Assembly: GCA_021404945.1 (NCBI GenBank)
Contig: QWHO01000012.1
Coordinates: 1 to 34,766 of the forward strand
Direction: 5' to 3'
From: a bacterium CPR1
Lineage (GTDB): Bacteria > Vulcanimicrobiota > Xenobia > Xenobiales > QWHO01
DNA: 34,766 nucleotides
A program made the translations under genes and the position numbers. The notes under the pieces were generated by a model. It did no database searches. It had not been told where the DNA came from and worked only from the letters and a program-made list of their open reading frames with translations. The first letter of the stretch is position 1; every line of letters starts with the position of its first letter. Below, one piece after another: positions 1 through 34,766 of this stretch.

Positions 1-141
1 CTGCAAAGCCAGGCTGGCCTCGTGCACGAGCAAGCGCGTCCGGTAGTCGAAATCCGGCTCGTGCACCTGCCGCTCGATGGCCCGCGCGAGGTCGGTCGGG
101 TCGAGCGAGGGCCGAGTTTGGGTGAGCATCCACAGGTCCAT
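1..141 (-). CDS. Hypothetical protein, N-terminal fragment (runs off window edge)
   Basis: An open frame reads leftward from an ATG at 141 to the window edge, 47 codons with no stop. It begins MDLWMLTQTRPSL and is rich in charged helix-forming residues. I do not recognise a family from this piece. The start is supported by a consensus TATAAT on the same strand at 150-155, only 8 nt upstream, which would give an mRNA with almost no leader. The product and full length cannot be judged. The alternative, that the frame is chance, is less likely because the codon third positions are G/C-rich as in neighbouring genes. Confidence 0.55.
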   Translation of the reverse strand, partial: MDLWMLTQTRPSLDPTDLARAIERQVHEPDFDYRTRLLVHEASLALQ

Positions 142-149
142 CACTTCCG

Positions 150-155
150 ATTATA
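150..155 (-). promoter_or_regulatory. -10 promoter element (TATAAT)
   Basis: Minus-strand TATAAT matches the sigma-70 -10 consensus exactly in G+C-rich surroundings. The ATG at 141 begins 8 nt downstream, so the expected transcription start is within a few bases of the start codon. The -35 region (about 173-179, TTTTCC/TTTCCG) is poor. Confidence 0.5.
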
Positions 156-255
156 GTCGCACGGAGTCCAGGCGGAAAAGTCCGACCTGAGCCTCGCATG
201 GGCAATTCACCTGTCAACCAGTAGGGTCCGGGGCTCGGACCAGGAATCAAGACGT

Positions 256-780
256 ATGAGTCTGACGTTGCCTGGAGTGGACCGTTTTGAGATCGTGCGA
301 GGAGAGGTCATTCCGTTGAGCCCGACCGGAGGTATTCATGGTCAGATCGAAGGCAACGCTTACTTCATCCTGGCCCAGCCCATCAGGGCGAAGCGATTGG
401 GACGCCTGTACGTCGGCGAGGTCGGAGTGGTGGTCGCCCAGGACCCCTTGACCGTTCGGGGAGCGGACGTCGCCTGGATTCACGCCGACCAGGGATCGGT
501 CATGACCAGTCCTGAAGGCTATCTGCTCACGCCTCCTGCGCTCGTGGTGGAGGTCTTGTCACCCAATGATCGCGCCAGCGAGATCGAGGGGAAGGTTCAG
601 GAGTATCTTCGGGCCGGAGTGCAGGTCGTGCTGCTGCTCGATCCCCAGCTCGGTTGCGCGACCCTGGCCCGGCCCGACTCGACCCGGACCGTTCTGCAGG
701 CCGTTCAGAACTTGGAGCTGCCAGAGCTCCTTCCCGGATGGTCTGTTTCCCTGGCCGAGTTCTTCGAGGTCGACCCGTAG
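256..780 (+). CDS. Uma2 family (DUF820) restriction endonuclease-fold protein
   Basis: The 174-residue product matches the Uma2 family, which has a PD-(D/E)xK nuclease fold; its biological role is largely unknown and copies are often numerous in a genome. Visible family landmarks are the early V-R-G-E-V segment, G-x-x-H-G-Q-I-E-G-N near residue 27, the acidic G-A-D-V strand near 69, and the core LVVEVLSPNDRASEIEGK near residue 97 followed by YLRAGVQVVLLLDP. Length fits the family (about 170-200). The ATG at 256 has an AGGA motif about 9 nt upstream. It appears monocistronic. A second, broken Uma2 gene lies about 200 bases downstream. Confidence 0.85.
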   Translation: MSLTLPGVDRFEIVRGEVIPLSPTGGIHGQIEGNAYFILAQPIRAKRLGRLYVGEVGVVVAQDPLTVRGADVAWIHADQGSVMTSPEGYLLTPPALVVEVLSPNDRASEIEGKVQEYLRAGVQVVLLLDPQLGCATLARPDSTRTVLQAVQNLELPELLPGWSVSLAEFFEVDP

Positions 781-929
781 TCGTCTGGAGCCTGACATCC
801 ACCATGACGACCTGGCTCCCGACGAGTGGAGTCGGAAGGCAACGCGACCCACCGTCTCGTGCGTGAGCGAGGAGCCATCCGGGCTCCAGGCCGAAGAAGA
901 GCCGGACTTTTAGCTGAGCCGTTGCGCTG

Positions 930-959
930 CCGGCTCCCGCCGATAGAGCGGGAGGCCGG
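930..959. other. Stable GC-rich hairpin downstream of the Uma2 gene
   Basis: CCGGCTCCCGC (930-940) pairs with GCGGGAG-G-CCGG (948-959) with one bulged G at 955 and a 7-nt loop. There is no T tract, so it is not a classical intrinsic terminator. It lies in the 781-983 gap, which holds no other gene I can support. It may stabilise the 3' end of the Uma2 transcript. Confidence 0.4.
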
Positions 960-983
960 GCGACCGGGTCGAAGATTCCTGGC

Positions 984-1157
984 ATGGAATCGGTGCCGCA
1001 GCTGACGCCCCGCGAGTATCTCGAGTGGGAGCGGACCCAGGAAGGCAAGAACGAGTATTGGGACGGGAGCGTCTACGCCATGAGCGGGGCGAGTGGTCCG
1101 GGCCCCGGTCGGCGTCACCGCAGAGGCGCCGCTTCCTCGCCCGCCCGTCTCCGCTAA
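984..1157 (+). pseudogene. Truncated Uma2 family gene remnant
   Basis: The frame from ATG 984 encodes 57 residues. The first 40 or so look like an Uma2 N-terminus: LTPREYLEWERTQEGKNEYWDG then VYAMSGAS, which matches the usual LTxxEYLxxE...HEYxDGxVYAMSGAS pattern. After SGAS the sequence turns into low-complexity Arg/Gly-rich residues and stops at 1155-1157, inside the 3' end of the oppositely oriented mtnC. The nuclease core (D...E-V-x-S) is missing. I infer a deletion or recombination that joined the Uma2 N-terminus to the end of mtnC. It belongs to the same family as the intact gene at 256-780. Confidence 0.65.
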
Positions 1158-1855
1158 GGGAAGGGTGGCGTGGTGAAGTCGCGCGCCTCGGGAAAAAGAT
1201 GTGGCCCCGGGTCGGGATTGCCCGAGCGGCGCAAGACGACCACCTGGAGGCCTGCCTCGTGAGCGGCCTCAGCCTCGGCCACCACGTCGGTGGCAAACAG
1301 CAAAAGGTCCCGATCCAGACCAAGACGGGCGGCGATGCGGCGGTAGCTCTCGGCATCTCGCTTGGCTCCCACCTCGGTGTCGAAGTAATCGGAAATGTAG
1401 CGGGTCAGGTCGCCCTCGGTGGAGTTGCCGAAGAGGAGCCTCTGCGCGAACACGCTGCCGGAGGAGTAGATAGCCAGCTTCAGGCCGGCCTGGCTCCATC
1501 GCTGAAAGGCCGGCTTGACGTCGGCGAAGACCTCGCCCTTGAGGCTGCCGTCCCGATAGCCCTCTTCCCAGATCAGGCCCTGCAAAGTCTTCAAGCAGGC
1601 CACCTTCAGGTCTTGATCCACATAGGCCAGGGCGTTGTGAATCAACGACTCGCGACCGGTAACCGGTCGCAACGGGTGATCGGCAACCAGATCGTCGGCC
1701 GCTTGCTTTTGAAAGGCCGCGATGACGTCGTCAAGTCGGTCCCAATTGCTCTCCACGAAGTTTCTCAGTCGTTTGCGCGCATACGGAAAGAGGATCTCAT
1801 AGACAAAGCTGATGGGGGTCGTCGTGCCTTCCACATCCAGAACCAGAGCGCGCAT
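1154..1855 (-). CDS. mtnC: Acireductone synthase (enolase-phosphatase E1)
   Basis: MtnC converts 2,3-diketo-5-methylthiopentyl-1-phosphate to acireductone in the methionine salvage pathway (EC 3.1.3.77), a cytoplasmic HAD-superfamily reaction. The N-terminus MRALVLDVEGTTTPISFV carries the HAD nucleophile motif D-x-E-G-T-T, followed by LFPYARKRL. IYSSGSVFAQ near residue 120 is HAD motif II. VGAKRDAESYRRIA and FATDVVAEAEAAHEAGL supply motif III and the metal-binding acidic residues. Length is 233 residues with the ATG at 1855, chosen because the catalytic Asp then falls at position 7 as usual; an ATG at 1867 is the alternative. No other methionine-salvage gene is adjacent. Its last bases overlap the Uma2 remnant. 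Confidence 0.9.
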   Translation of the reverse strand: MRALVLDVEGTTTPISFVYEILFPYARKRLRNFVESNWDRLDDVIAAFQKQAADDLVADHPLRPVTGRESLIHNALAYVDQDLKVACLKTLQGLIWEEGYRDGSLKGEVFADVKPAFQRWSQAGLKLAIYSSGSVFAQRLLFGNSTEGDLTRYISDYFDTEVGAKRDAESYRRIAARLGLDRDLLLFATDVVAEAEAAHEAGLQVVVLRRSGNPDPGPHLFPEARDFTTPPFP

Positions 1856-2006
1856 CCGCGCGGGCATTCTACGCGACCGGGTCGAGCGACCTGCCAAGAG
1901 GAATCTTCAGGTGAGGAGAGAATGAGCGGGCTTCGGTTCATTAGGATCGGTGCAACAGCACCAAAAGCTTGTCAGAGCCAGGTTCTGGCAGCATACAACA
2001 GGCAAG

Positions 2007-2027
2007 GAGGCCGGTCAGGCCGGCCTC
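2007..2027. other. Perfect inverted repeat (hairpin) in the leader of the YjbQ gene
   Basis: GAGGCCGG and CCGGCCTC form an 8-bp perfect stem with a 5-nt loop, ending 20 bases before the GTG start and just before an AGGGAG ribosome site. A possible promoter lies upstream (TTGTCA at 1969-1974, TACAAC at 1994-1999, spacing long at 19). It could be an mRNA-stabilising or regulatory hairpin. Nothing else is supported in 1868-2047. Confidence 0.35.
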
Positions 2028-2047
2028 GCAACATAGGGAGCTTTAGA

Positions 2048-2605
2048 GTGAAGAACGGTACAATGGTGGCGCCCTCCAATGGCGCCAAGACGACGCTGAC
2101 TTTGGAGAATAAACCCAGCATTCATGTGCGTGCCGATACCACCGGGCAGAGCCTGGGACAACCCCGGGTCTACATGTCTCGGCTGACCATCGAATCGGCC
2201 ACCGGTCCGCAGTTTATCGACATCACCGATCAGGTCGAGTCTCTCCTGGCCCGGGCAGGCATAAAAAACGGCCAGGCGCTGGTCTACTCGCAGCACACCA
2301 CGGCAGCCATCATCATCAACGAGAACGAGCCGCTCTTGATCGAGGACATGAAGAAGTTCCTCTGGAAGATGGCCGATCCGGCCACGCTGTATCAGCACAA
2401 CGATTTCACCATCCGCACCGTCAATATGTGCGAGGATGAGTGTGACAACGCCCATTCCCACCTGCAGCACTTGACTTTAGGATGCTCGGTCACCATGCCC
2501 ATTCAGGACGGCCGGCTGACGCTGGGCCGCTGGCAGCGCGTCTTCATGCTCGAGCTCGACCGACCTCGCACTCGCAACGTGCTGATTCAGTTCATCGGGG
2601 CCTGA
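2048..2605 (+). CDS. YjbQ/UPF0047 family protein (secondary thiamine-phosphate synthase type)
   Basis: The C-terminal 143 residues cover the whole UPF0047 family. They contain YSQHTTAAIIINENEP and the family signature around SVTMPIQDGRLTLGRWQ, then VFMLELDRPRTRNV. E. coli YjbQ of this family has weak thiamine-phosphate synthase activity; the physiological role is unsettled. I chose the GTG at 2048 because AGGGAG sits about 7 nt upstream. This adds about 42 N-terminal residues beyond the usual family start, and an ATG at 2174 would give the standard length. The gene is followed by a strong bidirectional terminator and appears to be a single-gene unit with a hairpin leader. Confidence 0.85.
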   Translation: MKNGTMVAPSNGAKTTLTLENKPSIHVRADTTGQSLGQPRVYMSRLTIESATGPQFIDITDQVESLLARAGIKNGQALVYSQHTTAAIIINENEPLLIEDMKKFLWKMADPATLYQHNDFTIRTVNMCEDECDNAHSHLQHLTLGCSVTMPIQDGRLTLGRWQRVFMLELDRPRTRNVLIQFIGA

Positions 2606-2620
2606 GGCTCCTTCGAACGA

Positions 2621-2660
2621 AAAAGAGGGCGAGCCCGCCGGGCCGCCCTCTTTCTTTTTT
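2621..2660. terminator. Bidirectional rho-independent terminator
   Basis: AAAGAGGGCG (2622-2631) pairs with CGCCCTCTTT (2644-2653), with a further GCCC/GGGC pairing inside the loop. A T-rich tract follows on the plus strand (to 2660) and the complementary A tract precedes, so it can work in both directions. It sits between the convergent YjbQ gene (stop 2605) and the 1416-residue gene, whose stop codon is 2660-2662. Confidence 0.9.
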
Positions 2661-5600
2661 CACCCGTCGCGCTTGCCCAGACGCACTCCCCCCACCACCA
2701 GGTGCAGGTCGCGCTCCTCGATACCGGTCTTGCCCTTGAGCTCCTCGGGCATGATCTTCAGGGCGTCCTCGAGCTCGATGCCTTCCAGGGTCACCTTACC
2801 GATCAGAAAGGTGGACATGCGCTTGAGCATGACGCCCTGCAGGCGACCGTCCAACTGGCTCGCCTGCAGCTCGCTCAGCAGCTTGATCCAGTCTTCGGCC
2901 CCGGGAACCAGGGCTCGTAGCTCCACTGCGGCCCGAGCGGCTCGCTGGATACCTTCAGCGGGCTCGAGCCAGCTCAGCAGTTGACAATAGGCCTGGTGGG
3001 CCAGCTTGCCGTCGCCGGCGCAGCCCTCCAGCAGGTCGAGGTAGGCCTGCCTGCGCTCGCTCAGACTCTCGTCGTGGATGGGGGGCGCCACGGCCTGCCA
3101 GGCCAGATCGGCCGACTCGACGCCCGAGCGACTCTGCACGGCGCCCACGAAATCGACCGACGAGGCCGGCGTGGCCTCCTGGCTCTCCCAGCAAAGCCGC
3201 TCACGCAAGCAGGTAAAATCTTCGCCCGAGCGCCCTTTGCGCAGGCGGGCCAGGGACGTCAGGCTCTCGCCCGGCTGCAGTTCCTTCTCGACCTCGGCCA
3301 GCAACTCAACGTCAGGGAGCAGGGCTTTGACCGCTCCCACCCGGTCCTCGAAGTCGCCCGAGCCAACGTGGGGCTCGAGCATCGGCCAGGCCTTCCAGGC
3401 TGCCTCCAGGTCGTCGCCGAGCAGCTGCAATCCCTGCAGGGCGCTCAAACGCTGCTCGGGGGTGCGCGAGGAATCGAAGGACAGAGCCACGATCTCCTCG
3501 GCCACAGCTGGGGAGCTGCCCACCAGCGGGCGCACCGTGGTGGGTCCCGGATCCTCCCGCAACTGGACGAAACGTGGGCGAGCAGCATAGCCTCGGTTGT
3601 CGCGAAATCGCAGATGGAGCTTCTTGCCTCGATAGGCCGACAGATCGGATTTCACCAATCCGCCTTCGGGCCGGCTGAGCGGCAGGCGAACCCAGCTCGA
3701 GCCATTGTATGCCTCGATAGTCACCGACTGCCCCCCCAGGCTGGCGCAGAGCTGCGTGTCAGCCTTGGAGCTGAGCTGGACGGGCTCTGAGATCTGCCCT
3801 TCGGAAGAGTTGAAGTCACTGGCTGTGAGATCGGTGCGACCGGCGGTGGGCGTACTGTCCAGGCGCAGACGCGAAAGCTCCAGCTTCTGCGGCTGATCGG
3901 CCCGGGTGCACTCCAGGCGCAGGCGTATCTTCTTGCCCCGCAAAGAAGAGAGGTTGATCACCAGATTCTTGCCCGTGTTCTCCAGGGAGGCCAGGACGAC
4001 CGGCTTCTCAGCCCCCTCCACCAGAGCCACCAGACGCGCTGGCTGGCCAGCCACGTAATCAAAGCTGAGTGTGCTCTCGCCACCGGAGGCGAGCCAGAAA
4101 GGGCTGGACTCGATGGCTCCGCCCTTGCTCGCTCCCCTGGGTAACTCCAGGCGCAGGCCAGGGGGGTCGCCGCCCACGGTCCAGCCTGGCTGCGCAGCCC
4201 AGTGCAGGCTCGAGCCCAGCAGAGAACCCAGTTGGTCCAGGCCTTCGGGACTCAGAGGCGAGGCCAGGTGCCCGGCCGCAAGTCGTGCGCGCAGCCTGGG
4301 CGCCAGGCCCTGCATGGCATCCTGACGGGCTAACACTTCCTCCAGGCGGGTGGCCGCCTCCTCGGGCTCGAGCCGCACCACCTGGTCGAGAATCTCGCGC
4401 GCCCCTGCCAGGCCGTCGGCAAAGCGCAGGACCTTGAGGACGGTGCTCTGATGGGCCCCCAGCTCGGGACGTCGCTCCAACTCAACGTAGGCCATGCGGG
4501 CCTCGGTCGGGCTCAACCCGGTTTCGATCAGGCTGGCGAAGAACTCCACCGCCATCGGAATGTGCTCGGAATCTTCCAGCCGGGTGGCCAGGAAGAGATA
4601 GTCCTGGAAGCCCTCCTGCAGGTTGCCCCCCCGCAGCCCCCCCAGACGGCCCACCAGCTCGCAGCGTTGGGTCTGAGGCAGCTGGGCCCCCGGCAGATCG
4701 TTGCGACCCACCCGGCGGGCCATCTCGGTGGCCTCCTCCAGATTGGCGCCGCCTCGCACCAGGTGGGCCAGAAGCTCGGAGGACTTGCTCTGGTAGACCT
4801 TCTCGAAGGCTTCCACGGCTTTTATGGGCGAGCGGGGTGCCTTTCCCAGCAGGACGCCCAGGGTTTCCAGCACGAGGTCGGGCTCGGCCGATGGGGGGAC
4901 GGCCACCATGAGCCGGTCGGCCAGAGCCGCGTTGGAGCCGAGCTTGACCCGCATCGCCTTCCACAAGCTTACCCGCTCGAGCGCCTCCTCGGGCAGGCCG
5001 TTGAAAACTTGTTTCCAACTCGAGACCGGCTCATTCAATCCGGGCTCGGCAGCCAGGCTCAAGAAGGCATCCTCGCTGCCGGCCGGCGCGTTGGCGATCA
5101 TGGCCTGGTAGAGGGCCAGCGTGGGGATGCGCTCCAGCCGGGCGGAATCAGCCTTCAGGCGCTGCTTTGCCACCGCCTCCAGGAGCATCTGAGGACCGTG
5201 CTTGATGCCTGCCGCCTTGAGCTGGTCATAGGTCGAAAAAAACAGCGTGTTCTGCTCGGGCGGAAGGCTGGCCGCCACGGTGGCCGCCTCTCGGGCATTC
5301 TGGGAGCGCTGATAGGAAGACAGAAAGGCGCCCTCACGGCCGGGGGTCTTGCGCAGCTCCGGATAGAGGTCGCAATAGCTCTTGGGCGCCCGCTCGCGCA
5401 ACTCGAGAGCTGGTCCCACCAGGTCGGTGAGCTTCTCTCCCTCACGCCGGGACCGCCCCATGGCCTCGGCCAGGGCCACCGCCTGGACCTCCTCCATCCC
5501 CGCCCCGCGCAGGGAGCGGTAAACCTCGATGCCGGCGGGGTCGGGACAGGCGGCCAGCAGTCGGGTGGCCGAGGGCAGGCTCATCTCGGCACGGTTGGCC

Positions 5601-6910
5601 TGCAGCAACTGTTTGCGCTCCTGGACGTCGCCCTTGAGCACCTCATCGCGAGCCTGCAAAATCTCCCGCGCGGTAGAGCTCGGGCCGGCCAGCTCAGCCA
5701 CCAGCGAGCGCTGCTCCGGCAGCACCTTCTGCTCGGCCAGAGTCACGGCCAGCTCGTTGGCCACCGGGCGGTCGAGCTGCCCGAGGTCCTCCAGCAGTCC
5801 GAGCAACTGGTGCTCCTGCTCCACCGGGACCGCAGCCACCAGGCGGTCGGTGATCTTGAGGTCGCCGGTGCGTTCGAGCACTTCTGGATAGGAGGCCCGC
5901 CTCTGGTAACCTCGGTAGACCTGAACCGCGAGGGCGGGATGAGTGGGAGCCAGAGCCACCACTTCCAGGGCCTGCGCCACGCGGCTCTCAAGCCTCTCTC
6001 CCTCCTTGAGCGTTCCCAGAACTGCTTTGTAGAGCTCTCGGCCCGAGGGCTCCCCGAGACGCTCCTTCAAAGTTGCCATGGCGGAGAGCCGCTCAGAGAA
6101 GGGTACAGGAACTCCCGCCCTCTCCTGCAGGGCCTCCCAGCAGAGGCGGGCGTCCTGACCCAGGGCCTGCTGGGCCTCTTTCCACTCGAGGCAAAGTTGC
6201 CCGGCCCTGTGGGGGTCGAGCTGATCGAGCGGCATACTGGCGAGCACCTGGTTGCCCATGGTCAGGGGCAGAATACCCCCATAGCGCCTCTGAGCGAACA
6301 CTCGAAACGGGTCGACCTGAAAGCCCAGGTCCTTGATCTCCTGAAGCTGGGCAGCCCCTGGGGCCACGTCGGCCCTGTCCCCCACGCCAGCCACCAACCA
6401 GGCGGCCGTCAGGGCATCGTTGGGGGCGTTCAGAGCAAGGCTGTCTCCCTGGCGGGTAAAACGCACCTCTTGACGCTCGTGATTGGGGTCCTGGAGCAGC
6501 AGGTTGTAGACCTGATAGGCCGTCAGATTGCCCGAAAGCCCGCTCAGGATGCCCTGCTTGGACAGGGCCGCCACGGCGCGGGCCAGCTTGGGCTGAGGCA
6601 AAGCGTCCACCTGTCCCGAGTCGAAGGCCGCCAGCTCGATCAGATCGGACTTGCTCAGCACCTGATGGGCATGCTCGCCCTTGACCAGGCGAACCTCGGC
6701 GTCCTCGCTCAGACGCTGCAGGCCCTCCTGGCGGTCGACCTCACGCCACCTGACCTCGGAGAAGGGCCACCTTGTTGCCTTGTAGACCTGGAAGCGATAG
6801 CCATCTTCTTGCAACCGTTGAGCCGTTTGCTCGAGCTCGGCGCGGTCTACCGGGGGGCCGCCGCCGGGGGCGCGGGAAGGCAGGGAAAAGGAAGGCCCAT
6901 CGATTCGCAT
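2660..6910 (-). CDS. Large (1416 aa) helical-repeat protein with two internal beta-sandwich domains, unknown function
   Basis: I do not recognise this protein as a whole. It has no signal peptide (MRIDGPSFSLPSRAPGGG). Residues about 80-890 are almost all helical and Leu/Ala/Glu-rich, in irregular repeat-like units of the kind YREL..GA..EEA..LAE. Around residues 895-1120 two beta-rich domains follow. Each ends in a motif of the type LSSLRGKKIRLRLEC (about 990) or DLSAYRGKKLHLRFRD (about 1095), as in MAM-like or immune-inhibitor-A-like jelly rolls. A second helical stretch completes the protein. The gene lies 36 bases after the GH13 gene on the same strand. A TACCCT hexamer at 6919-6924 is 8 nt before the ATG, so it may have its own promoter. 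The third-position G/C bias is continuous, supporting one intact gene. Confidence 0.8.
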   Translation of the reverse strand: MRIDGPSFSLPSRAPGGGPPVDRAELEQTAQRLQEDGYRFQVYKATRWPFSEVRWREVDRQEGLQRLSEDAEVRLVKGEHAHQVLSKSDLIELAAFDSGQVDALPQPKLARAVAALSKQGILSGLSGNLTAYQVYNLLLQDPNHERQEVRFTRQGDSLALNAPNDALTAAWLVAGVGDRADVAPGAAQLQEIKDLGFQVDPFRVFAQRRYGGILPLTMGNQVLASMPLDQLDPHRAGQLCLEWKEAQQALGQDARLCWEALQERAGVPVPFSERLSAMATLKERLGEPSGRELYKAVLGTLKEGERLESRVAQALEVVALAPTHPALAVQVYRGYQRRASYPEVLERTGDLKITDRLVAAVPVEQEHQLLGLLEDLGQLDRPVANELAVTLAEQKVLPEQRSLVAELAGPSSTAREILQARDEVLKGDVQERKQLLQANRAEMSLPSATRLLAACPDPAGIEVYRSLRGAGMEEVQAVALAEAMGRSRREGEKLTDLVGPALELRERAPKSYCDLYPELRKTPGREGAFLSSYQRSQNAREAATVAASLPPEQNTLFFSTYDQLKAAGIKHGPQMLLEAVAKQRLKADSARLERIPTLALYQAMIANAPAGSEDAFLSLAAEPGLNEPVSSWKQVFNGLPEEALERVSLWKAMRVKLGSNAALADRLMVAVPPSAEPDLVLETLGVLLGKAPRSPIKAVEAFEKVYQSKSSELLAHLVRGGANLEEATEMARRVGRNDLPGAQLPQTQRCELVGRLGGLRGGNLQEGFQDYLFLATRLEDSEHIPMAVEFFASLIETGLSPTEARMAYVELERRPELGAHQSTVLKVLRFADGLAGAREILDQVVRLEPEEAATRLEEVLARQDAMQGLAPRLRARLAAGHLASPLSPEGLDQLGSLLGSSLHWAAQPGWTVGGDPPGLRLELPRGASKGGAIESSPFWLASGGESTLSFDYVAGQPARLVALVEGAEKPVVLASLENTGKNLVINLSSLRGKKIRLRLECTRADQPQKLELSRLRLDSTPTAGRTDLTASDFNSSEGQISEPVQLSSKADTQLCASLGGQSVTIEAYNGSSWVRLPLSRPEGGLVKSDLSAYRGKKLHLRFRDNRGYAARPRFVQLREDPGPTTVRPLVGSSPAVAEEIVALSFDSSRTPEQRLSALQGLQLLGDDLEAAWKAWPMLEPHVGSGDFEDRVGAVKALLPDVELLAEVEKELQPGESLTSLARLRKGRSGEDFTCLRERLCWESQEATPASSVDFVGAVQSRSGVESADLAWQAVAPPIHDESLSERRQAYLDLLEGCAGDGKLAHQAYCQLLSWLEPAEGIQRAARAAVELRALVPGAEDWIKLLSELQASQLDGRLQGVMLKRMSTFLIGKVTLEGIELEDALKIMPEELKGKTGIEERDLHLVVGGVRLGKRDG

Positions 6911-6946
6911 GCCCCAGCAGGGTAGCAGGCGGGGTTGAAAGGAGTC

Positions 6947-9724
6947 TTAAACGCGCTTGTAGACCAGCGCCGAGCCTGGTGCCACCCCGCCCTGCAAACC
7001 GCTGCCACCATACTGGCGGTCGTCGGAGCTGAGCACGAGCTTCCAGTTTCCCTCCGGCAGAGGAACCTGGCGAGGCTGATCGGAGAAGTTGGCCAGCACA
7101 CAGAGCTCCTCGCCGCCGCCCTGGCGCACATAACTGAGGGTGCGCTCTTCGTTATTGACGCTGCCGGGGCGAATCTGGCTGGTGGAGGTGAAGGCCGGGC
7201 TGGAGCCGCGCAGCTTGATCAGGTCGCGGTAGAAGTTGAAGTGCCCGCGCTTGAGGGCGGCCACCCGCTCGTCGCCGGACAGGCTCTCGGCCTGTGCGGG
7301 ATCAACCGTGCGGCCCAGCCAGCTCATGTCGTTGCCCCATGTGGCCGTCACGCCGTGCTTGTAGTCGGCGTTGTCCAGAAACTCCTCGCCCTGGAACAGC
7401 ATGGGGACGCCCGCCCCCAACAGGGTAAGCGTGGCCGCTGTGCGCGCCAGCGCACGCGGCAGGGGCTTGAGGGTCTCCTCGGTGTTCTGGCTACCGGCGG
7501 CAACCCGGGCCGCCCACTGGCCCGAGTTGCCCACCTCGTCGTGGCTGTGGGTGTAGACCACGGCCTTGCTCCAGCTCTCCACGTCCACGTGCCGGGTGAG
7601 CGCCTCCATCAGGCGGTCCATCGAGGCCCGCCCCGCCAGGGCGTCGATCATGTCGTCGTGGAAGCGGTCGTTCCAGACCGCGTCGAAGCCCATCCCCTTT
7701 TTCTCCATGCGGTGCTCATTCTCGCCCACCCACGAGCTGCGGTCGTAGTCGGCCGCCACCAGCCACGAGCGCGAGAAGTCCTCGGCCACCGTGTAGGCGC
7801 CCGGGCGCACGTGATCGATGGCCCGGTTGATCATGCGCAGGGTCTGCATCCCCTCCCACTTCTCCTGGTTGGTGCCGGTGTCGTGCAGCACCTGGGTGAA
7901 GTCGAAGCGAATCCCGTCCAGCCCCAGCTCTTCGAGCTGCTGCACGGCGTTGTCCACGAAGAACTGCTTCACTCCGTCGGCCCCGAAGTTGGGCTTGGCT
8001 CCCCAGTCGGTATTGCTGATGTACTGGCCGTTCCACTTGAAAAACGAGCGCTCGTCTCCATCCAGCTCCCACATCGGGTTGTCGGCGTCGGCCTTGCCCG
8101 AGGTGTGGTTGTAAACCACGTCCCCGAGCACGTTGAAACCCCGCCGGTGGGCCTCATCCACGAAAACTTTGATGGCCTCCAGCCCGTGGACCCAGACCGT
8201 CTCGCGGCCCTCGGCCTCGCGCGGGCTGACCAGGCCTTTGCGCAAGGCCTCGGCGGCATCCAGCTCGAACCCGTAGGCCTCGGCCCCGGCGAAGTAGTAG
8301 TCGGGCGTGTAGCCCCAGTCGCGTTTGCCCCCGAACTCGTTGAAGGGCATCAGCTCCAGCGTGTTGACCCCCAGCTCCTCGAGGTAGTCGAGGTTGTGCA
8401 TGAGGTCCTTGAAGTTGGAGGGGTTGGCGTTATCCTTCGAGCCCATGAAGCTGCCCACGTGCAGCTCGTAGATCACGAAACGGGAGGGATCGCTGGTCTT
8501 GCGCGGAGCGTCCTGATGCTGGAACGCGAACTTTGACTCGCGAATCAAGCTGAGGCGCTCGGAGCCCGGACGGTTGGAGATGCGGTCGCTGAGAGGGTCG
8601 TTGAAGGGGGTGCGCACCCGCTCGGCCTTGCTCAGCTGCCCGTCCCCGTTCAAGTCGCCCACCAGGCGACCGTTCTCGTAGACCCGGAACTCGTAGCGCA
8701 GCCCGGCCAGAGCGGGGAAGTTATTGACCGTGGTCACCCAGGCGTTACCCACCTGCTCGAGCTCGATGGCGCCATTCTCGGCCGTGCGCTCGAGCCACTG
8801 GTAATCGGTCACTTTGGCGTCCGAGTCCACCCCCCACCGGTTGAGAATGTCTACATCTTGCTTGTCCTTGGGGGGGGCTTCCTCGTAGCTCAGAAGTCGG
8901 GGCGCTCCCAGCCGCTGGAGCAGCTCGCTCTTGCTCAGCTGGTGGCCCTTCTCATCCTTGATGATCAGCTGCACTTTGTCGGCCTCGGGCCGATCGTCCA
9001 CGGTGAAACGTCCCCAGGTGGGGTTGTCGGCGTAGTTGGGACCGCCCTTGCCGCTGTCATCGTACCAGCCGGTCTCGATGCCCAGCACCGGGTCCACGAA
9101 GATGCGCTCCACTCCGCGCTGCTGCCCCTGCAGGAAGCGAGCTCGGGGGTCGGAGTAGGCGATGTCGCCGGTCGCGAAGCGATAACCCAGCCCCTCCAGA
9201 TCGCTCCACCCCTGGCCCAGCTCCAGCTTGAAGGTCCCGTCGGGCTGCTTCTCCATGGCGTGACGCGCCTTGAGACTGCCGTCGCGCTTGAAGATCTCCA
9301 CCGCCAGCTCGTCTGTGGCCGGCGCCCAGGTCGCAAACAAGACCCCATCCTGACCGCGCCGATGCACTCCCAGCTTGTGGTTGGTGATGGGCGTGTAGCT
9401 CGGGTTGCGCTCCTCAGCGCCAAAGCGCAGATTGCCGTCCTGCAGGGGCAGCCAGCGACCGGGGCCGGCTTTCGTGTCGGCCACCACGCCCCACTCGTAG
9501 CTACGAGGCTCGGTCTTGAGCGAGACAGTGGCCGTATAGACGCCGTCCCCGGCCACCTCGTCTCCCTCCCGGCCATCATCGCGCATGGGGATGGTCTGCC
9601 CCCCGTTCCACAGAGGGTCGTACTCGCCCGTGGTGGGGTTGAAGCTGCCTTTGAGTCGCAGGTTGGTCCATTCGGCGCGAGCGCCTGTATCTACGGTGAA
9701 GCGGAAAGGAGCCCTGGTTTCCAC
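6947..9724 (-). CDS. GH13 (alpha-amylase superfamily) glucan-active enzyme, branching/debranching type
   Basis: Family GH13 enzymes cleave or transfer alpha-glucosidic bonds. The 925-residue protein has the four conserved regions: DVVYNH (about residue 537), GIRFDF with the nucleophile Asp (about 606), VAEDF with the acid/base Glu (about 647) and HSHDE with the third Asp (about 728). FVIYELHVGSF at about 418 opens the barrel and recalls branching enzymes and maltooligosyltrehalose trehalohydrolases. Upstream are a beta module with DDGREGDEVAGDGVY and a CBM48-like region with FATWAPATDELAVEIFKRDG. Residues about 357-369 form a canonical EF-hand loop, DLNGDGQLSKAE. There is no signal peptide, so it is probably cytoplasmic and linked to storage glucan. 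The GTG at 9724 has no Shine-Dalgarno site but TACACT lies 7 nt upstream. The exact activity is not decided. Confidence 0.88.
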   Translation of the reverse strand: METRAPFRFTVDTGARAEWTNLRLKGSFNPTTGEYDPLWNGGQTIPMRDDGREGDEVAGDGVYTATVSLKTEPRSYEWGVVADTKAGPGRWLPLQDGNLRFGAEERNPSYTPITNHKLGVHRRGQDGVLFATWAPATDELAVEIFKRDGSLKARHAMEKQPDGTFKLELGQGWSDLEGLGYRFATGDIAYSDPRARFLQGQQRGVERIFVDPVLGIETGWYDDSGKGGPNYADNPTWGRFTVDDRPEADKVQLIIKDEKGHQLSKSELLQRLGAPRLLSYEEAPPKDKQDVDILNRWGVDSDAKVTDYQWLERTAENGAIELEQVGNAWVTTVNNFPALAGLRYEFRVYENGRLVGDLNGDGQLSKAERVRTPFNDPLSDRISNRPGSERLSLIRESKFAFQHQDAPRKTSDPSRFVIYELHVGSFMGSKDNANPSNFKDLMHNLDYLEELGVNTLELMPFNEFGGKRDWGYTPDYYFAGAEAYGFELDAAEALRKGLVSPREAEGRETVWVHGLEAIKVFVDEAHRRGFNVLGDVVYNHTSGKADADNPMWELDGDERSFFKWNGQYISNTDWGAKPNFGADGVKQFFVDNAVQQLEELGLDGIRFDFTQVLHDTGTNQEKWEGMQTLRMINRAIDHVRPGAYTVAEDFSRSWLVAADYDRSSWVGENEHRMEKKGMGFDAVWNDRFHDDMIDALAGRASMDRLMEALTRHVDVESWSKAVVYTHSHDEVGNSGQWAARVAAGSQNTEETLKPLPRALARTAATLTLLGAGVPMLFQGEEFLDNADYKHGVTATWGNDMSWLGRTVDPAQAESLSGDERVAALKRGHFNFYRDLIKLRGSSPAFTSTSQIRPGSVNNEERTLSYVRQGGGEELCVLANFSDQPRQVPLPEGNWKLVLSSDDRQYGGSGLQGGVAPGSALVYKRV

Positions 9725-9770
9725 AAGGACCAGTGTAAGACGTGGGACCCGGGGGGTTGTTTTGGGAGCG

Positions 9771-10352
9771 TTAACTTTCGGTCGCGTAAAGCTGGCAGAG
9801 GGCCAGTCCCCAGGTGACGGGCAGATAGAAGGCGACCCGACCCTCCAGCGGAAGGCTCCAGTCCAGCGTGGCCACCAGGGCCCCCGGGGGCAAGCCGTTG
9901 AAGCGCTCCAGCAAGAGTTGACGGGTCTGGTGCCCGAAGGCGGTGGAGGCCAGGTAGTAGAGCTCTCCCTCCGGCCAGGGGTCGCGCACCAGGTCGCCCT
10001 GAGTGAACCGGGCCGGCAGCTTCAACTCGGCGGCCACCCGGTTGGAACGCTCCACATACTCGGGAAAGAGCTCCAGGCCTTCGGAAGGATAACCCAGGCT
10101 GGCCGCGCTCAGCGCCGCCAACCCCCGCCCCGAGCCCAGATCGATGAAGCGCGCTCCCGGGGCCAGGCCGCTGACCTGCAGCAGACGTCGCACCGAGATG
10201 GCCGGGGTCTCGCCGTAGGCCAGCGAGTCTCGCTCGGGGTGGGTGCGCTCGAGCCGGCCCGGTCGGATGCCCCGAAAGTGTCGGGGCAGGGCGCGATGCA
10301 ACCGCCACCACCAGCGGTGGCGACCGAGAGCGGCCAGCTCGTAGACGGCCAA
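9771..10352 (-). CDS. Class I SAM-dependent methyltransferase
   Basis: The SAM-binding motif FIDLGSGRGLAALSAA (near residue 69) is followed by an acidic strand end, GLELFPEYVERSN, and QGDLVRD, the usual Rossmann methyltransferase layout. The substrate is unknown; the glycine loop plus ELFPEYVE resembles small DOT1-like bacterial methyltransferases. The marked start is a TTG at 10352. The frame stays open upstream with coding-like residues (WYGPLGELAWHASLAVYEL), so the true start may lie nearer the upstream lipoprotein stop, but no ATG or GTG is present there. It is 53 bases downstream of the YceI-like gene on the same strand and 46 bases upstream of the GH13 start. Confidence 0.75.
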   Translation of the reverse strand: MAVYELAALGRHRWWWRLHRALPRHFRGIRPGRLERTHPERDSLAYGETPAISVRRLLQVSGLAPGARFIDLGSGRGLAALSAASLGYPSEGLELFPEYVERSNRVAAELKLPARFTQGDLVRDPWPEGELYYLASTAFGHQTRQLLLERFNGLPPGALVATLDWSLPLEGRVAFYLPVTWGLALCQLYATES

Positions 10353-10405
10353 CGAGGCGTGCCAGGCCAGCTCGCCCAGCGGGCCGTACCAGACGCGTCG
10401 CGAGG

Positions 10406-11050
10406 CTACTCGGGGGGAGTTCCTTTCAAATCGAGCTTGATCAGCACTTCATCACGAATGAGGTTGTCTGCCTTCCCCGGATACATGATCTTGAAGTCGA
10501 AGCGCTTGATGCTGAACTCGGCCCTGGCGGCGGGGCCCTCGGGGGTGAGCTTGATCTCGGCCGGGAAGCTGATGGATCGGGTTTCGCCGTGCAGGCTGAG
10601 ATCGCCGGTCACGGTGTAGCCTTTGTCGGATCTGGCGATCTGGGTGGACTTGAAGCTGGCCTCGGGGTAAGTGGGGGCATCGAAGAAGTCGGCGCTCTTG
10701 AGATGATCGGTCAGATCAGGGTCGTCCGCCTCGACCGAGCCCATGTCGATGGTCACCTCGACCCGCGAGCGGGTGGGCTCCTCATCGACCAGCTCGATCA
10801 TGCCTCGAAAGGTTTTGAAGCTTCCTTCGTGCGAGCCCGTCACCTTGGAGCCCACGAAGCCGATTGTCGAGTTCCAGGCGCTGATCTCAAAGCTGCGCGA
10901 CTGGCCGCCCGGATCGCTCGAGGGCGTGGAGGTCCCACTTGCGCTGACGGGGGTGTTGACGACCGCGGCGGGGCGGTCGGCGGCCGGATTGGCGGCGCAG
11001 CCAGCCAGAAGGGAGCCTGCCATCAGGGCAAGAGAAAGAATTGTTTTCAC
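10406..11050 (-). CDS. YceI family lipoprotein
   Basis: YceI-family proteins are periplasmic lipocalin-like beta barrels that bind long isoprenoid-type lipids. The 214-residue product starts with VKTILSLALMAGSLLAGC, a lipoprotein signal with lipobox LAGC, followed by a Ser/Pro/Thr-rich linker. The domain runs from SFEISAWNSTIGFVGSK through SVEADDPDLTDHLKSADFFD, a hallmark of the family (the D-x-x-x-x-x-HLKSxDFFD turn), to a final beta-hairpin. The GTG at 11050 is chosen because the signal peptide begins there; a longer frame to 11080 would precede the signal with ten extra residues. It is divergent from the MoxR gene. Confidence 0.9.
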   Translation of the reverse strand: MKTILSLALMAGSLLAGCAANPAADRPAAVVNTPVSASGTSTPSSDPGGQSRSFEISAWNSTIGFVGSKVTGSHEGSFKTFRGMIELVDEEPTRSRVEVTIDMGSVEADDPDLTDHLKSADFFDAPTYPEASFKSTQIARSDKGYTVTGDLSLHGETRSISFPAEIKLTPEGPAARAEFSIKRFDFKIMYPGKADNLIRDEVLIKLDLKGTPPE

Positions 11051-11121
11051 CCCCGCTGGTTCGACTTCAGCCCGGGGCACCCTTCCCAGGGGTCAAGCGG
11101 GCGGCTCCGAAGCAATCGCCT

Positions 11122-12708
11122 GTGCTGAAGAATCTGTTCCGTCGCCCCCCCGAGAGTCCCACCCACCCGATGGTCAAGCCGCCCCCACCGCTCGCGTTCG
11201 ACGTGGCCGACCTGTACCGTGGCCCGGTCGACCCCGGCAGCGAGGTGGCGGAAAAGGACGAGGCCCTGGACGAGAAGCTGCGCCAGGCCTACTTCTGGAT
11301 CGTTAACAACGCGGTCATCAGCCCCCACTACGACCTGGAGTACAACGAAGGGCCGGCCCCGAGCTACACCTTCGGGGACACCCGCTCGCGCCTGGTCCTG
11401 CCCACGGCCCAGAGTTACTCCAGCTTCGTGCTGCTGCCCCTGCTGAACTTTGCGGTGCGCCGCCGCTGCTTGCTTGTTGGTGGGCCGGGACGCGGCAAGA
11501 CGGCCAGCGCGGTGCTCATGGGCGTGCTGGCGGGCTATTCCCTGCAGGAGGTGCGCCGGGCCATCCAGCACGGCCAGCCCCAGATGACCATCTCCGACCT
11601 CCTGGGTAACCCTTTGCCGGCGGATTTGATCCAGGCCCAGAGCCTGGAGCAGATCCGCATCTCCTGGCGGCGCTGGCTGGGAATGCGGGTCAAAATCATC
11701 GACGAATACAACCGCATCCCCACCCGCACCCAATCGGCCTTGCTGACGGTGCTGGCCGACAACTACGCCGAGATCCTCGACCACATCTACGAGTGCCCCG
11801 AGGCCGCCTGGTACCTCACCGCCAACGACGACCAGGGAGGCGGGACCTACCAGGTGATCGAGGCCCTGCGCGACCGCATCGACGTGGTGGTGCGGGCGCT
11901 GCACTTCAACACCCGCTTCTTCTCCGAGCTGTTGACCCGGGTGGAGGAGGGCATCCGACCCGAGGAGGTCGTGCCGGCCGAGCTCATCTTCTCCCCGGCT
12001 CAGAGCGAGCGGATGTACCGAGAGATCGCTCGCCTGCCGGTGCCCACCGAGGTGCTGCGACGCTTCGAGTTCTTCGCCAGCCAGCTCGAGTTTTTCGAGG
12101 CCGCCGGAGCGCAGCTCGAGTACAAGACCAAGGACAACCTCAAGTTGTCCGGGCTCGATCCGACCTCGCTGGCGGCCCTCGACAGCGGGCGCGACCGGGT
12201 CAAGGACCTGGGCGTGCAGACCCGCAACGGGCTGTCGGTGCGGGCCATGATGAGCGTGCTGATCTTTGCCAAAGCGCTGGCTTATTTGCGGGGATTACCG
12301 ATGGTGGGGTTGGAGGACATGCGCCAGATCCTTCCCTTCGTGCTGCACGACAGGCTGACGCCGGATCTGGACGCCCCCTTCTTCGAAGCGGCTGGCAACG
12401 GCGTGCTGCGGGTCGACCGGGTGAGCTGGATCCGCCAGCTGTTCGACCTCTCCTGCCAGGAGTACGACCGACTCGGACTGGACAGGGACGACCCGCTGCG
12501 CAAGCTCTCGCAAGATTTCGCCAAGGGCCTGGAGGGCCTGAGCGAGCCCGAGGTCAAGGCGCGCCTGGTCGAGATCGAGCGCCTGCTGGCCTCTTGGAGC
12601 AAGCAACGCAAGCTGTTCGGGCACCTCTACGACGACGTGCTCTACCTCAAGTATCTCCACCAGCGTTACACCAACTACCGGGCCTGGCTGCAGTGGAAGA
12701 AGGCCTGA
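11122..12708 (+). CDS. MoxR-type AAA+ ATPase
   Basis: MoxR ATPases are chaperone-like AAA+ proteins, usually working with a von Willebrand A (vWA) partner in metal insertion or complex assembly. Walker A is GGPGRGKT, Walker B is VKIIDEYNRIPTRTQSALL (MoxR pattern DExNRxPxxTQSALL), sensor 1 is the TAND segment, and ALRDRID supplies the arginine region. At 528 residues it is longer than classic MoxR (about 320), with an N-terminal extension and a long C-terminal helical region. The start is either GTG 11122 (giving MLKNLFRRPP) or ATG 11170; neither has a clear ribosome site. The downstream gene overlaps its last 16 bases, implying coupling. No vWA gene is present. Confidence 0.85.
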   Translation: MLKNLFRRPPESPTHPMVKPPPPLAFDVADLYRGPVDPGSEVAEKDEALDEKLRQAYFWIVNNAVISPHYDLEYNEGPAPSYTFGDTRSRLVLPTAQSYSSFVLLPLLNFAVRRRCLLVGGPGRGKTASAVLMGVLAGYSLQEVRRAIQHGQPQMTISDLLGNPLPADLIQAQSLEQIRISWRRWLGMRVKIIDEYNRIPTRTQSALLTVLADNYAEILDHIYECPEAAWYLTANDDQGGGTYQVIEALRDRIDVVVRALHFNTRFFSELLTRVEEGIRPEEVVPAELIFSPAQSERMYREIARLPVPTEVLRRFEFFASQLEFFEAAGAQLEYKTKDNLKLSGLDPTSLAALDSGRDRVKDLGVQTRNGLSVRAMMSVLIFAKALAYLRGLPMVGLEDMRQILPFVLHDRLTPDLDAPFFEAAGNGVLRVDRVSWIRQLFDLSCQEYDRLGLDRDDPLRKLSQDFAKGLEGLSEPEVKARLVEIERLLASWSKQRKLFGHLYDDVLYLKYLHQRYTNYRAWLQWKKA

Positions 12709-13601
12709 GCCCCGCCTTCGAGCGTCTGCTGCGCGAGCGCCGCGAGCGCTACAACGCGGCCTTCGCCCAGGCGCGCCACCGCCGTCCCGGGCTGAAGGGA
12801 CCGGTCTTCCTCGAGCACCTGCGCAGCCGGCTCGATCCCATCGTGGCCGCCCTGCCCGAGAAGGGCCGCGTGGCCGCTACCGACGCGCTCTACGACCTGT
12901 CGCTGGAGCTGGTGGCCTGCGATCTTTTCGCCCGCCATCCGGTGGTGGCGGCGGGCTGGGAGCGCCTGCTGCCCCGGGTGGCTCCCCTGCTAGCCCAGGC
13001 CCCACGCAAGCTGGCCGTCAGCCTGACCAACGCCCTCTACCATCTCGACGAGCAGCCCGGTGCGCGCGCGACCTGGTGGCTCGAGCGCATGCTGGAGGTG
13101 CCGGCGGACGAGCATCTGCTCGAGGTCGGCCAGGTGCTGGCCTGGCGGGCCGGGCTGCCCCACTACCGAGAGGGGGCGCTGGAGCTGTGCGAGCGACTGC
13201 CGGCCGAGCGGACCGGGGTGAGCTCGCAACTGGTCGAAGCATTGCGCCAGGACCCCTGGCTGACGGTCGAGGATCCCGCCCCTGGCTCCAGGCCCCGGGT
13301 GATGTTCCGGGTGGGCGGCTTTCGTGGCTTCGGAGGGCCTTTCGTGGCCCCGCCCGAGCTTCGTTACGCCGGCCAGAACCGCTTCTTCGTGGGGGACGGC
13401 GAGGGCTGGTGGCTGCTGGTGGCGGACGGATATGGCACCAGCCTGCACCGCCTGGCAGCGGAGCCTCGCGGCCTGAAAGACGAGGGCCCGGGGGCCCGGG
13501 CGGTGAGCGAGCTGGCCGGCTGCTCGCGGCACGCCTCGGGGCCGCGCACCGTAGCCGCCTCTCGCGAGCTCTCGCATTACGTGCTGCTGGCAGCCGTTTA
13601 G
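12693..13601 (+). CDS. Unrecognised protein coupled to the MoxR ATPase
   Basis: The 302-residue frame starts at a GTG (12693) inside the last codons of the MoxR gene and runs to 13601. The first 190 residues are helical (LLRERRERYNAAFAQARHRR, then LPEKGRVAATDALYDLSLELVACDLF). The last 100 are beta-rich, with RVMFRVGGFRGFGG, ELRYAGQNRFFVGDGEGWWLL and VADGYGTSLHRL. This last part could be a propeller-blade-like unit, as found in MoxR-vWA-beta-propeller sets, but that is only a resemblance. The overlap with the ATPase gene argues that the two act together, perhaps as ATPase and adaptor or substrate. I do not assign a function. Confidence 0.7.
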   Translation: MEEGLSPAFERLLRERRERYNAAFAQARHRRPGLKGPVFLEHLRSRLDPIVAALPEKGRVAATDALYDLSLELVACDLFARHPVVAAGWERLLPRVAPLLAQAPRKLAVSLTNALYHLDEQPGARATWWLERMLEVPADEHLLEVGQVLAWRAGLPHYREGALELCERLPAERTGVSSQLVEALRQDPWLTVEDPAPGSRPRVMFRVGGFRGFGGPFVAPPELRYAGQNRFFVGDGEGWWLLVADGYGTSLHRLAAEPRGLKDEGPGARAVSELAGCSRHASGPRTVAASRELSHYVLLAAV

Positions 13602-13653
13602 GATCTGACGCTATTTGTGTTTGGGGACTGCTTACGTGTTGCGTCTCCCTCCC

Positions 13654-14289
13654 TCATCGTTGCTCCCTGAGGGCTGCTGCCAGGACAGGCTTGGCCCAGT
13701 CTGGCACCAGTTCGAGCGGGCGAACTTTGACCAGTCGACCTCGCCTGACATGGAGCAGGAGGACCGGTTTGGGTTCTTCTCCCTGAGCGGGGTCTGCAGC
13801 AGCAGAGTTGTCATAGACGCGCAACTCGGCCAGGCTGAGCAGCAGCTGGATCAAGTTCATGCGGCTGGCATCGAATCGTTCGCGAATCCGGTCCTCGGGG
13901 ATATCGTGCCCGCCTCGGCGGACGCGTTCCTTGACTCGCGCCAGGTGGAGCTCGACCGACGAGAGTCCGACATACCAGATCCTGACTTCGAACCCCAGAT
14001 CGACGGCTCGGAGCAGCATGCCGGTGAGGGTGCTGCCACCCAGGGTCGTCTCGAAGGCAAAGTCCAACCGCTGCGCGATGGCGCGCTCGAGGAGGCTGCG
14101 ACCTGATTCCCAGGCCAGACTGTTGGACTGGGCCGCGGAAAGCCCCGGGTCGGCTTGCCTCAGTTTCGCGGCGACTTCGTCGGGGTTGAAGTAATCGGCG
14201 CCAGCTGCCCGAAACGTGGCTCCAGCGACGCTACTCTTGCCTGCCCCGTTCACTCCGGCCAGAACGTATATCCGAGGTGTGCGTGCCAA
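13654..14289 (-). CDS. Zeta-type toxin (P-loop kinase)
   Basis: Zeta toxins phosphorylate UDP-N-acetylglucosamine or related sugars and poison cell-wall synthesis when the antitoxin is lost. The protein starts ARTPRIYVLAGVNGAGKSS, with the Walker A G-x-N-G-A-G-K-S of this family. FNPDEVA near residue 35 and FAFETTLGGS near residue 77 match the catalytic Asp region and the substrate strand. ERVRRGGHDIPEDRIRERF matches the R-x-x-x-G-G-H-x-[IV]-P-x-x-x-[IV] motif of this kinase group. The start is a TTG at 14289, forced by an in-frame TAG six bases upstream. It is downstream of a Phd-type antitoxin gene with about 105 bases of structured leader between them. Confidence 0.88.
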   Translation of the reverse strand: MARTPRIYVLAGVNGAGKSSVAGATFRAAGADYFNPDEVAAKLRQADPGLSAAQSNSLAWESGRSLLERAIAQRLDFAFETTLGGSTLTGMLLRAVDLGFEVRIWYVGLSSVELHLARVKERVRRGGHDIPEDRIRERFDASRMNLIQLLLSLAELRVYDNSAAADPAQGEEPKPVLLLHVRRGRLVKVRPLELVPDWAKPVLAAALREQR

Positions 14290-14310
14290 AAGCTAACCTG
14301 CTCGCACTCT

Positions 14311-14402
14311 GGTCTTGCACATTAGCACAATCTGACGAAGGCGCCGGAACTGCGTTCCAGCGCGTTGCAAAGTGCAAGACCAAAGGTCTTGCACTTTAGC
14401 GC
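14311..14402 (-). promoter_or_regulatory. Structured antitoxin-toxin junction with two alternative hairpins
   Basis: In minus-strand RNA, arm A (14397-14385, AAAGTGCAAGACC) pairs perfectly over 13 bp with arm B (14381-14369), with a 3-nt loop. Arm A begins in the antitoxin stop codon. A second copy of arm A, GTGCAAGACC at 14320-14311, lies about 20 nt before the toxin start and could pair with arm B over 10 bp instead. The two copies match at 15 of 16 bases (GCTAA[A/T]GTGCAAGACC). A small GGAAC-TGC-GTTCC hairpin (14346-14358) lies between. The layout looks like an attenuator that limits toxin expression relative to antitoxin. Confidence 0.55.
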
Positions 14403-14704
14403 TTGCAGGCCTGCTTCCTAGCAGTTGCCCCCAACTGCGAGGGAGGGGCGTCGAATGCTGCCTTCATGGCCCTACGAGACTCATCAGTCTGCATTCTCTC
14501 GACCAGGGCGTCAAACTCGCCGCTCAATGCCTGCAAGGCTCGGTCAGCGCTCGAGCTCAGGGATTTGAACATCTGCATCGACATGATGACGGCTCGCTCC
14601 ATCTCGTGGCGGGTGATCGTGACAACCTCGCCCTCGTTCACGAGGTCGAGGATCCTTCCGAATTCGTTCTTGGCAGCGGTGGCCGTGATTCTGGTCATCT
14701 TCAT
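14396..14704 (-). CDS. Phd/YefM family antitoxin
   Basis: Phd/YefM antitoxins bind and neutralise a partner toxin and repress their own promoter through an N-terminal DNA-binding fold. The N-terminus MKMTRITATAAKNEFGRILD followed by EGEVVTITRHEMERAVIMS is the characteristic Phd pattern. The C-terminal half is helical and probably binds the toxin. I start it at ATG 14704 (14698 is also possible). The longer frame upstream runs through a promoter with good -35 and -10 boxes and a palindrome, so those codons are unlikely to be translated. It is followed by the Zeta toxin gene, and the order antitoxin-toxin is standard. Confidence 0.85.
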   Translation of the reverse strand: MKMTRITATAAKNEFGRILDLVNEGEVVTITRHEMERAVIMSMQMFKSLSSSADRALQALSGEFDALVERMQTDESRRAMKAAFDAPPSQLGATARKQACKR

Positions 14705-14706
14705 GA

Positions 14707-14740
14707 TGTCCATTTTAGCCAAAATAGACATTCCCGTCAA
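14707..14740 (-). promoter_or_regulatory. Promoter and operator palindrome of the antitoxin-toxin operon
   Basis: Minus strand: TTGACG (14740-14735), 17-bp spacer, TAAAAT (14717-14712), then 7 nt to ATG 14704. An inverted repeat, TGTCYATTTT, with arms at 14707-14716 and 14721-14730 (9 of 10 matching), covers the -10 and half of the spacer. Repressor bound here would block RNA polymerase, as expected for Phd autoregulation. The predicted transcript begins within a base or two of the start codon. Confidence 0.75.
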
Positions 14741-14798
14741 ACGGGCAGGTCGCCATCTCATAGCCCCATGTAGGTTCTCCGGGTAGATAAGCAGGGGC

Positions 14799-14932
14799 GT
14801 GATCTGGGGTGATCTGGCATGAGGTTGCGTGTGCTGGAGATTAGAGCTGGTGCGGGTTTTGGTGGGGTGGGGTGTTTCTGGGATGCCATGGTGATCGGGG
14901 GTGATTTTGAGGCCGGTGATCAAAAGGTGATC
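14799..14932. repeat. Six GTGATC-type repeats in three helically phased pairs
   Basis: GTGATC occurs at 14799, 14809, 14891, 14916 and 14927, and GTGATT at 14901. The copies form pairs spaced 10, 10 and 11 bp, which is one DNA turn. Most are preceded by G. They lie in the gap between the antitoxin promoter and the HNH gene (14705-14963), which has no supportable gene. Possible protein-binding sites; no function assigned. Confidence 0.45.
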
Positions 14933-14963
14933 AACCCCCGTTTGGTGTTGAGGTGGCTAGGAG

Positions 14964-15887
14964 CTAGCCCGTCTCGATCGGTTCGTGGGTCCGGGTCTCG
15001 GGCGCGTACCAGACCTCAAAAGCTGGAATTTCTACTGCGGTTGGAGCGCCCACGACGGGGACCAGTTCAAGCACCCATGGCCTCTCCAACTGATGCCGAA
15101 ACCGATATTTCGCGTTCCTCTGCCTGCTGGGGAGCGTTACTGGGCTACGGGGGCCCTTAAATCCAACCGGCCAGATTGCCATCTGCCCCGGCCCAACGCC
15201 CTGCTCTTGGTTTAACGTCAATCCTCTAGTCGACTCACGCCAGCAGTGCTTCTCTGAGGATCGCAGTAGGGCACGAAGGCCAGTCGGCTGGCTCATCGCT
15301 TCTACAGATACTTCGCTACTAACGGCCATCATATAGCCTACCGACTTCTTGTCGAATCTGAGGTCAGCATCGCGAATGCCTGTCCAAGCGTGCCCGACAT
15401 TGCACACCTTTACGATGAATCCGTAGAAGCATTGATCCGAGCGTTCATCCTCCGGTAGCTTGGGATCAGCGCGTCTGCCAGTGTCAGAAACGAGGGGCCA
15501 AAGCTCTGCAACGTCGACTTCCATCTCAAGTACAGCCCGGGGACCGGAATAGGGCTGAGGCGCCTTCTCCTCGCGGACCATTTGGTGGACTTTGTCGCGG
15601 TAGGCTCGTAGCTCCGCTGGTTGGAGTCCCTTGCTCAACCTCGGCGTGCTGTCGTAGAGGTCGTGGTGGGCGAGGCAAAGCCAACAGAGGTTGTCTACTT
15701 TGTGATTCCGTTTCTCACCGGGTGGCTTCCTGTCTATGTGGGCGACGTGGCCCTGGCGTTTCACAGAAAGGTCGCGCTCAAATTGATAGCACAGGGCGCA
15801 AACCCGCTCTGAAACCTTAAGAATCTTGTTTACGTTTGATGGGGGTATCTCGTCGCTGGCCACCCTTGAATTTTTATCCCAAGCCAA
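14964..15887 (-). CDS. HNH nuclease-like protein with a probable beta-sandwich C-terminal domain
   Basis: Residues about 30-85 form an HNH/zinc-finger nuclease: CALC, then GHVAHIDRKPPGEKRNHKVD, then NLCWLCLAHHDLYD. The two CxxC pairs should bind zinc, and H-x-D, N and H-H form the HNH core. After a short helix the rest (about 120-307) is beta-rich, with CFYGFIVKVCNVGHAWTGI and ELVPVVGAPTAVEIPAFEV. This recalls an Ig-like sensory or binding domain, which is inference. The TTG at 15887 has AGGA 7 nt upstream; a GTG at 15863 is the alternative. It is divergent from the gene at 15996 with a 108-bp gap. Base composition is lower in G+C than flanking chromosome, suggesting transfer. Confidence 0.75.
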   Translation of the reverse strand: MAWDKNSRVASDEIPPSNVNKILKVSERVCALCYQFERDLSVKRQGHVAHIDRKPPGEKRNHKVDNLCWLCLAHHDLYDSTPRLSKGLQPAELRAYRDKVHQMVREEKAPQPYSGPRAVLEMEVDVAELWPLVSDTGRRADPKLPEDERSDQCFYGFIVKVCNVGHAWTGIRDADLRFDKKSVGYMMAVSSEVSVEAMSQPTGLRALLRSSEKHCWRESTRGLTLNQEQGVGPGQMAIWPVGFKGPRSPVTLPSRQRNAKYRFRHQLERPWVLELVPVVGAPTAVEIPAFEVWYAPETRTHEPIETG

Positions 15888-15995
15888 TGCGAGATCCTGT
15901 CGAACAACAGACCACTCAGGCGAAATCGTCTAGTCTGATGTGTCCGGAACTCTGTTCGAAAGGAGCTTTGCTCACGCGCCATCAAACCGAGCGAC

Positions 15996-17171
15996 GTGAG
16001 AGCTCAACTACACGGTTGGCTGGAAAACCTGGCTAACCCTCAGGACTTTGACCACATGGCGCGCCTGCTACTCCAGCGCTACATCCCGGGCTACGTCAGC
16101 AATGCTGATAGTGCTGGCGACGATGGAGCCGATGGCTACAGTGTCGCAGAGCGTAGCGTTTACCAGATCTGGTGCCCCGAGATGCTGGACGACTACCAGG
16201 GCAAGGCGCGCGACAAGATCACCCGCGATGTCAAGAAGGTCACGCGGCTCGAGGAGAAGCTTGAGGGCGTCAAGTTCAAGTCTTGGGTGTTCGTAACGAG
16301 CCGCGACTTGGATAACAAGTCGTTCTCGCACCTCGTCAAGAAGGCCAAAGATCACGGGCTGGAAGGGTCCTTCATCGGCCAGAACCAGTTCATCTCCTGG
16401 CTGCTGCACTCGCCGGATATCTTCGAACAATTCTCGCCTTGGCCGATCGACCGAACGGGCTGGCAAGCATTCGAGGACTCTGTGCGGCCCGCATTAGAAT
16501 GGATCAACTCCGTGATCCCCAGCAATTTCCAGCGCCATCCTCTACTGTTCACGGCAGCGCGACCACTTCGGGTGCTTGAGATCCCGTTTGAGGAGCTCGA
16601 AGAGATCGCGGCGATTAGCTCGCGAAACATGATCGGGCGCTGCTCACGCGGACGTGGAGCGAGTCGCGATGTCGACGGGCTCTTCTTTCGTGAGGAGGTT
16701 CCAATGTCCGACGGCCGGGATTACTTCAACTCCTGGAAACTCTGCACGGATGGCTCTTTCTTTGTCGGAAACACCTGGGTTCACGGCTGGAGAGGTTCAT
16801 TCCCCCACGAAGAGCCATTTGGACAGATGCGACTCTGCCTCTCGATACTGTGCCTCGTTAAACGCATCCTTCAGTTCGCTGCATACCTCGAACGGCTCAG
16901 AGAAGCCTTAAGAGTCCAGAATCTACACACGCCTGGCTTCAACGTGATGCTCCGCTTATCGCGGATTCAAGGCCTTCACGCCTTGGCGGGAGACAACTGG
17001 GACTATCAGGGCAAAACGGCCGACATCGACCCCATTCAAATCTGCACCCAGTGGACTGAGCCAAACGTGCAAGTAATGGACCAGATACACAAAATCCTGT
17101 GGCTCTTCCGGTGTTCACTTCCGTTCCCGCGGGACTGGCTGGCAAAGATACAAGCCAAGTTGGACCAGTAG
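15996..17171 (+). CDS. Unrecognised protein, possible PD-(D/E)xK-like N-terminal domain
   Basis: The 391-residue protein opens with a helix (LHGWLENLANPQDFDHMARLL) and then GDDGADGYSVAERSVYQIW followed by CPE and a Lys-rich helix. The order G-D-D-G-x-D-G ... E-x-x-x-Y-Q-I resembles restriction-like nuclease families with a D-G-x-D-G turn, although the usual catalytic Lys after the Q/E is not present. The C-terminal two thirds are helical and unassigned. The marked start is GTG 15996. An AAAGGAG site at about 15959-15965 fits poorly with this GTG (30 nt away); the frame is open upstream through IKPSDVRAQL, with ATC where a start might be expected. It is divergent from the HNH gene and convergent with the helical-protein gene. 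Confidence 0.65.
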   Translation: MRAQLHGWLENLANPQDFDHMARLLLQRYIPGYVSNADSAGDDGADGYSVAERSVYQIWCPEMLDDYQGKARDKITRDVKKVTRLEEKLEGVKFKSWVFVTSRDLDNKSFSHLVKKAKDHGLEGSFIGQNQFISWLLHSPDIFEQFSPWPIDRTGWQAFEDSVRPALEWINSVIPSNFQRHPLLFTAARPLRVLEIPFEELEEIAAISSRNMIGRCSRGRGASRDVDGLFFREEVPMSDGRDYFNSWKLCTDGSFFVGNTWVHGWRGSFPHEEPFGQMRLCLSILCLVKRILQFAAYLERLREALRVQNLHTPGFNVMLRLSRIQGLHALAGDNWDYQGKTADIDPIQICTQWTEPNVQVMDQIHKILWLFRCSLPFPRDWLAKIQAKLDQ

Positions 17172-17180
17172 CCCGACAAC

Positions 17181-17205
17181 GCCTCCGCACGGTACCTGGA
17201 GGCGC
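17181..17205. other. Hairpin in the convergent gap
   Basis: CGCCTCC (17181-17187) pairs perfectly with GGAGGCG (17199-17205) across an 11-nt loop, 10 bases after the stop of the gene at 15996-17171. There is no T tract. It may terminate or stabilise the transcript. Confidence 0.35.
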
Positions 17206-17266
17206 GGTGCAGCCCAATGCGAGCCCTGGCGGGCATCGAGCTTGATTGCATCTATGCCCTGCAGGG

Positions 17267-18256
17267 TCACGGTTGCGCGGCCCCGGGCTTCGGCCCGGCT
17301 GCATCTTTGCCTTTTGGCGCTTCACGGTCCCTGGCTTCCTTCAGGCTCTTCTTGAATCGATCAACCCCGGCTCCGTCCTTATCCTCGTCGTTCGCGATAG
17401 TCGAAAGCATCTCAGCGCTCCAGCCAGCATCCTCTTGAGCCAACACCATGCGTGCCTTCTTGGAAATGGCATCGGCCTTCTCGAGTTTCTTAGCGAGAGT
17501 CCGCGCATCTACTCGCAGGTCATCTGTGACACGGGTCCATACTCGGAGCAGACTGTTGCCGACATATACAAACATCAACACGTGCTCCCGTTTTCGAACC
17601 GGGTCATCTTGAAGAGAAACCTTGATCCCGCCTGGAGATTTCTTCTCTGCCTTGTCGATCATCGTGAGGAAATTGGCATGCGCTCCGGACTCGCTGAACC
17701 AGTCGTATAGGCCCAGAAGATGCCACAAGAACCCGTATTTTTTCTCGTTTCCAAAGGCGCTCGGTATCGAAAAGTAACTCTTGAACTTCCCTTTTACCTC
17801 CGGATCGACAACGTGACTCATCCACAGGTCGGCCCGATCATCAGAGTCGGCGATCTTGGCGGCGTATGCGGCGTACTCGATCGCTCGACGAGTCGTCAGC
17901 GCTGCATTGGAGCGAAACCCAGCGGCCGCAAGGGTGTAGGATAAAGCCCAGTCATTGTGGCTCGCTATCATTAACTTTAGACGCGCTGTGTCGGCTACAT
18001 AGCTCTCCTGGCGGCTGGCGCGAGAATGTTGTTGCAAGAAGAAAAAGCACTGGTGTATGTATTCAGCCGCCTCGGCCTGCTCCGGGCAGAGTCTATTGAA
18101 GTGCTCGTAGTGCTCGCGGAACACTTCCAATCGCTGGACCAGCGTCTCAAACGTTCTCTCATTTTCCATGGAGATGAATTCGACGCATTCCCTTCCGCGC
18201 TGGGCAACGCGGGCCCAGCGTAGTTCCACGAAGGGCGCGTCGTCCAAGCTGACCAC
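17267..18256 (-). CDS. Unrecognised helical protein in the accessory island
   Basis: The 329-residue frame is predominantly helical and cytoplasmic, with no signal peptide or long membrane segment. The central part reads LKLMIASHNDWALSYTLAAAG then NAALTTRRAIEYAAYAAKI, a pattern seen in helical-bundle families whose members carry a row of small residues and paired Arg, loosely like DUF5677; I do not claim membership. The C-terminus is Lys/Glu-rich and ends KGKDAAGPKPGAAQP, and contains a GC-rich stem with a TTCG loop in the DNA (17283-17298). The start is GTG 18256; ATG 18169 is possible. It sits next to the toxin-antitoxin, HNH and possible nuclease genes, which hints at defence, but no catalytic motif is visible. 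Confidence 0.6.
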   Translation of the reverse strand: MVSLDDAPFVELRWARVAQRGRECVEFISMENERTFETLVQRLEVFREHYEHFNRLCPEQAEAAEYIHQCFFFLQQHSRASRQESYVADTARLKLMIASHNDWALSYTLAAAGFRSNAALTTRRAIEYAAYAAKIADSDDRADLWMSHVVDPEVKGKFKSYFSIPSAFGNEKKYGFLWHLLGLYDWFSESGAHANFLTMIDKAEKKSPGGIKVSLQDDPVRKREHVLMFVYVGNSLLRVWTRVTDDLRVDARTLAKKLEKADAISKKARMVLAQEDAGWSAEMLSTIANDEDKDGAGVDRFKKSLKEARDREAPKGKDAAGPKPGAAQP

Positions 18257-18317
18257 GAGCTCGCGCTTTGCTGAGGGACCGACAGGACGGGTGGTTGCCC
18301 TTGGTCTTAGATTGGAC

Positions 18318-18656
18318 CTACTTCACGAACTTGCCAGGTTCAGAGATGAACTCGGCCTTTTCAGCCTCGTTACAGAAGACATAGGTCTTCCCCTTGTAAT
18401 CGAGGAGCTCGACGACCGCTTCTTCTTCAGTCGTGCCCTCCCTGACATTGCAGACAATGCAGACCCCCTTGTCGCCCTTCTTTTTGCTGCCAACAGCATA
18501 GGCAGCGACCTCGCTCGAGGCAGCGGGGCTGGACGTGGTGGCCGTGGTCGGGGTGCTTGAGGAGTTAGTTGGGCTGGACTGGGTCTCCGGCGAGTTTCCG
18601 CATCCCGTCAAGGACGCAGCTACGAGCAGGGTCATGAGCACAAGAGTGGATTTCAT
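18318..18656 (-). CDS. YHS/TRASH-like metal-binding lipoprotein
   Basis: The 112-residue product has a lipoprotein signal, MKSTLVLMTLLVAASLTGC, then a Ser/Thr-rich linker and a compact Cys motif: GVCIVCNVREG ... YKGKTYVFCNEAEKAEFIS ... PGKFVK. The C-x-x-C, the Y-x-F-C strand and the following helix plus P-x-K-F ending match the YHS/TRASH metal-binding pattern. I infer a periplasmic metal chaperone or sensor. Its ATG overlaps the stop of the RND permease gene (ATGA), so it is the last gene of the efflux operon. Confidence 0.85.
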   Translation of the reverse strand: MKSTLVLMTLLVAASLTGCGNSPETQSSPTNSSSTPTTATTSSPAASSEVAAYAVGSKKKGDKGVCIVCNVREGTTEEEAVVELLDYKGKTYVFCNEAEKAEFISEPGKFVK

Positions 18657-21600
18657 ACGACCTCCTTGGTGTTTGGGTTTCGACCTGGAACAAGAGTGTA
18701 AAGTGCCGGCAACAGCACCAGAGTGAGTAATGTCGAGGTGAATAGGCCGCCGATGACGACCGTGGCCAGGGGCTTCTGCACCTCGGCCCCGGTGCCAGTG
18801 GAGAGAGCCATCGGGAAAAACCCAATGGCGGCGACCGTCGCAGTCATCAGCACCGGCCGAAGCCTGTTCAGAGCCGCGTCCTCCACCGCGGCCATGAGCG
18901 CCATCCCGCGATCGAGATTCTGCCGGATGGACTGGACCATGACCATGTCCGCGAGCACGGCGATTCCCGACAGAGCGATGAAGCCAACCCCAGCCGAGAT
19001 AGAGAACGGAGTCCCGGTAAAGAACAGCGCCAGAATGCCGCCCGAAAGCGCGAAAGGGATGCCCGTAAAGACGCGCATTGCGTCCAGAACGCGGTTGTAG
19101 GTGATGTAGAGCAAGAGGAAGATTAGTGCGAAGGTGATGGGCACTACCACGGCCAGACGCAGGCTGCCGGATCGAAGATGCTCATACTGTCCCCCCCACT
19201 CGATGTGGTAGCCAGCTGGCAACGCCACTTGATGGTCGACCTTGCTCTGAACTTCCTCCACGTAGCTTCCCAGATCTCGGCCACGCACGTTGGCCTGGAC
19301 CACGATGCGTCGCTGGCCGCTCTCACGGCTGATCTGAACAGGACCCTCAAGACTGACGATGTCCACAACTTCAGCCAGAGGAACCTTTTGCCCGTTCTCC
19401 CCGGCCACCACGATCCGAGCGATGGCCTCCGGATCCTCACGGAAGAGCTCGGGATAACGGACCACGAGGTCAAAGGCGCGCTCCCCCTCGGCAATCTGTC
19501 CGACCGTTGCTCCGCCGATGGCAGTCTCAATGACCTGTTGGACGTCGGCCACGTTGAGACCGTAACGCGCGAGATCCGCTCGTCGAATGCGCAGCTGCAG
19601 GATAGGGAGCCCCGCAGTGCTCTCGACACTCACGTCGACGCCCCCATGCACGGAGCGCATAATTTTCGCCACCTCAGTGGCTTTCTGTTGCAGCAGAGTC
19701 ATGTCTGGACCAAAGATCTTGACCCCAATCTCCGAGCGGATTCCGACGCCCTCGGAGAGCTCGTTCATCCGCATCTCGATCGGCTGGGTGAAGGAAGCCT
19801 TCATCCCGGGAATGACGGCCAGAGCCTCCTCGATCCGCTCGATGAGCTCGGCCTTGGTGCGAGCTTCGCGCCACTCCGAGCGCGGCTTGAGAGGAAGGTA
19901 GATGTCAGCCTGAGCCAACAGCATAGGGTCGGTGGCGATGTCCGGACGGCCGATTCGGGTTGCGGCGCTCTCGATCTCGTTCGGGAACTTCTTCAGGAGA
20001 TAGCGCTCGATCCGAGTGGCGCGCTCGATGGCGGTCTCGACCGAGATTCCAGGAAGATACGAGGGATTGATGCAGATCGCTCCCTCGTCCAACTTGGGCA
20101 AGAACTCCGCCCCCAGCAACGGGAATAGAGCTGCCGTCAGGAAGAAGAACACGATGGCCGCCCCCAGCAGGCGCACGCGGAACCGCACCGCCCAGCGGAT
20201 CACCCTCAAGTAGTGGCGCTGGAGCCAGAGCATAGCCCGATTCTCCCGTTCGTCCTCGGGGCGCAGGAAATAGGCGCAAAGAGCCGGGATCACAGTCGCG
20301 GACAAGAGAAGGGCGCCGGTCAGGGCCAGGACGACGGTCAGCGCCATCGGACGGAACATCTTGCCCTCCACCCCGACCAGGCTGAGCACGGGCAGGTAGG
20401 CGGCAATGATGATCAGCTCGCCGAACTGACTGGCTTGGCGCACTTCGATGGTAGCGCTCCGGAGCGCCTCGAGACGCTCCTCTTGCGTCAGCGCCCGGCG
20501 CAAGACGTGGCGGCGCTCGGCCAGGCGGCGCACACAGTTCTCCACGATGATGACCGCGGCGTCTACGATGAGGCCGAAGTCGATCGCGCCCAGGCTCATG
20601 AGGTTGGCCGAGATGCCGAAGAAACGCATTCCGACCAGGGCAAACAGCATGGCCAGCGGGATGGCTGAGCTGACGATGAGCCCTGCCCGCAGTTGGAGCA
20701 GAAAGAGAAACAGCACTCCGATGACCAACAAACCGCCGTGCAGCAGGTTCTCTCCGGCTGTGTGGAGGGTCTGATTCACCAGGACCGTTCGATCCAGAAA
20801 GCCGACCAGTCTGACACCCGGGGGGAGCTCATCCTGGAGCTCGGCCATGCGCTCTTTGACACGCTGGGTCACCGTGCGGCTGTTTTCCCCCAGCAACATG
20901 ACGGCGATCGCGGCCACGGCCTCGCCGCGGCCGTCCTTGGTGATGGTCCCCTGGCGCAAGGCCGGACCGAACTGAACGTCAGCGACGTCGGCCAGGAGCA
21001 CGGGGACCCCGTTCTTGGCGGTCAGGACGATGGAGCGCAGGTCGTCCAGACTGGTGATGACTCCAATTCCTTGGACCAGCTGCTGCTCGTCCTGCTTGCG
21101 GATGTAGGCACCGCCGGCATTGCGGTTGTTCTTCTCAACCGCTTCCACCAGCTGGCTCAAGGAGATCCCGTAAGCTTTCAATCGCTCGGGGTCCGGGAGA
21201 ATCTGGTATTGCTTGACCAAGCCGCCGAACGTGTTGATCTCGATCACGCCCGGCACGGTCCGCAGGCGCGGCCGGACCTGCCAGTCGAGGATGGTGCGAC
21301 GCTCCATCAGAGAGACGCCTTCCCCTTCTACGAAGACGTAATAGATCTCGCCCAACCCCGTGGCGATGGGCGTCAAAACGGGCAACTCGACGCCGGGAGG
21401 CAGAGCCTTGCCGGCCTCCACCAGGCGCTCGGCGACCAGTTGCCGCGCTCGGTAAAGATCCGCGTCGTCTTCCAGGATGAGCGTGATCTGGGAGAGGCCA
21501 AACTGCGTGATGCTCCGCATCTGAACCACCTCGGGCACACCCGAGAGAGCCAGCTCGAGCGGTCGCGTCACCTGACGCTCCACTTCCTCCGGAGAGAGGG

Positions 21601-21763
21601 CGGGAGCCGTCGTGTTCACCACCACCTGCGGCGTCGTGATGTCCGGAACGGCATCGATGGGAAGCGTCCAGGCCGAGTACACACCCGCGAGAATCAATCC
21701 GAATGCGGCGACCAACACCAGCAAACGCTGGCGGATGGAGAAGTCGATCAGCGCGTTCAGCAT
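18653..21763 (-). CDS. CzcA/CusA family heavy-metal efflux RND permease
   Basis: HME-RND permeases use the proton gradient to pump metal cations from cytoplasm or periplasm through an adaptor and outer-membrane channel. The 1036-residue length fits. The N-terminus MLNALIDFSIRQRLLVLVA begins TM1, followed by DITTPQVVVNTTAPALSPEEVE, typical of the family. TM4 carries DFGLIVDAAVIIVEN (about residue 395), the D-F-G-x-x-x-D relay of Czc/Cnr-type Zn/Co/Cd/Ni pumps rather than the CusA form. GAEVQKPLATVVIGGLF near the C-terminus is also characteristic. The ATG at 21763 lies 2 bp after the adaptor stop. The substrate is inferred to be divalent cations. Confidence 0.93.
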   Translation of the reverse strand: MLNALIDFSIRQRLLVLVAAFGLILAGVYSAWTLPIDAVPDITTPQVVVNTTAPALSPEEVERQVTRPLELALSGVPEVVQMRSITQFGLSQITLILEDDADLYRARQLVAERLVEAGKALPPGVELPVLTPIATGLGEIYYVFVEGEGVSLMERRTILDWQVRPRLRTVPGVIEINTFGGLVKQYQILPDPERLKAYGISLSQLVEAVEKNNRNAGGAYIRKQDEQQLVQGIGVITSLDDLRSIVLTAKNGVPVLLADVADVQFGPALRQGTITKDGRGEAVAAIAVMLLGENSRTVTQRVKERMAELQDELPPGVRLVGFLDRTVLVNQTLHTAGENLLHGGLLVIGVLFLFLLQLRAGLIVSSAIPLAMLFALVGMRFFGISANLMSLGAIDFGLIVDAAVIIVENCVRRLAERRHVLRRALTQEERLEALRSATIEVRQASQFGELIIIAAYLPVLSLVGVEGKMFRPMALTVVLALTGALLLSATVIPALCAYFLRPEDERENRAMLWLQRHYLRVIRWAVRFRVRLLGAAIVFFFLTAALFPLLGAEFLPKLDEGAICINPSYLPGISVETAIERATRIERYLLKKFPNEIESAATRIGRPDIATDPMLLAQADIYLPLKPRSEWREARTKAELIERIEEALAVIPGMKASFTQPIEMRMNELSEGVGIRSEIGVKIFGPDMTLLQQKATEVAKIMRSVHGGVDVSVESTAGLPILQLRIRRADLARYGLNVADVQQVIETAIGGATVGQIAEGERAFDLVVRYPELFREDPEAIARIVVAGENGQKVPLAEVVDIVSLEGPVQISRESGQRRIVVQANVRGRDLGSYVEEVQSKVDHQVALPAGYHIEWGGQYEHLRSGSLRLAVVVPITFALIFLLLYITYNRVLDAMRVFTGIPFALSGGILALFFTGTPFSISAGVGFIALSGIAVLADMVMVQSIRQNLDRGMALMAAVEDAALNRLRPVLMTATVAAIGFFPMALSTGTGAEVQKPLATVVIGGLFTSTLLTLVLLPALYTLVPGRNPNTKEVV

Positions 21764-21765
21764 AC

Positions 21766-23298
21766 CTAATCGGCCCCGCAACAACCGTCGGCCAGCGCGC
21801 TCTTGAGGGCCTCGGACTTGAGATAGAAAGTTCCGCTGACGGCCAGCTTCTCGCCGGACTTCAAACCGTCGGTCACCTCCTGCCAGCCTTCCCCACGCGC
21901 TCCGAGCAAGACATGGCGTACCTCGAAGCTGCCGGGTCGCTCCAGCTCGACGTAAAGGGTGGGCCGGCCGGCGTGATCCTGCAACGCGCCGTCTGGAACC
22001 GTGAGCTTCTTGACGCGCACGTCGGTGATCAGGTCCCCTCGAACGAAGGCACCGGACTTGAGCGAGGCATCCGGATTCGTGAGCTCGGCACGGACCATGA
22101 CCGAGCGCGTCGTCTCATCGGCCGCTGGACCGATGGATTCCACACGGCCCTTGAAGGTGCGCTGGGAGGACTCGCCCCGTAAGACGACCGGGTCTCCTTG
22201 TCTCACTTTGGCCAGGTCGCGAGGCGCAACGGCCAGCTCGGCCCAGACTCGATCGAGATCGATGACCGTGAAGGCGACGTCCTCCGGGTCGACCAACTGG
22301 CCGAGAGTCAGGCTGGTGTCCTGAACCACCCCGGCGATCGGAGAGCGAATGGAGATGGTGCTCCCACCCCCCAGCTCGCCTCCCAGCAGAGCGACCTTGT
22401 CGGCGGCTCCATCACGCTCCACCGCAGCCAGACGGAGCTCCGACTCAGCCTCGACCAGCTCGCGGGAGGTTCGGTACCCCCCCGACTGGATGCGCTCTTC
22501 GCGGACCAGAGCACCACTGGCAATCTTCGCGCTCTTCTTGGCCAGCGCGACCTCGTTGCGGGCGGCGGTAACGGCGGCCTGGGCGGCTTTGAGGCGAGCG
22601 ATGCTGTTGTTGTAGTCGGCGCGGTTCCGCTCGCGCTCCTGGGCGGACACGAGCTCGGGCACGGCCTCGGCCCGGCGCATCCTGCGCTCGGCGATCTCGA
22701 GCTCGGTTCGCGCCTGGGCCAGAGAGCTCTCGGCTTGCGCCTGTCCGCTCTGCGCCTCGAAGAGTTGCGATTCCGCGCGCACAGTGCGCTCGCGGGATTC
22801 CTCCACGGCGGGTTGGCTGAATTGGCCTAAGTCCGCGAGTTGCCGCTGGCGTGCGAGGTTCGCCTCGAGCGCGGCCACCCTGGCGGCCGCCTGCCGGTAC
22901 TCGGCCTGGGCCGAGGCCAGGTCGGCGCTCTCCAGAACGGCCAGAACCTGGCCCGGGCGCACACGCGCCCCTACCAGCACCCGCAGCCCGATGACCTTGC
23001 CTTGAGCGGGCGGGCTGACCCGCGCCTGGCGATCCCCTCCGGTCAGGATCAGCCCGGAAACCGCCAGCTTCTCCTGGACATCCCGCACGATCGGGGAACC
23101 CAGATGAATCTCGGCGAGCTCCAGAGCCTCCTGAGTGACCTGGAGATCTCCGGCTTTGCCGGCCTGGCCCTCGGGGACCTCGAGACCCGGGTGCTCGGCC
23201 GCGGCGGGCGGGCGCGAGCGACCGGCCCGTAGCGCAAACCCCAGGCCCAGCACAAGAATCAGAGCAGCGGCAGCATGCCACCAGCGCAATTTCGTCAT
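21766..23298 (-). CDS. CzcB/CusB family periplasmic adaptor (membrane fusion protein)
   Basis: The adaptor links the RND pump to the outer-membrane factor. The 510-residue protein has an N-terminal anchor (HAAAALILVLGLGFALRAG), a lipoyl-like half (SPPAQGKVIGLRVLVGARVRPGQVLAVLES), a long coiled-coil hairpin (about residues 135-285), the second lipoyl half (IRSPIAGVVQDTSLTLGQLV), a beta-barrel (VWAELAVAPRDLAKVRQGD) and a membrane-proximal domain. It ends ALADGCCGAD, an unusual CysCys tail that may bind metal. Its ATG overlaps the stop of the TolC-like gene (ATGA) and its own stop is 2 bp before the permease start, so the three proteins are made together. Confidence 0.92.
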   Translation of the reverse strand: MTKLRWWHAAAALILVLGLGFALRAGRSRPPAAAEHPGLEVPEGQAGKAGDLQVTQEALELAEIHLGSPIVRDVQEKLAVSGLILTGGDRQARVSPPAQGKVIGLRVLVGARVRPGQVLAVLESADLASAQAEYRQAAARVAALEANLARQRQLADLGQFSQPAVEESRERTVRAESQLFEAQSGQAQAESSLAQARTELEIAERRMRRAEAVPELVSAQERERNRADYNNSIARLKAAQAAVTAARNEVALAKKSAKIASGALVREERIQSGGYRTSRELVEAESELRLAAVERDGAADKVALLGGELGGGSTISIRSPIAGVVQDTSLTLGQLVDPEDVAFTVIDLDRVWAELAVAPRDLAKVRQGDPVVLRGESSQRTFKGRVESIGPAADETTRSVMVRAELTNPDASLKSGAFVRGDLITDVRVKKLTVPDGALQDHAGRPTLYVELERPGSFEVRHVLLGARGEGWQEVTDGLKSGEKLAVSGTFYLKSEALKSALADGCCGAD

Positions 23299-24542
23299 GG
23301 GGAATCATCCTTTGTCTCGAGGGGTGTGTCAGGAAGGGGTGAGCCTCCGGAAATCCAGTGAAGCTGCAGACGGAGGCGCTGGAAATCGGCTTCCGCCGCA
23401 ATGTAGTCCTGGAAGGTCTCTCGATCGACCCGCTGGGCGTCCAGGACGTCGAGCAGGCCGAGCAAGCCGACCTCGAAGCCTTGAGCGGCAAGCGCGGCCA
23501 GGTGATGAGAGCGCTCCACCTGGCTGCGGAGCACCTCGCGGCGCTTGCGGGCCGCTTCATAGCGGGCATACGCCGAGCGCACCTGCTGCTGGATCTCCTG
23601 GTCCCGGGAGAGGACCAGCTGCTCGAGCGCCTCCGCCTCCTTCTCTTTCTGGGCCTCCGCTGCGCCGATGCGCCCCCAGTCGAAGAGCGGCATCACCAGG
23701 GCCAGGCGCACCCCGTTCTCGGCCGCGCCGGTGAGCCTCGAGCGGTAGGCGGTGAGCTCCAGGTCCGGGACTCTCTGACGGCCGGTCAGGTCAGCCTCCA
23801 GACGCGCTCTGGACGCCTGTCGACGCGCCGCCGCCAATTCGGGGCGGGTCTGAGCTCGGGCGACCAGGTCCTCCCAGACCGGCTCGGGGAGGGCGAGGGC
23901 CGGGGCTTGGGGGAGAGCCTCGGCCGAAGTGGGGAGAGCCACAGGGTCGTCCGGTAACCGCTGCAGCAAAGTGTTCAACTCAGCTCGGGCGACCTGCTCC
24001 CGGGCCTCCGCCTGGGCCAATTGAGCCTCAGCCCGCGCGGTCTCAAGCTGAACACGGAGGAGCTGACTCTCGGAAACTTCCCCGAGCTCGAGCCGACGAC
24101 GGGTGATCGTCTCGAGCCGGGTGGCAGACTGATGGCCAGTGACGGCGACCTCCGTCAGGCGGGCAGCCTCCCACAAGTCGTAGTAGGCTCCAGCCAATCG
24201 GGTGGAAAGCTTGCGCTCCTCGATGGCCAGCTCGCTCTGGGCTTGCTCGACGTCCAGGTCGGCCACCTGCCCTCGGAGTCCCGTCTGCCCGCCAATCTCG
24301 AGGCGCTGCTGGATGTAGTTGGCATCGGTGTTCGCGTCTCCGAGCTCGCCGGCCAGGCGCAGCTCGGGATTCGGCTGGGCTCCGGCGCCCGAGGCCGCGC
24401 TGCGGGCCGCTTCGACCCGTAGCCGTGCGGCCTTGACCTCGGGATGATGGGTCAACACCTCGGCCAGAGCCTCGCGCGGAGTGAGCGGTTGGCCCAGAAC
24501 GGGCAGACAGAGCAACAAGCCCAGCAGGATAACCACGCGCAT
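23295..24542 (-). CDS. TolC/CzcC family outer-membrane efflux protein
   Basis: Outer-membrane factor of the tripartite pump. The signal peptide is MRVVILLGLLLCLPVLGQPL, and the mature part holds two outer-membrane efflux repeats of long alpha-helices: LTPREALAEVLTHHPEVKAA starts the first, and LVARAQTRPELAAARRQ starts the second. DWGRIGAAEAQKEKEAEAL and the Gln/Ala/Glu-rich helices are typical. The ATG at 24542 gives 415 residues and a proper signal peptide, and GGAGG lies 10 nt upstream; an extended frame to 24593 lacks such support. It follows the 222-residue membrane protein by 37 bp and overlaps the adaptor start. Confidence 0.9.
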   Translation of the reverse strand: MRVVILLGLLLCLPVLGQPLTPREALAEVLTHHPEVKAARLRVEAARSAASGAGAQPNPELRLAGELGDANTDANYIQQRLEIGGQTGLRGQVADLDVEQAQSELAIEERKLSTRLAGAYYDLWEAARLTEVAVTGHQSATRLETITRRRLELGEVSESQLLRVQLETARAEAQLAQAEAREQVARAELNTLLQRLPDDPVALPTSAEALPQAPALALPEPVWEDLVARAQTRPELAAARRQASRARLEADLTGRQRVPDLELTAYRSRLTGAAENGVRLALVMPLFDWGRIGAAEAQKEKEAEALEQLVLSRDQEIQQQVRSAYARYEAARKRREVLRSQVERSHHLAALAAQGFEVGLLGLLDVLDAQRVDRETFQDYIAAEADFQRLRLQLHWISGGSPLPDTPLETKDDSP

Positions 24543-24579
24543 CCTCACTGGACCTCCGGCCCCGGCTCCGGGATCAGCC

Positions 24580-25248
24580 TCATCGTGAGCCATCCTTCAG
24601 GGGACGACCTTTCGTGTCGAGGCGTTGCAGGAAGGTGCCTTCTTTCTTGCCGTGGGCGATGAGCACACGATTACGCTGCTGCTCGTCCCGGAAGAGCAGC
24701 CGGACCACGTCGTTTCCGAGGACGCAGAACTCGGCTCGACCCCGCCCCGCGACATCGTTGAGGTACAAGCCCGGCCCCTGCGCACCCACGCCCAGACCCA
24801 GGCGAACCGTCGCCTGCGCGTCTTTCATGAAGAGGCCGGGGTTGTCTTGCGTGAGCTTCAGCTCGGTACGCACCTGGTGGCGCTCGTCCAGGAGGCCGAG
24901 CCCGGAGCCGCTCGGCTCAGCACTGGCGGACAACCGCGGTTGGCCCTTGCCATCGCAGAGCTGCAGGATTGCGGCGTCATCGGGTGCTCCCAAGTAGACA
25001 CGGCCGTCGCCGGCCGCATTCCGCAAGGTGAGCTCAGGCCCCTCAGCGCCCATCCGGAGAGCGCCACGCTCGACGCCCTTGGCATCGAGCATGACGAACG
25101 CTCGACCACGCATCGTTCCATTGGCAAAGACTGCACGGGCCAAGAGCCCGAGGTTCACCAGGCTGAGAACCACGATCACCAGAACCAGGGCGAGGACAAC
25201 AAGCTCGGTGCGGCGCAAGCGACGCTCGAGCTGAGATAGGTCGGACAT
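24580..25248 (-). CDS. Membrane-anchored repeat protein of the efflux operon, unknown function
   Basis: The 222-residue protein has a cytoplasmic N-terminus (MSDLSQLERRLRRTE), one membrane helix (LVVLALVLVIVVLSLVNLGL) and a periplasmic part made of short beta repeats of about 20-25 residues. The repeat consensus is roughly F-x-x-x-D-x-x-G-x-x-R-x-x-L-x-x-x-x-x-G-P-x-L-x-L-x-x: examples are VMLDAKGVERGALRMGAEGP, QLCDGKGQPRLSASAEPSGS and GLGVGAQGPGLYLNDVAGRG. I recognise this repeat style only as a feature of uncharacterised membrane proteins. GGAGG lies 7 nt before the ATG. It is the second gene of the efflux operon, upstream of the TolC-like gene. Confidence 0.8.
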   Translation of the reverse strand: MSDLSQLERRLRRTELVVLALVLVIVVLSLVNLGLLARAVFANGTMRGRAFVMLDAKGVERGALRMGAEGPELTLRNAAGDGRVYLGAPDDAAILQLCDGKGQPRLSASAEPSGSGLGLLDERHQVRTELKLTQDNPGLFMKDAQATVRLGLGVGAQGPGLYLNDVAGRGRAEFCVLGNDVVRLLFRDEQQRNRVLIAHGKKEGTFLQRLDTKGRPLKDGSR

Positions 25249-25349
25249 GGGACCTCCGCTGAGAAACGGTCATGAGGAGCGAGGACGCGCGTAAAAATGC
25301 GGAACTCGCTAATTGCGGCGCAGATGGCGCCGATCAGGAGACGTTTCGT

Positions 25350-25670
25350 CTAGGCTGCTGGAGGACCACGCACGCCACTCGGTGGTATCCAGACCGCGTG
25401 GCGATAAAAGAGGCCGTCGGGTTCCTCAAACACGAGGGCGACGGGGGGAGGACACTGCGGCAGAAGCTGGTCCACCATGACCGGCAGAAGGCTGGGGACC
25501 ACGGCGGGTAGCCTGACCGCAGGAAGCTCGGCGGAGGCATGACAGACCAGGCAACAATCACTGCAGCTGTCATCTCCACCCAGGCGGCAGCCGAGATCCA
25601 GACCATAAACGGTGACCGCCAGGCTCAGCAGAAGCCCGACCAGAAACCATCGGAATGGAACTCGACGCAT
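25350..25670 (-). CDS. Small Cys-rich envelope protein at the head of the efflux operon
   Basis: The 106-residue product begins MRRVPFRWFLVGLLLSLAV, a signal or anchor sequence, followed by GLDLGCRLGGDDSCSDCCLVCHA, a tight Cys/His cluster (C-x-x-C-C-x-x-C-H). The rest is Pro-rich and ends near VWIPPSG. Small secreted proteins with a Cys/His cluster and a Pro-rich tail are common at heads of metal-efflux operons, where they may sense or hand over metal; the role here is inferred. The ATG at 25670 is chosen over a TTG at 25688 because the Arg-rich signal start fits. The next gene begins 101 bp downstream. Confidence 0.7.
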   Translation of the reverse strand: MRRVPFRWFLVGLLLSLAVTVYGLDLGCRLGGDDSCSDCCLVCHASAELPAVRLPAVVPSLLPVMVDQLLPQCPPPVALVFEEPDGLFYRHAVWIPPSGVRGPPAA

Positions 25671-25728
25671 GGTGCGGCGCTTCGACAACCCAGCCGAGTC
25701 TCCTCGAATCTCCTGGGACGATATTCAG

Positions 25729-25763
25729 CCCTGTAGAGCCTCCTTTCAGGGTGCTGTCTACAG
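25729..25763. promoter_or_regulatory. Nested inverted repeats between the aqpS gene and the efflux operon
   Basis: CTGTAGA (25731-25737) and TCTACAG (25757-25763) are perfect inverted repeats with 19 bp between them. A second pair, CCCTG (25729-25733) and CAGGG (25747-25751), is interleaved. The element lies 59-94 bp upstream of the efflux operon start and about 26 bp after the aqpS stop. It may be a regulator-binding site or a transcript-end hairpin; the sequence alone does not decide. Confidence 0.45.
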
Positions 25764-25788
25764 GTTCACGCCTTGCGTTACCGGAGTC

Positions 25789-26475
25789 TTACTCATCGGC
25801 GGTTGCAAGCCGTTCCTCACCCGAACCACCTTGGTCCGGCCCCAGCAGCCGGTTCAGGCCGACCGCCACCAGAGCTCCCAAAGTCGGGGCCAGCAAGTAG
25901 ATCCAGAGGAACTCGAGGTGGCCGCTGACCAGGGCGGGGGAGAGCGATCTGGCGGGGTTCATCGAGGCACCGCACACAGGCCCGGCAAAGATGGCTTCGA
26001 GGCCAACAACCCCGCCGACCACCAGGCCTGCCATCCAGCGGGTCTCCCGTGCGCCTTCCGAGACACGGAAGATGACCAGCATCAGGATGGCCGTCAGCAC
26101 GACCTCGAGCCCGAAAGACTGCCCGGGAGTGCCAGCCGGCAGAGTCGTTCCCAAGACCGGGTCATCGGGAAAGAGCAGCCGAAGCAGCAGGCTGGCACCC
26201 AGTGCGCCGCAGCATTGAGCAAGAATGTATGGCGCAACCAGCCGGGCTTTGAACCGACCCGAGGTCCAGAATGCCAAAGTGACCGCTGGATTCAGGTGTG
26301 CCCCTGAGATCTCCCCGAAAGTGTAGATCATCGCCATGACCACCAGGCCAAAGGTCAGACCAACCCCGACGTGAGTCACCGCGCCGTGACTGAACGCATC
26401 AATCACGATCGCTCCGGTTCCAGCGAAGACCAGGCCGAAAGTCCCCATGGCTTCGGCCGCGATTTCTCGTCTCAC
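25789..26475 (-). CDS. aqpS: Aquaglyceroporin (MIP family) of the ars operon
   Basis: MIP channels pass water, glycerol or uncharged As(OH)3; in ars operons AqpS conducts arsenite out of the cell after arsenate reduction. The 228-residue length fits. The two half-helix motifs are GAHLNPAVT (about residue 59) and GASMNPARS (about residue 175), with six predicted membrane segments. Its ATG overlaps the stop of arsC (ATGA). It is the last gene of arsR-arsM-arsC-aqpS. The name is given by motif plus context. Confidence 0.85.
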   Translation of the reverse strand: MRREIAAEAMGTFGLVFAGTGAIVIDAFSHGAVTHVGVGLTFGLVVMAMIYTFGEISGAHLNPAVTLAFWTSGRFKARLVAPYILAQCCGALGASLLLRLLFPDDPVLGTTLPAGTPGQSFGLEVVLTAILMLVIFRVSEGARETRWMAGLVVGGVVGLEAIFAGPVCGASMNPARSLSPALVSGHLEFLWIYLLAPTLGALVAVGLNRLLGPDQGGSGEERLATADE

Positions 26476-26867
26476 GCCTCTCGTAGCTCCTCGACGAGCT
26501 CTCGAACCTTCCCCTCAATCGCATCCCGAATCGGGCGCACGGAGGCGACATCCTTGCCAGCCGGGTTTGGCATCCCCCAATGGAGCTGCTTCGGGCCGGG
26601 TACGTAGGGACATTCCTCCTCGGCGCACAGCGTGATCAAATAGTCGAACGAGCCGGGGTCGACCTGGTCGAGACCCTTCGAGGTCTGACTGGCGAGGTCG
26701 ATACCCTTCTCGGCCATGGCTTCGCGAACAACCTCGTGTATGCGGCCCAAAGGCCGACTGCCAGCGCTAGCGACGTCAAGGACGCCGGCGCCCAGCTGGC
26801 GGCCGAAGCCTTCCGCCATCTGGCTACGCCCGGCGTTCTCGACGCAGACGAACAGAACGCGCTTCAA
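26472..26867 (-). CDS. arsC: Arsenate reductase, low-molecular-weight phosphatase type
   Basis: ArsC reduces As(V) to As(III), using a Cys relay and (in this class) thioredoxin. The 131-residue protein starts [20 protein letters not shown], the P-loop C-x5-R-S with nucleophile Cys8. Resolving cysteines are in LCAEEECPYVPG (near residues 81 and 86), and KGLDQVDPGSFDYLITL is the family core. The start overlaps the arsM stop (ATGA). The product As(III) would be handled by ArsM and AqpS. Confidence 0.9.
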   Translation of the reverse strand: MKRVLFVCVENAGRSQMAEGFGRQLGAGVLDVASAGSRPLGRIHEVVREAMAEKGIDLASQTSKGLDQVDPGSFDYLITLCAEEECPYVPGPKQLHWGMPNPAGKDVASVRPIRDAIEGKVRELVEELREA

Positions 26868-27706
26868 GCGCAGCAGCTCGGCCCGCAGCAGGCTTTGCTC
26901 TCGGGTTTGGTGGCACGGACGAATCCTGAGAATACGGCACCATCGAACTCTTTGGAGATCTGATCCGGGTCGATTCCCTGGGTTTCCAGGAAGCCGCGTG
27001 CGTCCTCGACCTGGTACACTCGGGTGGCCTCGATCGACACGCCTTCAAAGCCTGCCGTGCGAAGTTGCGAGAGGTAATCCTTCTCTGTCAGGGCGCCGGC
27101 CACGCAGCCGACCCACAGAGCCATGCTCCGGCGCAGCTCGAGAGGCAGCTCGCTCTTCGTGACGACATCCGACACCGCAAAGCGGCCGCCAGGCTTGAGC
27201 ACGCGGAAGGCTTCCCGGAACACACGCTGTTTGTCAGCGGACAGATTGATGACGCAGTTCGAGAGGATGACGTCAACCGAGTTGTCCGGCAGCGGGATAT
27301 GCTCGATCTCCCCCTTGAGGAACTCGACGTTGGTAAGACCGGACTTCTTCTGGTTCTCTCGCGCCAAGGCCAGCATCTCATCGGTCATGTCGAGACCGTA
27401 GGCCTTCCCGGTGGGTCCAACGCGGCGAGCGGAGAGCAGCACGTCGATGCCACCGCCCGAGCCCAGATCCAGAACGACCTCGCCGGGGTGCAGGTCGATC
27501 AGCGCGGTCGGATTACCGCACCCGAGCGAGGCCAACAAAGCCTCTTCGGGCAGCTGCCCGATCTCTTCGGGTTTGTAGAGATTCGAGCAGATGGGATCGA
27601 CCCCCATTTCCGCCGAGGCAGAGGTGCCGCAGCATGAAGCTCGACCTTCTTGCACCTGCTGGGCAGCCTTCCCGTATTTTTCCTTTACGATTTCTCGCAC
27701 GTCCAT
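26864..27706 (-). CDS. arsM: As(III) S-adenosylmethionine methyltransferase
   Basis: ArsM methylates As(III) to methylated arsenicals. The protein has 280 residues from ATG 27706, which is preceded by GGAGGAG 8 nt upstream. [20 protein letters not shown] is the SAM site. The Cys residues required in the family are present: the LGCGNPTAL segment, [10 protein letters not shown] and WVGCVAGAL, plus an N-terminal ASCCG. The C-terminus ends [10 protein letters not shown], a further Cys cluster. The start lies inside the end of arsR (22-nt overlap), and the stop overlaps the arsC start. Confidence 0.93.
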
Positions 27707-28017
27707 GATTTCGGCTCCTCCTTGGAAGAACGGGTGCAGCACTGTGCCGTCAGGAAGCCCAAAAGCCCCTGGAACGTGTCCCAGTTGACCCTGTACCGCA
27801 GGAAGGTCCCCTGCCGGGAAAAGCTGAGCAACTGCTCGTTCTTCAGTTTGTCCAGATGATGGGAGAGCGTAGAGGACGGAATCTGGAGCTCCTCCTGGAT
27901 CTCCTGGACCACCAGGCCGTCCGGAGACGCCTCGACCAGGAGCTTCAAGATGCGCAGGCGCACCGGGTTACCGAGCGCCGCTAGCCGATCCGCGTAGACC
28001 TCTATCGTTTCGTCCAT
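27685..28017 (-). CDS. arsR: ArsR family arsenic-responsive repressor
   Basis: The 110-residue winged-helix protein represses the operon until As(III) binds. The DNA-binding core is LAALGNPVRLRILKLL, then the recognition helix IPSSTLSHHLDKLKNEQLL and the wing GTFLRYRVN. The As-binding residues are probably C-terminal (AQCC, then a Cys about 12 residues later), as in the ArsR type with a C-C...C site; the classical ELCVCDL helix motif is absent. No Shine-Dalgarno site precedes the ATG, and a -10 box TATTCT lies 6 nt upstream. The 3' end overlaps arsM by 22 nt. Confidence 0.9.
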   Translation of the reverse strand: MDETIEVYADRLAALGNPVRLRILKLLVEASPDGLVVQEIQEELQIPSSTLSHHLDKLKNEQLLSFSRQGTFLRYRVNWDTFQGLLGFLTAQCCTRSSKEEPKSWTCEKS

Positions 28018-28023
28018 GTTTCT

Positions 28024-28051
28024 AGAATAATCGAAATAGCTGGTTTGTCAA
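28024..28051 (-). promoter_or_regulatory. Promoter of the ars operon
   Basis: Minus strand: TTGACA (28051-28046), 16-bp spacer, TATTCT (28029-28024), then 6 nt to the arsR ATG (28017). The expected start of transcription coincides with the start codon. The AT-rich segment with TTCTAGAA in this spot is a likely ArsR site. The rest of the gap to 28155 shows no gene. Confidence 0.75.
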
Positions 28052-28155
28052 GCCCCGGGGACGGTACCAGACAGGATGAAGATCTGTATCCCCGGAGTGC
28101 CCGAGCATCAAGTGTAGTCGAGACTCAGGCTTGCGGTGGCGATTCACATGAGCTA

Positions 28156-28902
28156 CTACGCCCGCATGAGCAACATCGAGCCAGCCATTGCCGCCATCCC
28201 CACGTCTTCGAGCAAGGCCACCGTTGACAATGGCACGTGCAGGACCGTCCCCATGCAGGCGCAGTCGACATCGAGGCCGCGACGCAGGGCACTGAGCACC
28301 CCGAGCGCGCCGAAGGCCAGCAGGACGACTGTGGCGCTATAGATGACCATCGGCTGCCAGTGTGCGAGATAGCCCAGACCCAGTCCGAGCTCGAGGAAGG
28401 GGTAGACGTAGGCCCACCCCCGCCAGCGCCGTGCCAGGAGGTCATACATCGAGTACCCATTGGCGAAGCCTTTGAGGTCGAACAGTTTGAACATCGAGAA
28501 CACAACCAGGAAGAGACCCATGAAGTCGTGCATCCAGGCCGCGCCTTCGAACTCCGGAGCGGCCAGTTGGCGGGCCGTGGCGCTCAGTGCGACCAGCACG
28601 AGCAATACCACGAGGGGCTGGTAGTTACGATCCGGATGACGTGTCCCGGCCGCCTTCTCGACGCTGTACTTCTCAGGCGTCGCCTGGAACTTCTCTCTGC
28701 ACTTCTGGCTGCAGAAATAGAATCTCTCGCCGTGATGATCGTGCGTCAGGTCGGTCTCCGGGTCGACCTTCATGCCGCAGACGGGGTCAATTTTCATACC
28801 TTCATGATCCCCCGCCAGGAGGCTCTCGGGAAGGGATGACGGTACCTCTGGCGAGGCGGGCAGTGAACAGGAACCCTGGGTGCATGTTGTTTTCTGCTTC
28901 AT
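28156..28902 (-). CDS. YHS domain-MauE-like membrane protein
   Basis: The 248-residue protein joins an N-terminal YHS metal-binding domain (DPVCGMKVDPETD ... GERFYFCSQKCREKFQA, residues about 38-80) to a membrane domain with about five helices. The membrane part resembles MauE/DoxX-like proteins, with DVDCACMG near residue 211 matching the Cys motif of MauE. The N-terminus also carries CTQGSC. Expected role: metal or redox handling at the inner membrane. It is divergent from merR, and its promoter carries a MerR-type operator, so it is the likely target of that regulator. Its -10 (TAGACT) ends 6 nt before the ATG. Confidence 0.85.
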   Translation of the reverse strand: MKQKTTCTQGSCSLPASPEVPSSLPESLLAGDHEGMKIDPVCGMKVDPETDLTHDHHGERFYFCSQKCREKFQATPEKYSVEKAAGTRHPDRNYQPLVVLLVLVALSATARQLAAPEFEGAAWMHDFMGLFLVVFSMFKLFDLKGFANGYSMYDLLARRWRGWAYVYPFLELGLGLGYLAHWQPMVIYSATVVLLAFGALGVLSALRRGLDVDCACMGTVLHVPLSTVALLEDVGMAAMAGSMLLMRA

Positions 28903-28908
28903 ACCGCC

Positions 28909-28940
28909 AGTCTAGAGCCTGGACCCTGGTCCAGAGTCAA
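28909..28940 (-). promoter_or_regulatory. MerR-type promoter of the YHS-MauE gene
   Basis: Minus strand: TTGACT (28940-28935), a 20-bp spacer (19 if read as CTAGAC), TAGACT (28914-28909). The spacer holds the palindrome CTGGACC-AG-GGTCCAG. An overlong spacer with a central palindrome is the hallmark of MerR-activated promoters. Confidence 0.82.
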
Positions 28941-28944
28941 GACC

Positions 28945-28976
28945 TTGACCCTGGAGTTGAGTCCAGGGTTTATACT
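28945..28976 (+). promoter_or_regulatory. MerR-type promoter of the merR gene itself
   Basis: Plus strand: TTGACC (28945-28950), 20-bp spacer (19 if the -10 is TTATAC), TATACT (28971-28976). The spacer palindrome is ACCCTGGA-GTTGAG-TCCAGGGT. This closely resembles the known ZntR operator form. The ATG at 28983 begins 6 nt after the -10. Confidence 0.85.
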
Positions 28977-28982
28977 GACTTC

Positions 28983-29375
28983 ATGAGCTCCCTGAAAATC
29001 GGTGCCCTGGCTAAAGCGGCGGGCATCCCCATCGATACGGTCCGGTACTATGAGAAGACCGGCCTGCTGCCGGCCCCTCGCCGCACGGAGTCCGGTTATC
29101 GGGCCTATGATCCCGAGACCGTCCAGCGCCTGCATTTCATTCGCAACTCCAAGAAGATGGGCTTCACTCTCCAGGAGATTGCCCAGCTCCTTGAGCTGAG
29201 CCAGGCCGGCGCCCGATCCGAGGTCCGGCGGACGGCGCGTGAGAAAGTGCGTGTCATCGACCAGCGGATTGCCGAGCTGACCGAGCTGCGCCAGCAGCTG
29301 GTTCAACTCATCGAGGAGTGCGCCGACGAGCAGCACCATCCCGACTGCCCCATCCTGGAAGCGCTGAGCGGCTGA
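28983..29375 (+). CDS. MerR family metal-responsive regulator
   Basis: MerR regulators twist overlong promoters to activate metal-resistance genes. The 130-residue protein has the helix-turn-helix LKIGALAKAAGIPIDTVRYYEKTGLLPAPRRTESGYR (residues about 4-40), the winged part AYDPETVQRLHFIRNSKKMGFTL, and the dimerisation helix. The C-terminal metal loop is EECADEQHHPDCPILEAL, with Cys-x8-Cys as in ZntR/PbrR. The position that is Cys in ZntR/MerR and Ser in CueR aligns with Arg (ARSEVRRTA), so the metal site is atypical. It is divergent from the YHS-MauE gene and convergent with the broken cupredoxin gene, whose end is 8 bp away. Confidence 0.9.
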   Translation: MSSLKIGALAKAAGIPIDTVRYYEKTGLLPAPRRTESGYRAYDPETVQRLHFIRNSKKMGFTLQEIAQLLELSQAGARSEVRRTAREKVRVIDQRIAELTELRQQLVQLIEECADEQHHPDCPILEALSG

Positions 29376-29382
29376 GTCGGAC

Positions 29383-29860
29383 TCACTCCTCCACAACCAG
29401 TGTGCCGAGCATCGCTCGATGCAACCCTTCGCACTCCGCCGCGCACTCCATCCGGAACTCTCCTGGTCGATCCGCCACGAAGCTGAATGTGACGGTTTCC
29501 CCTGCAGCCACCTGCGGGCTCTGGACTTTGAATTCTGGGATGGCCAGAGCGTGTGTCCCTTCTTCGGAGTGCAGCTCAATGGTCACCCGATCTCCGCGTC
29601 GGACCTCTTGTCGGCTACGAACGTGACGCGCGCAGTTTCGCCCCGGCGCACCGGCTGGAGCCGAACTCCCAGTCCGGGGATCGACAGCGAGTGCTCTCCG
29701 TTCTGTAGGTCAGCCAGCGGGTCTTTCCACTGGCGCCGTAACTGCGGACGACGGCGTCAATGTGGATTACCTGGACGTCCCCATCCGCCTCGCCATGGGC
29801 TCCGAGCGGAAGCAAGGAAAGAGTCACCAGCGCGATGAGAAGCCAAATCCGTCGTTTCAT
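29383..29860 (-). pseudogene. Cupredoxin gene with two apparent frameshifts
   Basis: ATG 29860 has GGAGG 4 nt upstream and encodes a signal peptide, MKRRIWLLIALVTLSLLPLG, then VQVIHIDAVV. Coding then shifts near 29755 to a second frame giving QWKDPLADLQNGEHSLSIPG and RRGETARVTFVADK, and near 29615 to a third giving EVRRGDRVTIELHSEEGTHA, LAIPEFKV and the C-terminal copper site FRMECAAECEGLHRAMLGTL. The C-x3-C-x3-H-x2-M pattern is a CuA-type site. Two cupredoxin half-repeats are visible. Joined, the three frames would make about 158 residues. Either the gene decayed or the assembly has two indels. Confidence 0.75.
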
Positions 29861-29926
29861 CGTTCCTCCAGAACTCCTTGATGAAACAAGCTTAGGTGAC
29901 CGGCTGGACACCCGCACTGATCTGGA

Positions 29927-31003
29927 TCAGCGGAGGAAGCGCTCAGGCTGCTGCTCGAACTTTCGGCGGCACTGGGTCGAGCAGAAGTAATTCGTCTGCC
30001 CGCGGTAAGCATATCGATCTGCCACGCGGGCAGCCGTCAAGCTCATTCCGCAGACGGGATCGGCAAACTCCAACCCTTGCGCAAGACTCTGCACGGTCGG
30101 GCTGCTCGTTACTTCCCATTGAAGCCGCGGCGCCACCGTCGCCCAGACCAGATCCGGCAGCACCTGCTGGCACAGAACCTGGATGCGCCGGCTCAGCTCG
30201 AGCGCCCCCTGCAGCGAGCGTTCGGCACTCTCCTGACAGGCCTGAACATGCTCGAGGACCAGCTTCTGGACGGCCTGATCGAGCTCTTCCGGACGCCAGA
30301 GCCACGCTTCCAGCGCAGCGACGAAGAGTTGAGCGCGCAACGCCGCCCCGACGGCTTGCAGGGCCGTTTGCCGCCAGAGCCAGCTACCACGCTCAGGATA
30401 GACATGGCACCATACGTCCACCTCGCCCACAAGCAAACGAGCGGAGTCGGCCGGGTCTCGATGCAGGAACAGCTGCCGCACCTCGCGCTGGTGCTGCTCG
30501 AGCACTGGCTCGAGCTCCCGGACCGTGCGCGAGCTCGCCAGACTCTCCGGGACCGGCCAGGTTTCCCCGGAAAGGATGCGCAAGCCTTCGAGACGTCCCC
30601 AGGCCAGACTTCCACATTCAGAGTAGAGACGCTGTCCCACCGCCGCGTCGATCTGTTCCTCGAGAGTCCCGGAAGACTGGGCCTGCAAGTGGGCTACAAG
30701 CATGGCTCCAAGACGGTCGAGCTGCTCCGAGCTGAGACCGGTGCAGAGACGGCCGTGACAGTCGAGAATGTCCTCGCGGAAGAGACGAACGGCCTCATTC
30801 CGCTGAGAGCGCTGGCGCTCGGCCTCCTCGGCGGTGACCCATCCACTCGCGGTTTCCACCTTCTGCGTCGCCTGGCGGACGAAGCTCTGGATCTCCTCGT
30901 AGGATTGCGTCAACCGGGACATTGCATCCGGAGCCGACGGCCTGGCCCCCGCCTCCGAAGGTGCGAACCCCTGTAGGAGATGACGAAAGAAGCCTCCAAA
31001 CAT
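29927..31003 (-). CDS. Large helical domain fused to a C-terminal YHS domain
   Basis: The 358-residue protein starts MFGGFFRHLLQGFAPSEAG and has no signal peptide. Residues about 30-310 are helical, with scattered Cys and Trp (ILDCHGRLCTGL, VWCHVYPERGSWLWRQTALQ), in a fold I do not recognise. The last 46 residues are a clear YHS domain: FADPVCGMSLTAARVAD, then YRGQTNYFCSTQCRRKFEQQ. YHS domains bind copper or other soft metals. The ATG at 31003 is 2 bp after the stop of the small lipoprotein gene, so the two are coupled. It lies between RND/lipoprotein genes and the cupredoxin gene. Confidence 0.8.
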   Translation of the reverse strand: MFGGFFRHLLQGFAPSEAGARPSAPDAMSRLTQSYEEIQSFVRQATQKVETASGWVTAEEAERQRSQRNEAVRLFREDILDCHGRLCTGLSSEQLDRLGAMLVAHLQAQSSGTLEEQIDAAVGQRLYSECGSLAWGRLEGLRILSGETWPVPESLASSRTVRELEPVLEQHQREVRQLFLHRDPADSARLLVGEVDVWCHVYPERGSWLWRQTALQAVGAALRAQLFVAALEAWLWRPEELDQAVQKLVLEHVQACQESAERSLQGALELSRRIQVLCQQVLPDLVWATVAPRLQWEVTSSPTVQSLAQGLEFADPVCGMSLTAARVADRYAYRGQTNYFCSTQCRRKFEQQPERFLR

Positions 31004-31005
31004 CG

Positions 31006-31239
31006 TCAGGGCTTCTTCTTCATATCCATCTTGCCATTGCAGCCGTTGGCGGAGCAGCCGTTGGCCGAGCACGCCATGGGAGACCCGCTTGGCGATGAGG
31101 GCGACTTAGCATTCTCTCCAGGGGACGGGGTCGCAGGCGCCGGCGTTGAACCGCCTCCGCCCGACTCCCCCGAGCACCCGCCCGCCAGAAGACCGGCCAC
31201 CGCAGCCGCGATCAGCTTGTGGAAGTCTCGTCGTTTCAT
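31006..31239 (-). CDS. Small lipoprotein with tandem Cys repeat
   Basis: The 77-residue protein has a lipoprotein signal (MKRRDFHKLIAAAVAGLLAG, Cys at the lipobox LAGGC) and a Ser/Pro/Gly linker. It ends in MACSANGCSANGCNGKMD, where three cysteines sit at five-residue intervals. Asn, Cys and Met here could bind Cu(I) or a similar soft metal; that is inference. GGAGG sits 7 nt before the ATG, and the ATG also overlaps the stop of the RND gene (ATGA). The next gene begins immediately after its stop. Confidence 0.8.
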   Translation of the reverse strand: MKRRDFHKLIAAAVAGLLAGGCSGESGGGGSTPAPATPSPGENAKSPSSPSGSPMACSANGCSANGCNGKMDMKKKP

Positions 31240-34200
31240 GGTGTTTCCTCCTTTTTCAAGACCCGCCGAATCCAGCGGGAAAGATCGTCGATGTACGTGT
31301 GCATGATGGGAATGTCGAAGAGGGAAAGGATGGTGCCGACCAGCAGCCCGCCCACGACGGCCGTCGCTAGGGGCTGATAAGCATCCAGGCCAGTGCGCGG
31401 GAACAAAGCCACCGGAAGCATCACGATCAGCGAGATCCCCGCCGTCATCAGGATGGGCCGCAACCGCTCCGGACATGCCCGCACGATGGCCTCGTCACGC
31501 TCCATCCCTTCCCCGCGATAACGCAAGATATGGTCGATCAGCAGCACGGCGGTGGTGATGTCCATTCCGGTCAGCACGATGATGCCCAGGATGGACACGG
31601 TGGAGAATGCCTGTCCTGCCAGCCACAACGCCGTGAAGACGCCGGCCAGCTCGAGGGGCAGCGAGGCGATCATCTGGAAGGGCTGCAGAAAGCCGTGGAA
31701 TTGCACGACGAGCACCAGGTACATCAGGACCAGGGCAAACCCGAGGCCCTGAATGAGGCGGCGGAAGCTCTCCATCATCTGCGTCATGTCGCCCCGCATC
31801 TCCATCCCGTAGCCGGGCGGGAAGTTCAACTCGCGATAGGCGTTGGCCACCAGGTTCATCACGACGTCCATCGAGGGCAGATTGCCGATCCGGTAATAGC
31901 CCGTGACCCCGATGACCCGACGCAACCCGTCATGCTCGATCACGCTGGGACTGACCGTTTTCTCCACGGTTGCCACCGATTTCAGGGGCACGGTCTTGCC
32001 GTCTGGCGTAGTCAGATACACCCCCTCGAGGTCCTCGGCATCCGCTCGGCTGTCCTGACGGTACCGCAGCAGGATCGTGTTCTGACGGATGTTGGGTTGA
32101 CGGTAGAACTGCTGGGTGAGTCCTCCTCGCAGCGAATAATAGGCTTGCTGGGCGATCTCTGCGGGGGACAGGTCCAGCTCGCGCGCCCTCTGTGGATCGA
32201 CGTGGATGCGCAGCTCCGGCAAACTGAGGCTCCACGTCGTGCCGGGCTGGAACAACTCGGGCATCTTCTGCGCAGTCCGGAGCGTCTCCGAGCCCAGGCG
32301 ATCGAGCTCACGAAGGTCCGGCCCATAGATGTACACGTGGATGGGTGCCGCAGCCGTTGCCATGACATCCGAGCCCATCTCCTTGATCTGGAGACGTCGG
32401 ATCCCTGGTATGGTCGTCATGGCCTCGCTCTGAATGGAGTCCATGACCTGCCAGATCGTCCGCTTCCTCGAGTCCTTGTCGGAGAACGTCAGCATCATGC
32501 TGGCGCCGTTGACCTGGGGCATGGAGTAGCCTGTAAAGAAAGGTGTCCAGCTCTCGAACATCGATTCCTGGCCGATCTCGATGCTGGCCTTCTCGAGCTC
32601 GGGATACTTAAGCATGATTTGCTCCAGCTGGTGTACGGCTTTCTCGGTGGCGGCAAACGAGGTTCCCGGTTGCATCTCGAGGAAACCGTTGGCCTGGCCG
32701 ACGTCCGCCAGCGGCATCATCTCGCTCCCAATGAAGTAGTAGAACGTGCAGCCGACAATGAGCGTGGCCAGGACCCGGCAGAAGTTGACGAACCTGTGCT
32801 TTAGGGTCCAGCGGATGGCCGACGCATAGGCTCGCTCCAATCGATCCAGCCCGCGCTGGAACGGATCGAGAACGCGATAGAGCCAGCGTCCGAGCGGGTG
32901 CCGGCGCTCCTTCTCGCGCACTTCCTCCGGTCGGAGCAGGTTGGCACAGAGCAGCGCCGTCAACGTAAACGATACCAGCATCGAGGCCAGGAGGCCGAAG
33001 ATCAGGGGCCAGACCAGCTCGACAAACATGAGGCCGACGATGCCTCCGGAGAAGAGGAGCGGCGAGAGCGCCAGCACCATCATCAAAGTGGAAGCGATCA
33101 CCACCAGACGCACCTCCGCGATTCCTTCCATGGTCGCGGTCTTCGGGTCCTGGCCCAGGCGCAGGTGGCGCTCCACGGAGTGGATGTCGATGATGCTGTC
33201 GTCCACCAGACGCCCGATCGAGAGGAGCAGCCCGATCAGGGTCCCGCTGTTGAACGTCATCCCAAGCGGCAACATCATCAGCACTGCCAACGCCAGAGAG
33301 GTTGGCACCGTCACCATGGCGATCAGCGTGCCGCGCCACTCGCCCAGGAAGAACAAGACGGCCAGGGCCGTGAGGAGCACAGCCAGACCGAGCTCATGCC
33401 AGACGTTGGCAAACAAGATGTTGACGAAGCTGGCATTGTCGTAGGCAACGTCGAACTTGAGGCCGGGGTTCTGTCTCTCGAGCTCGCGCACGACCCGCAT
33501 CACCTGGGGGACGACCTGGGCCGAGCTGGCGCCCGGGTTCTGGATCACCGAAACCTGGATGGAGGGGATGACCTCGCCTGGCGTGCCTGGCAAGTGCTTG
33601 AGGTAATGGTACGCGCTGCGGCGCTCCCAGTGGGTGTCGAGAACCTCGGCGACGTCCTGCACGTAGACGACTCGCTCGCCGTCCGCCTTGATCGGGACCT
33701 TACGCAAATCGGCGGCACTGAGAACCTGGGACTCCACTCGCACGATGGACTCGCGCGGACCCGACGTCAGCGTTCCGGCGGACTCGGCCGTGTTGAATCG
33801 GTCCAGTGCCTCGCGGATCTCCAAAATCGAAAGGCCAAAGCCAGCCAGCTTGTCGCGGTCTACGATGACCTGCAATTGCCGGCGGTACCCGCCGAAGACG
33901 ACCACCGAGTAGACATCGGGAAGGCTCTTGATCCGACTCACGCCCTGGTTGTCCGCGAACTCGCGGACCCGCTCGGGAGTCCATCCCTGGGCCGGATCTC
34001 CGGTCAGTGACAGCGAGAGGATTGGGACGTTCAAAGGGTCCACCGGGATGACGAACGATGGCTTGAGGTTCGCTCCGGTCGCCGGCATGTTCGCCGAGGC
34101 CACGTCCAGAAGGCTCTGCACCTCGACGCGCGCCTTGCGCATGTCGTGCCCGTAGGGAAACTCCAGGGTGACGATAGAGAACCCGTCCTGCGAGGACGAG

Positions 34201-34451
34201 CGGATGAAGCGGAGCCCGGGAACATGCACGAGCTGCTCTTCCAGAGGCTTGGAGACGTAGGTCTCCATCTCCTGCGCAGACAGCCCAGGCATCGTGGTGA
34301 CGATACCCAGCATCGGGCTTTCCACGTAGGGCGCGAAGCGGCGCGGAATCCGCTCGCTGATCGCCACGCCGGCCAGCCACAGGAGAGCCACGTAGATGGC
34401 CACCACGGCGTAGGGATGCTCGATCGACCAGCGTGGAAGAGCTCGCATCAT
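31236..34451 (-). CDS. RND efflux permease, divergent type
   Basis: The 1071-residue protein has the standard RND layout: a first membrane helix near WSIEHPYAVVAIYVALLWLAG, two large periplasmic loops and two sets of six helices. In TM4 the motif is LLSIGRLVDDSIIDIHSVERH (about residue 415). The paired Asp of HAE pumps is kept, but the usual V-E-N after it is replaced by I-H-S. The first periplasmic loop contains Met-rich stretches such as SMFESW and ASMMLTF. Neither the classical CzcA D-F-G motif nor a TM10 Lys is visible. The start ATG 34451 overlaps the upstream cupredoxin stop. Context (cupredoxins, Cys/YHS proteins) suggests copper or silver. Confidence 0.85.
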   Translation of the reverse strand: MMRALPRWSIEHPYAVVAIYVALLWLAGVAISERIPRRFAPYVESPMLGIVTTMPGLSAQEMETYVSKPLEEQLVHVPGLRFIRSSSQDGFSIVTLEFPYGHDMRKARVEVQSLLDVASANMPATGANLKPSFVIPVDPLNVPILSLSLTGDPAQGWTPERVREFADNQGVSRIKSLPDVYSVVVFGGYRRQLQVIVDRDKLAGFGLSILEIREALDRFNTAESAGTLTSGPRESIVRVESQVLSAADLRKVPIKADGERVVYVQDVAEVLDTHWERRSAYHYLKHLPGTPGEVIPSIQVSVIQNPGASSAQVVPQVMRVVRELERQNPGLKFDVAYDNASFVNILFANVWHELGLAVLLTALAVLFFLGEWRGTLIAMVTVPTSLALAVLMMLPLGMTFNSGTLIGLLLSIGRLVDDSIIDIHSVERHLRLGQDPKTATMEGIAEVRLVVIASTLMMVLALSPLLFSGGIVGLMFVELVWPLIFGLLASMLVSFTLTALLCANLLRPEEVREKERRHPLGRWLYRVLDPFQRGLDRLERAYASAIRWTLKHRFVNFCRVLATLIVGCTFYYFIGSEMMPLADVGQANGFLEMQPGTSFAATEKAVHQLEQIMLKYPELEKASIEIGQESMFESWTPFFTGYSMPQVNGASMMLTFSDKDSRKRTIWQVMDSIQSEAMTTIPGIRRLQIKEMGSDVMATAAAPIHVYIYGPDLRELDRLGSETLRTAQKMPELFQPGTTWSLSLPELRIHVDPQRARELDLSPAEIAQQAYYSLRGGLTQQFYRQPNIRQNTILLRYRQDSRADAEDLEGVYLTTPDGKTVPLKSVATVEKTVSPSVIEHDGLRRVIGVTGYYRIGNLPSMDVVMNLVANAYRELNFPPGYGMEMRGDMTQMMESFRRLIQGLGFALVLMYLVLVVQFHGFLQPFQMIASLPLELAGVFTALWLAGQAFSTVSILGIIVLTGMDITTAVLLIDHILRYRGEGMERDEAIVRACPERLRPILMTAGISLIVMLPVALFPRTGLDAYQPLATAVVGGLLVGTILSLFDIPIMHTYIDDLSRWIRRVLKKEETP

Positions 34452-34766
34452 CGGACTACGACCGTTCCGCGCAACATGTCCATGCCGCAATGGAATTTCA
34501 GCGAATGGCCGGAGTGCGCGGGCAGCTCGATCGTCACCGGTTGGTTGAGAGGCAGAGCCTTGCGCAGTTTGAGCTCGGGGAAGATCACCTCAGTGCCACA
34601 AGTCGAGTCCGTGGTGCGCAGGAAGGTAACCTGCGCCTTGTGGCCCGCCGGAAGCGTCAGGCTGGCGGGCTCGAAGCCCTTCTCGGTGACCCGAACGGTC
34701 GGTGTCTCGGTCTCGCTGGCCTTCGAAGCGGCGACCGCCACGGGGTCATTCTCCCGCAGGGTCGTC
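34448..34766 (-). CDS. Cupredoxin-domain protein, C-terminal part (runs off window edge)
   Basis: The frame is open to the window end. The visible 105 residues carry one cupredoxin domain: VRVTEKGFEPASLTLPAG, then DSTCGTEVIFPELKL, and HSLKFHCGMDMLRGTVVV, with His, Cys and Met residues as candidate copper ligands. A GTG at 34741 is possible, but coding continues upstream (TTLRENDPVAVAA), so a longer protein is likely. Its stop overlaps the RND start (ATGA). It is the first visible gene of the second metal operon. Confidence 0.8.
   Translation of the reverse strand, partial: TTLRENDPVAVAASKASETETPTVRVTEKGFEPASLTLPAGHKAQVTFLRTTDSTCGTEVIFPELKLRKALPLNQPVTIELPAHSGHSLKFHCGMDMLRGTVVVR

Follow-up and report, generated by a model that had tools for sequence, protein, structure and literature searches.

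A member of a helical protein family of one bacterial order joined to a C-terminal YHS domain beside RND and cupredoxin genes

The window analysed here, a stretch of 34,766 nucleotides, carries on its minus strand a gene (29927..31003) that opens with an ATG at 31003, ends with a stop at 29927 and encodes 358 amino acids with no internal stop. The open reading frame, Pfam and an AlphaFold2 model agree that a large helical domain and a C-terminal YHS domain are combined in its product, as the original prediction held. Residues 1-298 (30110..31003, minus strand) make up an orphan helical part, recognised from relatives, alignment and model, with a core that is well predicted from about residue 61. 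A linker of about 15 residues (299-313; 30065..30109, minus strand), its left border set from the alignment, leads into the YHS domain found by Pfam at residues 314-357 (29933..30064, minus strand). The observation is confirmed, and the fusion looks real, the joint being in frame and beyond chance. The strongest 19-residue Kyte-Doolittle mean in the protein is 1.39; there is thus no strong hydrophobic or membrane segment, and a cytoplasmic location, as first proposed, is a fair reading.

Upstream of the fusion gene on the same strand are a cupredoxin-like gene (34448..34741; Pfam), an RND permease (31236..34490) and a small gene (31006..31239) whose product resembles a lipoprotein by eye and ends in a Cys-rich tail (CSANGCSANGCNGK). 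The cupredoxin also precedes two homologues of the pump in relatives from the same order. The genes are tightly linked: a 4-base overlap joins the RND stop to the start of the lipoprotein-like gene, whose own stop lies 2 bases before the fusion ATG, an arrangement that suggests translational coupling. The lipoprotein-like protein is 77 amino acids long and has no match in Pfam; its CSANGCSANGCNGKMDMKKK tail may bind metal.

Directly downstream is a cupredoxin gene (29383..29917, minus strand) that is split over three frames, and the local sequence quality must therefore be regarded as imperfect. The CxxxCxxxHxxM motif in its C-terminal piece (29383-29586) is presumably that of a CuA-like protein. 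The interruption could stem from sequence error or mark a decayed gene, and the likeness between the stretches GEHSLSIPG... and GTHALAIPE... hints that half of it was duplicated. A MerR-family metal regulator follows in divergent orientation (28983..29375, plus strand; MerR and CueR are the nearest models, neither reaching its cut-off). Adjoining this regulator, and adding another YHS fusion to the cluster, is a protein in which Pfam places YHS with a MauE-type membrane domain (28156..28902, minus strand). Further downstream are an ArsR-family regulator, an arsenite methyltransferase, an LMWPc-type protein that we take for a putative arsenate reductase, an aquaporin-family protein and a CusA/CzcA system.

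The location of the fusion gene had been described as a cupredoxin/RND operon. Both kinds of gene are indeed its neighbours, but the adjacent permease scores only 318.7 bits against the CusA/CzcA model TIGR00914, for which the cut-off is 701.45, and its best NCBIfam models, of multidrug RND type, are likewise below cut-off. The other pump in the window (18653-21784) is a true CusA/CzcA with 1209.1 bits. A 'copper operon' label therefore rests on the neighbours and not on the pump model. The closest pump homologues in relatives are 55-78% identical (nearest ones, some of them partial), and directly behind two of them lies a gene of SCO1/SenC, a copper-chaperone family (L045:9975-10538 and L046:6209-6769), a hint that copper may be the substrate served by this RND subfamily, even though it scores below the cut-off. 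A homologue on a Nostoc plasmid, 48% identical, is accompanied by two annotated heavy-metal-responsive regulators, FixH and arsenic genes. From these sequence comparisons a metal role, probably in copper handling, is likely for the adjacent pump. The gene order around the fusion gene is not conserved: no match to the fusion protein (tblastn, 1e-3) or to the small lipoprotein was found in 14 neighbourhoods of pump homologues in relatives, for eight of which the downstream gene calls were read.

The YHS domain (PF04945) is matched with an E value of 6.6e-11 and 42.5 bits, against a cut-off of 30.3. It contains Asp315, Cys318, Cys341 and Cys345, the full set of one Asp and three Cys ligands proposed for copper, an assignment made by analogy with the Mycobacterium phlei adenylyl cyclase as presented in PMC4626032. 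Of 57 YHS sequences from the phylum that were compared, 33 have this set; the three-Cys pattern is absent from 22, and the presence of a YHS domain alone therefore does not imply metal binding. The YHS part was poorly modelled by AlphaFold2, with pLDDT means of 35-55 and values below 50 at residues 311-342.

In the same model, built from a seven-row alignment, the protein is mostly helical and without strands over residues 24-310, with 10-residue pLDDT means of 59-96 in this range and 74-96 within residues 61-300. No Pfam or NCBIfam family rose above its cut-off for the helical part in any of the seven members of the family described below, and NCBIfam models run on the whole fusion protein gave no match up to E 1. 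Foldseek comparisons of two helical models with the PDB, and of the second model with a viral library, returned no match at E<=0.001. The best VIA-align matches of the two models (Z 5.7 with 79 aligned residues and rmsd 5.3; Z 7.2 with 66 aligned and rmsd 2.7) mostly pair C-terminal helices with unrelated helical proteins and lie under the tool's level for common helical arrangements. The description of the helices as an unrecognised type is thus borne out, since no known family of unrelated function was matched, and on these models the helical part appears to have no known fold in the PDB and viral libraries, an absence that is no proof of a new fold. Weak Pfam and NCBIfam matches in single members were taken as noise. 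When the sequences of solved structures were searched, the best hit was to a covalently connected cytochrome c555 trimer (E 0.0044, 47 positions), which was taken as chance. A conserved N-terminal amphipathic helix, considered as a membrane anchor, was dropped, the moment being reached by at most 2% of shuffles in only two of seven members.

Fifteen columns of the seven-row alignment are invariant, including W149, P150, P152, G193, W198, P203 and W287 (fusion-protein numbering), and judging from the residues involved they look structural. The alignment has no invariant Cys or His and no conserved catalytic or metal residues; His83 is found in six of the seven rows.

Treated initially as a one-off, the helical part proved to belong to an order-restricted family of seven. 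In 149 Vulcanimicrobiota/Eremiobacterota genomes, a profile search found the seven copies in four genomes, all within one order and two taxonomic families, with three copies in the source genome. The two other source-genome loci are 31-33% identical to the helical part and were found in a single-sequence search with E values of 6.4e-32 and 6.3e-29 over residues 25-294 and 8-292 of 298; the profile was built from these rows, whose coverage by it therefore holds by construction. A single-sequence search of 98 genomes matched five, including the source genome and one match, in genome G071, that was taken as chance. Wider searches of genome contigs produced no relatives with the single protein and, with a three-row alignment, three loci, none of them a new member; no relative of the helical part was found among plasmids, phages or viral contigs. 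A search for divergent relatives in 11 genomes, with E up to 10, gave three weak matches (E 0.27-1.3) taken as chance.

The G071 locus (L010:1351-1983, minus strand) encodes a TetR-family regulator (TetR_N, 8.4e-15), and its match to the helical part lies in the C-terminal part of that protein (E 7.9e-4, query residues 170-248; in tblastn, 33% identity over 78 columns, helical residues 171-248). We dropped it as a chance match since it was unreported by the 149-genome profile search and received a profile comparison probability of 0.9%. Nothing else hinted at a known relative, and the match is possibly chance and possibly the trace of a regulator-like helical fold.

All six other copies of the helical family lack a YHS domain and end near the domain boundary. 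Ten of their neighbour genes were scanned with Pfam. Seven had a match (E<=1e-5), to an rRNA methyltransferase, Hsp20, an ion channel, an acyl-CoA dehydrogenase, an FAD enzyme, NmrA and Uma2, none of them a metal-resistance gene; the three with no match include both neighbours from genome G005. Given relatives that lack YHS and typed neighbours that are not metal-related, the helices look like the general part of the protein and the YHS domain like a metal input gained later.

YHS domains had been expected to occur usually alone, in P-type ATPases or with short partners, an expectation contradicted within this phylum. They turned up in 55 of 148 phylum genomes (E<=0.001; 44 exceed the cut-off), and we examined 56 loci, namely those of 72 search rows with an open frame of at least about 200 amino acids, 13 rows with shorter frames and three in the window being left out. 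In 25 of the 56 the YHS domain stands behind an XdhC/CoxI-like (20) or DJ-1-like (5) protein, and large partners are therefore normal for YHS here. The XdhC/CoxI type comprises L062, L064, L066, L067, L073, L074, L076, L078, L079, L081, L082, L089, L090, L093, L094, L098, L100, L108, L110 and L111, and the DJ-1/PfpI type L092, L095, L099, L101 and L107. A Pfam scan confirmed two of the former and one of the latter, the DJ-1 protein having its YHS below cut-off (27.5 versus 30.3 bits). Measured from the first in-frame start, the partners are mostly 250-320 amino acids long; the frames of L090, L100 and L108 are longer and L099 is shorter (141), while L079 has masked sequence behind its YHS. At one further locus the YHS domain lies inside a permease (PF03773). 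The helical part matched none of the 56 fetched loci (tblastn, 1e-5), and judged by sequence this partner of YHS appears unique so far among the loci examined. Titles and opening lines of abstracts, mostly from outside subscription journals, contained no helical-YHS protein of this kind. In the fusion a lineage-specific family that is itself undescribed thus enters a new domain combination, seen so far in one draft genome (798 contigs, completeness 94), which is the sole representative of its taxonomic family among the genomes listed for comparison.

The closest parallel is also one in print that speaks against the restriction of YHS to short partners: a class IIIc adenylyl cyclase of M. phlei in which a C-terminal YHS domain acts as a copper sensor, the enzyme being activated by 1-10 uM Cu2+ according to PMC4626032. 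As described there, that protein shares with the fusion an N-terminal partner, a short linker (8 residues, compared with about 15 here), a C-terminal YHS domain with Asp and three Cys, and a cytosolic location; the partner is a known, copper-activated enzyme in the cyclase and an orphan helical family in the fusion.

Within the phylum, the XdhC/CoxI-YHS proteins resemble the fusion in having a large N-terminal partner and YHS near the C-terminus. Unlike the helices, however, what precedes YHS in them is, by Pfam, a Moco-maturation factor containing a Rossmann domain, and the four flanks that were read (L064, L066, L067 and L098) adjoin not pumps but molybdenum-hydroxylase-type genes, the C-terminus of a large subunit being seen nearby by eye. 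In L067 this gene was confirmed by Pfam (PF20256), with an AAA ATPase on the other side. In the DJ-1/PfpI-YHS proteins YHS is likewise C-terminal and the partner about 250 amino acids long, but the partner is different and the YHS is divergent, lacking the three-Cys pattern in all five. Copper P-type ATPases have a YHS of the same Asp plus three-Cys class, and that of the probable ATPase G000:C645 is identical to the fusion domain at 18 of 43 positions; there, in contrast, the domain is N-terminal and is followed by 723 amino acids, whose ATPase nature we infer.

The reading that we tentatively prefer, giving it slightly less than an even chance, is that the fusion serves a metal-resistance operon as an accessory protein, cytoplasmic and responsive to metal, in which YHS binds metal and switches the helical part. 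An order-specific helical protein, elsewhere free of a metal domain, would have gained a C-terminal YHS domain whose Asp315, Cys318, Cys341 and Cys345 would coordinate a transition metal, copper being the likeliest; binding would alter the contacts or conformation of the helices; and the helices would then act on a partner, either the pump, with which we infer co-translation, or some other target. Pointing this way are a YHS domain over its cut-off with the ligand set proposed for copper in the M. phlei study (PMC4626032), the tight overlaps between the genes, neighbours that include a cupredoxin, a CuA-like piece, a MerR-family regulator, the YHS-MauE protein, arsenic genes and a CusA/CzcA pump, the SCO1/SenC genes behind two homologous pumps, and helical relatives that lack YHS. 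Against it stand the low CusA/CzcA score of the adjacent permease, the unconserved gene order, helices in which no catalytic or metal residue is conserved, the poorly modelled YHS domain, the 22 YHS sequences without the three-Cys pattern and the restriction of the fusion to a single genome. Of the two roles first suggested, metal sensing, probably of copper and by analogy with the cyclase, is the one retained.

More speculatively, and in our view improbably, the helices could belong to an adaptor family turned by YHS into a copper-responsive cytoplasmic regulator of the RND pump, YHS being a portable metal input with several unrelated partners and the whole a novel kind of switch under metal control. 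If so, a new effector would join the few YHS-controlled proteins, an uncharacterised helical family would gain its first functional handle, and YHS would serve as a movable module in Vulcanimicrobiota. Because six relatives lack the module, a comparison of members with and without YHS would tell apart what the helices do and what the metal input adds.

An alternative to metal-responsive switching is metal delivery, in which YHS would carry copper while the helical part docks on a client (the pump, cupredoxin maturation or another enzyme), the protein acting as a tethered chaperone. It matches the 20 of the 56 loci at which YHS is fused to a maturation factor of XdhC/CoxI type, and soluble CoxF supplies copper to the Mo-Cu CO dehydrogenase, as stated in PMC4240915, so that YHS may be the copper site of the XdhC/CoxI-YHS proteins; we found no paper joining the YHS domain and XdhC. 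On the strength of this parallel, to which SCO1/SenC behind two homologous pumps may be added, we regard delivery as a serious if unlikely explanation. Against it, the neighbouring cupredoxins appear by eye to be exported whereas the fusion protein looks cytoplasmic, and the typed neighbours of the helical relatives include no metal-resistance gene.

It is rather doubtful that the YHS domain is instead a structural or protein-contact treble clef, with zinc or no metal and no metal-dependent switch. Below-cut-off Pfam matches to zf-FLZ and zf-FCS do cover the same stretch, and an FCS-like zinc finger takes part in protein-protein interaction according to PMC4047054, but the full Asp plus three-Cys set and the metal-gene setting argue against a purely structural role.

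We consider it very improbable that adjacent genes, or an assembly error, were joined in frame to simulate a fusion. The single genome and the frameshifted next gene would allow this, as would the difference in GC between the two parts at codon positions 1 and 2 (0.74 and 0.46 in the helical part, 0.58 and 0.53 in linker plus YHS), and in-frame GTG304 and TTG311 could in principle start a separate YHS-only peptide. However, the frame has no stop, GC3 is equal across the junction (0.74 in the helical part, 0.75 in linker plus YHS), and since the six relatives end near the end of the helical part, the joint falls at a domain boundary inside a single frame.

That the helices store copper, the other role first suggested, is hardly credible despite the predicted helices and copper-type neighbours that recall Csp proteins, since Csp bundles are lined with many Cys and the fusion protein, with 6 Cys in 298 helical residues, 2-3 in relatives and a best column that is Cys in five of seven, has no such Cys-lined bundle.

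The metal-responsive reading aside, a recurrent arrangement was seen at the two pumps of the window. A lipoprotein-like gene (18318-18656, minus strand) overlaps the stop of the CusA/CzcA gene and ends in a divergent YHS-like stretch (PF04945, 23.8 bits, below the cut-off of 30.3). At both RND genes, therefore, a small lipoprotein-like gene overlaps the pump gene and a YHS-type module is close by, within the 18318-18656 protein itself in one case and, for the other pump, in the next gene, which starts at 31003.
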